DNA of 64,000 nucleotides from Desertivirga xinjiangensis (GTDB lineage: Bacteria; Bacteroidota; Bacteroidia; Sphingobacteriales; Sphingobacteriaceae), in the NCBI RefSeq assembly GCF_024436435.1, contig NZ_JAFMZP010000003.1:310001-374000 (forward strand), read 5' to 3'. The notes under the pieces are model-generated. The model was given only the letters and a program-made list of their open reading frames with translations. It had not been told where the DNA came from and made no database searches. Each line of letters opens with the position of its first letter. The stretch's first letter is position 1. Positions 1 to 64,000 of this stretch are shown here, in pieces. The position numbers and the translations under genes were made by a program.

Positions 1-2499
1 GATGTAGTACGCAGGGTTTCCTCTGCAACTATCATCAACGACCGCTTTGTGTTACTACGGGGCCTCGACCCCCGCTACACACTTACCATGATCAACGACT
101 TTATTGCGCCAAGTTCTGAGACGGATAGTCGGGATTTTTCGTTCGACATGCTTCAGACAAACACGATCGATCATATTTCAATATACAAATCTCCGGTTCC
201 TGAGTTGCCCGCCGATTATGTAGGAGGGGTAGTGAAAGTAACAACAAAGAACACTGCTAATTCTCGCCAGATACAGTTTCAAACTTCCACTCAGTTCAGA
301 CCAGGCAGCAGCTTTCAGGACTTTTATACCTACAAGGGCAGCAAGACCGACTGGCTGGGCTTCGATAGGTCTTACCGGGCCTTCCCTAAAGATGTGCCGG
401 GATTTTTCGAGCTGCCGGCCCAACGCAACCAGGCCCCTTATTACGGCTCCCGAGGATTATTTGAGGCAACAAATAAAGCTTCCTGGAACCTGCAGCGAGA
501 AAAGGCAAATGTAGACAAACGCTTCAATCTCAGCTATTATGATTCCTGGAAATTGCGGGGCGAGCAGGTGCTGAACAACCTCAGTTCCGTTGCCTATACT
601 ACCACCAGGCAGAACCAGTATCTGAAGGGAGCCTACATTCCTGGTCCCTTCGTTGACAGCTACCGGATAGACACCACGAGCACCGAGGCAGTTCGTATTT
701 CATTGATGGAAAACCTTACCTGGGTGATCAATAAGAATAACTCGGTAAGTTTTAACAATTTCCTTAATCAGATGTCTGATGATAATACCTTAGTGCGCCA
801 TGGTGGGGGTGATGGGGAATTTGCGAACTCAGAGTATGCCAAAGCCGTACAGTTCCGCTACCGCAGTCGCACGCTGTATACTGGCCAGATTAATGGCAAG
901 CATCAACTCGGCAAGCAACAGTTGCAATGGCGGGCGGGCTACGGCTATACAGCTGAACAACTCCCCAACTACCGCGGGCTTGGCCTGGGACGACAATTAG
1001 GCACTGATTCTGTTATGTTTTTTGGCCGTAATGGCTTTGGCGAAACAAGTGGGGCTTTTAACTATTGGCAAAATTTGAATGAGCATACCTATACTGCTGC
1101 AGCTGATTATGAGATCCCTTTATACAAGAAAATAACGCTTCGTACAGGCTTTTTTGGAGAGCTAAAAAAGAGGAGCTTTCTGCCGAGGAACTTCGGAAAT
1201 GGCGCCCTGGTGGAAGGCTGGTTCTCAGGAGACATCTTCAACCGCTTAGATGACTTCTTCACACCGGGAAGCTACGGGTCTACCCAGCCAGGAGCCGAAC
1301 CTGCCCGGTACGACTTCCAATACGATGACCGTACTATTTTAACGGTTGGGACTTCAGGATACAAAGCAGAAAACAGGCAGGCCGCCTGGTACGGAGCTTT
1401 AAATATTCCCCTGTTTAAAGAAAAACTATTGATCTATGGAGGCCTGAGGGCCGAATATAATAACCAGCGTCTCACTGCCCAAACTGGTTATGTTGATGCC
1501 GACAATAACCCAGTGTATCAGGAATCAAAACGTGATTCTGTGGGCCTTGACTTTTTGCCTTCAGTAAACCTTACCTATAAAATGACCAGGAAAATGCAGC
1601 TCCGCGCGGGATATGGTCTTACGGTAAACCGACCAGTTTTCCGCGAAGTTGCTCCTTTCAATTTTGCTGACCTGGTGAGCAATAATTTCTTTAAAGGTAA
1701 TACCGGTTTATATCAATCCACGGCTGCCAATGCTGATCTTCGCTGGGAATGGTACCTTTCAGACCGGGAACTAATCAGTATCGGTGGTTTTTACAAGTAT
1801 ATCATTGATCCAATTGAGCGCTATACCCTTGGCGGCCTGGTAATACCTGTCAATTCCATTGATGCCAAGGTACTGGGAGCTGAGCTGGAGATCCGGAAGA
1901 ACCTTGAATTTCTTGGCAGCCGTTTCCTGAAACGCTTCTCCATGATCGGTAATTTCTCCTATTTAAGAACCCGGACCCGGATAGCAGAGAACACGCTAGG
2001 TGATCCTAGTCTTTACCAAGGGTTTGCCCCCAGGGAGACCAGGCCATTAGTAGGTTCTTCTCCGTATATTATTAATGCTGGCCTTTACTACGACAACCCT
2101 TCCAGCGGCACCCAAATCTCTGCCCTTTATAACGTGGCGGGAAACCGGCTCATCTTTGGTGGTAGTGTCAGTTCTATTGGTGAAATTTATGAAGCCCCAA
2201 GAAATGTAATTGACCTGGTTTACACGCAGCGGCTGAGTCGTAACCTTTCAGTAAAAATGGGTGTTCAGGATCTGCTTAACCAGTCGTACAGGTTTTTTCG
2301 CGACGTAGACCGGAATCGCAAATACAACCCTACTAAATACAATAAGCTGGATCTCGCTATTCAACGGGGAGAAATCCTGGGACCAACAATGTTGGGCAAT
2401 GATCTTTACCGTATCCCTGACGTGGAAAGTATGGATTACATAGAATACGAGTTCAAACCGGGCAGCTATTACAATGTAGGGCTAAACTTTACTTTTTAG
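1..2499 (+). CDS. TonB-dependent outer-membrane receptor, 5' partial
   Basis: The reading frame is already open at base 1, so the N-terminus (signal peptide, any carboxypeptidase-like domain and the first part of the plug) lies outside the window. The visible part starts inside the plug (motif RGLDPRYT, then GGVVKVTTKNT) and continues as a long beta barrel rich in aromatic and Asn residues, ending in the Phe-terminated strand typical of outer-membrane proteins (GLNFTF). It would move a bulky substrate across the outer membrane using TonB/ExbBD energy. The plug strongly resembles that of the receptor at 9254-12541 (GVVQVTTRD, LGFDDGGRSLP versus LGFDRSYRAFP), so the two are paralogues. The lipoprotein gene begins 9 bases after the stop, so they are probably cotranscribed. 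The substrate cannot be read from sequence. Confidence 0.93.
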   Translation, partial: DVVRRVSSATIINDRFVLLRGLDPRYTLTMINDFIAPSSETDSRDFSFDMLQTNTIDHISIYKSPVPELPADYVGGVVKVTTKNTANSRQIQFQTSTQFRPGSSFQDFYTYKGSKTDWLGFDRSYRAFPKDVPGFFELPAQRNQAPYYGSRGLFEATNKASWNLQREKANVDKRFNLSYYDSWKLRGEQVLNNLSSVAYTTTRQNQYLKGAYIPGPFVDSYRIDTTSTEAVRISLMENLTWVINKNNSVSFNNFLNQMSDDNTLVRHGGGDGEFANSEYAKAVQFRYRSRTLYTGQINGKHQLGKQQLQWRAGYGYTAEQLPNYRGLGLGRQLGTDSVMFFGRNGFGETSGAFNYWQNLNEHTYTAAADYEIPLYKKITLRTGFFGELKKRSFLPRNFGNGALVEGWFSGDIFNRLDDFFTPGSYGSTQPGAEPARYDFQYDDRTILTVGTSGYKAENRQAAWYGALNIPLFKEKLLIYGGLRAEYNNQRLTAQTGYVDADNNPVYQESKRDSVGLDFLPSVNLTYKMTRKMQLRAGYGLTVNRPVFREVAPFNFADLVSNNFFKGNTGLYQSTAANADLRWEWYLSDRELISIGGFYKYIIDPIERYTLGGLVIPVNSIDAKVLGAELEIRKNLEFLGSRFLKRFSMIGNFSYLRTRTRIAENTLGDPSLYQGFAPRETRPLVGSSPYIINAGLYYDNPSSGTQISALYNVAGNRLIFGGSVSSIGEIYEAPRNVIDLVYTQRLSRNLSVKMGVQDLLNQSYRFFRDVDRNRKYNPTKYNKLDLAIQRGEILGPTMLGNDLYRIPDVESMDYIEYEFKPGSYYNVGLNFTF

Positions 2500-2508
2500 T
2501 ACAAAATT

Positions 2509-4224
2509 ATGAAAAGCAATATATCACTATTTGCCTCCTGCCATAAATGGGGCGGCTTTTTTTCCCTTTTGCTGCTGATGACAATAATGTCGGCCGCTTG
2601 CCTCAAAAGCAAGGACCTGGAATTTACTCCTCATATTTCACATATCTCGCCAAATGCTGTTGCTAAAGGTGCAACACTGCTGATCAGAGGTGAGAACTTC
2701 GTTTTTTCGAATGCTACTACAACTGTGAAGCTTACCATGGAGGGACCTCAGCTCTACGAACTGGACGGAGTCTCTTTGTTAAGTTATGTAAAGAATAATG
2801 AAATCCGCTTCCCTATGCCCGAACTTCAGCCGGGGATGTATAGTGTTTATCTAACCGTACTCGACCGGCAGGGTAACCGGCGAAGTAATACCGTACATAT
2901 TCAGGTTCTCGAGGTAGGGGTCTCAGAAATCAGCCCTGAACGTGCAGTTGCTGGAACGGAAATTACCATCCGGGGTACAGCCTTGAAGAATACAACGAAG
3001 GTGCTTTTTACAGGTTTAAACTATCAACAGGTAGAGGCTATCCCTGTAGTGCCACCAACTAATGAAGAGATCCGTGTAGTAATACCACAAGGGGCAATAC
3101 CGGGTCCTATCAGTCTGAGTGCCGCCAACTTTATCATTCAGGGACCTGAGTACCATGTGGCGCTGCCAGCGCCAGCGATATTGGATATTTCGGGTACAAA
3201 CCTCAAGCCAGGAGACAAGATCAGCATCAGTGGTGCCAATTTCGGTCCAGCAAAGCCAAATGACTGGACGCCTTACCCCTACTCGCGAAGAGTCCTCTTC
3301 CAGGCGGAGAACGGTGGACAAGTCGAGGGGATACTCAGCAATGCACCGGATGAAAATACGGATACTAAAACGACTGTTTATGTCCCCTTAGGGGCTACGT
3401 CAGGGCCGCTTGAATTGGAAATTGATGGTATTAAAGCCTCAAATTCACCTCAGCTGACTATCACACCCGTGCAGATCAACCATGGTATGGCCTTTTATGA
3501 TAACAATAACGTGTACCTGGCGGCAATGGAAAATGGTGCATCCAGATTCTTCAAGTTGTTTAGCAGCTCTGGTTTCATTGCTCAGGCTATTCACGCCGAC
3601 CCGCAAAGTCGTAAGATCTACTTCAATCTGGACAATGAAGTCAGTAGCATTACCTTTGACGGAAGTGATTTGACAACAGTTGCCTCGGGATCAGCATCGA
3701 AATTCTACAATTATCGCAATAAGGTTTACTACCTTACAAGCGATAAGCGGGTAATTTCCACCGAGGGCGAGCAGATTGCACAGCTGCCTGACAATGATGT
3801 GTTGAATTACGAACTTGATCTGGGAACTGGCTTTGCATATGGAGTTCGAATTGACTACAACACGGGCATGAATAAAATTTTCAGGGTGAACCTGGAAACA
3901 GGGGAGGAAAGGGCGATTTACCAGGATCTCGCGCCAGCAATGGGAATTGAAGATATCCGTGTTCATAACAACCAGATTTATTTGAACTACCGCAACTCAA
4001 TTGTAACTGCAAGAATAGATGGTACTGGCCCTATTGAAACAGTAGTTCCTGACTTGCAGTATGCCGCAAACCTGACAATTGACCTTCGTAGTAACAGGCT
4101 TGTCTTCATTGATGGTGGGGTAATCTATAGCTCTGCTTTAGACGGCTCTGACAAGCGGATAGTTTTTAATACACAGAGCGATCATCCATTCCTTTCTGGA
4201 CTCTATAGTTATTCATTATTTTAA
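2509..4224 (+). CDS. IPT/TIG-domain lipoprotein with C-terminal propeller-like region
   Basis: A 571-residue protein with a hydrophobic leader and lipobox (SAAC, Cys about residue 31), so probably anchored in the outer membrane. After the leader come two or three IPT/TIG immunoglobulin-like domains (about residues 40-320), recognised by phrases such as ISPNAVAKGATLLIRGENF, ISPERAVAGTEITIRG and LKPGDKISISGANFG. The C-terminal half (about 325-571) has repeated short strands with phrases like KIYFNLDN and RLVFIDGGVIYS, like a six-bladed YWTD/NHL-type propeller. It directly follows the TonB receptor with a 9-base gap, which suggests a surface partner that captures ligand for that receptor, in the way SusD-type proteins serve SusC, though it is not SusD-like in sequence. 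The function is inferred only. Confidence 0.85.
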   Translation: MKSNISLFASCHKWGGFFSLLLLMTIMSAACLKSKDLEFTPHISHISPNAVAKGATLLIRGENFVFSNATTTVKLTMEGPQLYELDGVSLLSYVKNNEIRFPMPELQPGMYSVYLTVLDRQGNRRSNTVHIQVLEVGVSEISPERAVAGTEITIRGTALKNTTKVLFTGLNYQQVEAIPVVPPTNEEIRVVIPQGAIPGPISLSAANFIIQGPEYHVALPAPAILDISGTNLKPGDKISISGANFGPAKPNDWTPYPYSRRVLFQAENGGQVEGILSNAPDENTDTKTTVYVPLGATSGPLELEIDGIKASNSPQLTITPVQINHGMAFYDNNNVYLAAMENGASRFFKLFSSSGFIAQAIHADPQSRKIYFNLDNEVSSITFDGSDLTTVASGSASKFYNYRNKVYYLTSDKRVISTEGEQIAQLPDNDVLNYELDLGTGFAYGVRIDYNTGMNKIFRVNLETGEERAIYQDLAPAMGIEDIRVHNNQIYLNYRNSIVTARIDGTGPIETVVPDLQYAANLTIDLRSNRLVFIDGGVIYSSALDGSDKRIVFNTQSDHPFLSGLYSYSLF

Positions 4225-4230
4225 CCCAAA

Positions 4231-4251
4231 GGTGCGGCCTGGTGCCGCGCC
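4231..4251 (+). other. GC-rich hairpin between two lipoprotein genes
   Basis: GGTGCGGC pairs with GCCGCGCC (one G-U pair) across a 5-base loop, between the stop at 4224 and the next start at 4267. There is no T-run after it, so it is more likely an mRNA-stabilising or partial-termination hairpin inside an operon than a full terminator. Confidence 0.35.
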
Positions 4252-4266
4252 ATTTAAAAGACAGTG

Positions 4267-5220
4267 ATGAGAAAGAAAAAATACAACAACCTGATGAGAA
4301 TTTTTCTGGGAGCCCTTATGGTAGTTCTTGCGGCTGCCTGTCAGAAAGAGAACCCGCCCTCTACAGAACCAGTTAAGTGGGCTTTCACCTATGTCGGGGA
4401 CAACAATACCTCCTGTTATGCAGACCGTATCACCGACTACACGGTACCTGAAGCGTTTGAATCTACTGTCATTGGCCCCCAGATGTATGGTCTTACCCTG
4501 GATAGGATGCAAAAGAAGCTCTACTACTTCGATGGAACTGAGAATATTTACCGCTGTAATTACGATTTCAGTCAGCCCGAGCTCGTTGGAAATGCTGGCA
4601 GGATCACCGGCCCTCCAAATCAAAATGCAGTTGCGGGAGGCCTGATCAGCTATGACCGCAGATTCTATCGCCATGAAGACGATGGACTTGGAATGGGTGC
4701 TCTTGTTTCAAGCAAGCTGGATGGAAGCGACAGGAAACACCTTTTTGAAGGCTTTACATTTATAGGGATGGTTGGTATTTCGAGACCTGCTGAAGAACCC
4801 TATGTTTATTTCGCAATGTCAGGCGAAAAGAAAATATATAGGGGCAACGCAGATGGCACGGGTACATTGCAACTCCTTGCCGACTTGAGCAGCGATACCA
4901 CCTTCACTCAGATTAGCGACCTGGAGGTCTATAAGAACAAGCTCTATGTTGGGACCGATAAGGGTATCTATGAAATGAGCCCCGAAGGCAGGAATATGAA
5001 AAGAATCTTCGCAGAAACTGCAAAAAATATTGCCCGTAATGGGATGTACCTTGGCGAGCGCGAGCAGAAGCTTTATTGGATAAGTGCAGACCCTGATGAA
5101 ACCGGGGTCTATTATGGCTCGCCTTATCTTTATGAGGGGAAGATCGATGGGACAGGGGCAATTAAACTTTTAGAACAATTTAGTTACAAAGCAAACCTTA
5201 GTGTCGATATTTCCGATTAA
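4267..5220 (+). CDS. Lipoprotein with beta-propeller-like repeats
   Basis: A 317-residue protein starting at the ATG at 4267; a GTG lies one codon upstream. The leader ends in a lipobox (LAAAC, Cys about 26). The mature part contains repeats of the type KKLYYFDG, KKIYRGN, NKLYVGTDKG and QKLYWISA, spaced about 40-50 residues apart, matching a low-density-lipoprotein-receptor YWTD-like six-bladed propeller. It lies 42 bases after the IPT/TIG lipoprotein and shares the propeller style of that protein's C-terminal half and of the next gene. Probably exported and lipid-anchored, with a binding role associated with the upstream TonB receptor. No catalytic motif is visible. Confidence 0.8.
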   Translation: MRKKKYNNLMRIFLGALMVVLAAACQKENPPSTEPVKWAFTYVGDNNTSCYADRITDYTVPEAFESTVIGPQMYGLTLDRMQKKLYYFDGTENIYRCNYDFSQPELVGNAGRITGPPNQNAVAGGLISYDRRFYRHEDDGLGMGALVSSKLDGSDRKHLFEGFTFIGMVGISRPAEEPYVYFAMSGEKKIYRGNADGTGTLQLLADLSSDTTFTQISDLEVYKNKLYVGTDKGIYEMSPEGRNMKRIFAETAKNIARNGMYLGEREQKLYWISADPDETGVYYGSPYLYEGKIDGTGAIKLLEQFSYKANLSVDISD

Positions 5221-5225
5221 AGGAG

Positions 5226-5262
5226 AACAGCTGGCAAGCTACTACTTGCTGGCTGTTATTTA
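5226..5262 (+). terminator. Intrinsic terminator after the lipoprotein operon
   Basis: A 13-base stem (AACAGCTGGCAAG with CTTGCTGGCTGTT, two G-U pairs) is followed by ATTTAATT. It lies 6 bases after the stop at 5220, so the next lipoprotein gene probably has its own promoter. Confidence 0.6.
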
Positions 5263-5311
5263 ATTACTATTTTCGTTATCATTAACCCTTACAACTTATT
5301 ACAATTAAAAA

Positions 5312-6391
5312 ATGAGACTTTTCAATGTTTTTTTGAATGTCCTAAGCTTATTCATTCTGCTTTTTTTATCTGGTTGTGCGAAGGAAGAGCCTATTAAACC
5401 GCCATCAAAGAATAATCAGCAGCCCGTGTACTGGACCATTAATGAAGGCACGGATGGCGGCGCAATTATGAAAGGCAGCACAAATCCCGAAGGAAAAACT
5501 AAGGTTGAAATCCTTTACGACTCCTCAGACGGCGTTCGTATTCCATTTGGTATCGCTGTGGATACCGTTCGCAATTATATTTACTGGGTTAACAGTGTCA
5601 ACTCCTCCACAGATGATATGGACCTGGTAAGAGCTCCATTGGACGGCACCGGCTCTCCACAGGTAATCTTCCACCGCGATGGCAAAACAAATTTTTTTAT
5701 GGATCTCATTTTGGATATAGAAAGCAACCGGCTGTACCTGAGTAATTCGGTTAGTAAAGACAGCCCCTTCAATCCGGCCGATGGTCTCAATAATCTTCTT
5801 AAAGCAGAAATAATAAGAATTGATTTGGAACAGCCTGCAAATGCAGTAGCCCTTTATAGCTTAAACACCCAGGCTTCGATCACCGATATAAAGCTGGATA
5901 AAGGGAACGGGAGAATTTACTGGTCGCAGGCTGTCTTAACAGACAGTAAAAACAATGGGTCAGCACAGATTATGCGTGGTAGTATTGACGGCCAGCAAAC
6001 ACCAGTGGTACTTTATGACCAGGCAGACGGCTTGAAGTTTGCAAGCCATATTGCCGTTGATGCAGCAAATAACAAGCTTTATATAAATTCGTTCGAAGGT
6101 GCTGATAATCAAATCGGCCGGACGGAGGATAGTAATTATATCTTAATGGCTAACCTGGATGGTAGCGGTACGCCCCAGAAGTTTTTTCAGGAAGAACCTT
6201 ATTTGATTGGGGGACAAAAGCACCCAATATTTATCTTAGATATGGACCTGAATCCAAAAACAGGTAATTTATACTGGATGAACAGCCGAAACGATGGTGA
6301 AATAAAAAGAATGAAACTTACCGACCGCTCAGTGGAAACCAGTTATACTGGTTTAAAAAACGGAATATTCTTTCATATTACCAATTTATGA
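5312..6391 (+). CDS. Lipoprotein with YWTD/NHL-like beta propeller
   Basis: A 359-residue lipoprotein: leader with lipobox LSGC (Cys about 22), then a six-bladed propeller signalled by NYIYWVNS, NRLYLSNS, GRIYWSQA, NKLYINS and GNLYWMNS. These are classical low-density-lipoprotein-receptor-like YWTD blades, each preceded by a DGT-like turn (DGTGSP, DGQQTP, DGSGTP). It resembles the preceding lipoprotein in plan and probably arose by duplication. It is separated from that gene by a terminator and 91 bases, so it may be expressed independently. Its role is unknown; a surface binding function next to the TonB receptor is an inference. Confidence 0.82.
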   Translation: MRLFNVFLNVLSLFILLFLSGCAKEEPIKPPSKNNQQPVYWTINEGTDGGAIMKGSTNPEGKTKVEILYDSSDGVRIPFGIAVDTVRNYIYWVNSVNSSTDDMDLVRAPLDGTGSPQVIFHRDGKTNFFMDLILDIESNRLYLSNSVSKDSPFNPADGLNNLLKAEIIRIDLEQPANAVALYSLNTQASITDIKLDKGNGRIYWSQAVLTDSKNNGSAQIMRGSIDGQQTPVVLYDQADGLKFASHIAVDAANNKLYINSFEGADNQIGRTEDSNYILMANLDGSGTPQKFFQEEPYLIGGQKHPIFILDMDLNPKTGNLYWMNSRNDGEIKRMKLTDRSVETSYTGLKNGIFFHITNL

Positions 6392-6416
6392 AAGTGCCTC
6401 AAATTAGATCATTCAT

Positions 6417-6587
6417 TTAGTATTTGTAAAAGCTATTGAACAGCACGAGCAATATGCTACAAATAATAAGTTCGATAAGGAAAAAACCGCCGGGGCTACG
6501 TAAAACCCAGTAGAAGTATGTTTCTCCTGGTTTTTTTTGATGAAGGGGAACGAAATAGGTAAATTCTACTGATTTCACACGGGGCAT
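6417..6587 (-). CDS. Possible small membrane protein, or remnant
   Basis: A 56-codon frame opens with ATG at 6587 and reads MPRVKSVEFTYFVPLHQKKP, then about 15 residues rich in aromatics, then a hydrophobic helix (FFLIELIICSILLVLFNS) close to the C-terminus. Composition is protein-like, but the gene is short, runs opposite to the lipoprotein gene and lies in a stretch that also carries a methyltransferase remnant. It could be a small membrane protein, the tail of a decayed gene, or chance. Confidence 0.22.
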   Translation of the reverse strand: MPRVKSVEFTYFVPLHQKKPGETYFYWVLRSPGGFFLIELIICSILLVLFNSFYKY

Positions 6588-6861
6588 AATGACCCAAAAT
6601 GAGTATTTTTCTTTATGACTGCTGTAGCAGTGGATGAAAATTTGAAGAAGGGTAAAAAGGGGTTAAGTTTCTGCGCAAAAAAGAGTGATTAGCTGTTGCT
6701 CGCTATGAGCAGAAATGCCGCCTTCTCCTGAGGAAAAACAGGTTTGAAAAGCTGACACATATTGTTCTAATGCAATTGAAAAATATGTGTTATTTAGAGG
6801 AAACTTCATCCCATGATGTCAACCGTTGTTCATCTATTCAAACTATTTTTTTCGAAAAAAT

Positions 6862-7195
6862 AGTTCAGAATACGCTGTTGCCAATCCGCCCTTTAGTTAT
6901 AAAGCATGGATGAACGAACTTGACCCGAAGAATGACATCTAAAAACGTTCTGAGGGAAATGGATTCCATCCCACCCAAAAAGAATGGCGACTTTGCTTTT
7001 TTGCTGCACCTGATTAAATCGCTGAAGTCGGAAGGAAAAAGCTGCATTTTTTTACCGCTCGGTGTATTGTTTCGGGGTAATGTAGAAGCTGAAATCCGAA
7101 AGCAAATTATCAAGAAGAATTATATCAAAGCTATTAATGGTTTGCCGCCCAACTTGTTTCAAGGAACCGTCAATTATGAGTTAGTCAAGAACTAA
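6862..7195 (+). pseudogene. Remnant of a type I restriction-modification methyltransferase subunit (HsdM)
   Basis: Two frames together carry an HsdM core fragment. The first (about 6862-6939) encodes EYAVANPPFSYKAW with the NPPF catalytic motif of N6-adenine methyltransferases and ends at a stop at 6940. The second (to 7195) encodes IPPKKNGDFAFLLHLIKSL, then LPLGVLFRGNVEAEIRK and INGLPPNLFQGT, all hallmarks of the HsdM catalytic domain, then diverges and stops. The N-terminus, the AdoMet-binding motif and everything after the NLF-GT motif are missing, and no HsdS or HsdR is nearby. A 25-base hairpin (AACTATTTTTT, TCG, AAAAAATAGTT, 6841-6865) precedes it. This is a dead fragment of a lost restriction locus. 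The rest of 6588-7410 shows nothing I can name. Confidence 0.7.
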
Positions 7196-7410
7196 GAGCT
7201 AATTGAAAATTATTTGAAATTTCGTACCTGGATTGTCACGAGATATGGAAGATTGCGTTGCACACAGCCAATTTCAATCCATTGGTGTATGGAAAATTAT
7301 TTATCCGGTTGCTATCAATCTTAGTAAATTATTTATGTTAGAATTACCTTTATTTTACAGAGAGTTAATACTAAATCCACAGATTTAATTCTTGATCTGA
7401 TTTACATTAT

Positions 7411-7941
7411 ATGCCAGCAGAAGTATCTAAAACAGCGCAATTTAACAGTGTTTACTATGAAACACACAAAAAATTGTACAGTACAGTTTTAAAGCTTTGC
7501 CGTGATGAAGAGCAGACATTTGACATATTACAGAAGGTATATTTGCAGCTTTGGGAAAAGTGGGACACTGTAAAAGATAAAAGCAACCTTTATCCACTTC
7601 TTTTTACCTATGCGAAAAACATGTATATCGATGATTTACGCAGGGAATGCCGCCGCAGAGAAGCCATCGAAGATATCGCCCGCACAGCTGAGATAAGTGG
7701 TCCAGACGGTGAAAGCCAGATAAAGCGCAAAGAATACATGAAGGCCATCAATATGGTAATTTCACGATTAACCAGCAGAAGAAGGGAAGTCGTACAGCTT
7801 TACCTGGATGAGGGCCTGACCCGCAAGAAAATTGCTGAACATCTTTCTGTCTCCCCCAATACAATCGACAATCACCTTCAGGAATCCTTGAACATACTCA
7901 GAAGGGAGTTGCAGCCTTATTTAGAGACCGGTATAGATTAA
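7411..7941 (+). CDS. ECF-type RNA polymerase sigma factor (FecI-like)
   Basis: A 176-residue sigma-70 family factor lacking regions 1 and 3. Region 2 covers about residues 10-75 (FDILQKVYLQLWEKW, then YPLLFTYAKNMYIDDLRR, the -10 recognition helix). Region 4.2 covers about 112-168 (LTSRRREVVQLYLDEGLTRK, SVSPNTIDNHLQES helix-turn-helix). This is the Bacteroidota group that works with FecR anti-sigma factors and TonB receptors. Normally FecR follows immediately; here the next genes face the other way and the FecR gene lies at 12622-13668. It probably controls one of the TonB receptor systems nearby. The usual start-to-motif distance supports the ATG at 7411. Confidence 0.92.
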   Translation: MPAEVSKTAQFNSVYYETHKKLYSTVLKLCRDEEQTFDILQKVYLQLWEKWDTVKDKSNLYPLLFTYAKNMYIDDLRRECRRREAIEDIARTAEISGPDGESQIKRKEYMKAINMVISRLTSRRREVVQLYLDEGLTRKKIAEHLSVSPNTIDNHLQESLNILRRELQPYLETGID

Positions 7942-8091
7942 AGACTGCGGTTTTGATGATTTGGAATACACCTATTCGGTTCTGCGCAAAGTAAAAGTGT
8001 GAAAACTGCTCCCTCGATAACGAGACACTTCATCATTGATGAAAGATAGGACCTTTTTAGCGTTAACGACAGAACACACTTCTCAACATTA

Positions 8092-8122
8092 AAAAAGCCG
8101 CTTTAGTGGAGCGGCTTTTTAA
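8092..8122. terminator. Bidirectional terminator between convergent genes
   Basis: AAAAAGCCGCT pairs with AGCGGCTTTTT around a 7-base loop, with A-run and T-run flanks, so it can end the sigma-factor transcript (+) and the lipoprotein transcript (-). Confidence 0.85.
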
Positions 8123-8135
8123 AAGAATTTAAAAA

Positions 8136-8867
8136 TTACAACTTCTGTTCTAAAAGTATACTAGTACTATAGCTTATAATGTTTGGATTTCCTTTTAACA
8201 ATAAACTAAATACATTATTTGTTCTATAACTGCCTGGACGAGCCAACCTACCTGCTCTCGATTCTTTGGTGACAATGATATCCCCGTTTGAGCTGTCTAT
8301 GATCTCCATGAAAAACGAGCCTATATTCGATGGGAGCTGTACATAGCCAGAAAAATCTCCATTGGCTACGTTTTTAATTTCTCCCTTTAAATTATATTGT
8401 CCTCCAACATACTGATAGATTGCAATATCAACTATCTTACCTTTTGTATGTGTAGTATCGGCATTGAATAAATTTACTTTAAGGGAGTCACCCCCGGGTG
8501 GTGTTGTTGCTAAATTATCAGCAGATAAAAATAAAGGCTTGCTGTTAGGGTCTGTCTCTAGAATCAAAAACCTCGGTGATGGTGTATGGGTTAGTGCGAT
8601 CAAGGTATCTACAACTGTAGTACCCGTCTCAATAATTTTTATAGTAAGCTTCTGATTATCCATCAGTTCCACGAATTGATTTAGAGGCTTGTTACTTGAT
8701 AGGCTATCACCAATTATTTTATCGTTTAAAACAGCTTGATATAGCTGACTTCCAATAAACTTAATGTTAAGGTTGCTAAAAGTGGGCTTTTTTAGGAGCT
8801 CACCATCTTTGGTACAGCCTGCAAATAGGGCAGCTATGAAAAAGAAAAGAAAATAGTGTTTGTTCAT
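8136..8867 (-). CDS. Uncharacterised lipoprotein, DUF4397-like in style
   Basis: A 243-residue protein with a short leader and lipobox (LFAGC, Cys about 18). The rest is predicted all-beta: an N-terminal part with Ser/Thr-rich strands, then a segment beginning DSLKVNLFNADTTHTKG that resembles the extracellular DUF4397 sandwich (NLFNADT, VDIAIYQYVGG). The assignment to DUF4397 is by style and uncertain. It is the last gene of the minus-strand block FecR, TonB receptor, small lipoprotein, this gene. Such accessory lipoproteins often follow FecR-controlled receptors in Bacteroidota. A bidirectional terminator follows it. Confidence 0.72.
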   Translation of the reverse strand: MNKHYFLFFFIAALFAGCTKDGELLKKPTFSNLNIKFIGSQLYQAVLNDKIIGDSLSSNKPLNQFVELMDNQKLTIKIIETGTTVVDTLIALTHTPSPRFLILETDPNSKPLFLSADNLATTPPGGDSLKVNLFNADTTHTKGKIVDIAIYQYVGGQYNLKGEIKNVANGDFSGYVQLPSNIGSFFMEIIDSSNGDIIVTKESRAGRLARPGSYRTNNVFSLLLKGNPNIISYSTSILLEQKL

Positions 8868-8944
8868 TTTTTTTACTTTTAAGAACAGGTGCGGTTAGTG
8901 CCCGCACCTGTTTGATAAACCAGTATTCTATATATCAATTTAAC

Positions 8945-9204
8945 TTAGTAAGTGTTAGAAGCAGGATCATCCCAACGAGGACTTCCGGATGCACCGAAAG
9001 CACCGATTCCTGATAATGCAGAATTGGTGTAACAAAAATCAGGATTGCCTGCTGCGATGAAAAGTCACCTCAATCAATGTCAACATCTGCACTGGCAGAA
9101 CGGCTGAAATCGCCTGTAGAGGATGATCCGTTGAATGGTTCTTTTTTACAGCTTGCAAAAAAGAAAGCAGAAATTAAGACTGCTAAGGACAATTTTTTAA
9201 ACAT
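8945..9204 (-). pseudogene. Small lipoprotein gene interrupted by a frameshift
   Basis: Reading leftwards from the ATG at 9204, the frame gives a lipoprotein leader (MFKKLSLAVLISAFFFASC) followed by KKEPFNGSSSTGDFSRSASA and a TGA at 9070-9072. In another frame, directly after, comes a coherent tail reading AAGNPDFCYTNSALSGIGAF and GASGSPRWDDPASNTY, ending at TAA 8945-8947. The two halves read as one protein of about 85 residues broken by a one-base-class frameshift near 9055-9075. It lies between the TonB receptor and the last lipoprotein. It could be a real mutation, a sequencing error or, less likely, programmed frameshifting. Confidence 0.6.
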
Positions 9205-9253
9205 AATTTTTGTTTTTAAATAAATGATTGATTATATTTAGATATACTGGTTT

Positions 9254-12200
9254 CTATAGCGTATAACTTAAACTAAAACTGATATTTCTTCCGACCGTGA
9301 ATTTGCGCCTCAAATGGTCGTAGCGTTCATCGTACTGTTTGCCACTCGGGTCTTTTGGTATATGAATTATGCCGTTTGTATCGGGAACAATTCCCGTCTC
9401 GGCCAGGTTACTATAGCCTTTATAGTTGTTGTAATATCTGATAAAAGGTTGATTAAGCAGGTCGGAAAAATTGACCTTAAACTCGGCTCTGTTACCTTTA
9501 AAAAATCTGTAATTCAATTGCAGGTCGACAACATCTCTTGCTTTTTCCCACTCATTGTATTGTTGAAGATCTGCACCAAAAATGACGCGTTCACCAGTCT
9601 TATTATAAGCAATATTGAAACCGAAGTGTCTCCCTGCATATAATAGACCTCCGTTTATAATATAAGGGGCCTGTCCATATAAAGGACGACTCTGCTGTCC
9701 CGGATAAAGAACTGTGCCTTTGATCTGCTCTCCTCCAGGTGCAGTGTAGCTTACGTCTCTTCTAACGTCCTCTTCACCTAATTCAACTTTGGCATCTATC
9801 CAGGTGAAGTTTCCAGAGATATAAAGATCACTAAGAAACTTTGCACTGCTGATAAAACTCAAAGACTTTCGGAAGTTCAGCTCGATGCCATAATCACTCG
9901 CACTGCTAAGATTTAAGTAATGATACTGATAGATTTTATTAGAATTAAAATAAGAAGTGATGGATTGCAGTTCAATAGGATTTTTAAATTCTTTATAGAA
10001 GCCAGAAATGGAAATGATCTCTTGCGGACTTGGATAATATTCGAAACGGATGTCAGCATTCTGAATATCGGTAGGCCGCAGATTACTACCGTAGGTAAAA
10101 GCATTAACCTGCGGTTCAAAGTACTGAAACGAAGAAAGCTCTCGAATATCGGGCCTTGCTATTGTTTTATAATAAGCTCCGCGAATATTGATTTTTGGTG
10201 TTACGGCATAGATCATGTTAACCGATGGCAGGAAATTTGTTTTACTGAACCCCGCCAACGAGTCTCGCACCTCTCCGTCATCGGTCATCGACTGTGTAGC
10301 TGTGTAAATATCATTTTTTTCTGCTCTTAGCCCAGCAATCAGTCGTAAGTTTTTCGTGATATGTCCGTCAAGCATTCCGTAAAATGAATTTAAGCGTTGG
10401 AAGCCGTCATACCCATTTACTCGGTTTATCGTTGCGGCATTTGGGGAGGCAAGCAAAGGCATATAATAGAGACCTTCAGCATTCATTTTATCATCACCTA
10501 GAGCTTCATAGTAAGGCAATCCATCGTATGCCGATGTTAAAGAGTTAGGATCTAGCGGAGAGATATTGAAACGCTGTGCGTCGAAATCAGCCTCTCGGTA
10601 AGTTCCCTGGTAGCCAACCTTAAAAAGTTGCTGCTGCTGAAACAGTTTGAAAGGCTGCTGGGCCTCCAAGCTCCATGTGAAACGATTTTCTGACAGCTCT
10701 GAATAGTAATCACTAACTGCGTCCAATGCATTGCTCTGAACCACATATTTATAGTAAACCTCACTATTCTGTTTATATCCCTGGATCCTGATGTTGTCTG
10801 GTTCGTCTCTACGGGTCATCGCATAACCTCCATGCCAGTTGAGTTTAAATCCTTTTTCACCAATGGCGTGTTCTCCTTCCAGCCTGTTTTGCATCAGGGT
10901 ATTAGTGAGTGGAAAATGCCCGTAACTATCCAACATGTTACCATCATAAAGGTTACTGCCCTGATAGATGAAAGAGGTTTCGGCGAGCTTTTGCGTGAAT
11001 ATGTTCCTAATACTGATCTTATTTTTTCCGAAAGCATATCCTGTATTCAGTAATCCACTTACAGTAGTATTAAAGCTATATTGCGTGCCATGGTATTCGT
11101 GGATGTCCGGTGGGGCAACATCATCGTAATCCTGGGAAGTTTGGTCATTTCGATAAGTTAGGGCAAAAATGCCGCCCAGCTTGCTCTGGTTTTTAAACAC
11201 TTTGGTTCTGCCAAGGTTAAATTCATAGTCCTGTACAGGCATCCCTGTATAGTTATACATTTTCAATCGGTCTGGGAACTGTTGACTAATCGCACCTATT
11301 TGTTGCCTGGCAGCCATGCTGTTTGGGTTGTTAGCCCGGGCAGTCCGGCTGAGTTGCAGATATTCGTCTTTATTGTAGCTGTCTGGCAAGCTCCTGCCAC
11401 CGTCGTCGAATCCTAGAAAATCATATTTTCCCCTTTGTGGCTGATAGAATGCTTTTCCGGTTGCTTTTGAGTTGAAGCCGCTGCCTATTTTAAAACGTAA
11501 AAAATTGGCTTCAGGAATGTCCCTGGTGGTTACCTGTACAACACCGCCGGAAAATTCCGCAGGAAGATCTGGTGTGGCTGTTTTATTTACTACGACGTTA
11601 TCGATCATCGCAGAAGGAATAATATCGAAGGCAAAGTTGCGGCGGTTGGGTTCTGTACTTGGCAACTGCGAACCATTTAGCATCACGTTATTGTAACGGT
11701 CGCTCAATCCCCTAACCGTGACAAACTTTTCATCCTGTACATTCAGCCCGCTTACTCGGCTCAGCACTTGAGCTACATTGTTGTCTGGTGTACGGACGAT
11801 CTGCTCCCGGGTGATCCCGTCTGTAGTAGAGGCATTGTTTTTTTGAGAGGCGTATAGGCCTTCAATAGATGCTTTCTGATAGTTTGCAGTAACAACTACT
11901 TCCGCTAAAGCATTGTCTGAAGGTTTCATAGCGATGTCCAATGGAGTATTTCGGCCTTCAGAAACTTGTATGCCTGTTATCCTTTGTGTTTGGAAGGAAA
12001 TGTAGCTAACTTCTAATGTATAAACTCCGGGAGAGAGACTCAAAGAATAGGTTCCGTCAACACTGGTTTGGATCGTTTTATTGACTGGAAGAACTTTAAT
12101 AGAAGCGCCGGGCAGGGTTTCTCCCTTTTCATCCAGTACCTTTCCGGAAATCTTTCCGGTTTCCTGTTTTCTTGCTGGCTTGTCTTCGATCTTAACCATG

Positions 12201-12541
12201 ATGGTCTTACCGTCGACGTTGTATACTAATGGGGCCTGCTGTTGTAAATGTAGCAGGACCTTTCCAAGAGGAGCCTTCGGAAAGTTCAGCTTTCCGGTTT
12301 TAATGTTCTTTGCCTGAACATTGTCGTAAACATAACGGTAGCCAGCTTGTCCGCTTAATTTAACAAATACCTGGTCAAGATTGGCCCCGGCAAGGTCAAG
12401 TGAAACGGTGGCATCTAAACGCCCGATATTAGCGTGTTGCCCGAAAGATGCCTGGACAAAAAAGAACTGCAGCAACAGTAGCAGGGTAATTGAAAATGAT
12501 TTTTTTTTGTAATAAACACAATTATGTGTAAACAGATGCAT
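9254..12541 (-). CDS. TonB-dependent outer-membrane receptor with STN and carboxypeptidase-like N-terminal domains
   Basis: A 1095-residue receptor. A signal peptide ends near ASFGQ (about 35). It is followed by an STN signalling domain (about 45-115, LDQVFVKLSGQAGYRYVYDN), a carboxypeptidase-regulatory-like beta-sandwich (about 130-215, ISGKVLDEKGETLPGASI), a plug (about 220-350, VSGLNVQDEKFVTVRGLSDR, GGVVQVTTRD) and a 22-strand-type barrel to the terminal SFSLSYTL. The STN domain implies signalling to the FecR anti-sigma factor encoded 80 bases upstream (12622-13668), which would release an ECF sigma factor when substrate binds. It is a paralogue of the truncated receptor at the window start. 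Substrate unknown. Confidence 0.95.
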   Translation of the reverse strand: MHLFTHNCVYYKKKSFSITLLLLLQFFFVQASFGQHANIGRLDATVSLDLAGANLDQVFVKLSGQAGYRYVYDNVQAKNIKTGKLNFPKAPLGKVLLHLQQQAPLVYNVDGKTIMVKIEDKPARKQETGKISGKVLDEKGETLPGASIKVLPVNKTIQTSVDGTYSLSLSPGVYTLEVSYISFQTQRITGIQVSEGRNTPLDIAMKPSDNALAEVVVTANYQKASIEGLYASQKNNASTTDGITREQIVRTPDNNVAQVLSRVSGLNVQDEKFVTVRGLSDRYNNVMLNGSQLPSTEPNRRNFAFDIIPSAMIDNVVVNKTATPDLPAEFSGGVVQVTTRDIPEANFLRFKIGSGFNSKATGKAFYQPQRGKYDFLGFDDGGRSLPDSYNKDEYLQLSRTARANNPNSMAARQQIGAISQQFPDRLKMYNYTGMPVQDYEFNLGRTKVFKNQSKLGGIFALTYRNDQTSQDYDDVAPPDIHEYHGTQYSFNTTVSGLLNTGYAFGKNKISIRNIFTQKLAETSFIYQGSNLYDGNMLDSYGHFPLTNTLMQNRLEGEHAIGEKGFKLNWHGGYAMTRRDEPDNIRIQGYKQNSEVYYKYVVQSNALDAVSDYYSELSENRFTWSLEAQQPFKLFQQQQLFKVGYQGTYREADFDAQRFNISPLDPNSLTSAYDGLPYYEALGDDKMNAEGLYYMPLLASPNAATINRVNGYDGFQRLNSFYGMLDGHITKNLRLIAGLRAEKNDIYTATQSMTDDGEVRDSLAGFSKTNFLPSVNMIYAVTPKINIRGAYYKTIARPDIRELSSFQYFEPQVNAFTYGSNLRPTDIQNADIRFEYYPSPQEIISISGFYKEFKNPIELQSITSYFNSNKIYQYHYLNLSSASDYGIELNFRKSLSFISSAKFLSDLYISGNFTWIDAKVELGEEDVRRDVSYTAPGGEQIKGTVLYPGQQSRPLYGQAPYIINGGLLYAGRHFGFNIAYNKTGERVIFGADLQQYNEWEKARDVVDLQLNYRFFKGNRAEFKVNFSDLLNQPFIRYYNNYKGYSNLAETGIVPDTNGIIHIPKDPSGKQYDERYDHLRRKFTVGRNISFSLSYTL

Positions 12542-12621
12542 AAATTTATTTTTTTAAGTTTTAACAGCTTGAAAAATTAATGGAGGGCGCTGGTGGCTCA
12601 GCGCTCTCTTTGTATGGGAAA

Positions 12622-13668
12622 TTAGTTGATCAGGTATCGGCCTCCTTTCTTTTGGTACTCCAGTCCGTAGACGAATAGTATTTTACTAAGCACATCCTCA
12701 GCACTTTTGCGATCGAACACCCCGGTAAGGCGTTTCTCTTCTACACCGGGTTCTGATGAATAGGAAATGTCAATGTTATACAGCTGCTCTATGCGGCGAA
12801 AAGCCTCATGAAGCGGAACATCATTAAATACGAGCCTGCCGCTAATCCAGCTGTTGACCTCTTTGGTCTCTACTTCTCTAAGTGAGATTTTCCGGTTGTT
12901 TACCGAGTAACTCAACATCTGTCCGGGGGCCAATACCTCCTGCTGGCCGGGAGTCTGAACGCGAACCTTGCCTCTAACAAGAATGACACGAATATCTTTT
13001 TCGTTTTTATAAGCCTCTACGTTAAAGGCCGTACCCAAAACAGTGGTGCTGATTTTACCCGAACGAACCACAAAGGGCTTTTCTGGATTATGACTCACGT
13101 CAAAATAGGCTTCACCAGAAATTTTAATCTCTCGACTGGTCTTATTGTATTCATCTTTGCTGTAAGCAATTGAGGAATTGGCATTTAACCAGATCATGGT
13201 TCCGTCGGGCATTTTTACCTCTTTCACATTCAAAGAAGTATTGTCTATTGTTGTCCAAACCTTCGCAAGCTGACCGGCATGCCTGTTTTCCTTTTGGTGC
13301 CTCCATATCAAATGTGAGCTTGCTGCAATCGCAAAAATAATGGCTATACTGGCAGCAATTCGTATGGGCAACCTTTGCATAAAACCTCTGGAGGCAAACC
13401 CAGCTTCAGGCGCAGTCGTATAATCACTTTCCACTCCACGGAGTATGTGTTTGATAGCCGCCTCAGTTTCGATTTTACCTTGTATGGAATGCAGCAATTG
13501 TTCAGATTTTTCTTGGGGAATATCACTTTCTTTTGTATTGCGATCCACCTCATCCATATAGGCATGGAGTATACTAAGGTCTTCTCCTTTTAAATAGGTT
13601 TCTACTTCCCGCCGCTCTTCCGGGGAACACTCTCCTTCAAAATATTTGTATAATAATTTTTTTGTCAT
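12622..13668 (-). CDS. FecR-family transmembrane anti-sigma factor
   Basis: A 348-residue inner-membrane regulator. The N-terminal cytoplasmic part (about 1-110) begins LLYKYFEGECSPEERREVE, the typical anti-sigma helix bundle. One transmembrane segment lies near 113-132 (IRIAASIAIIFAIAASSHLI). The periplasmic FecR domain (about 145-245) contains WLNANSSIAY, REIKISGEAYFDV and TTVLGTAFNVEAY. The C-terminal DUF4974 domain (about 270-345) contains FNDVPLHEAFRRIEQLYNI. It would hold an ECF sigma factor inactive until the STN domain of the downstream receptor signals. No sigma gene adjoins it upstream; the nearest is at 7411-7941 on the other strand. Confidence 0.93.
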   Translation of the reverse strand: MTKKLLYKYFEGECSPEERREVETYLKGEDLSILHAYMDEVDRNTKESDIPQEKSEQLLHSIQGKIETEAAIKHILRGVESDYTTAPEAGFASRGFMQRLPIRIAASIAIIFAIAASSHLIWRHQKENRHAGQLAKVWTTIDNTSLNVKEVKMPDGTMIWLNANSSIAYSKDEYNKTSREIKISGEAYFDVSHNPEKPFVVRSGKISTTVLGTAFNVEAYKNEKDIRVILVRGKVRVQTPGQQEVLAPGQMLSYSVNNRKISLREVETKEVNSWISGRLVFNDVPLHEAFRRIEQLYNIDISYSSEPGVEEKRLTGVFDRKSAEDVLSKILFVYGLEYQKKGGRYLIN

Positions 13669-13828
13669 TTGCTCTCAAAGGGCTCTATCTCCCGCTTCTA
13701 TTACTATCACGGACGAGCCGGACTTTTTTACTATGTGTTTTTACTTATTTTATAAGTTATTTTCATTCCACTTATTGCCTGCATAATTCTTTCACGATGA
13801 AATCTGGGCTTTTTTACGATTAGCTTGT

Positions 13829-13845
13829 CACCTATTTTAGGTGAG
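13829..13845. repeat. Short inverted repeat upstream of fecR
   Basis: TCACCTA, TTT, TAGGTGA is a perfect 7-base inverted repeat in the 273-base region between the divergent fecR (13668) and the hypothetical gene at 13942. It could be an operator or a small hairpin. The rest of the gap is AT-rich without other signals I can support. Confidence 0.3.
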
Positions 13846-13941
13846 CCAAATTCTATTTTCGAAATCGGATAGTAAATTTTTGAACGATGGTCGTGTAATA
13901 GTATATGACAATGATACTTAATCTAAAAAGCGAACATCAAA

Positions 13942-14265
13942 ATGCAGGGAATCAGTTATAGAAAGCATCGGCATTTGCTTCTGTTGCTTCAGCAAATGGA
14001 AGCTATACTTGAAGATACTCAGGACAAACCGGCTCTCCTGGAAGAAGTTAGGAAATATCATAAAAAACTTGACAGCCAGCATGAGGCTTACCTTAGCCTT
14101 TTGGAAATATTAGCAGGTAACATCCAGGATTATGAACAACTTTTTGAAAGGATAAGGGTTGAACTGGTCGGAAAAAAATTAAAAAAGCTTCTTAAAGATA
14201 TGAAGGGTGACCGCATGGAATATCCAATCCTGATAGAAAACATCCGTCTGGCCTACGGAACCTGA
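13942..14265 (+). CDS. Hypothetical all-helical protein
   Basis: A 107-residue protein I do not recognise. It is highly charged and almost entirely predicted helical (HLLLLLQQMEAILEDTQDKP, LLEEVRKYHKKLDSQHEAYL), with no signal peptide or membrane segment, so probably cytosolic. It is divergent from fecR, 273 bases away, and is followed by decayed sequence. Helical heptad spacing suggests a small coiled-coil or helix bundle, perhaps a regulator partner. Composition is convincing for a real gene, but the function cannot be assigned. Confidence 0.6.
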   Translation: MQGISYRKHRHLLLLLQQMEAILEDTQDKPALLEEVRKYHKKLDSQHEAYLSLLEILAGNIQDYEQLFERIRVELVGKKLKKLLKDMKGDRMEYPILIENIRLAYGT

Positions 14266-14351
14266 CAAAAACTGTAACATTTAAAACCTAACAATGGCAC
14301 TTTAATAACCTGAAGACTTCGGGACAGGGAAGGGTTATGTACAAGTATCGG

Positions 14352-14516
14352 CCTTAAGTTCTTTGTAATGATAGTTCCATCCGGACCCAGCAATAATTTA
14401 GAGGGAATAGCCCTCACACCATATAGTATTGCCGCCTCACTATTTCGAAACTTTTGATCTGATATATGGGTTGTTTCGGCGCCTCCATATAAGGCGCCAA
14501 AAACGAGTAAGAACTT
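14352..14516 (-). pseudogene. Remnant of a TlpA/thioredoxin-like protein (C-terminal part)
   Basis: The minus-strand frame reads HISDQKFRNSEAAILYGVRA, IPSKLLLGPDGTIITKNLR. This is the conserved C-terminal part of a TlpA-like thioredoxin fold, including the cis-Pro region (RAIPS) and the following strand pair (LLLGPDGTIITKNLR). The catalytic CxxC half is absent, and a stop at 14517-14519 lies just upstream. The family normally serves as a periplasmic disulfide reductase. This piece is non-functional debris, and the rest of 14266-14351 shows nothing else I can support. Confidence 0.55.
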
Positions 14517-14532
14517 TTATTCCTGTATTATA

Positions 14533-14694
14533 TTAAGGAAGGACCGTTTTCCGATGTCCGCCATCAGTGTAATTCTTAAATAATGAGTACTTATCTAAGC
14601 CTTGCATGAATAAGTCCTGAGATACTGGCTGCAACATCATGAATAATGTTCCGGCACAACCAATTATTATAAACAATACTTTTTTGGCTTTCAT
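14533..14694 (-). CDS. Possible small secreted or membrane peptide, or remnant leader
   Basis: A 53-codon frame begins with ATG at 14694 and a leader-like start (MKAKKVLFIIIGCAGTLFMM), then a short polar tail ending at 14533. It sits just upstream of the thioredoxin-like remnant on the same strand and may be the surviving signal-peptide end of the same lost gene, or an independent tiny secreted peptide. Nothing in 14695-15039 could be assigned. Confidence 0.25.
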   Translation of the reverse strand: MKAKKVLFIIIGCAGTLFMMLQPVSQDLFMQGLDKYSLFKNYTDGGHRKTVLP

Positions 14695-15039
14695 AAAACG
14701 TTTTTAAGTAGAACTTGACATTCCTCCTGAATGCGTCTTGCCTTATCTGGCTTTGCGAAGTGCCCAAATAAGACTTGCTTAGACGGGGCACCACGAAATT
14801 TAAAAAGCCATGAGGTTAGACGAAGGGTCCTTTTATCAATGCAAATTTGAGCCAATAAAAAATGCTTATCAATTGGGCAAAACACCCTTTTTTTGTTGCG
14901 TAAAAAGTGCAAGTACAGCAAGGGTCTCTAACGCTAAACGCGCAATTTTAGGGTCTAAATACGGATTAAAAAATTTTGTAAATCGAACTTCACACATTAA
15001 CTTTATTGATAATTATTTTCAACCTTTAAACTCTTATTT

Positions 15040-15423
15040 ATGCAACAATTATTCCCAGGGGGACCTATCCCTAGCGATCTTTTCGAAGCAATGGTTAAAG
15101 AATACCATGAAAAAAGATTGACACTGATTAAAGACCAATTAGGTATTGATGACGCTAGAAAATGCTGGTTCTCTAAGAAAACCATCGACGAGCTGTTTAA
15201 AGCTGCCGGAGCAACTGAAGAAAATTCAGAACATTTCGGTCTGGAAATTCACTATGGAGTAGTCCCAGAAGACCGTAAAGGCGTTCCTATTCCGGATGAT
15301 TATGTTGGACTACATAATCTTATATTAGTGGCAACCAAACCAGCTGGAGTTTCGGGTTTGGATGATGATGATGACGGCAAAGGCTACGATACTGGTACTT
15401 TGTGCCCTCCGAACTGCCACTAA
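15040..15423 (+). CDS. Small acidic hypothetical protein with C-terminal CPPNC motif
   Basis: A 127-residue protein of unknown function. There is no signal peptide. The first 65 residues look helical (SDLFEAMVKEYHEKRLTLIK, KTIDELFKAAGA). The middle is strand-rich (FGLEIHYGVVPEDRKG, LHNLILVATKP). The last 25 residues hold a run of Asp (GLDDDDDGKGYDTGT) and end LCPPNCH. The paired Cys at the end could bind metal or form a redox pair or thioester. The gene starts a tight four-gene unit: the membrane protein starts 8 bases after its stop, then the kinase and regulator overlap. Co-transcription suggests it is the output or the ligand of that signalling unit, but this is inference. Confidence 0.72.
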   Translation: MQQLFPGGPIPSDLFEAMVKEYHEKRLTLIKDQLGIDDARKCWFSKKTIDELFKAAGATEENSEHFGLEIHYGVVPEDRKGVPIPDDYVGLHNLILVATKPAGVSGLDDDDDGKGYDTGTLCPPNCH

Positions 15424-15431
15424 TAATCTTT

Positions 15432-16058
15432 ATGTTAACAAAAATATACCTTGTCACGTTACTTGTGAGCTCTTTGATAGCTTTATACCATTTCAAAAAG
15501 CTTCCTGGTCATCTTCAACTCTTTAGTATTTTAATCCTCAGTACGTTCGCCGTGGAATTTATTGGATATTTTCTTGTAAGAACTAACAATGCATGGATGT
15601 TCAATATTTTTACAGTTATCGAATTTGTTTTATACCTGTCGATCTTCAGACACATAATTCATAGTAACTCCCAAAAAAAACTTCTTTTAGCTCTAACCAT
15701 ATCCTATGTGGTAGCGAGCCTTGCAAACATGCTTTTCTTTCAGGGTTTCTTTAAGTTTAATAACTATTCTTATTCTTACGGATGTATGCTCGTTTGTGCG
15801 GCAGTAGTTATGTATTTTTTTCAGTTACTGCATTATTCAAATCCTCAGCCACTAACACATTTACCTATGTTTTGGATTGGTACAGGTTTACTTATATATT
15901 ACGCCTGCAATTTTTTTTATATGGGATTGGTTAACTATCTTATAAGTGTTAGTCTGGAATTAGCCACCGAGTTATTTACTTTGATAGCTGTGTTAAACAT
16001 CATAATGTATTCCTTATTTTCCGCAGGTATAGTATGTTCGATAACCCAACGGAAGTAA
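15432..16058 (+). CDS. Hypothetical multi-pass membrane protein
   Basis: A 208-residue integral membrane protein with about six to seven hydrophobic helices (for example IYLVTLLVSSLIALYHF, LFSILILSTFAVEFIGYFLV, GCMLVCAAVVMYFF). I chose the ATG at 15432, 8 bases after the stop of the upstream gene, over an in-frame GTG at 15402 that would overlap it. The last 25 bases overlap the start of the histidine kinase gene, so the two are translationally coupled. Because the kinase lacks an extracellular sensor domain, this protein may be its sensory partner; that role is inferred. No family is recognised. Confidence 0.75.
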   Translation: MLTKIYLVTLLVSSLIALYHFKKLPGHLQLFSILILSTFAVEFIGYFLVRTNNAWMFNIFTVIEFVLYLSIFRHIIHSNSQKKLLLALTISYVVASLANMLFFQGFFKFNNYSYSYGCMLVCAAVVMYFFQLLHYSNPQPLTHLPMFWIGTGLLIYYACNFFYMGLVNYLISVSLELATELFTLIAVLNIIMYSLFSAGIVCSITQRK

Positions 16059-16813
16059 TAGTAATTATAATCTGCGGAACATTAATAATGTTCTTACTGG
16101 TCGGTACCATCATCTTTTTCGTATTATCATATCAAAAGCGATATTTAAAACACTTGCACGAAATAAAAGAACTCGAGCAGGTTTACAAACAGGAGCTCTT
16201 AAAATCAGAACTCGAAATAAAAGATCAGACCATGAATAACCTGGCTTCCGAGATTCATGATCACATTGGACAAATGCTCTCCTTAATAAAACTGAATCTT
16301 TCCCTAAATCCAGCTCCTGGACTCTCAGAGACCAAAGAGCTGGTTTCACAGGTTATCAAAGATGTCAGGAATCTCGCTCATAGTATGCATACCGATGGAC
16401 TATCTAACAAATCTATTCACACCTTAATCGAAACTGAAGCAGACCGCCTAAGGAAAACAAAACACTTTGCCATATATTTTGAAAGCAAGGGGAAAATATT
16501 CGCCCTTGATAATCAGACAGAAATATTTCTTTACCGGATTTTCCAGGAATGTATCAACAACACCATGAAGCATGCCCATGCAAAAAATATTTTCATAGAA
16601 CTAAACTATAGCCTACCTTTATTAAGTATTAAAATAAGCGATGATGGGCAGGGCTTTCAGTCACATTCTGTTGAAGAAGGCCTGGGTATTCGAAGTATCA
16701 AACACAGAGCTAATCTTATAGGAGCCAAACTTCACATAAGCAGCGAACCAGGTGTGGGTACCAGTACTTATTTAGAGGTTGATAAAAGTAATCAGATATT
16801 CCATGGCGATTGA
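16034..16813 (+). CDS. Sensor histidine kinase, NarL/DegS type without a sensor domain
   Basis: A 259-residue kinase with one N-terminal transmembrane helix (about 8-32, VIVIIICGTLIMFLLVGTII) and a coiled linker. Next is a HisKA_3 dimerisation domain with the phosphoaccepting His in LASEIHDHIGQMLSLIKLNL, then a GHKL ATPase domain (about 155-255) with the N box FQECINNTMKHAHA and G boxes SDDGQGF and GLGIRSIKHRA. There is almost no periplasmic segment, so signal input probably comes from the overlapping membrane protein gene or from the membrane itself. It would phosphorylate the response regulator whose gene overlaps its 3' end by 11 bases. Confidence 0.93.
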   Translation: MFDNPTEVIVIIICGTLIMFLLVGTIIFFVLSYQKRYLKHLHEIKELEQVYKQELLKSELEIKDQTMNNLASEIHDHIGQMLSLIKLNLSLNPAPGLSETKELVSQVIKDVRNLAHSMHTDGLSNKSIHTLIETEADRLRKTKHFAIYFESKGKIFALDNQTEIFLYRIFQECINNTMKHAHAKNIFIELNYSLPLLSIKISDDGQGFQSHSVEEGLGIRSIKHRANLIGAKLHISSEPGVGTSTYLEVDKSNQIFHGD

Positions 16814-17444
16814 TCTTGCAATTGTAGACGACCATAATCTTTTCAGAAGCGGCATTAAAAGCCTTATTCAGCACTTTCCAGATTATAATATTGTTTTTGA
16901 AGCAAATAACGGCGAAGAGTTTATAAAAAAATTGAGAGAGTTTCAGCCTTTTATTGTCCTTCTTGACTTAAGTATGCCCGTAATGGACGGGATTAGCACT
17001 GCAAAATGGCTTCACTATTATGCACCGGAAATAAAAACTATTATTCTCTCAATGTCTGAAGATGAAAAAACAGTTCTTACCTTATTGAAATATGGGATAA
17101 AGGGTTACCTTCTAAAGGACAGCGAACCGGAAGACTTCAAAATAGCACTTGATACGGTTTGTGCGGGAAACTATTATTATCCTCAATTCGTGACAGCCCA
17201 TATGATGAAGCAATTCCATAAAAGCTCAAACGACGACGAAAGTTCGGGAGGAATAAAGTTAAACGATCGGGAGATCGAATTCCTTAAACTTGCGGCAACA
17301 GAGCTTACGTACAAGGAGATCGCAGATAAGATGTCTCTCAGCGTACGTACTATTGATAATTATAGAGACAACCTCTTCGATAAATTAGGTTTAAAAAGCC
17401 GGGTAGGGCTTGCATTATATGCAATAAAAAACAATCTCGCCTAG
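16803..17444 (+). CDS. LuxR-type response regulator
   Basis: A 213-residue NarL-family regulator. The receiver domain (about 3-120) has the acidic pair in AIVDDHNLF, the phospho-Asp in VLLDLSMPVMDG and the conserved Lys in KGYLLKDSEP. The C-terminal LuxR-type helix-turn-helix (about 150-213) reads LNDREIEFLKLAATELTYKE, then SVRTIDNYRDNLFDKLGLKS. I prefer the ATG at 16803 (MAIDLAIVDDH) to an upstream TTG, giving an 11-base overlap with the kinase stop. It is the output of the kinase encoded just upstream; its target promoters cannot be read here. Confidence 0.94.
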   Translation: MAIDLAIVDDHNLFRSGIKSLIQHFPDYNIVFEANNGEEFIKKLREFQPFIVLLDLSMPVMDGISTAKWLHYYAPEIKTIILSMSEDEKTVLTLLKYGIKGYLLKDSEPEDFKIALDTVCAGNYYYPQFVTAHMMKQFHKSSNDDESSGGIKLNDREIEFLKLAATELTYKEIADKMSLSVRTIDNYRDNLFDKLGLKSRVGLALYAIKNNLA

Positions 17445-17479
17445 TTGCATGATACTAATATATTTAGCATTTTTGTACT

Positions 17480-18550
17480 ATGCCATTTGAAGAGAACAGT
17501 GAATATTTTAAGGGACGAGGAGCACAGGTTAACACTCATAATAAGTTTCTAAAAAACAAATATGTCAACGATCATATCGAGGGGCTTGATGAGGAGATGC
17601 ACGAAAATGTTTCTACCCAAGTATTTGAAGAACATGCCAAAAGTATAGTCAGTATCTCAAATAGTCCCGACCTTCATTTTAATTATTCCATTAACCCATA
17701 CCAGGGCTGTGAACATGGTTGCTTGTACTGCTATGCCCGGAATACCCATGAGTACTATGGATTCAGTGCCGGATTAGATTTCGAAAGGAAAATCATTGTT
17801 AAACGCAATGCCGCTGAATTACTCGAGAAGTTCTTTAACAAGCCAGGTTATCAGCCTCAAACTATTATGCTTTCAGGCAATACAGATTGTTATCAACCTA
17901 TTGAACGTCAACTGAGGATCACCCGGTCGCTGCTCGAAATATTTCTTAAGTATAAACATCCGGTAAGTATAATCAGTAAAAATAATCTTATTGCCAGAGA
18001 TATGGACATTTTAACCGAACTGGCAAGGCTAAATCTGGTAGATGTTACTGTGACCATAAATTCCTTGAACGAAACACTGCGTCAACTTATGGAGCCGCGA
18101 ACGGTAACAGCAAAAAGCAGGCTAATGTTGATAAACAAGCTTGCTAACGAAAACATTCCGGTCCGCTTAATGATGGCGCCTATCGTCCCTGGCTTAAATA
18201 GCGACGAAATCCCTACATTGATCAAAGCTGCAGCAGATGAGGGCATAGGCGCTGCGATCTTTACCATTGTACGTCTTAACGGGGCAATTGCTGAAATTTT
18301 TTGTGACTGGATCCGTAAAACCTATCCAGACCGGGCAGATAAGGTTCTGCACATGATTGCAGATTGTCACGGGGGAACTTTGAATGATAGTCGTTGGGGA
18401 AATCGTCTTCGCGGAGATGGAAAAATTGCTGAGAGTATCCACCAATTATTTAAAATTTCGGTCAGTAGGTATCTGCATGGGCGAAGTCTTCCACCTCTCG
18501 ACTTATCCCATTTCACACCCGCAGGAGGTAAACAAACTCGTTTATTCTAG
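17480..18550 (+). CDS. Radical SAM protein, PA0069 family (SplB-related)
   Basis: A 356-residue radical SAM enzyme. The 4Fe-4S cluster motif is CEHGCLYC (about residues 76-83), preceded by NPYQG and followed by YARNTHEYYGF, a run typical of the PA0069 / SplB-like family. LSGNTDCYQPIERQ and RLMMAPIVPGLN are further family blocks in the TIM barrel (about 60-290). The substrate of this family is not established; some members sit beside DNA-repair functions. It stands alone, 35 bases after the response regulator and convergent with the next operon. Confidence 0.88.
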   Translation: MPFEENSEYFKGRGAQVNTHNKFLKNKYVNDHIEGLDEEMHENVSTQVFEEHAKSIVSISNSPDLHFNYSINPYQGCEHGCLYCYARNTHEYYGFSAGLDFERKIIVKRNAAELLEKFFNKPGYQPQTIMLSGNTDCYQPIERQLRITRSLLEIFLKYKHPVSIISKNNLIARDMDILTELARLNLVDVTVTINSLNETLRQLMEPRTVTAKSRLMLINKLANENIPVRLMMAPIVPGLNSDEIPTLIKAAADEGIGAAIFTIVRLNGAIAEIFCDWIRKTYPDRADKVLHMIADCHGGTLNDSRWGNRLRGDGKIAESIHQLFKISVSRYLHGRSLPPLDLSHFTPAGGKQTRLF

Positions 18551-18561
18551 CGAACAAAAAA

Positions 18562-18584
18562 AGCGATACATACTCTGTATCGCT
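18562..18584 (-). terminator. Intrinsic terminator of the minus-strand zinc-ribbon operon
   Basis: AGCGATACA and TGTATCGCT form a 9-base stem around TACTC. On the minus strand the stem is followed by a run of seven T, so it ends the transcript from 22238 to 18611. It may also weakly stop the + strand radical SAM transcript. Confidence 0.75.
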
Positions 18585-18610
18585 CTCTTATATTTTCAGC
18601 TTATTTGCGT

Positions 18611-19357
18611 TTAAACTATTTCTGTTTTTTCACCCGCCAGCGCCTCATCAACCAGGATACGTCCGCAATGCTCGCAAACGATTACTTTTTTATGCTGACG
18701 GATATCCATTTGGCGTTGAGGAGGAATTTGATTGAAACATCCGGAGCATGAATCACGCTGAATAGTTACAACTGCCAGCCCATTCTTAGCATTCTGACGT
18801 AAACGGCTATAAGCAACTAACAAACGCTCATCTATAGATTCAGCAGCGGCGCTTGCTTTAGCATTCAACTCATCTTCCTCTTTCTGAGTCTCCGACGTAA
18901 TATTCTCCAGCTCAGCTCTTTTAGCTTCAAGATCTTTCTTTCTGTCTTCCAGATCAGCCATAGCCTTTTCAAAAACCGCAGTTTTATTGGTGATCTCAAA
19001 ACCAAATTCTTTAATCTTTTTCTCGCTCACCTGAATGTCCAGCCCCTGAATTTCAATCTCCTTAGAGATAGCATCATACTCACGATTGTTTTTAACATCG
19101 TTAAGCTGGCTTTCGTATTTTTTAGTAGCAGCCTGTGCATCTCTTATTAGATTCTTTCTGGTTACAATAGCATCTTCAAGATCATCCAGCTCAGACTTTA
19201 TCTTGTTAATCCGGGTTTCAAGACCCGCTACTTCATCTTCAAGATCGGATACCTCCATTGGAAGTTCCCCACGGACCTGTCTGATCTTATCGATTTTAGT
19301 ATGAATATTTTGAAGCTCGTATAATGCCTTAAGCTTTTGTTCTACGGTTTGTTCCAT
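18611..19357 (-). CDS. Coiled-coil protein with C4-type zinc ribbon (CT398-like)
   Basis: A 248-residue protein made of a long antiparallel coiled coil (about 10-190, rich in Glu/Lys/Leu) and a C-terminal zinc ribbon with CSGCFNQIPPQ and VCEHCGRIL (two CxxC pairs). This matches the conserved C4-type zinc-ribbon family, exemplified by chlamydial CT398, often annotated as a nucleic-acid-binding protein. The ATG overlaps the NIF3 stop by one base, so the pair is translationally coupled, and the same pairing is common in Bacteroidota. Function not firmly known. Confidence 0.88.
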   Translation of the reverse strand: MEQTVEQKLKALYELQNIHTKIDKIRQVRGELPMEVSDLEDEVAGLETRINKIKSELDDLEDAIVTRKNLIRDAQAATKKYESQLNDVKNNREYDAISKEIEIQGLDIQVSEKKIKEFGFEITNKTAVFEKAMADLEDRKKDLEAKRAELENITSETQKEEDELNAKASAAAESIDERLLVAYSRLRQNAKNGLAVVTIQRDSCSGCFNQIPPQRQMDIRQHKKVIVCEHCGRILVDEALAGEKTEIV

Positions 19358-20454
19358 TAAATTAGATAATTTATTGGGTTTGTATTTACTGTTGTTAAAT
19401 GGAGTGCAAAGTTAGCAAATTTTTTCCGAATAATGTCAAACAACAATTGTTGCGTAAATTGCTCACTTTCAAAATGTCCAACATCAGCAATTATTATTTT
19501 TCCTTCCGCATCAAAAAACTCGTGATACTTATAATCTGAGGTAACAAACACATCTGCGCCGGCTGAAATAGCTTGCTTCAATAGAAAGCTGCCGGCTCCT
19601 CCACAAACTGCCACCTTTCTCACTGCTTTATTGCGAACAGCTGTATGCCGGACAACCGTAGCATGCAAGTTTTTTTTCACAAGCTGCAGAAAATCAGCTT
19701 CAGGCATTTCAGCATCCAAATGTCCAAGCATTCCTGCCCCTACTTCCTGGAAACCGTTGCTGAGCGGGTATAGATCATAAGCGACTTCCTCATAAGGATG
19801 TGCTTGAAACAGCGCTTGTAAAACCTTTCTCTCTATAGATGATGGATAAATGGTTTCTATGGATATTTCGGACTCCTGATGCCTGATCCCCTTTTCGCCT
19901 ACATAAGGATCCGTGTTACTACCCGCTTTAAATGTTCCTATACCTTCCGTATTAAAACTGCATTCCGAATACCTACCTATTGAACCGGCACCGGCGCTAA
20001 ATAGAGCATCACTAACAATTTCAGCATGACTCAAAGGACAAAACGTCACCAATTTTTTCAGCAAGCCGGTCTTTGGTGAAAGTACTGTACAATTCTTTAA
20101 ACCCAGTTTGTCACATATCATCGAGTTTACACCGTCTAAAACATGATCAAAATTTGTATGGATAGCATATAAGGCAATATCATGCTTCAATGCCTTCATC
20201 ACCACGCGTTCTACGTAGGTATTACCATTGAACTTCTTGAGTCCTTTAAATACAATGGGGTGATGCGAAATAATGAGACCACAATTTTTCTCTATAGCCT
20301 CGTCGACAACAGCTTCCGTGCAGTCCAGCGAAATGAGCGCAGACGTAATTTCAGCATCAGGATCTCCTATAATTAATCCTGAATTGTCGTAATCTTCCTG
20401 ATAGGCCAAAGGAGCGATCTCTTCAAGATAGGATGTCAGTTCAGATAATTTCAT
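19357..20454 (-). CDS. Nif3-like dinuclear metal-centre protein (DUF34/YbgI family)
   Basis: A 365-residue NIF3 protein, the long form with a central PII/CutA-like insertion (about 120-230, KLVTFCPLSHAEIVSDALF). Metal ligands are visible in IISHHPIVFKG (His pair), AIHTNFD (His) and, near the C-terminus, ADVGHFESEQF (His and Glu). Members are annotated as GTP cyclohydrolase 1 type 2 homologues, but the physiological reaction is unsettled; they bind two metal ions. It is followed, with one base of overlap, by the zinc-ribbon gene and preceded by small membrane protein genes in one transcription unit. Confidence 0.92.
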   Translation of the reverse strand: MKLSELTSYLEEIAPLAYQEDYDNSGLIIGDPDAEITSALISLDCTEAVVDEAIEKNCGLIISHHPIVFKGLKKFNGNTYVERVVMKALKHDIALYAIHTNFDHVLDGVNSMICDKLGLKNCTVLSPKTGLLKKLVTFCPLSHAEIVSDALFSAGAGSIGRYSECSFNTEGIGTFKAGSNTDPYVGEKGIRHQESEISIETIYPSSIERKVLQALFQAHPYEEVAYDLYPLSNGFQEVGAGMLGHLDAEMPEADFLQLVKKNLHATVVRHTAVRNKAVRKVAVCGGAGSFLLKQAISAGADVFVTSDYKYHEFFDAEGKIIIADVGHFESEQFTQQLLFDIIRKKFANFALHLTTVNTNPINYLI

Positions 20455-20456
20455 GC

Positions 20457-20948
20457 TTACTCGTTTGACTGATCTATTCCTTCTTCGTCGTTTTGAAGCA
20501 CACGTTTATACCAATTGATCTTCATCCAGTATTGAACAAAAAAGAAGATCTGGCTAAAACCAATTACACCAACAACGGCGGCAAAGCTCGATGGAACAGG
20601 GACCAGCATTGACACCAGCGCCACGAGAGAAAGTATAGCAAACGTTATTCCTGATGCAAATGCAGGACGCTCTTCTTCTTCAAAGTCCCGGCTTCTCAAT
20701 TCATTGGCAATAGATCGTGACATACCGAAAACAACTATGAAGTTTATAATACAATTAATCACTGGAATAAGCAAAAGCCATATACTCGAAGATTGTAAAG
20801 CTTTGTTTTCCGGACTGACATATGATAGTGCCTTTATCAGGCTTCTGCAAAACATTATGGTTATCAAAATGTTTACCAGGGCAGCAAGTCCTAAAGTTAG
20901 TAAATTCTGTGGATCAGTTGGCATTTGCATAATTCCACAAATTAACAT
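20457..20948 (-). CDS. Hypothetical four-helix membrane protein
   Basis: A 163-residue protein with four predicted transmembrane helices (LGLAALVNILITIMFC, IWLLLIPVINCIINFIVVF, ITFAILSLVALVSMLV, VVGVIGFSQIFFFVQYWM) and an acidic C-terminal tail. No named family is recognised. The ATG at 20948 overlaps the DUF2905 stop, and the gene ends 2 bases before the NIF3 start, so it is embedded in the operon. Similar small membrane proteins occur beside NIF3 in related genomes, as far as I know, without assigned function. Confidence 0.75.
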   Translation of the reverse strand: MLICGIMQMPTDPQNLLTLGLAALVNILITIMFCRSLIKALSYVSPENKALQSSSIWLLLIPVINCIINFIVVFGMSRSIANELRSRDFEEEERPAFASGITFAILSLVALVSMLVPVPSSFAAVVGVIGFSQIFFFVQYWMKINWYKRVLQNDEEGIDQSNE

Positions 20949-21172
20949 TAGTTAATCCACCTGAACAAGCGTATCAACATATTTATTAATAAACTAAATA
21001 GAACCATGGTGGTTATTGGAAAATAAAAACGGAAATTTTTGCGTTCTATTTTAATATCGCCCGGTAAATTCCCTATCCAATGGAGTTTATCATAAAAAAA
21101 GTAGATGATAACACCGATTAGTGCCAGAATCAAACCTGCTATTATTACCAACTTACCAGTATAGGAACTCAT
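20948..21172 (-). CDS. DUF2905 small membrane protein
   Basis: A 74-residue protein with two transmembrane helices (LVIIAGLILALIGVIIYFFY and FPITTMVLFSLLINMLI) separated by a short loop reading IGNLPGDIKIERKNFRFYFP, the signature of DUF2905. Function unknown. It overlaps the upstream TM2 gene by 4 bases and the downstream gene by 1, showing tight coupling. Confidence 0.88.
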   Translation of the reverse strand: MSSYTGKLVIIAGLILALIGVIIYFFYDKLHWIGNLPGDIKIERKNFRFYFPITTMVLFSLLINMLIRLFRWIN

Positions 21173-21528
21173 CTGCTAAATCGTATCATTTGAGCGCATT
21201 CCGCGGCAACTTTCTGATTAAACTCAAAAGCGAGACTTTTATGATTGATGGCATCAACAATTGTACCTACAAAGCATAGACCAAAAGTAAATACATATAA
21301 AATACCCATTCCTATCTGGCCTACCATAAACCGTTGTACACCGGCTACGATTACAAAACCCAGCAAGGTGAAAAGTAATATATCCGTCGGACTATGACGC
21401 TTGCTACCATAAAATGCAATGAACTGCCGCACTTGTTCATCATTCATACCTTCCATAACTTTCTGCACATACGCAAATTCCTCTGGAGTGATCCCTTTCA
21501 AGGAATAAAGAAAATCTGAACTAATCAT
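21169..21528 (-). CDS. TM2-domain membrane protein
   Basis: About 119 residues from the ATG at 21528; an in-frame TTG at 21552 would give 127. The N-terminal 50 residues are a soluble helical segment (ITPEEFAYVQKVMEGMNDEQ). The C-terminal part is the TM2 domain: two helices joined by a tight turn (FTLLGFVIVAGVQRFMVGQI, ILYVFTFGLCFVGTIVD). TM2 proteins are common in Bacteroidota, often next to the DUF2752 gene found here; their role is unknown. Confidence 0.85.
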   Translation of the reverse strand: MISSDFLYSLKGITPEEFAYVQKVMEGMNDEQVRQFIAFYGSKRHSPTDILLFTLLGFVIVAGVQRFMVGQIGMGILYVFTFGLCFVGTIVDAINHKSLAFEFNQKVAAECAQMIRFSR

Positions 21529-21548
21529 GGCAAATCTGGTGAGTTTTT

Positions 21549-21824
21549 TCAAGAAAGGTAAAGAAATTTTTTACTTAAAGAAAATATTCTGCCAACTAAA
21601 ATAATCAGGGCAGGCAAACCTAAAATATGGTATTGAACGGATTTTTCCACTTCACCATGTAAGATACATGCAACAGCTCTCCCTAACCCGCAACCCGGAC
21701 ACCATTTTAAACCCATAGCTCCTAATGGGCAAAGCGTAAAATGGTGCTGGTCTAATGGTAAAAAAGCAAGTGCAGTCAGAGCGGCAATCCAAAATACTAA
21801 CTCAAAATTCCGTAATAAATTCAA
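21549..21824 (-). CDS. DUF2752 membrane protein
   Basis: A 91-residue membrane protein with the DUF2752 signature CPLGAMGLKWCPGCGLGRA (two conserved Cys motifs between hydrophobic helices). No ATG precedes the first helix; the frame begins with TTG at 21824 immediately after the stop of the upstream DUF4199 gene (TAATTG), so a TTG start coupled to upstream translation is the best choice. The next in-frame ATG would remove the first helix. Function unknown. Confidence 0.82.
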   Translation of the reverse strand: MNLLRNFELVFWIAALTALAFLPLDQHHFTLCPLGAMGLKWCPGCGLGRAVACILHGEVEKSVQYHILGLPALIILVGRIFSLSKKFLYLS

Positions 21825-22238
21825 TTACAAATTATGTTGTTTATTCATCAAAAGTAATGAAATCACCAAAGTAGACAATATCCCGATCACACCTGCGGCA
21901 CCAACCCGGGCCATATAATCAGTTTGTAAACCCTTAATTACATAAGTAACATATACCGACGCAAAAAATGAGGCGATAATTCCTCCCACAATCATTATCT
22001 TGAACCCTTCGAAAATTCCTTCAAAAAATTCCATCCTACCACCGTTAACCCGGTTTCTGAAGTTTTTTATGCCCAGGTATAAACCTGTAACTGGAATAAT
22101 ACCTGAAACATATTCAAGCCATGAAGGCTGATCAGCCTTTGGAAACTGGCTTTCGTATACGCCTGCAAAATGTAATACTAATATCCATACACCACTCGCT
22201 ATACCAATAAAAGCTCCGTATTTAAATGCGTTTTTCAT
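21825..22238 (-). CDS. DUF4199 membrane protein
   Basis: A 137-residue protein with four predicted helices: an N-terminal helix (YGAFIGIASGVWILVLHFAG), a second near YVSGIIPVTGLYLGIK, then MIVGGIIASFFASVYVTYV and IGILSTLVISLLLM. The order and the LGIKNFRN motif are typical of Bacteroidota DUF4199 proteins. It is the first gene of the minus-strand unit DUF4199, DUF2752, TM2, DUF2905, four-helix protein, NIF3, zinc ribbon, so its promoter should lie in 22239-22420. Confidence 0.85.
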   Translation of the reverse strand: MKNAFKYGAFIGIASGVWILVLHFAGVYESQFPKADQPSWLEYVSGIIPVTGLYLGIKNFRNRVNGGRMEFFEGIFEGFKIMIVGGIIASFFASVYVTYVIKGLQTDYMARVGAAGVIGILSTLVISLLLMNKQHNL

Positions 22239-22438
22239 AATTATACGTTATTACTAAGTTAAGATTAGGGCCGATAAATTTTTAACATCTTGTATAGATA
22301 AATTGTTCCCACCTTTAATAAATTTTAACTTGACAGATCATTTCTGCATATATATCAAGGAAATAAAAACAAAAAGCCTGTTGATTAAATTTTTGATAGT
22401 AATTTACCCCGCAATTTTATTTGATAGATTTTTGTGTT

Positions 22439-25400
22439 GTGAACGTAAGGGAAATTTTAGATTTATATAAAAACGATAAACGACTTGAAGACCTGGCGGC
22501 AGCATTAAACGCGGCAAGAGGTCCAAGAGTGCATTTAAAAGGATTAATTGGATCTAGTGATTCAATTATTGCTACAGCTGCATACTTTCATCAGCATGCT
22601 AATATGCTGTTCGTACTGCCAGATAGAGACGAAGCAGCGTATTTCCAAAGCGACCTGGAAAATCTCCTGAATAAAGAAATCTTAATATTTCCTTCTTCCT
22701 ACAGAAAACCTTTTGAATTTACTCAGCCAGACCCAGGCAATGTATTACAAAGAGCTGAGGTACTCAATGAATTAATTCATTCGACCGAATTTGGAAAGTT
22801 AATTGTCACTTACCCTGAGGCCCTTGCCGAAAGGGTAATTAACCGGGCGTCGCTGGAGAAGAATACCCTGGAAATCTCTACCGGTAACAAGTTAAATATT
22901 GACTTTATAAATGAGTTTTTGATTGAATATGATTTCGAAAGGGTAGACTTTGTTTATGAGCCAGGTCAATTCTCCATTCGTGGTGGTATTGTGGACATAT
23001 TTTCATTTTCACACGACCTACCTTACCGGATAGAATTTTTCGGAGATCACATTGAGAGCATCCGTACCTTTGAGATAGAAGATCAATTATCAACAGAAAC
23101 CGTTAAAAGTATCACCATAGTTCCTAACGTTCAGTCGAAGTTCCTGACAGAGCATAATATATCTCTGCTCGAGTATATTGATGCCGGTACCTCTATATGG
23201 TTCAAGGATGTTCAATTTACTTTAGACATTTTAAAGGATGGTTACAAAAAAGCAACGGAACTATGGAAAGCACTTCCGTTAAGTGATAAAAATCAAAACC
23301 CCGAGTGGATAGATCCCAAATTCAATTTTACTGAAGAAAAGTTGCTCGCCGATCAACTGAAAGATTTTTCTATTGTCGAATTTGGTAAACAGTTTTTTTA
23401 TCAGGCAACCAGTGTCATTAACTTTGATATTAAACCTCAGCCATCATTTAATAAAGATTTCAATCTTCTTATTCACAATATCAAACAAAACGAAAGCCAG
23501 AGAATAATTAATTTCATTTTTACAGATTCTGTAAAACAATCAGAACGACTGTATTCTATTTTCGATGATATCGACAAAACCGTAAAATTCACGCCAATAA
23601 ATCTTTCGTTAAGAGAAGGTTTCGTTGATTACGAGCAGCGGATAGCATGTTATACTGATCACCAGATATTTGACAGGTATTATAAATACAAACTTAAAAA
23701 AGGCTACACACGTTCACAGGCAATCACCCTTAAAGAACTTCGCGAATTAAAATCAGGCGATTATATTACTCATATTGATCATGGGATAGGTAAATACGCC
23801 GGGCTTGAAAAAGTGGAAGTGAATGGTAAAACCCAGGAAATGATACGCCTTATTTATGCAGACAATGATTTGCTGTACGTTAATATCAATTCTCTAAACC
23901 GGATTTCTAAATATTCAGGCAAGGAGGGAACGGTACCTAAAATGAACAAGCTGGGTACTGATACCTGGGAAAAGCTCAAAAAGACCACAAAAAAAAAAGT
24001 TAAAGACATTGCCCGGGACCTGATAAAGCTTTATGCCGTCCGCAAAGCTCAAACCGGAAACGCTTTCCTGCCCGACACCTATCTTCAAAATGAGCTGGAA
24101 GCATCATTCATCTATGAAGACACTCCCGACCAGGAAAAGGCTACCGCAGATGTTAAAAAAGATATGGAGTCACCGCACCCTATGGACCGCCTTGTATGCG
24201 GAGATGTTGGATTTGGTAAGACAGAAATCGCGGTACGGGCAGCATTTAAAGCTGTTGCAGATAGTAAGCAGGTTGCTATATTGGTACCCACAACAATCCT
24301 CGCACTCCAGCATTATAAGACATTCACTTCCCGCTTAAAGGACTTCCCCTGTAACATCGATTATATAAACCGGTTTAAGTCAAGTAAACAGATAAAAGAA
24401 ACACTTAACAAACTGACTGAAGGTAAAGTTGATATAATTATCGGCACACACCGCATAGTGAGTAAAGATGTAAAATTTAAAGATCTTGGTTTACTCATAA
24501 TCGATGAAGAACAAAAATTTGGAGTTGGCGTAAAAGAAAAGCTTAAACAATTCAGAGCCAATGTTGACACACTCACCTTAACAGCCACTCCAATACCACG
24601 TACCCTGCATTTTTCCCTCATGGGAGCGCGGGATCTATCCATTATATCCACACCACCACCTAACCGCCAGCCTGTAGTTACTGAATTGCATGTTTTCAAT
24701 GAAAAGCTAATTAAGGAAGCTGTGGAATTTGAAATCAGCAGGCAAGGCCAAATATTCTTTATACACAACCGCGTGCAGGACCTGGCGCAACTTGGAGGAA
24801 TGATTAAAAAGCTTGTTCCCAAAGCCAGGATCGGTATTGCTCACGGACAGCTGGAAGGTGATGAGCTTGAAGATGTCATGTTAAAATTTGTCAACGCTGA
24901 TTACGATGTGCTAGTGGCCACTACCATTATTGAAGCCGGGCTTGACATTCCAAATGCAAATACTATCCTTATTAATCACGCCCATATGTTTGGTTTAAGC
25001 GATTTACACCAGATGCGCGGCAGGGTAGGTCGCTCAAATAAAAAAGCTTTTTGTTATTTACTAAGCCCCCCCCTTTCAACTCTTACGCCGGAAGCAAGGA
25101 AAAGACTAAGCGCAATTGAAGAATTTTCCGATCTGGGTAGCGGCTTCAACGTCGCTATGCGAGATCTGGACATTCGTGGCAGCGGGAACCTCTTAGGTGC
25201 AGAACAAAGCGGTTTTATTGCAGAAATAGGTTTCGAAATGTACCACAAAATACTGGATGAGGCAATTCAAGAGCTGAAAGATGACGAATTTAAAGACTTG
25301 TTCCAGGATGAAAAACCGCGTCCGATAGTTTCCTTTACACAAGTGGATACCGATCTTGAAATTCTCATTCCCGACAGTTATGTTACAAACATCACTGAAC

Positions 25401-25789
25401 GTTACAACCTGTACACTGAGATATCTAAACTTGAAAATGATACGGATCTTGAAAACTTCGCCAGGCAACTTACAGACCGCTTTGGACCCATGCCAAGGCA
25501 AGTGAGCGAACTATTAAATTCGCTGAAGCTGCAATGGTTAGGCAAAAGCATTGGCTTTGAAAAGATTTCCTTAAAAAAGAACTCGTTAAAAGGGTACTTT
25601 GTTTCTGACCAGCAGTCTCCTTATTTCGAGAGTGACGCATTTAACAGGGTACTGGCCTTTGTAAAAGATAATATGCGCCGGTGTAATCTTAAAGAGGTTA
25701 AATCAACACTTCGTATTTCTTTTGAGGATATCAGGAGTCTCGATGAAGCAATTCGTGTTCTTGAAGAATTAGCCGGTGTTCCTGCTTAG
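22439..25789 (+). CDS. mfd: Transcription-repair coupling factor Mfd
   Basis: A translocase of about 1116 residues that removes stalled RNA polymerase and recruits UvrA. An N-terminal UvrB-like module (about 1-350) includes FEFTQPDPGNVLQRAEVLNE. The CarD-like RNA polymerase interaction domain (about 440-510) includes GDYITHIDHGIGKYAGLEKV. The RecG-like helicase core (about 560-930) has Walker A GDVGFGKTE, the DEEQ box in LLIIDEEQKFGV, TATPIPRTL, and the late motif MRGRVGRSNKKAF. A TRCF C-terminal domain follows. I prefer the GTG at 22439 (VNVREILDLY) to an upstream TTG at 22421. It faces the TonB-like gene convergently, with only 3 bases between the stops. Confidence 0.97.
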   Translation: MNVREILDLYKNDKRLEDLAAALNAARGPRVHLKGLIGSSDSIIATAAYFHQHANMLFVLPDRDEAAYFQSDLENLLNKEILIFPSSYRKPFEFTQPDPGNVLQRAEVLNELIHSTEFGKLIVTYPEALAERVINRASLEKNTLEISTGNKLNIDFINEFLIEYDFERVDFVYEPGQFSIRGGIVDIFSFSHDLPYRIEFFGDHIESIRTFEIEDQLSTETVKSITIVPNVQSKFLTEHNISLLEYIDAGTSIWFKDVQFTLDILKDGYKKATELWKALPLSDKNQNPEWIDPKFNFTEEKLLADQLKDFSIVEFGKQFFYQATSVINFDIKPQPSFNKDFNLLIHNIKQNESQRIINFIFTDSVKQSERLYSIFDDIDKTVKFTPINLSLREGFVDYEQRIACYTDHQIFDRYYKYKLKKGYTRSQAITLKELRELKSGDYITHIDHGIGKYAGLEKVEVNGKTQEMIRLIYADNDLLYVNINSLNRISKYSGKEGTVPKMNKLGTDTWEKLKKTTKKKVKDIARDLIKLYAVRKAQTGNAFLPDTYLQNELEASFIYEDTPDQEKATADVKKDMESPHPMDRLVCGDVGFGKTEIAVRAAFKAVADSKQVAILVPTTILALQHYKTFTSRLKDFPCNIDYINRFKSSKQIKETLNKLTEGKVDIIIGTHRIVSKDVKFKDLGLLIIDEEQKFGVGVKEKLKQFRANVDTLTLTATPIPRTLHFSLMGARDLSIISTPPPNRQPVVTELHVFNEKLIKEAVEFEISRQGQIFFIHNRVQDLAQLGGMIKKLVPKARIGIAHGQLEGDELEDVMLKFVNADYDVLVATTIIEAGLDIPNANTILINHAHMFGLSDLHQMRGRVGRSNKKAFCYLLSPPLSTLTPEARKRLSAIEEFSDLGSGFNVAMRDLDIRGSGNLLGAEQSGFIAEIGFEMYHKILDEAIQELKDDEFKDLFQDEKPRPIVSFTQVDTDLEILIPDSYVTNITERYNLYTEISKLENDTDLENFARQLTDRFGPMPRQVSELLNSLKLQWLGKSIGFEKISLKKNSLKGYFVSDQQSPYFESDAFNRVLAFVKDNMRRCNLKEVKSTLRISFEDIRSLDEAIRVLEELAGVPA

Positions 25790-25792
25790 AGG

Positions 25793-26827
25793 TCACTGGC
25801 TAACTTGAAAGGTAATAGGCAAAACCATATTAGTTCTAACAGGACTTCCGTTCAATACACCTGGCTTCCATTTAGGAGAATTCTTAACTATTCGCAAGGC
25901 TTCCTCGTCACATCCGGCTCCGATACCCTGTCTTACTTTTGCATCCTTTACAGAGCCATCCTTATCAATTACGAACGATATATATACCTTGCCTTGAATA
26001 TTTGCCTGACGGGCCGCTAAAGGGTATTTAATATTATTCGATACATATTTGATCAGCTCTTTCTGACCGCCTGTAAATTCGGGCTTCACATCCAGCGCTG
26101 AAGCCTCATAAACTTTGTTTTCTGCAGATACCTCAACAGCCGGTGCTGAAACCTCCACCGATGCCGCCGGCTCTAGCACATCAGTAGAATCTGGTTCAAT
26201 AGTTTGAATTATCTCATCTTTTACATCAATATCGCGGAGGGACACTATCTTTCCATCACCATCGATGATCATCTCATACTGAATATTTCCTGAATACTGC
26301 TGTCTTAGAGATGGACGGAAATAAGTTTCTTTCGTCCAATAAGTAGCTATTATCCGGTCATTCTGACGCTCAAACTTAAGTGACGACACTATCCATACCC
26401 GGCGTAAATTCTCAGTATCCTCTCGGCGTTTCCAATAGATCTCTTTCAGCCGCGTATGGGTGAGGTTATGGAAATTAAAAAATGTCTCAGTAATATTAGC
26501 AAAATAGCTCGGCGGATCAAAATATCCACGGCTTTGATCATAATAGAATGCTTCTATAAATTTTACCAGCGATGTCCGAACTTCAGATTCACTCATATGA
26601 GAGCTTTCATCCAGTATTGATGAGTTGTTTTCGTCTTCCACAACTTTGACAGGTACAGCTTCCTCTTTTTTCAATCCTTTCCAGGGATCGTCTACGAAAA
26701 ATGTCATATAGCCCATTACAAGGATAATGATACCTAATATCAGACCCATATATAACAATGAGCGGTCTTTTCTTACAACCGTTTTTTCTTCAGTTCCGTC
26801 TTCCGTATTCAAAGGCGTGTTTTCCAT
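25793..26827 (-). CDS. TonB-family protein with C-terminal TonB domain
   Basis: About 344 residues from the ATG at 26827; an in-frame TTG lies two codons upstream. A cytoplasmic N-terminus is followed by one transmembrane helix (LLYMGLILGIIILVMGYMTF, about 25-45), a periplasmic domain (about 75-185), a Val/Glu/Ala-rich linker and a TonB C-terminal domain (about 255-344) with NIKYPLAARQANIQGKVYIS and VDKDGSVKDA-like motifs, ending in PITFQV. The TonB domain normally contacts outer-membrane receptors, giving a plausible link to the receptors elsewhere in the window, but the extra periplasmic domain is unusual and its role unknown. No ExbB/ExbD is nearby. Confidence 0.85.
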   Translation of the reverse strand: MENTPLNTEDGTEEKTVVRKDRSLLYMGLILGIIILVMGYMTFFVDDPWKGLKKEEAVPVKVVEDENNSSILDESSHMSESEVRTSLVKFIEAFYYDQSRGYFDPPSYFANITETFFNFHNLTHTRLKEIYWKRREDTENLRRVWIVSSLKFERQNDRIIATYWTKETYFRPSLRQQYSGNIQYEMIIDGDGKIVSLRDIDVKDEIIQTIEPDSTDVLEPAASVEVSAPAVEVSAENKVYEASALDVKPEFTGGQKELIKYVSNNIKYPLAARQANIQGKVYISFVIDKDGSVKDAKVRQGIGAGCDEEALRIVKNSPKWKPGVLNGSPVRTNMVLPITFQVSQ

Positions 26828-26837
26828 TTCCAATTAT

Positions 26838-27638
26838 CTAGCTGACAAAATATAAATATACAAAAACGAGGGGTGCAGCAAATAAGAGACCATCAAATCT
26901 GTCAAGTAAACCTCCATGACCAGGAAGCAAGGATCCGGAATCCTTTTTGCCAATACTCCTTTTTAGCATCGATTCACATAAATCTCCAAAAGTACCGCCA
27001 ACTACTATTAACAACGAAATAACTGACCAGTCAATAACCGACAACTCAATATATTGTGTACTTAAAATAAAGGCTACCAGCAAACTTGAAAACATCCCGC
27101 CGAAAAAACCCTCCCATGTTTTTTTCGGTGAATGGCGTTCAAATAACTTTGTCTTACCTAATTTAACACCAAAAAGGTAAGCTCCTGTATCGCTCGCCCA
27201 GAGTAACAATAAAATTCCTAAGGGAATATGGAAATTATACTCCCCGCTAATAAATGCAGATGCGCTGAAAAAAATAAAAGGTACGATCAGATAACAAATA
27301 GCAAAATAAGTAAAAGCCAGATTGTAAAATGGTTTATCAGATTTACGATAAAGCTCTATGATACAAAGCAGAACAGCAAGAGGAGCAGCCAATAAAGTAT
27401 AATGCAAGCCATCTCCCTCCAGCAAGTATACAGTTACAGGGATGTATACTAACAATGAAAGTAATATCCCTCCGGCATGCTGCGGACTGAGACTTTCTGA
27501 TTTAACCAGAGTGTAAAACTCGTTGACACAAAGAATAGCTAACAGCATAAAAAAGATGGCAAATGTATAAGCACCCGTCAGTACCGATGCCAGCATAACT
27601 AATACAAAGAAAAAACCCGTTATTGCCCTTGTTTTCAT
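26838..27638 (-). CDS. cdsA: Phosphatidate cytidylyltransferase
   Basis: A 266-residue, about eight-helix inner-membrane enzyme that makes CDP-diacylglycerol from phosphatidate and CTP, a central step in phospholipid synthesis. The family signature is complete near the C-terminus: SMLKRSIGKKDSGSLLPGHG, then GLLDRFDGLL. WASDTGAYLFG and SPKKTWEGF are the other conserved blocks. The start overlaps the DUF2007 stop by 4 bases (ATGA-type). Length is normal for the family. Confidence 0.95.
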   Translation of the reverse strand: MKTRAITGFFFVLVMLASVLTGAYTFAIFFMLLAILCVNEFYTLVKSESLSPQHAGGILLSLLVYIPVTVYLLEGDGLHYTLLAAPLAVLLCIIELYRKSDKPFYNLAFTYFAICYLIVPFIFFSASAFISGEYNFHIPLGILLLLWASDTGAYLFGVKLGKTKLFERHSPKKTWEGFFGGMFSSLLVAFILSTQYIELSVIDWSVISLLIVVGGTFGDLCESMLKRSIGKKDSGSLLPGHGGLLDRFDGLLFAAPLVFVYLYFVS

Positions 27639-27841
27639 AAATCCTTACTAATAATAACCTCTATTGCTTTTTGATAGTCTTTTTGGTGTATATAAATTTC
27701 AACATCGCCTATCTTATAAGGGAAGCCCTGTTTATCGAATAAAACAGCATTTATTTCGTTATCTATCAAAACCTGCCTCACAATCTCACACCTGTAATAA
27801 TCAGATGATGAATAAATCTTAACCCAGTCGTCTTTCATCAA
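27635..27841 (-). CDS. DUF2007 small protein
   Basis: A 68-residue protein with the DUF2007 pattern: an N-terminal VKIYSSSDYYRCEIVRQVLI helix and a later KIGDVEIYIHQKDYQKAIEV strand-helix. Similar domains have been described as putative signal-transducing modules. It lies inside a coupled unit, overlapping the CPBP gene by 23 bases at its start and cdsA by 4 at its end. A second ATG follows directly at 27838. Confidence 0.82.
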   Translation of the reverse strand: MMKDDWVKIYSSSDYYRCEIVRQVLIDNEINAVLFDKQGFPYKIGDVEIYIHQKDYQKAIEVIISKDL

Positions 27842-28748
27842 ATTCCTTCTTAACAGGTGACAATCTAAAATAAATAAGCAATAGTGCAGATGTAAACAGT
27901 AAACTTACAAATGGTAAATAAAACGGATATTCACCTGGTTCATTTAGCATCTCAACAGATTGACCCTTTCTTTGAAGGATAAATGCTAGGATAACCTGAG
28001 TGCCATTATTAACAAAATGAGCGATTATGGGAACCCATAAATTCCTGCTAAAATAAAACAGATAGCCAAATAATGAGCCCAAAAGCAACCTTGGAACAAA
28101 GCCATAAAATTGCACGTGAATAGCACTAAAAATAATTGCTGCGACCCATATGCCAGCGTGGAAATTTCTGGTCCATCTTGTAAAGATTTTTTGAACACAA
28201 GCCCTGAAGAGTAATTCTTCACCTATTGCCGGAACAACAGCAATGATGAGAAGATTTACAAATAGGTCAGCCGGCGACGTCATCACAAGGAACTGTTTAG
28301 TTAGAAGTGCTATTTGATCTTCTTTCGCCCTCATCCACGATTCAATTCCTTTCAAAAACTCTGGCAGTTTCATCTTCTGGTTGGCTAATATTGTCCAGTC
28401 GATAAACGGGGTGAAAACATACAGGATCACAATAGCCAATATAATCAACCTTAAATCAAGCCGCCTCTTTAGGTCTAGAAAATTAAATACACCAACATGC
28501 TGTTGTTTTGCAAATAAAATGGCGGGGACAATGAACGTCCCTATTGATGAGCATAACTGGATGATTTTTAGCACCGGCAAAGCAAAGTCTCCCGTCCGTA
28601 AACCATGTAATACATCATTACCGTAAATCAGGTAAGAAACAAAAAAACCAAGGAGAGTGAATAACAAAGTACCGGCTAAAACCAGGAAAATAAGGTTAAG
28701 CAGATCTAAAAAAGGATGACGGGCACCTGACTTGTCTTCCATTATCAT
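27819..28748 (-). CDS. CPBP-family intramembrane metalloprotease
   Basis: A 309-residue membrane protein with about eight helices. The CPBP/Abi catalytic motifs are present: EELLFRACVQ (the EExxxR motif, about 195), FSAIHVQFYGF (His motif) and WVPIIAHFVNN (second His). These enzymes, related to Rce1, are putative prenyl-protein or antimicrobial-peptide-related proteases; the substrate is not known. It is the first gene of the CPBP, DUF2007, cdsA unit with a minus-strand -7 box at 28788-28795. A second ATG at 28742 is also possible. Confidence 0.9.
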   Translation of the reverse strand: MIMEDKSGARHPFLDLLNLIFLVLAGTLLFTLLGFFVSYLIYGNDVLHGLRTGDFALPVLKIIQLCSSIGTFIVPAILFAKQQHVGVFNFLDLKRRLDLRLIILAIVILYVFTPFIDWTILANQKMKLPEFLKGIESWMRAKEDQIALLTKQFLVMTSPADLFVNLLIIAVVPAIGEELLFRACVQKIFTRWTRNFHAGIWVAAIIFSAIHVQFYGFVPRLLLGSLFGYLFYFSRNLWVPIIAHFVNNGTQVILAFILQRKGQSVEMLNEPGEYPFYLPFVSLLFTSALLLIYFRLSPVKKEFDERRLG

Positions 28749-28762
28749 CGGTTAAATATTTG

Positions 28763-28770
28763 TATTTTTG
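28763..28770 (+). promoter_or_regulatory. Candidate Bacteroidota -7 box of dusB
   Basis: TATTTTTG matches the TAnnTTTG consensus, 42 bases before the dusB ATG. Confidence 0.5.
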
Positions 28771-28787
28771 CCATTTATAAAATCAGG

Positions 28788-28795
28788 CAAAGATA
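28788..28795 (-). promoter_or_regulatory. Candidate Bacteroidota -7 box of the CPBP/cdsA operon
   Basis: On the minus strand the bases read TATCTTTG, a full TAnnTTTG match, 39 bases before the CPBP start. It lies only 17 bases from the opposing dusB box, so the divergent promoters overlap. Confidence 0.5.
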
Positions 28796-28812
28796 GTATT
28801 TAAGTATAGCTG

Positions 28813-29805
28813 ATGTCCGTAAAAATTGGAAATATAGATTTAGGTGAATTCCCGCTCTTGCTGGCACCAATGGAAGATGTTAGTGACCCTCCTTTCAGAT
28901 ACGTTTGTAAGCAGAGCGGTGTAGATATGATGTACACGGAATTCATATCGTCTGAAGGGTTAATTCGTGATGCAGCAAAAAGTATCCAGAAACTGGATAT
29001 ATTTGAATATGAGCGGCCAATCGGTATCCAAATTTTCGGCAGTAACATTGATAGTATGAGAGAGGCTACACAGATTGCAACTAAGGCAAGCCCCGATCTC
29101 ATTGATATCAACTATGGTTGCCCAGTTAAAAATGTCGCTTGCCGTGGAGCAGGCGCCAGCTTGCTTCAGGATATTGACAAGATGGTCGAAATGACAAAAG
29201 CAGTTGTTGAATCTACTCATCTCCCTGTCACCGTGAAAACTCGTTTGGGTTGGGACGATAATACCAAAAATGTTTATGAAGTTGCGGAGCGCTTGCAGGA
29301 CGTTGGGATTAAGGCTTTGACGATACATGGACGCACTCGTTCTCAAATGTATAAAGGACAGGCTGATTGGACTCTAATCAGGGAAATAAAGAGAAACCCG
29401 CGAATCCAGATACCTATTTTTGGTAACGGGGATGTGGATTCTGTAAATAAGGCGGCAGATTGGCGACTTGAATACGAGATCGATGGGATTATGATTGGGA
29501 GAGCATCCATTGGATACCCATGGATTTTCAGAGAAATAAAACATTTCTTTAAAACAGGTGAAATTTTAGCCGGTCCAACTTTAACAGAAAGAGTTGAAGT
29601 TTGTGCTACTCATCTCGAAAAATCTATCGCATGGAAAGGCGAGAAAACGGGTATATTTGAGATGAGAAGACATTATTCCAATTACTTTAAAGGCATACCA
29701 AACTTTAAAGAATATCGTATGAATCTGGTTAGCCTGGAAAGCTATAGCGAAATACTTGAAGTACTCAATGAAATAAAAACAAAATTTGAAATTGAGATGG
29801 CTTGA
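28813..29805 (+). CDS. dusB: tRNA-dihydrouridine synthase
   Basis: A 330-residue FMN enzyme that reduces uridines in the tRNA D-loop using NADPH. The TIM barrel (about 10-245) carries LAPMEDVSDPPFR, INYGCPVKNVACRGAGASLL with the catalytic Cys, VKTRLGWDD, LTIHGRTRSQMYKG and IFGNGDVDS, then MIGRASIGYPWIF. The helical recognition domain follows. The DusB/NifR3 type fits best. It is divergent from the CPBP operon and 41 bases upstream of apaG. Confidence 0.95.
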   Translation: MSVKIGNIDLGEFPLLLAPMEDVSDPPFRYVCKQSGVDMMYTEFISSEGLIRDAAKSIQKLDIFEYERPIGIQIFGSNIDSMREATQIATKASPDLIDINYGCPVKNVACRGAGASLLQDIDKMVEMTKAVVESTHLPVTVKTRLGWDDNTKNVYEVAERLQDVGIKALTIHGRTRSQMYKGQADWTLIREIKRNPRIQIPIFGNGDVDSVNKAADWRLEYEIDGIMIGRASIGYPWIFREIKHFFKTGEILAGPTLTERVEVCATHLEKSIAWKGEKTGIFEMRRHYSNYFKGIPNFKEYRMNLVSLESYSEILEVLNEIKTKFEIEMA

Positions 29806-29846
29806 TTTTTGAATTATTATAGAGGTCTATAAAAATAGAAAAAGCT

Positions 29847-30233
29847 ATGGTAACACATATTACTGAAGGCGTGAAAATATCGGTAGAAACAATCTATCAG
29901 CCCGAATATTCCAATCCGGCGAACGACCATTATATGTTTGCTTACAAAATATGTATAGAAAATATGACAGACTACAGTGTACAGCTAATGCGTCGGCACT
30001 GGTATATCTTCGATTCAAATGGTACTCATAGAGAAGTAGAAGGAGAGGGTGTAGTAGGGCAACAACCAGTTATTGATCCGGGTGGCTTTCATGAATACGT
30101 GTCGGGTTGCAACCTTAAAACTGATATGGGAAGTATGAAAGGAAATTATGAAATGAAACGCCTGGTGGACGAAGAGGAGTTTGAGGTTAAGATACCTGAG
30201 TTTTTCATGGTAGCTCCATATAAACTTAATTGA
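29847..30233 (+). CDS. apaG: ApaG domain protein
   Basis: A 128-residue single-domain beta-sandwich of the ApaG family, recognised by VEGEGVVGQQPVIDPGGFHE and YVSGCNLKTDMGSMKGNYEM. In enterobacteria ApaG is linked to Co/Mg resistance and diadenosine tetraphosphate loci; its exact activity remains unsettled. It is likely cotranscribed with dusB (41-base gap). An intrinsic terminator follows. Confidence 0.92.
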   Translation: MVTHITEGVKISVETIYQPEYSNPANDHYMFAYKICIENMTDYSVQLMRRHWYIFDSNGTHREVEGEGVVGQQPVIDPGGFHEYVSGCNLKTDMGSMKGNYEMKRLVDEEEFEVKIPEFFMVAPYKLN

Positions 30234-30256
30234 TTGTTTTGCATTGTTAAATAAAT

Positions 30257-30288
30257 AAAAAGCTCCCTTGCAATGAAGGGAGCTTTTT
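30257..30288 (+). terminator. Intrinsic terminator after dusB-apaG
   Basis: AAAAGCTCCCTT and AAGGGAGCTTTTT form a strong stem around GCAATG, followed by ATTTTT. The flanking A-run lets it act on the minus-strand zinc peptidase transcript too. Confidence 0.88.
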
Positions 30289-30308
30289 ATTTTTCACTTA
30301 AGTTCAGG

Positions 30309-31001
30309 TTAGTCATCGCTTCTTCCGCCAAAAAGCATCAAAGCTAGATATAGAAGCTGTGCAACAGATCCCAGAGCAGCTACTACGTAGGTCATTGCAG
30401 CCCACCATAAAGCATTTTTAGCCTGGCCATGTTCAACACTTGTCTGCATAATGCCACGGTTGCTTTGTAACCATGCTAATGCCCTGTTACTTGCGTCAAA
30501 CTCTACAGGAAGTGTTACCACACTGAATAGTGTTACTACCACCATTGCACCAAACGCTACAAGCAATAAAGTATGTCCAACACCCGAGGCCAGTAAGATA
30601 AAGCCTAACATAAACACCCATTGCAATAAATTGGATGCAATATTGACAATGGGAACCATTGCAGACCGAAATTGCAGCCATGAATAAGCTCTTGCATGTT
30701 GTACAGCATGCCCGCATTCGTGAGAGGCTACAGCTGCGGCAGCAATACTTCTTCCATGATATACCTCAGGACTCAGGTTTACAGTACGATCAGCAGGATT
30801 GTAATGATCAGATAACGACCCTTCTACAGAACGAATCTGTACATCATATATTCCATTATCATGAAGCATCTTCTCTGCCACATCCCGTCCCGTTAGACCG
30901 GAAGCTAATGGGGTCTCCGAGTATTTTTTAAACTTACTTTTAAATCGCGCCTGTACTATGAAGCTAACTATTGCGATTACTATGAATAATATTAAGCCCA
31001 T
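30309..31001 (-). CDS. Zinc metallopeptidase, YugP type
   Basis: A 230-residue membrane metalloprotease with an N-terminal helix (LILFIVIAIVSFIVQARF), the zinc site AAVASHECGHAVQHA (HExxH-like HECGH), a helical bundle (VFMLGFILLASGVGH, VTLFSVVTLPVEFDASNRAL) and a C-terminal helix. NPADRTVNLSPEVYHGRS is typical of the YugP family. Substrates are not established. It is transcribed alone, ending at the terminator shared with apaG. Confidence 0.92.
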   Translation of the reverse strand: MGLILFIVIAIVSFIVQARFKSKFKKYSETPLASGLTGRDVAEKMLHDNGIYDVQIRSVEGSLSDHYNPADRTVNLSPEVYHGRSIAAAAVASHECGHAVQHARAYSWLQFRSAMVPIVNIASNLLQWVFMLGFILLASGVGHTLLLVAFGAMVVVTLFSVVTLPVEFDASNRALAWLQSNRGIMQTSVEHGQAKNALWWAAMTYVVAALGSVAQLLYLALMLFGGRSDD

Positions 31002-31081
31002 TTTAAATTATTTTTATTTGTACTGATCAAAAAGTATTCCTACTATCATATTGTCATAAAAACATTCGTTCTAACTGACAT

Positions 31082-31097
31082 ATAAGCATATGCTTAT
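31082..31097. repeat. 16-base perfect palindrome
   Basis: ATAAGCATATGCTTAT overlaps the end of thiL and lies about 80 bases upstream of the zinc peptidase start. It may be an operator for that gene or part of a weak hairpin; no regulator can be named. Confidence 0.3.
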
Positions 31098-32131
31098 TGA
31101 AATGTATTCCAACCTTGTGCTTTCAAAGCATGAACGTTGCCAGCTTTAGATATCATATTCATACCAGCTGCCTTTTCAGTTATATGACCTATTATACTTA
31201 TAAACGCACTATTTTTTATTTTATCATAATCAGACTGTTTTATTGTAAAAAGCAATTCATAGTCTTCACCGCCACTCAATGCACAAACAGTAGGGTCGAG
31301 GTTGAACTCCCTCGCCGTTTCATACGTCATAGGATCAATTGGAATCTTTTCCTCGTATAAATTACATCCAACCTCTGATTGTGTACAAATGTGGATTATT
31401 TCAGAAGACAAGCCATCAGAAATGTCTATCATAGCCGTGGGTTTAATCCCGAAATCTCTAAGAATTTCTACGATATCCTTTCTTGCATCGGGCTTTAGCT
31501 GACGCTCGATGATGTAGTCTTTACCTTCAAGATCAGGTTGGATCTGAGGGTTTTCAATAAAGATCCTCTTTTCCCTCTCCAAAAGCTGCAGGCCCATATA
31601 GGCACCACCCAAATCTCCCGAAACACATAGCAGATCGCCCTCAGCAGCAGTATTGCGATAAGTGATAGCTTCCTCATCTGCATAACCTATGCTGGTCACA
31701 CTTATTACCAGACCTTGCTTTGAAGACGAGGTATCTCCTCCAACAATATCCACGTTATATTTTTCACAGGCTAGCAGCATTCCTGAATAAAGTTCTTCAA
31801 CTGCTTCAAGAGGAAACTTGCTTGACAAACCCAAAGAAACTGTAACCTGGCTCGGTACTGCGTTCATTGCGTAAATATCACTTAGATTAACCTGTATTGA
31901 TTTATATCCCAGGTGTTTAAGGGGAGTATAAGCCAAATCAAAATGAATTCCTTCCAGAAGCAGGTCGGTCGAAATCAGCATTTTTTTGCCTGAGGGGTCT
32001 AGCACGGCAGCATCATCGCCCGCTCCCTTCAATGACGAGGGGTTTTTAAGTTTTATACTCCTGGTAAGATGATCGATGAGTCCGAACTCACCCAAACTGC
32101 TTATATCTGTTCTCTCCTTGTTTTCAAACAT
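31094..32131 (-). CDS. thiL: Thiamine-phosphate kinase
   Basis: A 345-residue PurM-like ATPase that phosphorylates thiamine monophosphate to the active diphosphate. Conserved blocks appear in order: GDDAAVLDPSGKKMLISTDL, GIHFDL, VGGDTSSS, VSGDLGGAYMGL, IDISDGLSSEI and SGGEDYELLF. Length is normal. It lies 23 bases after nadA on the same strand, so the two are probably cotranscribed. Both supply cofactors, but no direct metabolic link is implied. Confidence 0.96.
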   Translation of the reverse strand: MFENKERTDISSLGEFGLIDHLTRSIKLKNPSSLKGAGDDAAVLDPSGKKMLISTDLLLEGIHFDLAYTPLKHLGYKSIQVNLSDIYAMNAVPSQVTVSLGLSSKFPLEAVEELYSGMLLACEKYNVDIVGGDTSSSKQGLVISVTSIGYADEEAITYRNTAAEGDLLCVSGDLGGAYMGLQLLEREKRIFIENPQIQPDLEGKDYIIERQLKPDARKDIVEILRDFGIKPTAMIDISDGLSSEIIHICTQSEVGCNLYEEKIPIDPMTYETAREFNLDPTVCALSGGEDYELLFTIKQSDYDKIKNSAFISIIGHITEKAAGMNMISKAGNVHALKAQGWNTFQ

Positions 32132-32154
32132 CTTTTAATCATTTATTGCCTGCC

Positions 32155-33147
32155 CTACAGACCAAGACGGGCCGAGATCTCAAGCATTCTTTCTATCGGC
32201 AGCCTCGCCTTTTCAATTACATGCATCGGGACATCTACCTCCGGAAGTCCATTCTTTAAACATAAATACAACTTTTCAAGTGTATTACGTTTCATATGAG
32301 GACAATCGTTGCATGCACAAGCATTATTAGGCGGGGCCGGAATAAATACCTTGTCCGGATTAGCCTTTTCCATTTGATGAATAATTCCACTTTCAGTTGC
32401 AACTATAAACTCTTTAGCATCTGTATTCATCGAGTATTTCAGTAAACCAGTGGTCGATCCTATATAATCAGCCATACTTAAAATAACATCCTCACATTCC
32501 GGATGCGCGATAAACTTCGCTTCAGGGTGCCTTTCCTTCAGCTTTAATATTCTCTGCACAGAAAATATCTCATGTACCATGCAGGCACCGTTCCATAGTA
32601 CCATGTCGCGGCCGGTCTTTTTTGATACATAAGCACCCAGATTCTTATCAGGGCCAAAAATTATTTTTTGGTCTGGTGGCAAACTGTTCACAATTTGCAC
32701 TGCATTAGCAGAAGTACAAACAATATCACTTAAAGCCTTAAGCTCTGCTGAGCAATTGACATACGTAATAACCAAATGGTCAGGGTACTTCTCTTTAAAC
32801 TTTGCGAACAAATGTGCAGGGCAACTATCCGATAAAGAGCATCCAGCTTTCAAATCCGGCAATAAGACTTTCTTTGATGGAGATAAGATCTTTGCTGTTT
32901 CTGCCATAAAGTGTACTCCGGCAAACACAATTACCTCAGCGCCTGTTTTAGCAGCTTCCTGCGATAAGCCAAGACTATCTCCTATATAATCAGCGATATC
33001 CTGGATATCCGGCTCCTGATAATAATGCGCCAATATTACGGCATTCTTCTCCTTCTTTAGTTTTTCTATTTCATCAAATAGATCCAGTGTAGGATCTATT
33101 GGCTCATCTACGAAACCCTTAACATTTATTTCTTCAAAAATATCCAT
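32155..33147 (-). CDS. nadA: Quinolinate synthase A
   Basis: About 330 residues from the ATG at 33147; an upstream TTG at 33171 is less likely. This 4Fe-4S enzyme condenses iminoaspartate with dihydroxyacetone phosphate to quinolinate in NAD synthesis. Blocks: [69 protein letters not shown] and [11 protein letters not shown], which together supply the cluster cysteines. The partner nadB is divergent across a 412-base AT-rich region. nadC is not in the window. Confidence 0.97.
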
Positions 33148-33559
33148 TTTCAACACTACAATAAAATACAAATATCTATTTAAAATATATTCTTATGGTT
33201 TATTAGGGTGTTAGTAATGTTAGGAAGATAGCAAACTAAAATTTGATTTTTTTGTTCTTTATAACTTTTCAACACTTTATTAACACTCTTGATAAATCAA
33301 ACTACTGAGAATTAAGAGGCTAAACTCTCATAATTTTTATGACTTGAGTTTTACTGTTAATTCTTTGATGTGTTTGAAACGTTAACAACTACGAGTTTTT
33401 CTGCTTATAACTTTTTCAAAATAGATAGAATTTTAGCCTTTTTCACAATCGAAATATAGTTATCGTAATTTTTAAACCAGTTTCTATACAAAATTAACAT
33501 CTTTACAGTGGTTTATCCACATTGACTAAAGAAGATTACATTTTACTAATTTATTTTTG
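33148..33559. other. AT-rich intergenic region: candidate replication origin
   Basis: This 412-base divergent region holds no gene. It contains two matches to the TTWTNCACA DnaA box: TTATCCACA (33513-33521, the perfect consensus) and TTTTTCACA (33439-33447). Two adjacent near-boxes are TTTTCAACA (33266-33274) and TTATTAACA (33277-33285). A repeated element, TTATAACTTTTCAA (33259-33272) and TTATAACTTTTTCAA (33405-33419), and very AT-rich stretches are also present. Hand counts on the + strand give C above G to the left (about 74 G, 96 C over 32641-33060) and G above C to the right in nadB. Two parS-like palindromes and mnmG lie about 6 kb away. This fits an oriC, but only whole-chromosome skew could settle it. 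Confidence 0.45.
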
Positions 33560-35146
33560 ATGAAGAATGTTGATTTCCTTGTTGTTGGTTCTGGCATTGC
33601 CGGACTTAGTTTTGCTCTTAAGGCAGCCCAACATGGTAAGGTACTGATTGTTACGAAGGCAAATGAAGACGAATCTAACACTAAGTATGCACAGGGAGGT
33701 GTTGCTGTGGTTGTTGATAAGTCAGATTCCTTTGACAAACATATAGATGATACACTCGTAGCCGGTGATGGCTTATGCGATCGGAGGGTGGTTGAGGCGG
33801 TGGTTAAGGAGGGTCCGGAAAGGATTCAGGAGATAATCGATTATGGAACTAATTTCGATACAACCAAGCCTGGTATCTATGATCTTGCTAAGGAAGGGGG
33901 ACATTCTGAGAGCCGGATACTACATTATAAAGATATCACTGGCTTCGAGATAGAACGGGCTTTACTTGAGCAGATTCATAAGAACCCAAATATTGAAATT
34001 CTAACTCACTATTTCGCCGTTGAGTTAATAACTCAGCATCATCTGGGGCAGTTTGTTGGAAAAAAATCGAATAACATAGAGTGTTACGGGATTTATGCAC
34101 TAAATACAGAGACCAATAAAGTAGAAAGGTTCCTGTCGAAAGTTACTGTGATGGCTAGTGGAGGTGCTGGTCACATATATTCTAATACAACAAATCCCAC
34201 TATCGCTACAGGCGACGGTATAGCTATGGTTTATAGAGCTAAGGGCAAAGTTCGTAATATGGAGTTTATTCAGTTTCACCCTACAGCGCTTTATAACCCG
34301 GGTGAGTACCCCTCATTCTTAATTTCTGAAGCGGTTCGTGGTTTTGGTGGTATTTTACGCGACAGGACTGGGAGAGAGTTTATGAAGGATTACGATGCTC
34401 GTAAGGACCTTGCCCCCAGGGATGTAGTTGCCCGAGCTATTGACTCTGAAATGAAGAAGTCGGGCGATGACTTTGTTTACCTGGATATAAGGCACAGGAG
34501 TAAGGAAGACATACTATCACATTTTCCTAACATTTATGCACGCTGTCTTAGTATCGGGATTGATATGACTAAGGACTTTATTCCTGTCACCCCTGCTTGT
34601 CATTATATGTGTGGAGGTATTTTAGTTGATGAATTTGGCCGGTCGTCTATACGCAGCTTATATGCGTGTGGAGAGTGCTCGTCTACAGGGCTTCATGGTG
34701 CTAACCGATTAGCTTCTAACTCATTACTAGAGGCTACAGTTTTCGCACACCGGATTTATCTCGACGCAGTGAAAGTATTTAAAGAGAGTATCATTCCAGC
34801 AGACATTCCAGAGTGGGATGAAACGAACACTGTATTGCTAAATGAAGATATTTTGGTAACTCATAACTTGCGTGAAACTCAAAAAATAATGAGTGATTAT
34901 GTTGGTATTGTCCGGTCTGATTTCAGGTTGGAACGGGCAATGCGGCGACTTAAATTGCTATATGATGAGACGGAGGAGTTTTATAAAATGACCAAGCTGT
35001 CAGTAAAGTTATGTGAATTGCGTAATGTTATTCAGTGCGCGTTTATTGTTATAAAGTCTGCGATGCTGCGTAAAGAAAGCCGCGGGCTGCACTATACAAC
35101 TGATTATCCGGAGCATAGTCAGGATATTACAGATACTATTTTTTAA
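33560..35146 (+). CDS. nadB: L-aspartate oxidase
   Basis: About 528 residues from the ATG at 33560. This FAD enzyme oxidises L-aspartate to iminoaspartate, the substrate of NadA. The FAD-binding site is VVGSGIAGLSFALKAA at the N-terminus. Further blocks are NTKYAQGGVAVV, HSESRILHYKDITG, TVMASGGAGHIYSNTTNPT, EFIQFHPTALYNPG, GFGGILRDRTGREFM and CGECSSTGLHGANRLASNSL. The C-terminal helical domain closes with RGLHYTTDYPEH. Divergent from nadA, which completes quinolinate synthesis. Confidence 0.97.
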   Translation: MKNVDFLVVGSGIAGLSFALKAAQHGKVLIVTKANEDESNTKYAQGGVAVVVDKSDSFDKHIDDTLVAGDGLCDRRVVEAVVKEGPERIQEIIDYGTNFDTTKPGIYDLAKEGGHSESRILHYKDITGFEIERALLEQIHKNPNIEILTHYFAVELITQHHLGQFVGKKSNNIECYGIYALNTETNKVERFLSKVTVMASGGAGHIYSNTTNPTIATGDGIAMVYRAKGKVRNMEFIQFHPTALYNPGEYPSFLISEAVRGFGGILRDRTGREFMKDYDARKDLAPRDVVARAIDSEMKKSGDDFVYLDIRHRSKEDILSHFPNIYARCLSIGIDMTKDFIPVTPACHYMCGGILVDEFGRSSIRSLYACGECSSTGLHGANRLASNSLLEATVFAHRIYLDAVKVFKESIIPADIPEWDETNTVLLNEDILVTHNLRETQKIMSDYVGIVRSDFRLERAMRRLKLLYDETEEFYKMTKLSVKLCELRNVIQCAFIVIKSAMLRKESRGLHYTTDYPEHSQDITDTIF

Positions 35147-35161
35147 CATTGAAGCTTAAAT

Positions 35162-35686
35162 ATGGCATTAGTATTAGCAGTTAAAGGTGTTTTACCCATT
35201 TGGGGAAATGATTGTTTCCTGGCGGAGAATTGCACTGTTGTCGGTGACGTGGTTATGGGTGATAATTGTTCAGTGTGGTTCAATGCAGTCATCCGTGGAG
35301 ACGTTAATTATATCCGAATTGGGAGTAATGTCAATATCCAGGATGGTGTAGTTATTCATTGCACATACCAGAGGGCAGGTACAACCATTGCTGATAATGT
35401 GTCTATTGGTCATAATGCTTTGGTTCATGGCTGTACTTTGAAGAGCAACACACTTATTGGCATGGGTGCTATTGTGATGGACAACGTAATTGTTGAGGAA
35501 TATACGATTATAGCTGCGGGAGCTGTAGTCCTTGAGAACACAGTTTGTGAATCAGGCTACATTTATGCAGGTGCACCTGCCCGCAAGATCAAGCCAATCA
35601 GTGACGAGCAGAAAGTCTTGTTAAGACAACTGCCGCAAAATTACATTTTGTATTCCAGCTGGTTTACTGTGAAGGAGGGGGAATAG
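35162..35686 (+). CDS. Gamma-class carbonic anhydrase-like hexapeptide protein
   Basis: A 174-residue left-handed beta-helix protein. Hexapeptide repeats run from about residue 20 to 150 (VVGDVVMGDNCSVW, IRIGSNVNIQDGVVIH, IADNVSIGHNALVHGC). The three His expected to bind zinc are visible in VVIHCT, SIGHNA and LVHGC. The YrdA/CaiE-like family includes true carbonic anhydrases and proteins of unknown activity. It follows nadB by 15 bases, so probably shares its transcript, and its end overlaps the convergent lipoprotein gene by 23 bases. Confidence 0.9.
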   Translation: MALVLAVKGVLPIWGNDCFLAENCTVVGDVVMGDNCSVWFNAVIRGDVNYIRIGSNVNIQDGVVIHCTYQRAGTTIADNVSIGHNALVHGCTLKSNTLIGMGAIVMDNVIVEEYTIIAAGAVVLENTVCESGYIYAGAPARKIKPISDEQKVLLRQLPQNYILYSSWFTVKEGE

Positions 35687-37301
35687 TTATTTTTTCCTCC
35701 AGATCCCAGTTAGCTCGTAATGTTATTTCAGTAGGGCTATTCCAGATTTGTTCTGGTTGCTTCTTTTCTTTAACGCTACCCGTATCCCATATTCCGTTCT
35801 TGTTTTCATCATACGTAATTCTGATGGAGTATTTTCCTACTGAATACATGGTATAGTTTATCGTCCTGTTAGTGTTTATGATAGTTTTGGTAATTGGCTG
35901 ATCACTTGCATTGAGTAGTTCTATCAGATAGGCCTTAGAAGTATCGGGAACAGTGAAATGGACGTTCAGATTGCCATAATTCTCCTCATCATCTCTTGTG
36001 ATCGCCTTTTTGAATTGTTTGTTCAAGCCGCCGTATGTGCCTTTAACTGCGTTGTCTGCGATAGTTAGGTCATACGACTTTTCATTTCTCCAGGAGTATT
36101 TTAATCGATATTTTCTTGTTGACACTGAATCCCGTTCGAATCTGAATCCTCTAACCGGAACTGAGTCTTGTAGTAAGGTTACTAGTTTTGTATCAATAGT
36201 GCTTATAGGTGCAGAGAAGCTTAAAACGACGTCTGTGCCAGGCTTTACTCTTCCTGTTGGGATATTATCTTCGATACCAATGGTTTGTTTGTAATCGTCC
36301 CGTTTAGATCTTCTGATCATAGTAGTATCTAAAGGTTTTCCATTGTTTAGAATAGCTACTTTAATGGAGTCAAATGTTAGATCTTTCGTCCAAAGCAGTG
36401 CTGTATCGCCATTTCTGCTAAACTCAACTATCTTTTCGTTGTTTAATTCTGCCGGACTTAATATCTGCAGCGAGGGCGTTTCTAGTTTTTGGTTAAATGT
36501 GTATATGATTCTGCCGGTATTCTCTATTTTTCTGTCTAGTAATCGGAAAACGGTAGGTTCTTCTTTGAAGAGATGCAGCTTAATTCCGGATGTATCTTTT
36601 CGCAGTATTACAGGGTTTTCGATAAAAGCGACTTCGTCGTTTGGAGAGTTGTAAATTTTATCACCTCCGTCTTTCTCATAAACTGCATAGATCCGGTAGG
36701 TATTCTCCTTCAGATATTGCAACTTGAAGTTTCCTGAAGAGTCAGTAGTGGTAAATATATGGGCCTTCTTCTTACCGAATAGTGTGTCCTGATTCGCAGG
36801 TAGCAAGAATACCGTAGCGTCAAGTTGAGGTGCTTTTGTGATCGCATTTGTCACTGTGCCCGTGATAGAAAGCGAGTCAATTTTACTGCCTGTGGAAAAT
36901 ACGTATGAATAGTTTTTGAGTATGTTTCCCTCGTTGTAATCCACTATTCCATTGCCGAAATTAATTGTATAGGTGGTATTCTTCTCCAACGTATCCTGAA
37001 ATCTAATGTGGAGGTATTTTTTTTTAATCTTATATTCAGGTTGCTTATCTACGTCGGGAGACAAGCTAATTTCCTTCGCTGTATTGCTCAGCTTAAAGTA
37101 TTCATTGAGCTGAATACTTATTTCCGGCGAATTAAAATTTAATGTAAAATTCTTGGGTGATTCCGATAATACCTTCGGTGGCTCCGTATCCTTAGGTCCC
37201 CCGGTGGGTTGCTGAATGCTTGCACAGCCAAAAAACATCGCTAACAGGATAATTGATATTAGAAAATTTACGCTAAAGTATCGTTTTAAATTTGAGGGCA
37301 T
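35664..37301 (-). CDS. Lipoprotein with SbsA-type Ig-like domain
   Basis: A 545-residue lipoprotein: leader and lipobox (FFGC, Cys about 26), then an SbsA-like Ig-like domain (about 38-140, PPKVLSESPKNFTLNFNSPE, YTINFGNGIVDYNEGN), a carboxypeptidase-like beta-sandwich (about 150-235, SLSITGTVTNAITKAP, TTDSSGNFKLQYLKENTYR) and further beta-rich domains to the end. This architecture is very common in Bacteroidota, one copy per genome near housekeeping genes, with unknown function. Its 3' end overlaps the convergent carbonic-anhydrase-like gene by 23 bases. Confidence 0.88.
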   Translation of the reverse strand: MPSNLKRYFSVNFLISIILLAMFFGCASIQQPTGGPKDTEPPKVLSESPKNFTLNFNSPEISIQLNEYFKLSNTAKEISLSPDVDKQPEYKIKKKYLHIRFQDTLEKNTTYTINFGNGIVDYNEGNILKNYSYVFSTGSKIDSLSITGTVTNAITKAPQLDATVFLLPANQDTLFGKKKAHIFTTTDSSGNFKLQYLKENTYRIYAVYEKDGGDKIYNSPNDEVAFIENPVILRKDTSGIKLHLFKEEPTVFRLLDRKIENTGRIIYTFNQKLETPSLQILSPAELNNEKIVEFSRNGDTALLWTKDLTFDSIKVAILNNGKPLDTTMIRRSKRDDYKQTIGIEDNIPTGRVKPGTDVVLSFSAPISTIDTKLVTLLQDSVPVRGFRFERDSVSTRKYRLKYSWRNEKSYDLTIADNAVKGTYGGLNKQFKKAITRDDEENYGNLNVHFTVPDTSKAYLIELLNASDQPITKTIINTNRTINYTMYSVGKYSIRITYDENKNGIWDTGSVKEKKQPEQIWNSPTEITLRANWDLEEKITIPPPSQ

Positions 37302-37421
37302 TTTAATGCGATTTAAGCAACTTTTACTTTTTTCGGAACCAAACCTATTCTCATTTCAAGATAGGTCGTCAGTTCTTTTTATTTTAAGTTTTTTAACTGT
37401 CTGTAAATCAAGTATTTATAA

Positions 37422-39284
37422 TTATCTTGACATGTGAACCATTAATACAGATATATCTGAAGGAGAAACTCCTGAAATACGTGAAGCCTGTCCTAAAGTC
37501 CGTGGTTTTATTTTCATCAATTTTTCTCGGGCTTCCTTAGAAAGGGAAACTAAGTGATTGTAGTTGAATTCGGGATTAATCTCCTGGTCTTCCATTTTCT
37601 TCATCTTACCAACTATTTCAAGTTCTTTCTCAAAATAGCTTTCATACTTCACTTTGATCTCTGCCTGCTGAATCGTATCCTGATTATATTTGTTTAGATA
37701 ATCCGTAAGCGCTTTACTCGCCTTCTTTAGATCTTCTAATCCAACCTGTGGCCTGGAAACTAACTGGAACATCTTTACGCTCTGAGTTAGGCGGGATGTT
37801 TTAAGTTCTTCCAATAGTGAGTTTACTTCGCCTGCATCGATGGACGTGTTTTTTAAGAAACGAACAATATCATCCGAATTACTTATTTTCTTGTTGACGA
37901 CATCAAGCCGTTCATCGCTAATTAAACCTAGCTTATGTCCGATTGGGCTGAGACGTATATCTGCATTGTCCTGACGAAGAAGTAATCTGTGTTCAGCTCT
38001 TGATGTAAACATACGGTAAGGCTCTTCAGTTCCCTTAGTAACAAGGTCGTCGATCAATACGCCTATATAAGACTCTGAGCGCTTCATGATCAATTCATGC
38101 TCATCATTGATTTTTTGATGAGCGTTTATTCCAGCGATAAAGCCTTGACTTGCGGCTTCTTCATAACCAGTTGTGCCATTGATCTGACCCGCAAAAAAGA
38201 GGTTATTAATTAGCTTTGTTTCTAATGTTAAGTCGAGCTGCGTAGGAGGGAAGAAGTCGTATTCAATCGCGTAGCCAGGTCTGAACATCTTAACACCTTC
38301 AAACCCTGGTATTAATTTTAAGGCCTTGTATTGAACATCTTCTGGCAATGACGTCGAGAAACCATTAACATAAATTTCTACCGTGTTCCAACCCTCTGGT
38401 TCTACAAAAATTTGATGCCTTTCACGTTCAGCAAAACGGTTGATCTTGTCCTCGATAGAAGGACAGTACCGTGGACCTAGACCTTTTATCCGTCCAGTAA
38501 ACATTGGTGATTTTTCAAAACCTTCTTTAAGGGTATCATGAACTTCGCTGTTGGTATACGTGATCCAGCAGCATCTTTCTTCGGTTGGGAGCTCGATATT
38601 GGTATAAGAAAATCTCCCGCCCTGAGGGTCTCCCCATTGCTCTTCCATTTTGGAATAATCCAGGCTTCTGCCATCTACACGTGGGGGGGTGCCCGTTTTC
38701 ATACGTCCGGATTCGAAGCCTAACTCTACCAATTGTTCTGTTAATCCTGTAGCTGATTTCTCCGCAGTCCTGCCTCCGCCAAACCGCTTTTCTCCAATAT
38801 GTATTAATCCATTTAAAAAGGTGCCGTTCGTCAGTACTACGGCCTCAGCTACGATTTCAATACCTAAAGATGTAATAACACCGGCGACCCGGTCACCTTT
38901 AACTACTAGGGATTTTACAGTGTCTTGCCAGAAGTCAACATTGGGTGTTCTCTCGAGCATCAAGCGCCACTCCTCAGCAAACTTCATCCTGTCGTTTTGT
39001 GCTCTTGGGCTCCACATTGCTGGTCCTTTAGAAAGGTTAAGCATTCTAAACTGGATCATAGACTTGTCAGTAACGATTCCTGAGTAGCCACCCATTGCAT
39101 CTATTTCCCGAACTATTTGACCTTTTGCCACTCCACCCATAGCTGGGTTACAACTCATTTGTGCTATGGTCGCCATGTTCATTGTTATTAATAACACGGA
39201 TGAACCAAGATTTGCAGCTGCAGCCGCGGCTTCACAGCCTGCATGACCTGCACCAACAACGATTATATCATATTTTTTAAACAT
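37422..39284 (-). CDS. mnmG: tRNA uridine 5-carboxymethylaminomethyl modification enzyme MnmG (GidA)
   Basis: A 620-residue FAD/NADH enzyme that, with MnmE, modifies the wobble uridine of certain tRNAs. FAD-binding N-terminus: [20 protein letters not shown]. Signature blocks: [74 protein letters not shown] and [19 protein letters not shown]; the C-terminal MnmE-binding helical domain closes with [15 protein letters not shown]. Two parS-like palindromes end 2 bases before its start codon, which may matter for its transcription. gidA lies near the replication origin in many bacteria. Confidence 0.97.
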
Positions 39285-39286
39285 TA

Positions 39287-39302
39287 TGTTCCACGTGGAA
39301 CT
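39287..39302. other. parS-like site 1 (centromere of the ParABS system)
   Basis: TGTTCCACGTGGAACT: the 14-base core GTTCCACGTGGAAC is a perfect palindrome matching the ParB-binding parS consensus TGTTnCACGTGnAACA, 2 bases upstream of the mnmG start. Confidence 0.75.
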
Positions 39303-39336
39303 TTAAAAGTGTTCCACGTGGAACACTTTTAAAGTT
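39299..39336. repeat. 38-base perfect palindrome centred on parS site 2
   Basis: The arms begin AACTTTAAAAGTGTTCCAC on the left and mirror exactly on the right, so parS site 2 is embedded in a much longer perfect inverted repeat. In the ABC-F transcript it would fold as a 19-base-pair hairpin and could also stop or stabilise that message. Confidence 0.8.
39310..39325. other. parS-like site 2
   Basis: TGTTCCACGTGGAACA is a complete 16-base match to the parS consensus, 23 bases from site 1 (start to start). It is the binding site expected for chromosomal ParB. Confidence 0.82.
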
Positions 39337-39339
39337 GTA

Positions 39340-41205
39340 TTAATATTCTTTTAATTCTAGAAGCTCCATCCACCTAATGGTGTAATTTTCTAAAGCTGCT
39401 TTATTTATTTCTATCTCTTTAGAGATTTCAGAAAGCTGAATATGGTCGCTAATTCCTGAATTTAGTCTCTGAGATAGTTCTTCTATCTTCTCTTCAATTT
39501 CAGGAATCCGTGCTTCTAAGTTCTCTAGTTCGCGCTCTTCTTTAAAACTAAGCTTGGATTTTTTCGCTGAATTCTCTTCTTTTATTTCAATCTTTTTACC
39601 AGGTGTTTTTAAGTTAGCAACTTCCTCTTCTTTTTCAAGTCGGTAATCAGTATAATTTCCATTATATATCCTTACTTTGGTATTTCCTTCTAGGATAAAA
39701 AGCTGGGTAGTTAATTTATCCATAAGGTATCTGTCGTGTGATACCAAAATCAGAACCCCTGAGTATTTTTCCAGAAAGTCTTCCAGTACGTTAAGGGTAT
39801 CGATGTCCAGGTCGTTCGTTGGTTCATCAAGAATAAGATAATTCGGATTCTTCATCAGCACCCTCATTAATTGCAGGCGTTTTCTTTCTCCACCACTAAG
39901 GTTACTTACAAACGTATGTTGTTTAGCAGGTGGGAAGAGAAAATGCGTAAGTAACTGTGATGCGGTAAGTGTTTTTCCATCAGCCATTGTTATGTATTCG
40001 GCTACATTTTTTACAACGTCTATAACACGCTCATTTTCCTGAATATCTAATCCTGACTGTTTGTAATACCCAAATTTCGTCGTTTCACCAAATTGCACAG
40101 CGCCTTCCTTTGGTTGAACCTCACCTGAAAGTATGTTTAGTAGGGTAGATTTACCACTGCCGTTTTTTCCGGCCACCCCAATTCGATCACCTTTTTTAAA
40201 CGTATAGCTGAAGTCTTCGATGATCACTTTTTCGCCGAAGGACTGACTAACGTGCTCAAGCTCGAGGATTTTGTTTCCTTGCCGGGATACCTTAGTGCTT
40301 AATTCTATTTTCTGGTTTTGATTGATTCCTTTAGTTTTACTCTCAAGATCATAAAAGGCGTCGATCCTGGATTTTGATTTTGTGCTTCTCGCTTTTGGCA
40401 TTCTGCGCATCCATTCAAGCTCCTTTTTAAGTAAGTTTCTGTTTTTTTGAAGGCTTGAAGCCTCTATTTCCTCTCGCTCACTTTTCTTTTCCAGGAAATA
40501 ACTGTATTTGCCTTGGTAGGAGTAGAGTTTTTTATTCTCCAGCTCAATGATATGATTGCAAACATTGTCAAGGAAGTACCTGTCGTGAGTTACCATAACG
40601 AGTGTCTTTTGACCAGTGGTGAGGAAACTTTCAAGCCATTCGATCATTTCAATATCAAGATGATTCGTAGGCTCATCAAGAACAAATACCTCTGGATTAT
40701 CGATCAACAGTTTCGCCAGCGCTAAACGTTTTTTTTGTCCTCCGGATAAACTTTTTATTTCCCTATCAGGATCGTGAATTGATAACCTTTGAAGGATAGT
40801 TTTTATTTCATGTTCATATTCCCAGGCGTTTAGCTCACTTAATTCGTTAATCAGGTTGCTTAGTTCAAGATCGTCCGGGTTATCTGTTGCGATAAGATGC
40901 TCATACTGCCTGATTAATTGTTGTTGCTTATTGTCGAGGCTGTAGATGTAATCAGCTATGGTTCTTTGGCCACCAAAATCGGGGTCCTGTTCTAAGTATC
41001 CTACGCTCAATCCTTTTTCTTTAACTACTTTACCCTCAGTAGGTATTAAGCGTTCGCAAAGGATTTTCATTAATGTAGATTTACCTGATCCATTAACGCC
41101 CACTAATGCTACCCTTTGACCTTTTGCAATGCCGAATGTAATATCTCTGAATAGCCAGGTATCATTAAATGAATGGCCTAATTGTTCTCCTGATAAAATG
41201 CTCAT
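39340..41205 (-). CDS. ABC-F family ATPase (Uup-like)
   Basis: A 621-residue soluble protein with two ATP-binding cassettes and no membrane domain. Cassette 1 has Walker A GVNGSGKST, signature LSGGQKKRLALAKLL and Walker B VFVLDEPTNHLD. Cassette 2 has GKNGSGKST, LSGGERKRLQLMRVL and YLILDEPTNDLD. A linker and a C-terminal coiled coil (about 540-621, ELENLEARIPEIEEKIEELS) resemble Uup. ABC-F proteins act on the ribosome, rescuing stalled translation or giving antibiotic protection; Uup also affects DNA. A minus-strand -7 box lies at 41325-41332, and the parS palindrome separates it from mnmG. Confidence 0.93.
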   Translation of the reverse strand: MSILSGEQLGHSFNDTWLFRDITFGIAKGQRVALVGVNGSGKSTLMKILCERLIPTEGKVVKEKGLSVGYLEQDPDFGGQRTIADYIYSLDNKQQQLIRQYEHLIATDNPDDLELSNLINELSELNAWEYEHEIKTILQRLSIHDPDREIKSLSGGQKKRLALAKLLIDNPEVFVLDEPTNHLDIEMIEWLESFLTTGQKTLVMVTHDRYFLDNVCNHIIELENKKLYSYQGKYSYFLEKKSEREEIEASSLQKNRNLLKKELEWMRRMPKARSTKSKSRIDAFYDLESKTKGINQNQKIELSTKVSRQGNKILELEHVSQSFGEKVIIEDFSYTFKKGDRIGVAGKNGSGKSTLLNILSGEVQPKEGAVQFGETTKFGYYKQSGLDIQENERVIDVVKNVAEYITMADGKTLTASQLLTHFLFPPAKQHTFVSNLSGGERKRLQLMRVLMKNPNYLILDEPTNDLDIDTLNVLEDFLEKYSGVLILVSHDRYLMDKLTTQLFILEGNTKVRIYNGNYTDYRLEKEEEVANLKTPGKKIEIKEENSAKKSKLSFKEERELENLEARIPEIEEKIEELSQRLNSGISDHIQLSEISKEIEINKAALENYTIRWMELLELKEY

Positions 41206-41324
41206 GATATATTTAATACCAATAGTAATATCAAACCACTATTGATTGTGTTTGCTTGAGGTATACGTTAAGTTGCCGCCACGATGTTAAAAGGTTTAGG
41301 AGCGCATACCTCACTCATTATCGG

Positions 41325-41332
41325 CAAAAATA
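41325..41332 (-). promoter_or_regulatory. Candidate -7 box of the ABC-F gene
   Basis: The minus strand reads TATTTTTG (TAnnTTTG), about 120 bases upstream of the ATG at 41205. The rest of 41206-41438 shows no gene. Confidence 0.4.
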
Positions 41333-41417
41333 CGGAAATAATAGTTCCAATAAGCTATTTGGTGTTGAAACATTTATTTAATGATAAACGAATGAATATC
41401 AGGGACTGCGTCTGTTA

Positions 41418-41440
41418 AATCAGAGATCAACTCTCTGATT
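41418..41440 (-). terminator. Hairpin at the end of the ybeY operon
   Basis: AATCAGAG and CTCTGATT pair around a 7-base loop, overlapping the ybeY stop. On the minus strand a short T-containing tail (TAACAG) follows, so it is a modest terminator. Confidence 0.45.
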
Positions 41441-41873
41441 AGTTGCTGAAACTCCTGCGTTCCAAATGAAAGTTTTCCTTAGAGGTCATAAGGGCCTTCT
41501 CGGCCTTCTTTTTGTCCTTGTAACCTAAAAGGTGAAGTGTTCCATGAATAATAACGCGGTGAAGTTCATCAACTACAGATGCTTTATATTCAGCGGCGTT
41601 TTCACAAACACGTTCATAACTTATAAATATGTCTCCTGTAAGATGCCTGTCCTGTTGGGAATTATCAAAGGTGATAATGTCAGTGAAAGTATCGTGGTTT
41701 AGATACTGCCGGTTTAAATCTAGGAGGTAGAGATCAGAACAAAAAATAAAATTAAGCTCGTTCAGCGTGTATCCTTCAATATGGATAGTTTCCTTAATCC
41801 ATGATCTCAGCTTAATTTTATTTTTTAGTTGTAAAGAAACGTCTTCATTAAAAAAATTAATAGTACCAGCCAT
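41439..41873 (-). CDS. ybeY: Endoribonuclease YbeY
   Basis: A 144-residue zinc endoribonuclease needed for 16S rRNA 3'-end maturation and ribosome quality control. The zinc motif is HRVIIHGTLHLLGYKDKKKA, the Bacteroidota form of HGxLHLxGYxH in which the last His is replaced by Lys-Asp; the lower half of the protein (LNRQYLNHDTFTDIITF) is also typical. It overlaps the preceding ATPase gene by one base (TAATG), so translation is coupled. Confidence 0.93.
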   Translation of the reverse strand: MAGTINFFNEDVSLQLKNKIKLRSWIKETIHIEGYTLNELNFIFCSDLYLLDLNRQYLNHDTFTDIITFDNSQQDRHLTGDIFISYERVCENAAEYKASVVDELHRVIIHGTLHLLGYKDKKKAEKALMTSKENFHLERRSFSN

Positions 41874-42307
41874 TAAAATTTAAAATGGAGTTCAACTTCG
41901 TTCCCTTTAAGATTAAAGATGCATTGGTCTGCAAGCTGTTTAATGATGAATACACCACGTCCGGTTAAATTTTCCAGATTCTCAGGCGCAGTAGGATCTG
42001 GTAACCTGTTATAGTCGAATCCCTCGCCTTCATCCGCGATGGTGAACTGCATGCGTTTTCCATTCTGTACTTCGAGGTTTATATAGACTTTTTTGGTTTC
42101 GTCCTGCCTGTTGCCATGAATTATTGCGTTTATTGTAGCTTCACTCAAACAAGTCAGCACATTAGCATAGGTATCATCACCTAAATTATATTCATCCTTT
42201 AACTTGTCAACAAAGCTCTCAACCGTAGTTATGCTTTCAATCTTCGATGGCAATTGCAAGGTATATAGAACAGCGTCGTCTGAAATTCCTACCCGGTTTG
42301 TTGTCAT
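41873..42307 (-). CDS. ATP-binding anti-sigma-like kinase domain protein (RsbW/HATPase_c_2)
   Basis: A 144-residue GHKL ATPase of the RsbW/SpoIIAB type. The N box is NVLTCLSEATINAIIHGNR, the G1 box is FTIADEGEGFDYNRLPDPTA and the G2 region is LTGRGVFIIKQLAD. Such proteins bind partner sigma or anti-anti-sigma proteins by phosphorylation switching. It is translationally coupled to ybeY and 3 bases downstream of the large DUF4175 gene. No partner STAS protein or sigma factor is in the immediate neighbourhood, so its target is unknown. Confidence 0.88.
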   Translation of the reverse strand: MTTNRVGISDDAVLYTLQLPSKIESITTVESFVDKLKDEYNLGDDTYANVLTCLSEATINAIIHGNRQDETKKVYINLEVQNGKRMQFTIADEGEGFDYNRLPDPTAPENLENLTGRGVFIIKQLADQCIFNLKGNEVELHFKF

Positions 42308-42310
42308 ATA

Positions 42311-45300
42311 TTAATTAGTATTTAAAATCCTAAAATAATCGCCTACTTTCATTTTATAAAATGAATTCAATGAAGGCGGTACAGTCTTTAACAATTCTAT
42401 TTCACTTTGTTTGAGTTTTTTAAACTCATCTAATACAATTTTATTTTTTGCTGACTGATCTTTACCCTGCTTGCTCTCTCGTTTTGTATCAAGTTCCCGT
42501 TCACGTTCAGATTTTTCAGCTTCCAGCAGTCTCGTTAAGATCTCCTGTTGTCTTATTAATGTCTCCTGCCGAATTGTTTTGTTTACGAGATCAGTCTCAC
42601 TTTGTTCCATTTCTTTCGAAACTTTGTCGAGATTCCCTAACTCGCCTTTGCCATTTTTGTTCAAATCCCTGTTAATTTCCTGCAGAGACTGCCTTATTAA
42701 TTGTTGTTCACGAGCCATTCGCGCCATTTGTTCGCTCATCTGGCTTTCTTTGCCCTGGCCCTTATTTTGATTCCCGCTTTGCATTTGCTGCCGGGCATTC
42801 TGCATATTCTTATTTAACTCTTCCTGCATTTGACTCAGTTGAGAAAGACTTTTTTGTTTACCTTTTCCTTTTTGCTGAGAATTTTGCATTTTCTGCAAGG
42901 CTTCCTGAACTTCGCTCAACATTAGGGCCAAATTATTAATCGATGTCATGGCATATTGCTGATTTCTATTGGCTTCAGCCGTCCTTCGTTCAGCCAGGTT
43001 GTTCAATGCATTCTCGATGTTCTGATTTATGTCTTGTATCTCTTTATTAACTACTGATTCTATTTGCGGCACCTTCTTGCTCAGTGCATATAGACTATCT
43101 TGTACTAGTTTTAAATTGTCTTTTATGCTTTTTTGTTTTTGTGTAAGCCTAATATAATTAGGATCGTTCGAAGACGTACTCCGAAATGTCTGCATTACAT
43201 TTTCCTGATCAAAAGAAGTGTTTAATAGATTGTCCAATATTTGTCTTAGACTTTGCATATTAATCTGATTCTCTTGCTGTTCGCTTTTATCTTGCATTTG
43301 ATCGAGCTTGTCCGACAACTCTTTCATTTCGGAGGCAGCTTGCTGCTGTTTTTCGGCAGCCCTCTTGCTATTTTTGTTTTCAAGGTTTTCTTCACTTTTA
43401 TTAAGAAGATCCTCTATTTGTTTCTGCTCCTCTCCTGGGAGCTCAAAATTGTTCTTTTCAAGTGCTGCTGCTTTTTCTTCGAGCCCCTTAAGATCAGTCT
43501 TTAGCTTGTCGAAAGCCTTATTTATATCTTCCTGTTGTTTTTTTAGCTCCTCAAAACTTGCCTTATTCTGTTTAGTTTGTTCTTTTAGTTGATTTTGTTT
43601 CTCCGCTAATTTATCCAAATTTTTAACAGCTTCATCTAATTTCTGATCAAACTCTAACTGCTTATATAACTCCAATATTCTGTCAAGTTCCTTATGCAAG
43701 TCCTTATTGTCTTTTTGCATATTGGAGAGTTCCTGTTGAGTTTGACTTTTATTATTCTGGTCGAGCAATTTTTCAATTTTCTTTAAGATATCTTTAGTCT
43801 TCTCATCCAAAACGTTATTAAACAGATCCTCGATTTCTCTTTGCTTCTGAAGGAGCTTTTCATCTGAGCGGTTCAGGTCTTTCCGGTCAAGTAAATTCTT
43901 ACTATTCTCTTGTTGAATCTCTTGTACCAGTTGTTCCAGCTGTTTTTGTTTATCAAGCAATTGTTCTATTTGTTTCTTTTCCTCAAAGTTTAGATCCCTT
44001 TTATTTAACAACTGCTGATTAAGGCGCTTCGTTTCCCGCTCTATCTCCGCTGTCATTTTGATAGCTTCCTGCATTTTGTTTTGCACTTGCGTTGATGACT
44101 GTTCAACTTTTTGCACCATCTCATCTACTGTGGGAAACTTATAAACTTTTAGCGGAGACCGTGAAACCTTTGGACCATTCACACCATCATTGTCGTAGAT
44201 CTCGAAATAATATTCGATCTGCTGCCCAGGACTTATTTGTATTCTACTTACGTCTAATGTGTGAAAAAAATTACAGCTTAAATTATTTTTTTTATCCATA
44301 GGAAGTTCCTTTGTGAATGCTTTCGCAGTACCGGTGCCTCCAGTAGTCCTATACTTAAATCTAAGGGCTGTGAATCCATGGTCATCACTAGCCTGTCCAA
44401 AAAAGTAAAGGGTCTTGTGGTTTACAGGATCAGGGCGCTCGGAAATCAGAATTGAGGGGTGCAGGTCGGGTATAATATTTATATGATATAAAACAGGATC
44501 ACTTAGTCGCGTTTCTTCATTAAAAGGACTAACATAAAAGGTGGTATTTCGCATAAAGCGCTGGCTGAACCTAAATGAACCATCTTTAAGCGGTTGTAGA
44601 GACAAGATCTTTTCGGCAATTTTCATTTCAATCTGACTTGTATTCGCGGCAGTGAGCTTCCATTTCACATTCGTGCCAGCAGGTAAGCTTAAGTCGCCAG
44701 AGTTAGTGACATACTCATTTTTTTTGTTCAAATAGGCCGGATACTCGATCAGTGCTTCATATCTTATTATAGATGGCTTCTTTTGTACGTAAATAGTATA
44801 AGGTTTAGATGTATATTCATCGGCTATAAACCGTATCTGTTTGTTGCCCTGGATGTTTCTAAAGACATGATTGAAATTGATGATGGTCTCTTTATTAAGC
44901 TTATAAGTATTTAGCCCATCTTCGAGATAAATATCCTGAGGGATCTCATTTCCAATCATTTTCAGCCTAAGCTCAAAGTCATCTCCCTGGACAGCTGAAA
45001 GTCTTTTATTTAGCACGAGAAAGTCGAATGGTGCTTTCTTTTCGAATTTCCTGTCGTGCTTTAAAAGTCGTTCAGTGCTCTCGCTAAGGATACTAGGTGC
45101 TGTTGCCCCTATCAACACTATGATCACAAGGGGCAGCAGCACATATTTGAGATACTTACGGTTATCCTTAATTTTTATGGCGCTGGTGAAAGGAATCGGT
45201 TTTAGCTCAAAGATCTTTTGGTTTATGCTAGCCTCGATGAGTTCCCTGCCGAACTTGCTTTCATCGGCCAGTCTTTTTAACTGAAGAGTGTTTAAAAGTT

Positions 45301-45631
45301 TGTCTTTTACAGGGTTGAAATGACGCCCAATAATCTCAGATGCTTGTTCATGTGAAATAGTTCTGCCAAGGCGGTAATAATGCAGAATTGGGATAAAAAT
45401 CCAGTTAATGAAAATACAACCATTCAAGAGCAGAAAACTATAGAAAAGTATGGTGCGGGTTAGCTGAGAAAAATTGCCGTAAAATTCAGCTATTGCAACG
45501 ATGATGTAGCTCGCGAAAAAAGAAGCAAATAAGTATAGCACGCCCCTTACTACCTGATTAAGGTAGTATTTCCTTATAAACTCATCTATCTTATCAATGA
45601 GATAGGAATAATTGCTGGCAGATGCTTTCAT
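42311..45631 (-). CDS. DUF4175-like membrane protein with very long coiled coil
   Basis: A 1106-residue protein with two N-terminal transmembrane helices (about 20-90, GVLYLFASFFASYIIVAI, ILFYSFLLLNGCIFINWIFI) and a third near 165-185 (KYLKYVLLPLVIIVLIGA). A large extracytoplasmic beta-rich part (about 190-490) follows. The last 600 residues are a Gln/Lys/Glu-rich coiled coil (MQEAIKMTAEIERETKRLNQ, LEQLVQEIQQENSKNLLD). It matches DUF4175-type proteins of Bacteroidota, of unknown function. It is the first gene of the operon with the ATPase and ybeY. Confidence 0.8.
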   Translation of the reverse strand: MKASASNYSYLIDKIDEFIRKYYLNQVVRGVLYLFASFFASYIIVAIAEFYGNFSQLTRTILFYSFLLLNGCIFINWIFIPILHYYRLGRTISHEQASEIIGRHFNPVKDKLLNTLQLKRLADESKFGRELIEASINQKIFELKPIPFTSAIKIKDNRKYLKYVLLPLVIIVLIGATAPSILSESTERLLKHDRKFEKKAPFDFLVLNKRLSAVQGDDFELRLKMIGNEIPQDIYLEDGLNTYKLNKETIINFNHVFRNIQGNKQIRFIADEYTSKPYTIYVQKKPSIIRYEALIEYPAYLNKKNEYVTNSGDLSLPAGTNVKWKLTAANTSQIEMKIAEKILSLQPLKDGSFRFSQRFMRNTTFYVSPFNEETRLSDPVLYHINIIPDLHPSILISERPDPVNHKTLYFFGQASDDHGFTALRFKYRTTGGTGTAKAFTKELPMDKKNNLSCNFFHTLDVSRIQISPGQQIEYYFEIYDNDGVNGPKVSRSPLKVYKFPTVDEMVQKVEQSSTQVQNKMQEAIKMTAEIERETKRLNQQLLNKRDLNFEEKKQIEQLLDKQKQLEQLVQEIQQENSKNLLDRKDLNRSDEKLLQKQREIEDLFNNVLDEKTKDILKKIEKLLDQNNKSQTQQELSNMQKDNKDLHKELDRILELYKQLEFDQKLDEAVKNLDKLAEKQNQLKEQTKQNKASFEELKKQQEDINKAFDKLKTDLKGLEEKAAALEKNNFELPGEEQKQIEDLLNKSEENLENKNSKRAAEKQQQAASEMKELSDKLDQMQDKSEQQENQINMQSLRQILDNLLNTSFDQENVMQTFRSTSSNDPNYIRLTQKQKSIKDNLKLVQDSLYALSKKVPQIESVVNKEIQDINQNIENALNNLAERRTAEANRNQQYAMTSINNLALMLSEVQEALQKMQNSQQKGKGKQKSLSQLSQMQEELNKNMQNARQQMQSGNQNKGQGKESQMSEQMARMAREQQLIRQSLQEINRDLNKNGKGELGNLDKVSKEMEQSETDLVNKTIRQETLIRQQEILTRLLEAEKSERERELDTKRESKQGKDQSAKNKIVLDEFKKLKQSEIELLKTVPPSLNSFYKMKVGDYFRILNTN

Positions 45632-45817
45632 ATTAACCGGTTAGGGCATATGAAATTAACGAAATTTTGTTACAAAAGGTACAGGCTGAGCTTTTTTGTG
45701 AAGTCAAATTGTTTTTTTAAGGGCTACAAAGAACCTTCAACGTACTTTCATCCTCCCTATGTGAGCTTCCCTCAGGAAGTTTAATTGCTCATAAAGTGCC
45801 TTATAAGCATTTAACAA

Positions 45818-45847
45818 ACAGGAAACCTCCAGTTAGAGATTTCCTGT
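45818..45847 (-). terminator. Terminator of the cysH-cysD-cysN operon
   Basis: ACAGGAAA and TTTCCTGT form an 8-base stem 8 bases beyond the cysN stop; on the minus strand it is followed by TTGTT. Confidence 0.5.
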
Positions 45848-45854
45848 CTGTGTT

Positions 45855-47096
45855 TTATTGTAGCATACAACCTGCTACAGTTGTATGGGCTGTTTCATCG
45901 ATTAAGATTGCACCTCCGTTGGCACGGATGGCGTTATAGCTATCAAAGACTATAGGTGACGCCGTTTTTAACGTGACATGCACCACGTCATTTAATCCAG
46001 CCTGTTCAATATTATCTTGTCTTTCCAGGGTGTTTACATCCAGTTTGAAATTAATCTCTTTCACGATACATCTCACCCGTTTGCTTTGCACCTGCAATAA
46101 ATATTTATTCCCCGGAACCAAAGGCCGGCTATCCATCCAGCATAAAGTAGCTTCGATATCCTGTGAAACTTTTGGAATGCTGTTTTTTGTAACAATCATA
46201 TCGCCACGGTTGATATCAATGTCATCCTTTAGACGAATTACTGCACTTTGGGGAGCAAAAGCTTCCTCAACTTCTTCTCCGTGAACTTCAACGGCCTCAA
46301 TAACCGAATCAATCCCATCGGGTAGAACTGTCACTTTATCACCCCTCTTATAGGTTCCGCTAACCACTTTTCCAGCGTAACCACGGTAATCGTGAAGGTC
46401 GTCAGATTGTGGGCGGATCACGTATTGAACAGGAAAGCGGGAGTCGGTTAAATTAATATCGTTGCTGATATTAATGTTCTCCAATAAATGCAGTAAGGTC
46501 TCGCCTTTAAACCATGGAGTATTTTCGGAAGGAGTAACGATGTTGTCTCCATTCAAAGCACTGATAGGAATAAAAGTGACGTCTTTGATATTAAGCTGCT
46601 TTGCAATTTTGGAATATTCAATAACAATGTTATTATATACCTCTTCTGAAAAGTCAACCATATCCATCTTATTTATGGTAACTACTACATGCGGAATTTG
46701 CAACAATGACGCAATAATACTGTGACGGCGGGTTTGTTCAATAACTCCCAACCTGGCATCAATAAGAATAATGATCAGGTCAGAGTTTGAAGCGCCCGTA
46801 ACCATGTTCCGGGTATACTGAATATGCCCTGGAGCATCAGCAATAATAAATTTGCGTTTTTCAGTATTGAAATACTTGTAAGCAACATCGATAGTGATTC
46901 CCTGCTCTCTTTCAGCACGTAACCCGTCGGTAAACAAAGCAAGATCAATCTCACCTTCTCCTTTATTTTTACTTTGTTTTTGTATAGTAGCAAGCTGATC
47001 AACCTTAATTGAATCAGTATCATATAACAAGCGGCCAATCAGGGTACTCTTCCCGTCATCAACGCTGCCTGCAGTTATAAATCGTAATAAATCCAT
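45855..47096 (-). CDS. cysN: Sulfate adenylyltransferase subunit 1 (GTPase)
   Basis: A 413-residue EF-Tu-like GTPase that drives the CysD-catalysed formation of adenosine 5'-phosphosulfate (APS) from ATP and sulfate. G1 is FITAGSVDDGKSTLIGRLLY, G3 DAPGHIQYTRNMVTGAS, G4 NKMD. The beta-barrel domains follow (about 230-413). There is no C-terminal APS-kinase extension, consistent with the APS-reductase type of CysH encoded two genes upstream. It lies 63 bases after cysD. Confidence 0.96.
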   Translation of the reverse strand: MDLLRFITAGSVDDGKSTLIGRLLYDTDSIKVDQLATIQKQSKNKGEGEIDLALFTDGLRAEREQGITIDVAYKYFNTEKRKFIIADAPGHIQYTRNMVTGASNSDLIIILIDARLGVIEQTRRHSIIASLLQIPHVVVTINKMDMVDFSEEVYNNIVIEYSKIAKQLNIKDVTFIPISALNGDNIVTPSENTPWFKGETLLHLLENINISNDINLTDSRFPVQYVIRPQSDDLHDYRGYAGKVVSGTYKRGDKVTVLPDGIDSVIEAVEVHGEEVEEAFAPQSAVIRLKDDIDINRGDMIVTKNSIPKVSQDIEATLCWMDSRPLVPGNKYLLQVQSKRVRCIVKEINFKLDVNTLERQDNIEQAGLNDVVHVTLKTASPIVFDSYNAIRANGGAILIDETAHTTVAGCMLQ

Positions 47097-47159
47097 TGTC
47101 AGTTATAAATTTTTTATAAGCTACAGGTTGCAAGCACTTAACCTGCACCTTGTAACTCC

Positions 47160-48065
47160 CTAAAAATATCCGTTCTTTTTACGGTCTTCCATTGCTGCTT
47201 CAGAAACCTGATCGTCTATACGGGTTTCGCCGCGCTCGCTGATATTAGTTCTGTTGATTTCCGAAATGATATCATCAATGTTCGAAGCGGTAGATTCTAC
47301 AGCAGCTGTACAAGTCATGTCACCGACAGTGCGGTAACGAACATGTCTTTTCTCGATGACATCTCCTTCATCGATACGGATAAAGGGAGACGTAGAAACA
47401 AGGTGTTCGCCATAAACCAAAACCTCGCGCTCATGTGTAAAGTAAATAGACGGTAGTTCAACACCCTCTCTTTTTATATAGTTCCAAACATCCAGCTCAA
47501 CCCAGTTAGAAATTGGAAACACCCGCACGTTCTCACCTTTTGAGATTTTCCCGTTATAAAGATTCCATAGTTCAGGACGCTGTTTTTTAGGATCCCACTG
47601 ACCAAATTCATCCCTCACAGAAAAGATACGCTCTTTAGCACGTGCTTTTTCCTCATCGCGGCGTGCTCCGCCAATACAGGCATCAAAACCGAACTCCTCA
47701 ATAGTATCCAATAAAGTATACGATTGAAGCGCGTTCCTGGAGGCAAATTTTCCAACAGGTTCTTTTAATCCTTTTGCCTTAATGGTATCTTCTACATTAC
47801 GTACAATAAGTTTAGCTCCCAATTCATTCGCTAACCTGTCACGATATTCCAAAGCTTCCGGAAAATTATGGCCCGTGTCAATGTGTACAAGAGGGAAAGG
47901 GATTTTGCCCGGCTTAAACGCTTTTAACGCTAACTGTACCAGCGTAATTGAATCTTTTCCTCCAGAAAATAAAAGCGCCGGACGCTCAAACTGACCAGCT
48001 ACCTCACGCATAATGTGGATAGATTCAGCTTCAAGTAAATCCAGGTAATCTAATTTAGATGGCAT
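47160..48065 (-). CDS. cysD: Sulfate adenylyltransferase subunit 2
   Basis: About 301 residues from the ATG at 48065; a TTG 15 bases upstream is less likely. This is the catalytic PP-loop subunit of ATP sulfurylase. The PP-loop is LLFSGGKDSITLVQLALKAF. Other blocks are VHIDTGHNFPEALEYRDRLA, CIGGARRDEEKARAKERIFS and RVFPISNWVELDVWNYI. It lies 18 bases downstream of cysH and is followed by cysN, a standard sulfate assimilation order. Confidence 0.96.
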   Translation of the reverse strand: MPSKLDYLDLLEAESIHIMREVAGQFERPALLFSGGKDSITLVQLALKAFKPGKIPFPLVHIDTGHNFPEALEYRDRLANELGAKLIVRNVEDTIKAKGLKEPVGKFASRNALQSYTLLDTIEEFGFDACIGGARRDEEKARAKERIFSVRDEFGQWDPKKQRPELWNLYNGKISKGENVRVFPISNWVELDVWNYIKREGVELPSIYFTHEREVLVYGEHLVSTSPFIRIDEGDVIEKRHVRYRTVGDMTCTAAVESTASNIDDIISEINRTNISERGETRIDDQVSEAAMEDRKKNGYF

Positions 48066-48083
48066 AGTTGTTTTTGTCAATTA

Positions 48084-48800
48084 TTATGAATGTGCGTGTA
48101 GTCCGCACTCTTTACTCGTTTTATCTTCCCACCACCAACGGCCCGCACGGAAATCGTCGCCCGGCATAATAGCACGGGTACAAGGTTGGCATCCAATACT
48201 TACAAAACCTTTATCGTGCAATGTATTATAAGGAATGCCATTCTTATTAATGAAAGCTTTTACCTCATCTGTGCTCCAGTGTAGCAAGGGGTGGAACTTT
48301 ATTATATTATTAGTTTCGTCAAATTCGATCATTGGAAGGTCGCCGCGTTCAGGCGAGTGTTCGGCTCTTAAACCAGTTATCCAAAGGTCATTGCCCCTAA
48401 GTGCCCTTTGTAAAGGCTCCACTTTGCGGATATAGCAGCATCCTTTACGGTTTTCAACTGACTCGTAAAAAGAGTTCGGCCCTTTTTGCGTTACAAACTC
48501 CTCCAACAAACCAGCATTTGGATAATATGCTTCCACAGTAGTATTGTACATCTCGTTTGTGCGACTCCATACATAATAGGTTTCACTAAACAAACGGCCC
48601 GTATCAAGAGTAAATATCTTTATGGGAAGTCTTTGCGACAGTACCATGTGAGAGATGACCTGATCTTCCCAGCTGAAGCTTGTGGAAAGAATGATTTTAC
48701 CTGCAAATTCCTGTGCCAACAAAGCAAGAGCTTCTTCGGGAGGAAGGCTGCTTAGCTTTACAGAAACTTCTGTCATTTTATTTTTCAGGATGTCTGTCAT
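48084..48800 (-). CDS. cysH: APS reductase (CysH family, 4Fe-4S type)
   Basis: About 238 residues from the ATG at 48800; a TTG 9 bases upstream is also open. PP-loop-like start FSWEDQVISHMVL, then KIFTLDTGRLFSETYYVW. Cys pairs in NRKGCCYIRKVEPLQRAL and VSIGCQPCTRA are the 4Fe-4S ligands that mark reductases acting directly on APS rather than PAPS, and the catalytic Cys lies at the end (SKECGLH). The window has no APS kinase, which agrees. It makes sulfite from APS, with cysD and cysN downstream. No SAM riboswitch was recognised in the leader. Confidence 0.93.
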   Translation of the reverse strand: MTDILKNKMTEVSVKLSSLPPEEALALLAQEFAGKIILSTSFSWEDQVISHMVLSQRLPIKIFTLDTGRLFSETYYVWSRTNEMYNTTVEAYYPNAGLLEEFVTQKGPNSFYESVENRKGCCYIRKVEPLQRALRGNDLWITGLRAEHSPERGDLPMIEFDETNNIIKFHPLLHWSTDEVKAFINKNGIPYNTLHDKGFVSIGCQPCTRAIMPGDDFRAGRWWWEDKTSKECGLHAHS

Positions 48801-48890
48801 TTTAATCAATATTATTTTCTAACCCGGTAACATACATGAAATATTCTTACTGGATCCGGCCACTATCGGAATGCCTATAGAAAAAGTAGG

Positions 48891-48898
48891 CAAAAATA
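48891..48898 (-). promoter_or_regulatory. Candidate -7 box of the cysHDN operon
   Basis: The minus strand reads TATTTTTG (TAnnTTTG), about 90 bases before the cysH ATG. Confidence 0.45.
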
Positions 48899-48980
48899 CA
48901 CAGAATTACCGATTAATTAAGGATCAAAATAGAAATTGAATCATTAAAGGGTAATCTTTCTACCAGCTTACTTAAAACTC

Positions 48981-48988
48981 TATCTTTG
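48981..48988 (+). promoter_or_regulatory. Candidate -7 box of gltX
   Basis: TATCTTTG matches TAnnTTTG, 23 bases before the gltX ATG, giving a short leader. Confidence 0.55.
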
Positions 48989-49011
48989 CAGCTCAATAAA
49001 ACTTTATTGTT

Positions 49012-50526
49012 ATGTCAGAAAATGTTCGTGTTCGTTTCGCTCCAAGCCCAACCGGAGGGTTACATCTGGGTGGAGTAAGGACCGTATTATTTAACTACCT
49101 CTTTGCCAGGAAGAACGGGGGGGATTTTATTTTGCGAATTGAAGATACCGATCAAACCCGCTTTGTTCCAGGAGCTGAAGATTATATTAATGAATGTCTG
49201 AAATGGTGTGGATTGACTCCGGATGAAGGTCCCGATGCTGGAGGTGAATATGGCCCTTATCGGCAGAGCGAGCGTAAAGAGATATACAGAAAATATGCCG
49301 AGCAACTTATTGCTGATGGCAAAGCCTATTATGCATTCGATACCCAGGAAGAGCTTGAAGAAAAACGTGCTGAAATACCAAATTTCCAATATGGACATTC
49401 ATTCAGGCACGAACTGAAAAACTCATTATCGCTGGCTCCTGATGAAGTTAAGCGTTTATTGGATGAAGGAACTCCTTATGTGATCCGCATTAACATGCCG
49501 TCTGATGAAACTATTTATTTCGACGACATGATACGCGGGGAGGTAAGCTTTGAAACCGCTCTTGTTGACGACAAAGTACTTCTGAAGGCAGATGGTATGC
49601 CTACCTATCACCTGGCTGTGGTGGTGGATGATTACCTGATGAAGATAACACATGCATTCAGAGGTGAGGAATGGCTCCCGTCGGCTCCGGTTCACCTCTT
49701 ACTCTGGGAATATCTCGGCTGGAAAGAATCTATGCCCCAGTGGGCTCATTTGCCCTTGATCTTAAAACCCGACGGAAACGGAAAATTAAGTAAGAGGGAT
49801 GGAGCTCGTTTAGGGTTCCCGGTATATGCCATGAACTGGGCGGATCCTGCTACCGGTGAGCTCGCTGCTGGCTTCCGCGAAATGGGTTTTTTGCCAGAGG
49901 CATTCAACAACTTGCTGGCTATGCTCGGCTGGAATGATGGGACAGATCAGGAACTGTTCACCATGGAAGAGCTGATTGAAAAGTTTTCGCTTGAGCGGGT
50001 GAGTCATTCGGGTGCTAAGTTTGATTTTGAAAAAGCTAAATGGTTTAATGCTGAGTGGATCAAAAGAAGCAGCTCTGAGCGACTAACAGAGGAAGTTGCG
50101 TCCATTTTAGAAAAAGCAGACATAAGCATTTCTAATCAGCAGAGTTTGCCGAAAGTTATTAGTTTAGTTAAAGACCGCTGCGTATTACTGACAGACTTTG
50201 TGCCACAGGCGGAATACTTCTTCAGGCAGCCAGCGCAGTATGACCTTGACGCGGTTAAACCTAAATGGAATGATCAGAAAGAGGAATTTTTTGAATCATT
50301 TGCTTCAGAGTTGCGCGAAAGCGAGTCGTTCTCTGCCGCATTTTTAGAAGAAACATTCAAAAGGCTGGCCGCAGAAAAATCTCTGAAAATCGGGGATGTA
50401 ATGCTGCCCTTTAGAATAATGCTCGTGGGTGGAAAATTCGGGCCGACCGTATTCGATATCGCATACTTGCTTGGTAAAGACGAAACAATTGCCAGAATAG
50501 CGACGGCGATAACAAAGTTTAGATAA
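49012..50526 (+). CDS. gltX: Glutamyl-tRNA synthetase
   Basis: A 504-residue class I aminoacyl-tRNA synthetase. The HIGH-like motif is APSPTGGLHLGGVRTVLFNY (GLHLGG), and the KMSKS-like motif is LSKRDGARLG (about residue 263). RNGGDFILRIEDTDQTR-type sequence follows the first motif, and the C-terminal half is the helical anticodon-binding domain. It charges tRNA-Glu. A bidirectional terminator follows the stop. Confidence 0.97.
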   Translation: MSENVRVRFAPSPTGGLHLGGVRTVLFNYLFARKNGGDFILRIEDTDQTRFVPGAEDYINECLKWCGLTPDEGPDAGGEYGPYRQSERKEIYRKYAEQLIADGKAYYAFDTQEELEEKRAEIPNFQYGHSFRHELKNSLSLAPDEVKRLLDEGTPYVIRINMPSDETIYFDDMIRGEVSFETALVDDKVLLKADGMPTYHLAVVVDDYLMKITHAFRGEEWLPSAPVHLLLWEYLGWKESMPQWAHLPLILKPDGNGKLSKRDGARLGFPVYAMNWADPATGELAAGFREMGFLPEAFNNLLAMLGWNDGTDQELFTMEELIEKFSLERVSHSGAKFDFEKAKWFNAEWIKRSSSERLTEEVASILEKADISISNQQSLPKVISLVKDRCVLLTDFVPQAEYFFRQPAQYDLDAVKPKWNDQKEEFFESFASELRESESFSAAFLEETFKRLAAEKSLKIGDVMLPFRIMLVGGKFGPTVFDIAYLLGKDETIARIATAITKFR

Positions 50527-50537
50527 AAATATTACCC

Positions 50538-50570
50538 ATAGATCTGAGTGTAAGCTACACTCAGATCTAT
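50538..50570. terminator. 15-base perfect stem between convergent gltX and epimerase genes
   Basis: ATAGATCTGAGTGTA pairs perfectly with TACACTCAGATCTAT around AGC. The flanks carry A- and T-rich bases, so it likely stops both transcripts. Confidence 0.65.
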
Positions 50571-51433
50571 TATACGCAGGTAAGGCTCCAGCCTGCATCC
50601 CATTTATGACCCTGATCCAGCTTAATGATCCCCTCTTTTTGCTCAATATTCTGATTGTGTGACTCTGAATCTGCAATGCCAAACCAAGGCTCTATACAAA
50701 CAAAAGGTGCATCTTTAGCTGCCCAGATCCCCAAATAAGGGAATCCACGAAAATCATAGTGCAGACCATGAATTGTCTTATCACTGCATATACTAATCCG
50801 GTTTGATTTCAGGCCTTTAAAAACAAGTGCGTCGTTTTCAAAAAGACTTGCTTTAAGCTGTAGTTTTTTTTGATCCTGCAGAAAAGGGACGGTGCCAGTT
50901 ATAAGATTGTCTGATATAGTCCAGCGCTCAGCATTTTCCTCCTCGCTGAAGTCAAGATAATAATCTTCATAGCTCGTACCTTTAACCAGAGGAACATTAA
51001 AAGCGGGGTGGGAACCAATGGAGAAGTACAAAGCTTTGTTCCCCGGATTCTCTACTTCGTAGTCCACCCTAATACTATTGCCATTGAGCTGATATTTAAT
51101 CCGTAATAAAAATTTGAATGGGTAGATCTCTAAAGTTTCCGCTGAACTTTTAAGCACAAAAGATGCCGAATCTCCAAATACAGCTTCTTTTTCAAAAATC
51201 ATATCACGGGCAAATCCATGCCGCTTCAATGTATATTTCTTCCCTTCGTAAATAAAAGAATCGTTTTTTAGAGATCCTACAATTGGAAAAAGGACCGGAG
51301 AATGGCGTGCCCAGTACTTTGGATCGCCATTCCAAATATATTCTACATTATTTTCTTTATATAATAGACTCTTTAATTCTGCACCACGCGGATCAATACT
51401 TGCCTTTATAAGCGCATTTTCCAGGACAACCAT
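50570..51433 (-). CDS. Aldose 1-epimerase family protein (LacX-like)
   Basis: A 287-residue beta-sandwich of the aldose 1-epimerase / LacX family. The start VVLENALIKASIDPRGAELK is typical of the LacX group. YFSIGSHPAFNVPLVKG holds the catalytic His region and FVCIEPWFGIADSESH the substrate-binding Glu region. Expected to bind or epimerise a hexose or hexose phosphate; the exact sugar is not known. It faces gltX convergently with a shared terminator. Confidence 0.88.
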   Translation of the reverse strand: MVVLENALIKASIDPRGAELKSLLYKENNVEYIWNGDPKYWARHSPVLFPIVGSLKNDSFIYEGKKYTLKRHGFARDMIFEKEAVFGDSASFVLKSSAETLEIYPFKFLLRIKYQLNGNSIRVDYEVENPGNKALYFSIGSHPAFNVPLVKGTSYEDYYLDFSEEENAERWTISDNLITGTVPFLQDQKKLQLKASLFENDALVFKGLKSNRISICSDKTIHGLHYDFRGFPYLGIWAAKDAPFVCIEPWFGIADSESHNQNIEQKEGIIKLDQGHKWDAGWSLTCV

Positions 51434-51514
51434 AGAGAAAGGTGTTATTTATCTAAGTAAAATCAAGCCTTAAAGATATTACTTTTGACATTGGAATATC
51501 TGCTCAATCAAAAA

Positions 51515-52330
51515 ATGAAATCAATATTGAAAACATTATCTGGTCTGGCGCTGGCAATTTTTATCATCAGCAGCTGTTCGACTAATCCGTATGCTCCGGC
51601 GAACCGGTCTTATAAAAAACAGGTAAAAGAATTTTCAAGGTCCATCAGGGAATTTCCGGGAGTGTCTGGTGTAAGTACCCATGCACAATACCCGGTAGCA
51701 ACCGTAAATTTTAATCTTAGAAAGCCAAACTACGTTATTATCCATCATACTGCTCAAAATGCCTGTGAGGAAACGCTCCAGGCCTTTACCTCATCAAAAA
51801 GTCAGGTAAGCGCTCACTATGTCGTATGTAAGGATGGAAGGGTTCACCATATGTTAAACGACTATTTAAGAGCCTGGCATGGAGGGGTAGCAAAGTGGGG
51901 AACATTAACAGATATCAATTCTGCATCAATAGGTATAGAACTCGACAATAACGGGTCAGAGCCATTCAGCGAATCTCAGATGAATAGTCTTATCCTTTTA
52001 CTTACAAAGCTTAAGAAAGATTACAACATTCCTGTTTCCAATTTTATTGGTCACTCGGATATTGCTCCAGGCAGAAAGGTTGATCCCAGTGTTTTTTTTC
52101 CGTGGAAAAAACTGTCGGAGGCAGGCTTTGGAAGCTGGCCGGATGCTGTTCTGGATACAGTACCTGCCGGTTTTAACGGTGTTCAGGCACTTAAGATGAT
52201 CGGTTATGATACCAGAGACTCACTATCTGCAATCAGAGCCTTTAAGCTTCATTTTCTTCCGCATGATTTAACTCCCTTACTCACCGATTCAACCAAAAGA
52301 ATTCTAAATAACCTCATTCGAAAATATTAA
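51515..52330 (+). CDS. N-acetylmuramoyl-L-alanine amidase lipoprotein
   Basis: About 271 residues from the ATG at 51515, preceded by an in-frame TTG at 51485. Lipobox ISSC (Cys about 20) indicates a lipid-anchored periplasmic protein. The amidase_2 domain (about 70-215) shows zinc ligands in YVIIHHTAQNACEET and FIGHSDIAPGRKVDPSVFFP, with VSAHYVVCKDGRVHHML and GTLTDINSASIGIELDN between. It cleaves the bond between muramic acid and the stem peptide, AmiD-like. The C-terminal 50 residues form a short helical peptidoglycan-binding-like extension. Confidence 0.92.
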   Translation: MKSILKTLSGLALAIFIISSCSTNPYAPANRSYKKQVKEFSRSIREFPGVSGVSTHAQYPVATVNFNLRKPNYVIIHHTAQNACEETLQAFTSSKSQVSAHYVVCKDGRVHHMLNDYLRAWHGGVAKWGTLTDINSASIGIELDNNGSEPFSESQMNSLILLLTKLKKDYNIPVSNFIGHSDIAPGRKVDPSVFFPWKKLSEAGFGSWPDAVLDTVPAGFNGVQALKMIGYDTRDSLSAIRAFKLHFLPHDLTPLLTDSTKRILNNLIRKY

Positions 52331-52954
52331 TTCAAATAATTTCGAAAATTCATCTTCTCTTCATCTTCGCTATGTTTCTTTGATTAAGAATCAGGACGAT
52401 AACAAGTCCGTCGTTTAATGCCTGGTAAATTGGGACACTGCCCGGCTATATTAAACGTCTCTATATATAATAAACACACACATATCTAAGATTGCCCTAT
52501 TTAACTAGGGCAATCTTCTTATAAGCAGGTGTGAATATGCTTGTTGTGTAGGTTGTTGCCCGTTTTCCAATAGCCTCGCCGCTCCGCGATATGTTCAAAC
52601 CGACAACATTACAAACAGCATAAGAGATAAGCGGCGCCAGCAAAACAGCCAGGCGTCTGGTTAGAGAAACACTGACGATTTAAAAAGCCCGGAGCTGTCG
52701 CAGGCATTCGAGCATCAGCACTATAACTATGGCATTATTCCTGATTATTAGAGACAACCAACAAACTAAAGATTTCTATATGATTCTGCAGGTAAATCTT
52801 TCACGTTCGAACAGGAGATATAGGCTAAGGCTCGTCCCATTAAATTAGTACATGTATCTATTTCTTTTTTTCTTTAATAGATTTCATCTATAGTGTATTG
52901 ATAAAAACGATCAATAAAAAGCTGCTTTTGATTGCGTCAGGTGTTTTTGCGACG
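52331..52954. other. Long intergenic region with a strong inverted repeat
   Basis: No gene is evident in these 624 bases. AAGATTGCCCTA (52488-52499) and TAGGGCAATCTT (52506-52517) form a perfect 12-base stem around a 6-base loop. This may terminate the amidase transcript or end a small RNA covering the 150 bases upstream. A 24-codon protein-like fragment (TDDLKSPELSQAFEHQHYNY) near 52670-52750 hints at a decayed gene but cannot be named. Confidence 0.35.
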
Positions 52955-52962
52955 TATCTTTG
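52955..52962 (+). promoter_or_regulatory. Candidate -7 box of the peroxiredoxin gene
   Basis: TATCTTTG matches TAnnTTTG, 22 bases before the ATG. Confidence 0.55.
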
Positions 52963-52984
52963 CAGCATCAAAAAAAGATAATTT

Positions 52985-53530
52985 ATGATTACTATAGGAC
53001 AGAAATTTCCATCATTTGAAAAAAAAGCAGTTGTTAGTATTGAAAAAGGAAAAGAGTTTGAAACATTAACCTCAGAATATTTAACAAACGACGACAACGT
53101 TTGGACCGTGATGTTCTGGTGGCCAAAAGATTTTACATTTGTTTGCCCTACAGAGATTGCTGAGTTTAACAAAGCTTTTGGCGAGTTCCGCGACAGAGAT
53201 GCCCGCTTAATCGGAGCTTCTACTGATTCAGAGTTTGTACACGTAGCCTGGAGAAAAGATCATGATGATTTGCGCGATCTTAAGTTCCCTATGCTAGCGG
53301 ATACTTCAAAGTCATTGGCTGAAGATCTTGGTATTTTAGAGCCGACTGAAAAAATTGCTTACCGTGCTACTTTCATCATCGATCCTCAGGGAATCGTACG
53401 TTGGGTAAGTGTAAACGATTTAAATGTAGGTCGTAACGTTAAAGAAGTTTTACGTGTACTGGATGGTTTACAAACTGACGAGCTTTGCCCTTGTAACTGG
53501 GAAAAAGGTCAGGAAACATTAAGTGCATAA
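52985..53530 (+). CDS. AhpC-type peroxiredoxin
   Basis: A 181-residue thiol peroxidase. The peroxidatic Cys is in DFTFVCPTEIAEFN, with the Thr three residues before it in the family pattern. HVAWRKDHDDLRDLKFPMLA and RATFIIDPQGIVRW are conserved. The C-terminal ELCPCNWEKG supplies the resolving Cys, and the CPCNW motif is typical of AhpC partners of AhpD-type reductants. Its own terminator follows at 53554. It removes peroxide, probably with reduction by the AhpD-like protein encoded next. Confidence 0.94.
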   Translation: MITIGQKFPSFEKKAVVSIEKGKEFETLTSEYLTNDDNVWTVMFWWPKDFTFVCPTEIAEFNKAFGEFRDRDARLIGASTDSEFVHVAWRKDHDDLRDLKFPMLADTSKSLAEDLGILEPTEKIAYRATFIIDPQGIVRWVSVNDLNVGRNVKEVLRVLDGLQTDELCPCNWEKGQETLSA

Positions 53531-53553
53531 GTTAATATAATTTGATAAGAAAG

Positions 53554-53576
53554 ATCCCCGTTTACCGGGGATTTTT
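53554..53576 (+). terminator. Intrinsic terminator after the peroxiredoxin gene
   Basis: ATCCCCG and CGGGGAT form a stem around TTTAC, followed by TTTT. Confidence 0.82.
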
Positions 53577-53689
53577 CGTAAAAGTCTGATTTGTTTTGAA
53601 TCGGATATGGCGAACCCGCTAAATATTCTAAGCTTGATTGTGAGTATTTATTCATGCGGGCTTTTTTACCAAGCATAGATTTTAAAGAA

Positions 53690-54274
53690 ATGAGTGAAAC
53701 TACAGAAGTAATAAAAGAACTATTAGAAAGCATCAACGTTGATGGTAATTACCGGACAGAAAGTCTGGAGTTGCTTGAAAAAGGCGAATCAAGGTATTTG
53801 AGAGATTTTAAGGTTAATTTTAACAGTACACTTAGCTCAGAACATTTATCCGCAAAGGAGATAGGGCTGATCGGAGTTAGTATTGCCATAAATAATCAGA
53901 ATAAGCCACTCCTGGCGTATTATACTTCATTTTCTGAGGCGAATGGAGCAAGTGCAGAAGAAATTGCAGAAGCTGTAGCTTGTGCTTCATTGCTGGCATC
54001 GAATAACGTATTCTATCGTTTCAGACACTTTACTCAAAAAGAGAAGTATACGCAGATTCCTGCGCGCATCAGAATGCAGATCATGATGAAGCCGGTAACT
54101 GGAAAAGAGTTTTTTGAGTTACTAAGCCTGGCTGTATCCGCAGTGAACGGATGTGAAATGTGTGTAAATGCACATGAAGATTCCCTTATAAAGCTGGGCA
54201 CCACTGAAGAGCGTATTTTCGATGCAGTCCGGATTGCATCTTTGATCACTGCCACGGGGAAAGTAATATATTAA
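53690..54274 (+). CDS. AhpD-like carboxymuconolactone decarboxylase-family protein
   Basis: About 194 residues from the ATG at 53690 (MSETTEVIKELLE); an ATG 36 bases upstream is less likely. The AhpD redox motif is NGCEMCVNAHEDS (CxxC followed by His), within an all-helical fold. Such proteins reduce AhpC through a lipoyl relay or act as small peroxidases. It follows the peroxiredoxin gene, but a terminator lies between, so it probably has its own promoter. The pairing strongly suggests shared peroxide defence. Confidence 0.9.
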   Translation: MSETTEVIKELLESINVDGNYRTESLELLEKGESRYLRDFKVNFNSTLSSEHLSAKEIGLIGVSIAINNQNKPLLAYYTSFSEANGASAEEIAEAVACASLLASNNVFYRFRHFTQKEKYTQIPARIRMQIMMKPVTGKEFFELLSLAVSAVNGCEMCVNAHEDSLIKLGTTEERIFDAVRIASLITATGKVIY

Positions 54275-54304
54275 CACAAATTTCCATATGTGGAAAAAAA
54301 AGTG

Positions 54305-54482
54305 ACCTTAACATTTTATTAAAAGAAGAATGTTTTTTAATTTAGTAATAAGGTTAACCGCCTTGGAGCCAAGAGATTCTTCCCAATGTACTCTGAAAAA
54401 GTGAAACGGCTTTAAGGGAAAAGGTTTTTAATTGTAAATTTTGGGATTGCCGTCGTATGATCGTTTCATACGACGGTTTTTA
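54305..54482 (+). ncRNA. Candidate structured RNA ending in an intrinsic terminator
   Basis: There is no gene here, but three successive structures can be drawn: ACCTTA (54305) with TAAGGT (54349), enclosing AACATT/AATGTT; CCTTGGAGCC (54361-54370) with GGCTTTAAGG (54408-54417), enclosing AGAG/CTCT; and CCGTCGTATGA with TCATACGACGG (54450-54476), followed by TTTTTATTT. The last is a strong terminator. This could be a stand-alone small RNA or a 3' regulatory region. No known RNA family was recognised. Confidence 0.4.
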
Positions 54483-54600
54483 TTTCCGACCATGCTACGA
54501 AGATAATTTACGCATATGAGATATCTTCGGTTCCGCCTAATATCATTCTATTAATGACTAATTCCTGTCTTATCCCCAAGTTCCGAGTGGATTTCAGATC

Positions 54601-54641
54601 ACTCTACGTTGAGTCCACGATTACTCCACATTGAGTCCACG
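54601..54641. repeat. Two 19-base imperfect direct repeats
   Basis: ACTCTACGTTGAGTCCACG (54601-54619) and ACTCCACATTGAGTCCACG (54623-54641) differ at two positions and lie at a 22-base period. The core reappears inverted as GGACTCAA at 54659. The origin is unknown; possibly operator or mobile-element residue. Confidence 0.5.
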
Positions 54642-54656
54642 TTTTTCCAAAAATAT

Positions 54657-54764
54657 GCGGACTCAATGCTGAAGCTACGCGGTTTGTACGAGGCTATATA
54701 TGGCGCTTGTCCCAACTTTGAACCGGTGCTCACCATAGTAAAGAAGATTGGGATTAGTTTATAG
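54657..54764 (+). pseudogene. Remnant of a HigA-like addiction-module antitoxin
   Basis: The frame reads LKLRGLYEAIYGACPNFEPV, LTIVKKIGISL then stop at 54762. This matches the C-terminal pattern of the putative addiction-module antidote family (GLY-A, NP-F-T-LKV--ALG), a Xre-type DNA-binding antitoxin. The N-terminal helices and any toxin partner are gone. Identification is by pattern memory, so moderate only. Confidence 0.4.
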
Positions 54765-54833
54765 CCCGGACGCAAAAAGCAGTTTGATAGCATAAAAATA
54801 GTCAATATTTATTGACGACACTCCTGAATAATA

Positions 54834-54841
54834 TACCTTTG
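54834..54841 (+). promoter_or_regulatory. Candidate -7 box of the small membrane protein gene
   Basis: TACCTTTG matches TAnnTTTG with TTG about 19 bases upstream (54812-54814). It places the transcript start after 54841, so the ATG at 54857 rather than the frame opening at 54812 is the start. Confidence 0.5.
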
Positions 54842-54856
54842 TTAAAAAATAGAAAA

Positions 54857-55036
54857 ATGGCAGAAGAAAAAGATAATCAAAATGATGGGTTCTATTATTT
54901 GTTAGGAACCATATTCGGAGCGTTGACTGGCTTTGCAATAACAGAAACTGTAATATTTGCCTTATTAGGTGCAATAATTGGGGCTTTATTTGCAGCGTTT
55001 TTTGTTAATGCACTGGTTAAAGACAGGACATACTAA
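54857..55036 (+). CDS. Small hypothetical membrane protein
   Basis: A 59-residue protein from the ATG at 54857: an acidic N-terminus (MAEEKDNQNDG) and two short hydrophobic stretches rich in Gly/Ala/Phe (YYLLGTIFGALTGFAITE, VIFALLGAIIGALFAAFFV), so probably a two-helix glycine-zipper membrane peptide. Function unknown. It has its own promoter-like box and an intrinsic terminator, so it is monocistronic. Confidence 0.65.
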   Translation: MAEEKDNQNDGFYYLLGTIFGALTGFAITETVIFALLGAIIGALFAAFFVNALVKDRTY

Positions 55037-55041
55037 AAATA

Positions 55042-55069
55042 AAGCCTGACACTTCACAGCGTCAGGCTT
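55042..55069 (+). terminator. Intrinsic terminator of the small membrane protein gene
   Basis: AAGCCTGAC and GTCAGGCTT form a 9-base stem around a 10-base loop. Confidence 0.6.
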
Positions 55070-55161
55070 CAACCTAAACCTTATCACAATTAAACCAACT
55101 CTCGCTGGTTATATATCAATAACGGGCTAGTAATTCATTTGTTTTATAAATATTAATTTTT

Positions 55162-57786
55162 TTATTTTTTTGACGTCGCGGTCTTATCCTGGTATTGTTT
55201 AACCGTTCCATAAGCGTTATCTATAGAATTGCTGATAATTGTAATCAGTTCACCTGGCTTAACTTTATTAATGATATAATTCCAGGCGGCTTCACTATTG
55301 GGAGCAACTTCGTAACTTGCCAGAGGATTTACTTCCTTTATTCCTTCTTCTATCAGGCTTATGATTTGCTCTGCCGTGCGGTCCCTGAGATATTTTTCCT
55401 GACAGATTACTATATCGTTAAACATCCCGGCAGCCACTCTCCCCATTTCCCTGATATCGTCATCGCGGCGGTCTCCGGTGCCCGAGATCACCCCGGTATG
55501 GAACGTCGAGTCTGAACTCTTAAGATATTTACTCAACCCTTTTAACCCATCCGGGTTATGTGCGTAGTCTACCAGGATCTTGAAGTCTTTGAATTCAAAA
55601 ACATTCATTCTTCCAGGAGTATGTGCTGGCGAGGGGATAAAAGTTTCAAGAGAGGATCGAATGTCTTCCACTTTAAATCCCCAGAGGAATGTAGTTAAAG
55701 TGGCGGCCATGGCATTTTGCGTCATAAAATCAACGCTGCCGTTAAATGTAATAGGGATATGGCTGATCTTTGCGATGCGAATCTTCCATTCTCCTTTCTT
55801 TATCGTAAGGTATCCGCCATCGTTTACTGCGGCCACTCCTCCATTACTGCAATGATCATGAATAACCGCGTTATCTGCATTCATGCTGAAATATGCGACA
55901 TTGCAGTGATCGGTTTCTTTGCCTATTCTTATACAATTTTGATCGTCAGCATTAAGTACAGCCCAGCCATGGGGTTTAACTGATTCAATAAGAACCTGCT
56001 TAACATAAGCCAGATCGTCGAGGGTATGGATATCTGAGATGCCTAAATGATCTGCTTGGATATTTGTCAGTATGGCGATATCGCACTGATTAAAGGCTAA
56101 GCCAGATCGTAATATACCTCCTCTTGCTGTTTCCAGAACGGCGAATTCAACTGTTGGGTCTTTCAATACGAATTCGGCACTGGCCGGACCGGTAGTGTCG
56201 CCTTCAACCAATAGTGAATTGTGAATGTATATTCCATCTGAAGTTGTGTAGCCTACCCTGTATCCATTATTTTTGATAATATGAGCAATCAGCCGGGTGG
56301 TCGTAGTTTTTCCATTAGTGCCAGTGATAGCGATTATTGGTATTCTCGCCGATTTGCCCGGTGGATAAAGCATGTCGAGCACCGGAACGGCGACATTTCG
56401 GGCTTGACCCTCACTCGGAGCCAGGTGCATTCTAAAGCCGGGTGCAGCATTTACTTCGAGCACTACCCCTCCGGTTTCATGTAAGGGTTGTGTAAGGTTT
56501 TCGGCCATAATGTCGATTCCGCAAATATCCAGGCCAATCACTCTTGCTATACGTTCGCAAACGAAAATATTGTGCGGGTGAACCATGTCTGTGACATCGA
56601 CAGAAGTTCCTCCTGTACTTAAGTTGGCCGTAGATTTGAGGCAAACTTCTTCCCCCTGTGCAGGGATGCTGTCAAGCGTGTAGTTCTTCTTTGAAAGCAT
56701 ATCTTCTGTGTCCCGGTCTATGCCAATTTCGGTCAGCACGTTTTCATGTCCGTAGCCCCGGCGCGGATCCTGGTTTTCGATCTCGATCAGTTCCCGGATA
56801 GTATGTTCGCCATCGCCTATAACGTGCGCCGGAGTCCGCTTTGCTGCTGCAACCATTTTGTTATCAATTACCAGGACCCGAAAGTCATAGCCAGTAATAA
56901 AGCGCTCAACAATCACTTTTTTAGAAAATCGTTGTGCGTAAAAAAGTGCATCAATTGCCTCTTTTTCGGTTTTCAGGTTTATTGATGCGCCCTTGCCATG
57001 GTTCCCATTGAGAGGTTTAATTACTAAAGGAAAGCCGATTTCAGCGATCGCTGCCAGAAGTTCCTCTTGATCAGACACAGTGGTACCCTGAGCTACAGGA
57101 ATAGCCTGCTCTTTGAGGATCCGCTTGGTCTCCTCTTTATCGCCGGCTATATCAACGGCAATACTGCTCGTTTTGTCAGTAAGAGTTGCCCTGAAGCGCA
57201 TCTGATTCTTGCCATATCCTAGCTGAACAAGTGATGAGTCGTTCATCCTGATATAGGGGATGTCCCTGGCTACAGCCTCGTCAATAATAGAGCCAGTACT
57301 CGGGCCAAACCGCTCCTTGTCGCGCATTTGGCGCATAGTGATAATATCGTCTTCAAGAAAATAGTCGATATCGTTAATTAAAGCTTCTGCGATTCTTACT
57401 GCTGCTTTGGCTGCGTAAATCCCAACGTTTTCTTCGAAATAGCTAAAGACAACGTTATACACTCCCGGAGTTTTGGTGCTACGGGTACGACCAAAACCTG
57501 CGTCCATTCCGGCCAGGGTCTGAATTTCAAGAGCTATGTGCTCGATGACGTGGCCCATCCAGGTCCCTTCTTCTACCCGTTCAAAAAAGCCACCTTCATG
57601 CCCGGGAGAACAGAAATGAGTGTACAAGCTTGGAATAAGCTTTTGGAGCCTTGTTTTGAAGCCTGGAATCTCGTTAGTCGGCCTGAATTCCAAGTCTTCA
57701 AGGTCGAGACGCATCTGAATTAATTTCGTTTTTCTGATCGACCAGATATTAGGGCCGCGTAGTGCCTGTATCTTTAATATCTTCAT
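55162..57786 (-). CDS. cphA: Cyanophycin synthetase
   Basis: An 874-residue enzyme that polymerises aspartate and arginine into cyanophycin, using ATP at two sites. An N-terminal domain (about 1-160, MGHVIEHIALEIQTLAGMDA) precedes an ATP-grasp domain (about 205-475, FPLVIKPLNGNHGKGASINL, GVVLEVNAAPGFRMHL) that adds Asp. A Mur-ligase-like domain (about 490-850, P-loop ITGTNGKTTTTRLI, LNADDQNC, ILVDYAHNPDGL) adds Arg. Length is normal for the family. It faces away from cyanophycinase (57961) and the isoaspartyl peptidase, making a storage-and-release cluster. Confidence 0.95.
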   Translation of the reverse strand: MKILKIQALRGPNIWSIRKTKLIQMRLDLEDLEFRPTNEIPGFKTRLQKLIPSLYTHFCSPGHEGGFFERVEEGTWMGHVIEHIALEIQTLAGMDAGFGRTRSTKTPGVYNVVFSYFEENVGIYAAKAAVRIAEALINDIDYFLEDDIITMRQMRDKERFGPSTGSIIDEAVARDIPYIRMNDSSLVQLGYGKNQMRFRATLTDKTSSIAVDIAGDKEETKRILKEQAIPVAQGTTVSDQEELLAAIAEIGFPLVIKPLNGNHGKGASINLKTEKEAIDALFYAQRFSKKVIVERFITGYDFRVLVIDNKMVAAAKRTPAHVIGDGEHTIRELIEIENQDPRRGYGHENVLTEIGIDRDTEDMLSKKNYTLDSIPAQGEEVCLKSTANLSTGGTSVDVTDMVHPHNIFVCERIARVIGLDICGIDIMAENLTQPLHETGGVVLEVNAAPGFRMHLAPSEGQARNVAVPVLDMLYPPGKSARIPIIAITGTNGKTTTTRLIAHIIKNNGYRVGYTTSDGIYIHNSLLVEGDTTGPASAEFVLKDPTVEFAVLETARGGILRSGLAFNQCDIAILTNIQADHLGISDIHTLDDLAYVKQVLIESVKPHGWAVLNADDQNCIRIGKETDHCNVAYFSMNADNAVIHDHCSNGGVAAVNDGGYLTIKKGEWKIRIAKISHIPITFNGSVDFMTQNAMAATLTTFLWGFKVEDIRSSLETFIPSPAHTPGRMNVFEFKDFKILVDYAHNPDGLKGLSKYLKSSDSTFHTGVISGTGDRRDDDIREMGRVAAGMFNDIVICQEKYLRDRTAEQIISLIEEGIKEVNPLASYEVAPNSEAAWNYIINKVKPGELITIISNSIDNAYGTVKQYQDKTATSKK

Positions 57787-57960
57787 TTATTTGTAGGTGA
57801 AATTAAGGAATGAGAGTGTATCTTTCTGCGTCTTAGAATGTCCATCATTTTCAGATAGAATAGATAAACGAAACCGGGTTTGGAAAGTTTTAAAGCATCA
57901 TTAAAAACTTATTAAGGATAAAATTGATATAATTATAGTAGCTTTTAAATTTTTTAATAT

Positions 57961-58869
57961 ATGGTTCCAAAAGGAAAACTTGTTATTATCGGGGGAGCAG
58001 TAGATCTGGGAAGCTCTTTAAGTTATAATGAAAATATAAGTCACCCCCATTATATCAAGTTTTTCGAACGCGGAATTTTGCGTCGCATGATCACGGAATC
58101 TTCAAAAAAGGAAAACTCTGTTATTGAAGTGATCACCACTGCTTCGAAAATTCCGGAGATCGTTGGTCCCGAGTATATTAAATCCTTCAGACAGCTACAG
58201 GTTAATAATGTCCATATTTTAGATATCCGAAATCGCGAAGATGCTTCGACAGCGGACGCATTGGAACGTGTAAAAAAAGCTGATATTGTGATGTTCAGCG
58301 GCGGAGATCAACTTCGTCTGAGCGCAATATTTGGAGGTACCGAGTTTTTACGTATCCTAAAAAATCGGTACGAGCAGGAAGCGCTGGTTATTGCAGGCAC
58401 ATCTGCAGGTGCAGCTGCGGCTTCGGCCAATATGATTTATCGCGGAAGCAGCAGTGAGGCTTTACTAAAGGGGGAGGTGCAGATCACTGGCGGCTTAGGT
58501 TTTATAGACGATGTGATTATAGATACCCATTTCGTACAGCGAGGGCGTATTGGCAGGCTTTTTTATGCGGTTGCCAGTAATCCAGGGATGCTGGGAGTAG
58601 GTTTAGGTGAAGATGCGGGCCTGCTGATAACAGGTGGGGTATGCCTGGAGGCAATTGGCTCGGGTCTGACTATCCTGGTGGACGGACGCTATATCAGCGA
58701 GACCAATATTTACGATGTTGAAATAGGGGCACCTGTTTCAATTGATAATTTGAAAGTGCATGTGATGTCGATCTTTGATAGATACGATCTGCATAAACAT
58801 GAGCTGATTATAAACAAGGCTATTAAGGTGGAGCAGGACGTTTATCTTAAGGTGAAAAACTACGATTAA
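57961..58869 (+). CDS. cphB: Cyanophycinase
   Basis: A 302-residue serine exopeptidase of the S51 family that splits cyanophycin into beta-Asp-Arg dipeptides. The nucleophile Ser lies in the elbow VIAGTSAGAAAA. FSGGDQLRLSAIF, IYRGSSSEALL and DTHFVQRGRIGRLF are further family blocks, the last carrying a conserved His/Arg pair. It is divergent from cphA with 174 bases between and immediately followed (TAA then ATG) by the isoaspartyl peptidase gene, so that gene is co-expressed. Confidence 0.95.
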   Translation: MVPKGKLVIIGGAVDLGSSLSYNENISHPHYIKFFERGILRRMITESSKKENSVIEVITTASKIPEIVGPEYIKSFRQLQVNNVHILDIRNREDASTADALERVKKADIVMFSGGDQLRLSAIFGGTEFLRILKNRYEQEALVIAGTSAGAAAASANMIYRGSSSEALLKGEVQITGGLGFIDDVIIDTHFVQRGRIGRLFYAVASNPGMLGVGLGEDAGLLITGGVCLEAIGSGLTILVDGRYISETNIYDVEIGAPVSIDNLKVHVMSIFDRYDLHKHELIINKAIKVEQDVYLKVKNYD

Positions 58870-59718
58870 ATGCAGCCAAAAATAATTATACACGGAGGGT
58901 TTTTCAGCGAATCTGCCGATACTGAAGAAATCAGGATTGCCAAACGCAATGCGCTTACTAACATTGTAACGGAAGCACATGAGTATCTTCAGGAAAACTC
59001 AGCACTTAAGACAGTTATTTACGCGGTGTCTTTGCTTGAAGACTGTGAGCTTTTTAATGCTGGCCTTGGATCACAGATACAAAGTGATGGGAAAATCAGA
59101 ATGAGTGCGGCAATAATGGACGGTTTTTCGAAAAAATTTTCAGGGGTTGTTAATATTGAAGAAATAAAAAATCCAGTATTTGTGGCCGAGAAATTAATGA
59201 ACTACGAAGATAGTGTGCTTAGTGGAGCTGAAGCACAGAGTTTTGCACGACAACATGGGTTTCAGTATTTTAATCCCGAAACTGAGAGCCGTAGACGCAG
59301 TTATATAGATAAATTGGCTGAATCATCACGAATTGGAACTGTTGGTTGTGTTGCTTTGGATTCGGAAGGAAAGCTGGCTGTTGCTACTTCTACAGGTGGC
59401 AAAGGCTTTGAAGTACCTGGACGGGTAAGCGACTCAGCGACCGTCGCGGGAAACTTTGGCAATGATTTTGCTGCTATCTCATGCACAGGTGTAGGCGAAG
59501 ACATAGTCAGTGCTGCGCTGGCAGCAAAAATTGTTACCAGAGTTACTGATGGACTTAGTCTCAAAGATGCCTGTGACAGATCAATGAATGAGTTAAAACC
59601 TTACAACGGATTTGCAGGTGTAATAGGAATTTCGGCCGATGGAGACGTGTATCACACCGATTCGCATCCATTTATGGTTTGGGCCTCTTATGCGGGTACT
59701 CTGGAGGTTTTCTCTTAA
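58870..59718 (+). CDS. iaaA: Isoaspartyl peptidase / L-asparaginase (Ntn hydrolase)
   Basis: A 282-residue plant-type asparaginase precursor that self-cleaves at the Thr of SSRIGTVGCVALDSEG (about residue 157), leaving Thr as the nucleophile. CELFNAGLGSQIQSDGKIRM and TVAGNFGNDFAAISCTGVGE are conserved blocks, and STGGKGFEVPGRVSDS fits the family. It hydrolyses isoaspartyl dipeptides, and here the obvious substrate is the beta-Asp-Arg released by the cyanophycinase encoded directly upstream with no gap. The N-terminus is somewhat shorter than in E. coli IaaA. Confidence 0.92.
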   Translation: MQPKIIIHGGFFSESADTEEIRIAKRNALTNIVTEAHEYLQENSALKTVIYAVSLLEDCELFNAGLGSQIQSDGKIRMSAAIMDGFSKKFSGVVNIEEIKNPVFVAEKLMNYEDSVLSGAEAQSFARQHGFQYFNPETESRRRSYIDKLAESSRIGTVGCVALDSEGKLAVATSTGGKGFEVPGRVSDSATVAGNFGNDFAAISCTGVGEDIVSAALAAKIVTRVTDGLSLKDACDRSMNELKPYNGFAGVIGISADGDVYHTDSHPFMVWASYAGTLEVFS

Positions 59719-59728
59719 TATACCCCAT

Positions 59729-60889
59729 ATGAAAAGAGGAATATACTTTCTTTATTTAGCGTTGCTTGCGCAACCCGTGATAGCTCAGACAAAAGTCAAA
59801 AGCCAGGCAACAATCTCAAGTCAGACAAAGGCAGACAGTCTGATCACGCCAACTGATACTCTGGTTTTTATAAAACAGCCGATATTGAAGCTAAGTAAGC
59901 CTGAGATGCTTGTAAAGCAAGCGACAGAAAAGCAAGCGAAGCCGCTTGAAGCTATAGCGCTATATAAAAAGGCTATTGCGGCCAAGACAGCAGCACAAGA
60001 TTCTAACTGGGCTGGAGATATTCATCTAGCCATGGCCAAATTGTTCTTTAAGACAAACAACAGTGAGCAAGGCTTTTTAGAATTACTTACCGCTCAGGCT
60101 CTCTTCAAGCAGTCTCAGAATATCTCCTGTCAGGCAGCTATTACAAATGAAATAGCGGCTATTTATGAGAAGAATAATGACTGGACTGAAGCTGAAAAAT
60201 ATTACCTTCTTGCTTTAAAGCAGCAAGAAACGAACGGCTTAACAGAAGAATTACCCTATACCGCATTGGCTCTTGCGAAGGGTTATCACAAGCGTAAGGA
60301 GTATACAAAAGCATCTAAATACCTGGCCGCATCTGTGAATCAGTTTGAACTTAATGCCGAAAAAAATAAGCGTGGAGAGGCTTACATGCTTTTGTTGGAT
60401 ATCACCAAACGGAAGAAAAGCTTTGTTGAGAACGAAAGTTTGCTTTTAAAAAGGATGCTTCCGTACTTCAGCGGAGTAGGTTCAACAAAGGGCAAACTAG
60501 AATGCTTTGATATGCTCGGACAGATCTATCAGCTTCAGAAACGCAATTCGGAGGCAAAATGGTTCTACCTGCAGGCTAATACGCTGAGCAGGGCTAATAA
60601 TAACATCAACGGAACCGTGTCCTCCTTAATTAACCTTGCAGAGGTTAAAAGTACCCTTGGGGAGTACAAATCTGCGTTGAAGGATTTGAGAGAAGCCGAC
60701 CTTTTAGCCAAGAAGAAGAATAATCTTCCGCTTATGGCCGATGTGAAGCTTGGATATACTTTCTATAATAAAACAAAGGCTAGCCAGGCTGCTGCAAAAG
60801 CTAAACTAGCTGCAAATGCCAGCACCAGCAAAGGTAAAGTGCTTGCTGAAACAAAGCCAAAGACTGCTGTTAAAACGGGGCAGCTCTAA
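59729..60889 (+). CDS. Secreted TPR-repeat protein
   Basis: About 386 residues from the ATG at 59729, 10 bases after the iaaA stop. The signal peptide is MKRGIYFLYLALLAQPVIAQ. The rest is built of about seven tetratricopeptide repeats (KALEAIALYKKAIA-like, WTEAEKYYLLALKQQETNGL, NSEAKWFYLQANTLSRANNN, KSALKDLREADLLAKKK). The C-terminus is Ala/Lys-rich. It is a paralogue of the next gene. Probably periplasmic, role unknown. No histidine kinase or DNA-binding domain is attached, unlike many Bacteroidota TPR regulators. Confidence 0.8.
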   Translation: MKRGIYFLYLALLAQPVIAQTKVKSQATISSQTKADSLITPTDTLVFIKQPILKLSKPEMLVKQATEKQAKPLEAIALYKKAIAAKTAAQDSNWAGDIHLAMAKLFFKTNNSEQGFLELLTAQALFKQSQNISCQAAITNEIAAIYEKNNDWTEAEKYYLLALKQQETNGLTEELPYTALALAKGYHKRKEYTKASKYLAASVNQFELNAEKNKRGEAYMLLLDITKRKKSFVENESLLLKRMLPYFSGVGSTKGKLECFDMLGQIYQLQKRNSEAKWFYLQANTLSRANNNINGTVSSLINLAEVKSTLGEYKSALKDLREADLLAKKKNNLPLMADVKLGYTFYNKTKASQAAAKAKLAANASTSKGKVLAETKPKTAVKTGQL

Positions 60890-60947
60890 GGGTATTTTGT
60901 GAATGTCCTCATTTGCAATTGCTTGTAACCCCTGAGATTTATATTCG

Positions 60948-60955
60948 TATGTTTG
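60948..60955 (+). promoter_or_regulatory. Candidate -7 box of the second TPR gene
   Basis: TATGTTTG matches TAnnTTTG, with TTG about 22 bases upstream, 21 bases before the ATG at 60977. Confidence 0.5.
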
Positions 60956-60976
60956 TGATACCGAAAGGTTTTACAA

Positions 60977-62035
60977 ATGAATATTAAACTTCTATGCTGT
61001 CTCGCCGGGGCTGTACTGTTAAAAAATGCTGTTTTTGCTGCCGATTCGCTTGACGTTAAAAAAGAGATCAAAATAGTAACTATTGGACCACAGGAGATAA
61101 ATCCAATACATCTCCTCGATCCTGCTGTTGTTTTGAAAATGGAAATTGAGCAATCACTCAATATCAAAAATCAAGAAGCTGACGCCTTAAAAAAATACAG
61201 GGAAAAAGAGGTTTTGAAATCCATACTTATGGCTACGGAAACATCGGACGCCATCGATTTGGAAATAACCCTGGAAGGAAGTCGCCGGTCTGGCGATCGT
61301 AAGGCCGAGGCTCTTGTGTTCAGCAGCTATGGCGTCTATTATGGACAACGCGGAGAATTAGAGAAGTCCATCCAATACTTTACAGAAGCGCTGAAAGTTC
61401 ATGAAAGTTTAAAAAACAAGTCCGGAGTCCTAAAAATAACAGAGAATCTGGCCGCTTTGTACCAAGCCTTGGGTAAATATGCGCAAGCTATAAAATTGAA
61501 CTTGCAGTTTGTCCAGTTATGTTCTTCTATGGGTAATACCGCAGGTGTAGCAAAGGGCTATCTGAATGTTGCAGAGAATAAATTGTTGCAAAAAGAGTAC
61601 GCCGCTGCGGAATCTTATATCCTTAATAAATCGCTTTATCTTTTTAGGCGGACGGGAAATAAAGCCGGACGTATGAAATGCTTTCAAAGCCTTGCCTCAC
61701 TTTATTTTGCTCAGCAGCGGTATACCGAGGCCAAATGGTTTAATCTGCAGGCAAACATTATGGCGGAAAAACTGGATGACAGGGAAGCCCATATAGAGAA
61801 TCTGATCAAGCTTGCAGAAGTAAAAGTTGCTCTAGGTGAGATCGATATGGCAATTTCTGATTTTAAACTGGCAGAAATTATGGCTTTAAAACATAAAAAC
61901 CTTGCTGGTTTAGCCAAGATTAAAGGCGATTTGGGAGAGATCTATCACAGTGTAGGGGATTATAAATCTGCCGGAGATGAGCTGGATGAGTATTCCAAAT
62001 TGAGCTCTAGCCTGTTTAAACCGACTGACTTATAG
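60977..62035 (+). CDS. Secreted TPR-repeat protein, paralogue of the preceding gene
   Basis: A 352-residue protein with a signal peptide (LLCCLAGAVLLKNAVFAADS) and about six TPR units (GQRGELEKSIQYFTEALKVH, LAALYQALGKYAQAIKLNLQ, RYTEAKWFNLQANIMAEKLD, ALGEIDMAISDFKLAEIMAL). Its last 120 residues align by eye with those of the preceding TPR protein (AEVKSTLGEYKSALKDL versus AEVKVALGEIDMAISDF). It has its own promoter-like box and a terminator. Function unknown; duplication is clear. Confidence 0.8.
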   Translation: MNIKLLCCLAGAVLLKNAVFAADSLDVKKEIKIVTIGPQEINPIHLLDPAVVLKMEIEQSLNIKNQEADALKKYREKEVLKSILMATETSDAIDLEITLEGSRRSGDRKAEALVFSSYGVYYGQRGELEKSIQYFTEALKVHESLKNKSGVLKITENLAALYQALGKYAQAIKLNLQFVQLCSSMGNTAGVAKGYLNVAENKLLQKEYAAAESYILNKSLYLFRRTGNKAGRMKCFQSLASLYFAQQRYTEAKWFNLQANIMAEKLDDREAHIENLIKLAEVKVALGEIDMAISDFKLAEIMALKHKNLAGLAKIKGDLGEIYHSVGDYKSAGDELDEYSKLSSSLFKPTDL

Positions 62036-62116
62036 CCTATTGGGACTGTTAATCGGTGTTATGTAAATTTTTATTCTTTAAATAACAATAAATACTATTT
62101 TTGAGATTATGTTGTT

Positions 62117-62150
62117 AAAGAGGCAGTAACATACACTGCCTCTTTTTTAT
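62117..62150 (+). terminator. Intrinsic terminator after the second TPR gene
   Basis: AAAGAGGCAGT and ACTGCCTCTTT form an 11-base stem around AACATAC, followed by a T-run. Confidence 0.88.
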
Positions 62151-62194
62151 TTGATTAATAAACTGGTATAGTATTAGATAGGTTATATCATACA

Positions 62195-64000
62195 ATGGAT
62201 TTTAAATCTCTAAAGGAAATGCTAAAAAGAATATTTCTGGCTTTGTTTATAGTAGCGGCAATTGCTTGTAAGGCAAATTTGCGCGTGAATACCGACGTAG
62301 AAGGCTCAAATAATTTAAAGCCGGAACCTCAGCAACAACTGGTAGCTAAGGAATTGGTTAAAGTGCTCGAAAATGCACATTACAAAAAAGTAAAGATCAA
62401 CGATTCCATCTCAAATGAGATCTTCAACCGCTTTTTAAAGAGACTTGATGAAGGAAGGAATTATCTACTGGCAAGCGACGTAAAGGAATTTGAAAAGTAC
62501 CGGTATGAGCTTGATAACTACCTTCGTGAGGGCGATTTGAGTGCTTTCTTCAAAATGTTTAATACATTTCAGAAGCGCTACCAGGAGAGAATTAAATTTT
62601 CAATTTCTCAAACGTCACAAAATTTCGATTTCAACAAAAACGAAACATACATATACAACCGTGAAAAACAACCCTGGTTCAGCACTGTTGCAGCGGCCGA
62701 TGCTTCCTGGAGAGCTCGTATCAAATATGAATTGCTGAACATGAAATTGACCGATGACGAGTCGAAGATTCAACGTTCTTTAATTAAACAACGCAACCTG
62801 CCTGTAGAAAGGGACACTGCCAATATCGGTAAAACAAAAGAGCCGGCTCTGACAAATGCGGAGGTATTGAAGAAACGCTATACCAATCTTTTAACTCAGG
62901 TTCAAAAAACAAACAATCAGGATGCTTTCCAGATGATCATGGATTCTTTCACCGAAGCCATTGATCCACATACCAATTATTTCATTCCACAAAGAGCACA
63001 GGAGTTTAATGAAGAAATGGCGAGAACGTTTGAGGGAATTGGCGCCCGTTTGCAGTTGGAGAATGAAGTGGTCAAAGTAGCTGAAGTAATTCCTGGTGGT
63101 CCCGCCTTTAAAGCCAAAACACTTCAGGCAAACGATAGGATCATTGGTGTTGCACAAGGGAAAGATGGAGAGTTCCTGGATATAATCGGTTGGAGGCTTG
63201 ACAATACGGTGTCGAAGATTAAGGGTCCACGTGGAACAATTGTCCGCCTGAAGATCATACCTGCCGGCCAGGAACTATCGTCTCAGCCAAAGATCATTGA
63301 GCTGGTACGTGATAAAATAGTGTTAGAAGATCAGTCTGCTAAAAAGACAGTAAAGGTTATAAATTCCGGAAACAAGTCGTATAAAATAGGAATTATTGAT
63401 ATCCCTGGATTTTATATGGACTGGAAGGCATATCAGGCAGGAGATCCTAATTATAAAAGTACAACCCGCGATGTAAGGCTGCTGATCGATACTTTGAAGC
63501 AGCAAAAGGTTGACGGAATTGTGATCGACCTTAGAAGCAATGGCGGCGGTTCATTGCCGGAAGCCATCGAACTGACAGGTTTGTTTATTAAAACAGGCCC
63601 GGTTGTACAGGTAAGATACCCTAACAAAGTGGAAGTAGATGCCGATGACGATGCAAGTATCGCATGGACAGGCCCGCTGGGTGTGATGGTCGACAGATTC
63701 AGCGCATCAGCTTCTGAAATCTTTGCTGCTGCTATCCAGGATTATGGCCGTGGGGTGATCATGGGTACCCAAACTTATGGAAAAGGGACTGTTCAGTCGG
63801 CCATAGATATGTCCAGATTTATCAGTCCTCTCGACGAGGTTCTGCTGAAAGCGCAGGGTAACAAAACTGCTACCAATGCAAATGCTCCGAAATTTGGCCA
63901 GGTAAATTTGACTATTGCCAAATTCTATCGTGTCAATGGAAGCAGCACTCAGCACAAAGGCGTGATCCCGGATGTTCAGTTCCCGATGATTTTCCCTGCA
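62195..64000 (+). CDS. Tail-specific (C-terminal processing) protease, 3' partial
   Basis: 602 codons run from the ATG at 62195 (or 62219) to the window edge, still open. The leader ends in a possible lipobox (AIAC, Cys about 25). An N-terminal helical domain (about 40-240) precedes a PDZ domain (about 270-360, FEGIGARLQLENEVVKVAEV, KIKGPRGTIVRLKII). An S41 protease domain (about 390-560) carries DLRSNGGGSLPEAIELT, the nucleophile Ser in DRFSASASEIFAAAIQDYG and the catalytic Lys in TYGKGTVQ. It degrades or trims periplasmic proteins, as Prc/Tsp does. The C-terminal domain lies outside. Confidence 0.94.
   Translation, partial: MDFKSLKEMLKRIFLALFIVAAIACKANLRVNTDVEGSNNLKPEPQQQLVAKELVKVLENAHYKKVKINDSISNEIFNRFLKRLDEGRNYLLASDVKEFEKYRYELDNYLREGDLSAFFKMFNTFQKRYQERIKFSISQTSQNFDFNKNETYIYNREKQPWFSTVAAADASWRARIKYELLNMKLTDDESKIQRSLIKQRNLPVERDTANIGKTKEPALTNAEVLKKRYTNLLTQVQKTNNQDAFQMIMDSFTEAIDPHTNYFIPQRAQEFNEEMARTFEGIGARLQLENEVVKVAEVIPGGPAFKAKTLQANDRIIGVAQGKDGEFLDIIGWRLDNTVSKIKGPRGTIVRLKIIPAGQELSSQPKIIELVRDKIVLEDQSAKKTVKVINSGNKSYKIGIIDIPGFYMDWKAYQAGDPNYKSTTRDVRLLIDTLKQQKVDGIVIDLRSNGGGSLPEAIELTGLFIKTGPVVQVRYPNKVEVDADDDASIAWTGPLGVMVDRFSASASEIFAAAIQDYGRGVIMGTQTYGKGTVQSAIDMSRFISPLDEVLLKAQGNKTATNANAPKFGQVNLTIAKFYRVNGSSTQHKGVIPDVQFPMIFPA

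What the first reader, a model, noticed from the sequence alone, without database searches (positions are those of the whole stretch)
39287..39336. Two parS-like centromere sites just upstream of mnmG, one inside a 38-base perfect palindrome
GTTCCACGTGGAAC occurs twice within 37 bases, each matching the ParB-binding consensus; the second copy is extended to a perfect 38-base inverted repeat. A parS pair abutting the start of gidA is known from Pseudomonas-type origins, but the extended palindrome serving perhaps both as centromere and as transcript hairpin between an ABC-F gene and mnmG is unusual.
Basis: partly seen in the sequence, partly recalled or inferred. Interest (0 to 1): 0.7.

Follow-up and report, generated by a model that had tools for sequence, protein, structure and literature searches.

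The report
Paired centromere sites with self-mirroring arms
The sequence is a pair of the bacterium's chromosome-centromere sites (parS), kept beside the same gene in every relative examined and so ordinary in kind, but one of the two sits in a long perfect mirror repeat whose letters differ completely between related species while the mirror symmetry stays exact, which suggests that a DNA-copying error keeps rebuilding it.

Summary
GTTCCACGTGGAAC occurs at 39288-39301 and 39311-39324, and the second copy is the centre of a perfect 38-bp palindrome (39299-39336) between an ABC-F gene and mnmG. These are the only two exact copies in the 5.5-Mb genome. All five one-mismatch copies of GTTCCACGTGGAAC lie on the same 0.78-Mb contig. 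The contig's cumulative GC-skew minimum is 9.7 kb away, and a parA-parB operon exists elsewhere in the genome. At least one parS site precedes mnmG in 185 of 185 distinct Sphingobacteriaceae leaders, and two or more in 174. So this is an ordinary chromosomal parS pair at the inferred origin.

The palindrome is the unusual part. All three genus members have a perfect 38-44 bp palindrome centred on the distal parS, with unrelated arm sequences. Across the family 14 of 174 distal sites have 9-15-nt perfect arms; the distribution is bimodal and the origins are probably several. Arms change about as fast as unpaired spacer, stay Watson-Crick and end abruptly. There is no U-tract, so it is not an intrinsic terminator. 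Best explanation: parS's own palindrome repeatedly seeds template-switch mutations that copy the spacer into a mirror arm. Selection for an mRNA or DNA hairpin is the main rival, not excluded.

The parts
39288..39301 (.). parS, mnmG-proximal copy (GTTCCACGTGGAAC), ending 3 nt before the mnmG start codon
   Evidence: exact 14-mer; at least one such site in all 185 family leaders examined
39311..39324 (.). parS, ABC-F-side (distal) copy; with flanks a perfect 16-mer TGTTCCACGTGGAACA
   Evidence: exact 14-mer; two or more sites in 174/185 family leaders
39299..39336 (.). perfect 38-bp palindrome centred on the distal parS: two 12-nt arms around the 14-mer
   Evidence: homologous 44-bp perfect palindromes with unrelated arm sequence in L034 and L035
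37422..39284 (-). mnmG (gidA)
   Evidence: TIGR00136 E 2.5e-248
39340..41205 (-). ABC-F family ATPase; its stop codon lies 15 nt from the distal parS
   Evidence: NCBIfam ABC-F models, e.g. NF000355 over its cut-off; distance
49053..49053 (.). cumulative GC-skew minimum of the contig (inferred origin neighbourhood)
   Evidence: C20:359053
63224..63237 (.). one-mismatch parS-like site (GGTCCACGTGGAAC) inside an open reading frame

Best explanation
The two 14-mers are the main ParB-loading sites (parS) of this Bacteroidota chromosome, placed at the origin region next to mnmG. ParB, encoded with ParA elsewhere in the genome, should nucleate on them and let ParA move the new origin. The long palindrome around the distal copy is most likely a by-product. 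parS is itself a perfect palindrome, so during replication a nascent strand can fold back on it and copy the A-rich spacer between the two sites as a mirror arm on the ABC-F side. Repetition of this keeps both arms identical while their sequence drifts. Shown by computation: the sites, their copy number, the skew, parAB, their conservation, and the perfect but fast-changing arms. Inferred: ParB binding and the template-switch mechanism.
For: parS: only 2 exact copies in 5.5 Mb, and all five one-mismatch copies of GTTCCACGTGGAAC lie on the same contig, which holds 14% of the genome. GC-skew minimum 9.7 kb away; in the single-contig relative G007 parS lies 45-100 kb from the sampled skew minimum, with the maximum on the opposite side. 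parA-parB operon with typical motifs. Sites upstream of mnmG in 185/185 leaders. Palindrome: arms of 9-15 nt in 14/174 distal sites, bimodal, at a level where chance predicts well under one, and only one proximal site with an arm of 6 nt or more. All 3 genus members are perfect with unrelated arms. In one clade arm identity (0.51-0.54) is about that of unpaired spacer (0.55). No G.U within the arms, abrupt ends, right arm with the spacer's base composition and left arm its complement. Arms appear in separate places on the tree (7-10 minimum changes). L113/L115 differ by two adjacent matched double changes. Template switching is described as creating and maintaining perfect stems (PMC8794818).
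Against: ParB binding was not tested. Arms were identified by their complementarity, so the pairing counts are partly built in. In most species with 11-19 nt between the ABC-F stop and parS the arms fill that gap almost exactly, which selection for a post-stop hairpin could also produce. About 75 other 14-16 bp palindromes in the contig were not extended, so the process is not general. One clade of about ten species mostly keeps its arms, which hints at some benefit.
Confidence: 0.62

Rival explanations
1. The extended palindrome is selected as an RNA hairpin in the ABC-F/mnmG transcript, protecting the ABC-F 3' end, setting a processing site, or keeping the distal parS folded on itself so that it does not pair with the proximal parS and bury the mnmG start codon.
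For: The leader, if co-transcribed, folds strongly (z about -8). Without arms, parS1:parS2 pairing is favoured by about 10 kcal/mol; with arms the local hairpin is about equal. Arms usually begin 2-8 nt after the ABC-F stop. Covariation is strong.
Against: About 90% of relatives lack arms, and those with 20-36 nt gaps have no substitute hairpin. No G.U pairs in the arms. L270 has an 11-nt arm although its distal parS lies about 120 nt from the ABC-F stop. No Rfam match. The energy argument follows automatically from having arms.
Confidence: 0.22
2. The arms serve the centromere directly at DNA level, for example a cruciform or symmetrical flanks that help ParB load or recruit other proteins.
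For: The palindrome is centred exactly on parS, and T-rich/A-rich flanks recur.
Against: Arm sequence is not conserved, the proximal parS almost never has arms, and most species do without.
Confidence: 0.1
3. The palindrome is an intrinsic transcription terminator between the ABC-F gene and mnmG.
For: A strong stem lies between two co-directional genes; two other long palindromes in the contig do look like terminators.
Against: The arm following the loop is A-rich on both strands and no U-tract follows.
Confidence: 0.03
4. The sites are chance or unrelated palindromes, not parS.
For: None beyond the lack of binding data.
Against: Copy number, clustering, skew and family-wide conservation.
Confidence: 0.02

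Closest known systems
Origin-proximal parS sites of Pseudomonas aeruginosa (parS2/parS3, TGTTCCACGTGGAACA)
   Same: Same 14-16 bp sequence, clustered near the origin; weaker copies elsewhere (PMC4368675)
   Different: Here parAB is not close: it is on another contig, and about 1.1 Mb from parS in the single-contig relative G007; two sites 9 bp apart in the mnmG leader; one is extended to a long palindrome
parS clusters at the GC-skew origin, not always with dnaA, in gut bacteria including Bacteroidetes
   Same: parS cluster and skew mark the origin while dnaA need not be there (PMC10197239)
   Different: The passages read do not describe flanking palindromes or the mnmG linkage
Template-switch-maintained perfect hairpins (PMC8794818) and quasipalindrome-associated mutations in E. 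coli (PMC7202029, abstract only)
   Same: Perfect stems created in single events, multi-base matched changes, no need for G.U intermediates
   Different: Those concern RNA genes or mutational hotspots; here the seed is a protein-binding centromere palindrome

Membership tests
chromosomal parS (ParABS centromere) | match to the 14-16 bp consensus | tested here: met
   two exact GTTCCACGTGGAAC
chromosomal parS (ParABS centromere) | few copies, concentrated in the origin region | tested here: met
   2 exact; all five one-mismatch copies of GTTCCACGTGGAAC on the same contig, although two variants of the broader GTTYCACGTGRAAC pattern with altered cores lie on C11; skew minimum 9.7 kb away
chromosomal parS (ParABS centromere) | cognate ParA and ParB in the genome | tested here: met
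   parA-parB operon on C11; ParB matches ParB/Noc structures
chromosomal parS (ParABS centromere) | conserved at the same place in relatives | tested here: met
   185/185 leaders with at least one site, 174 with at least two; near mnmG in 28/30 class-wide loci
chromosomal parS (ParABS centromere) | bound by ParB and needed for segregation | not testable with these tools
   needs ChIP-seq, gel shift or mutants
intrinsic terminator | hairpin followed by a run of T on the coding strand | tested here: not met
   A-rich 3' arm, no T-tract
conserved structured RNA | stem present across the clade, with covariation that passes through G.U pairs | tested here: inconclusive
   covariation strong but rows chosen for complementarity; no G.U in arms; absent in about 90% of relatives; no Rfam match
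template-switch palindrome | perfect arms, abrupt ends, matched multi-base changes between close relatives | tested here: met
template-switch palindrome | direct assignment of the switch points on one branch | not tested
   needs strain-level variation or ancestral reconstruction

The most novel reading that the evidence does not exclude
Centromere sites act as seeds of localized palindrome evolution: in several Sphingobacteriaceae lineages the distal parS has independently acquired perfect mirror arms that are rewritten yet kept exact. The hairpin is then retained because it adds a function, such as stopping the two parS copies in the mnmG leader mRNA from pairing and masking the start codon, so one 50-bp stretch serves both segregation and gene expression.
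Probability: 0.2. Interest if true: 0.7.

Novelty: new variant of a known kind. Interest (0 to 1): 0.42.

Why it matters
The parS pair beside mnmG is a near-universal origin marker in this family and often in the class, useful because dnaA and parAB can lie about a megabase away. The arms give a natural series, with 14 species carrying perfect 9-15-nt arms of different sequence, in which two opposed explanations of compensatory evolution (selection on pairing against template switching) can be tested at one conserved, well-aligned locus.

Tried and rejected
Terminator: rejected for lack of a U-tract. Universal post-ABC-F hairpin: species with 20-36 nt gaps show no substitute hairpin, and L270 has arms about 120 nt from the ABC-F stop. 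Chance: rejected by copy number, conservation and the bimodal arm lengths. DnaA-box cluster near the skew minimum: none convincing. Energy comparison of local versus cross pairing: not discriminating, because arms raise local stability by construction. Searches of open papers for parS with mnmG or gidA found nothing on this arrangement in Bacteroidota.

Full report
Observation. The sequence is as described. GTTCCACGTGGAAC stands at 39288-39301 and 39311-39324. The second copy is the centre of a perfect 38-bp palindrome at 39299-39336. The genes around it are an ABC-F ATPase (39340-41205, minus) and mnmG (37422-39284, minus), read in the same direction. On the coding strand the order is: ABC-F stop, 15 nt, distal parS, 9 nt, proximal parS, 3 nt, mnmG ATG.

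Is it parS? The genome (G000, 5.5 Mb, 26 contigs) has exactly these two exact copies. All five one-mismatch copies of GTTCCACGTGGAAC lie on the same contig C20, which is 14% of the genome. With the broader pattern GTTYCACGTGRAAC, two further one-mismatch places on C11 alter the CACGTG core. If the five sites were scattered at random the chance of all falling on C20 would be about 6e-5; this is my arithmetic and the test was made after seeing the sites. The cumulative GC skew of C20 is V-shaped with its minimum at 359,053, 9.7 kb from parS at 349.3 kb. A parA-parB operon with the usual Walker and GERR motifs lies on C11, as does dnaA. In the single-contig relative G007, parS at 962 kb lies 45-100 kb from the skew minimum (864-918 kb, sampled every 54 kb), the maximum is on the opposite side, and parB and dnaA are about 1.1 and 1.0 Mb away. 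So the inferred origin is marked by parS and not by dnaA, as also reported for some gut bacteria in a set including Bacteroidetes (PMC10197239).

Conservation. All 29 relatives first fetched have the exact site next to the mnmG start. Among 185 distinct leaders all have at least one site (GTTYCACGTGRAAC with at most one mismatch) within 200 bp of mnmG, and 174 have two or three. In the class, 175 of 197 genomes have the exact motif, most often two copies, and 28 of 30 loci fetched lie near mnmG. The parS pair is therefore ordinary for the group. Species names come: the relatives G006 and G031 have contigs of the same length as Desertivirga arenae SYSU D00823 and Pedobacter sp. SYSU D00535, so the genus is most likely Desertivirga (inference).

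The palindrome. In the two other genus members the same distal parS is the centre of a perfect 44-bp palindrome, but the arms are unrelated: ACTTTTAAAG here, AAAAAAAGAC in L034 and AAAAGAAAAA in L035 (right arms). Over the family the arm length at the distal site is bimodal: 157 of 174 have 0-5 nt, 14 have 9-15 nt and 3 have 6-7 nt; only one proximal site reaches 7. With about 0.27-0.30 matching probability per position, 9-nt arms are expected in well under one of 174. On a quick tree from 510 nt of mnmG the arm trait needs at least 7 changes (arms of 9 or more) or 10 (arms of 6 or more); short sequences make that tree rough and it splits the genus, so the number is approximate, but L257 and L270 each stand alone among neighbours with short or no arms, apart from the Desertivirga and P. 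chitinilyticus groups.

How the arms evolve. In the clade around Pedobacter chitinilyticus, arm identity between species (0.51-0.54) equals that of the unpaired spacer (0.55), below the mnmG leader (0.67), yet nearly every species' arms match perfectly; L242 is the exception with a degenerate arm. L113 and L115 (95% identical mnmG start) differ by two adjacent matched changes in both arms. No G.U pair occurs in the arms; after 9-15 nt pairing drops sharply to background, and only one of 17 breaks is G.T. The right arm has the base composition of the spacer (A 0.60 against 0.59) and the left arm its complement, suggesting that the spacer is the source. The pairing test on 14 rows (covariation score 0.69 against 0.16 shuffled) must be read with care because rows were chosen for complementary arms; the unbiased evidence is the bimodal distribution and the three-of-three genus result.

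Mechanism. These features are those expected of template switching at an inverted repeat, described as creating perfect stems in one event and keeping them matched (PMC8794818). parS itself supplies the fold-back seed. In most species the arms stop 2-8 nt after the ABC-F stop codon, as expected if longer copies damage the gene. The same fact could reflect selection for a hairpin after the stop; against this, species with 20-36 nt gaps have no substitute hairpin and L270 has arms although its parS is about 120 nt from the ABC-F stop. Against a purely general process, about 75 other 14-16 bp palindromes in C20 are not extended, though many probably lie in genes. A terminator is excluded by the missing U-tract.

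RNA level. Any two parS copies in one transcript can pair: the predicted fold of the leader is parS1 with parS2, close to the mnmG start. Arms make the local hairpin about as stable. This is a testable idea for a benefit, not evidence of one.

Verdict. A conserved chromosomal parS pair at the inferred origin (about 95% sure), with a genus-wide and recurrent palindromic extension best explained by template switching seeded on parS (about 60-65%).

Noticed in passing
window 33172-33556: AT-rich 385-bp region between the divergent nadA and nadB holds the window's only exact DnaA box TTATCCACA (33513-33521); it is 6 kb from parS and could be part of the origin, but no box cluster was found.
   Followed up: partly
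window 49053 (C20:359053): Cumulative GC-skew minimum of the 782-kb contig.
   Followed up: yes
G007:C1 (parS 962 kb; parB 4.169 Mb; dnaA 4.269 Mb): In a single-contig relative parAB and dnaA lie about 1 Mb from parS and the skew minimum, so dnaA is a poor origin marker here.
   Followed up: partly
C20:228131-228168 and 659854-659889: Two other perfect 36-38 bp palindromes with T-rich 3' ends look like terminators; the second lies between convergent reading frames.
   Followed up: partly
C20:57174, 162729, 373224 (window 63224), 465690, 704061: Five one-mismatch parS-like sites, all with the CACGTG core and four inside reading frames, all on the contig that carries parS.
   Followed up: partly
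L245, proximal parS: Here the mirror arm (7 nt) is on the mnmG-proximal copy instead of the distal one.
   Followed up: no
L082, L084, L107, L247 and others, 30-36 nt gap between ABC-F stop and distal parS: A recurring stretch resembling AACAATTCTAT...TTTTCCGCGTTAT stands just before the distal parS in many Pedobacter; its role is unknown.
   Followed up: no
L348-L354: In other families of the class, parS sites lie close to the 3' end of mnmG, sometimes 3-5 copies within about 1 kb.
   Followed up: no
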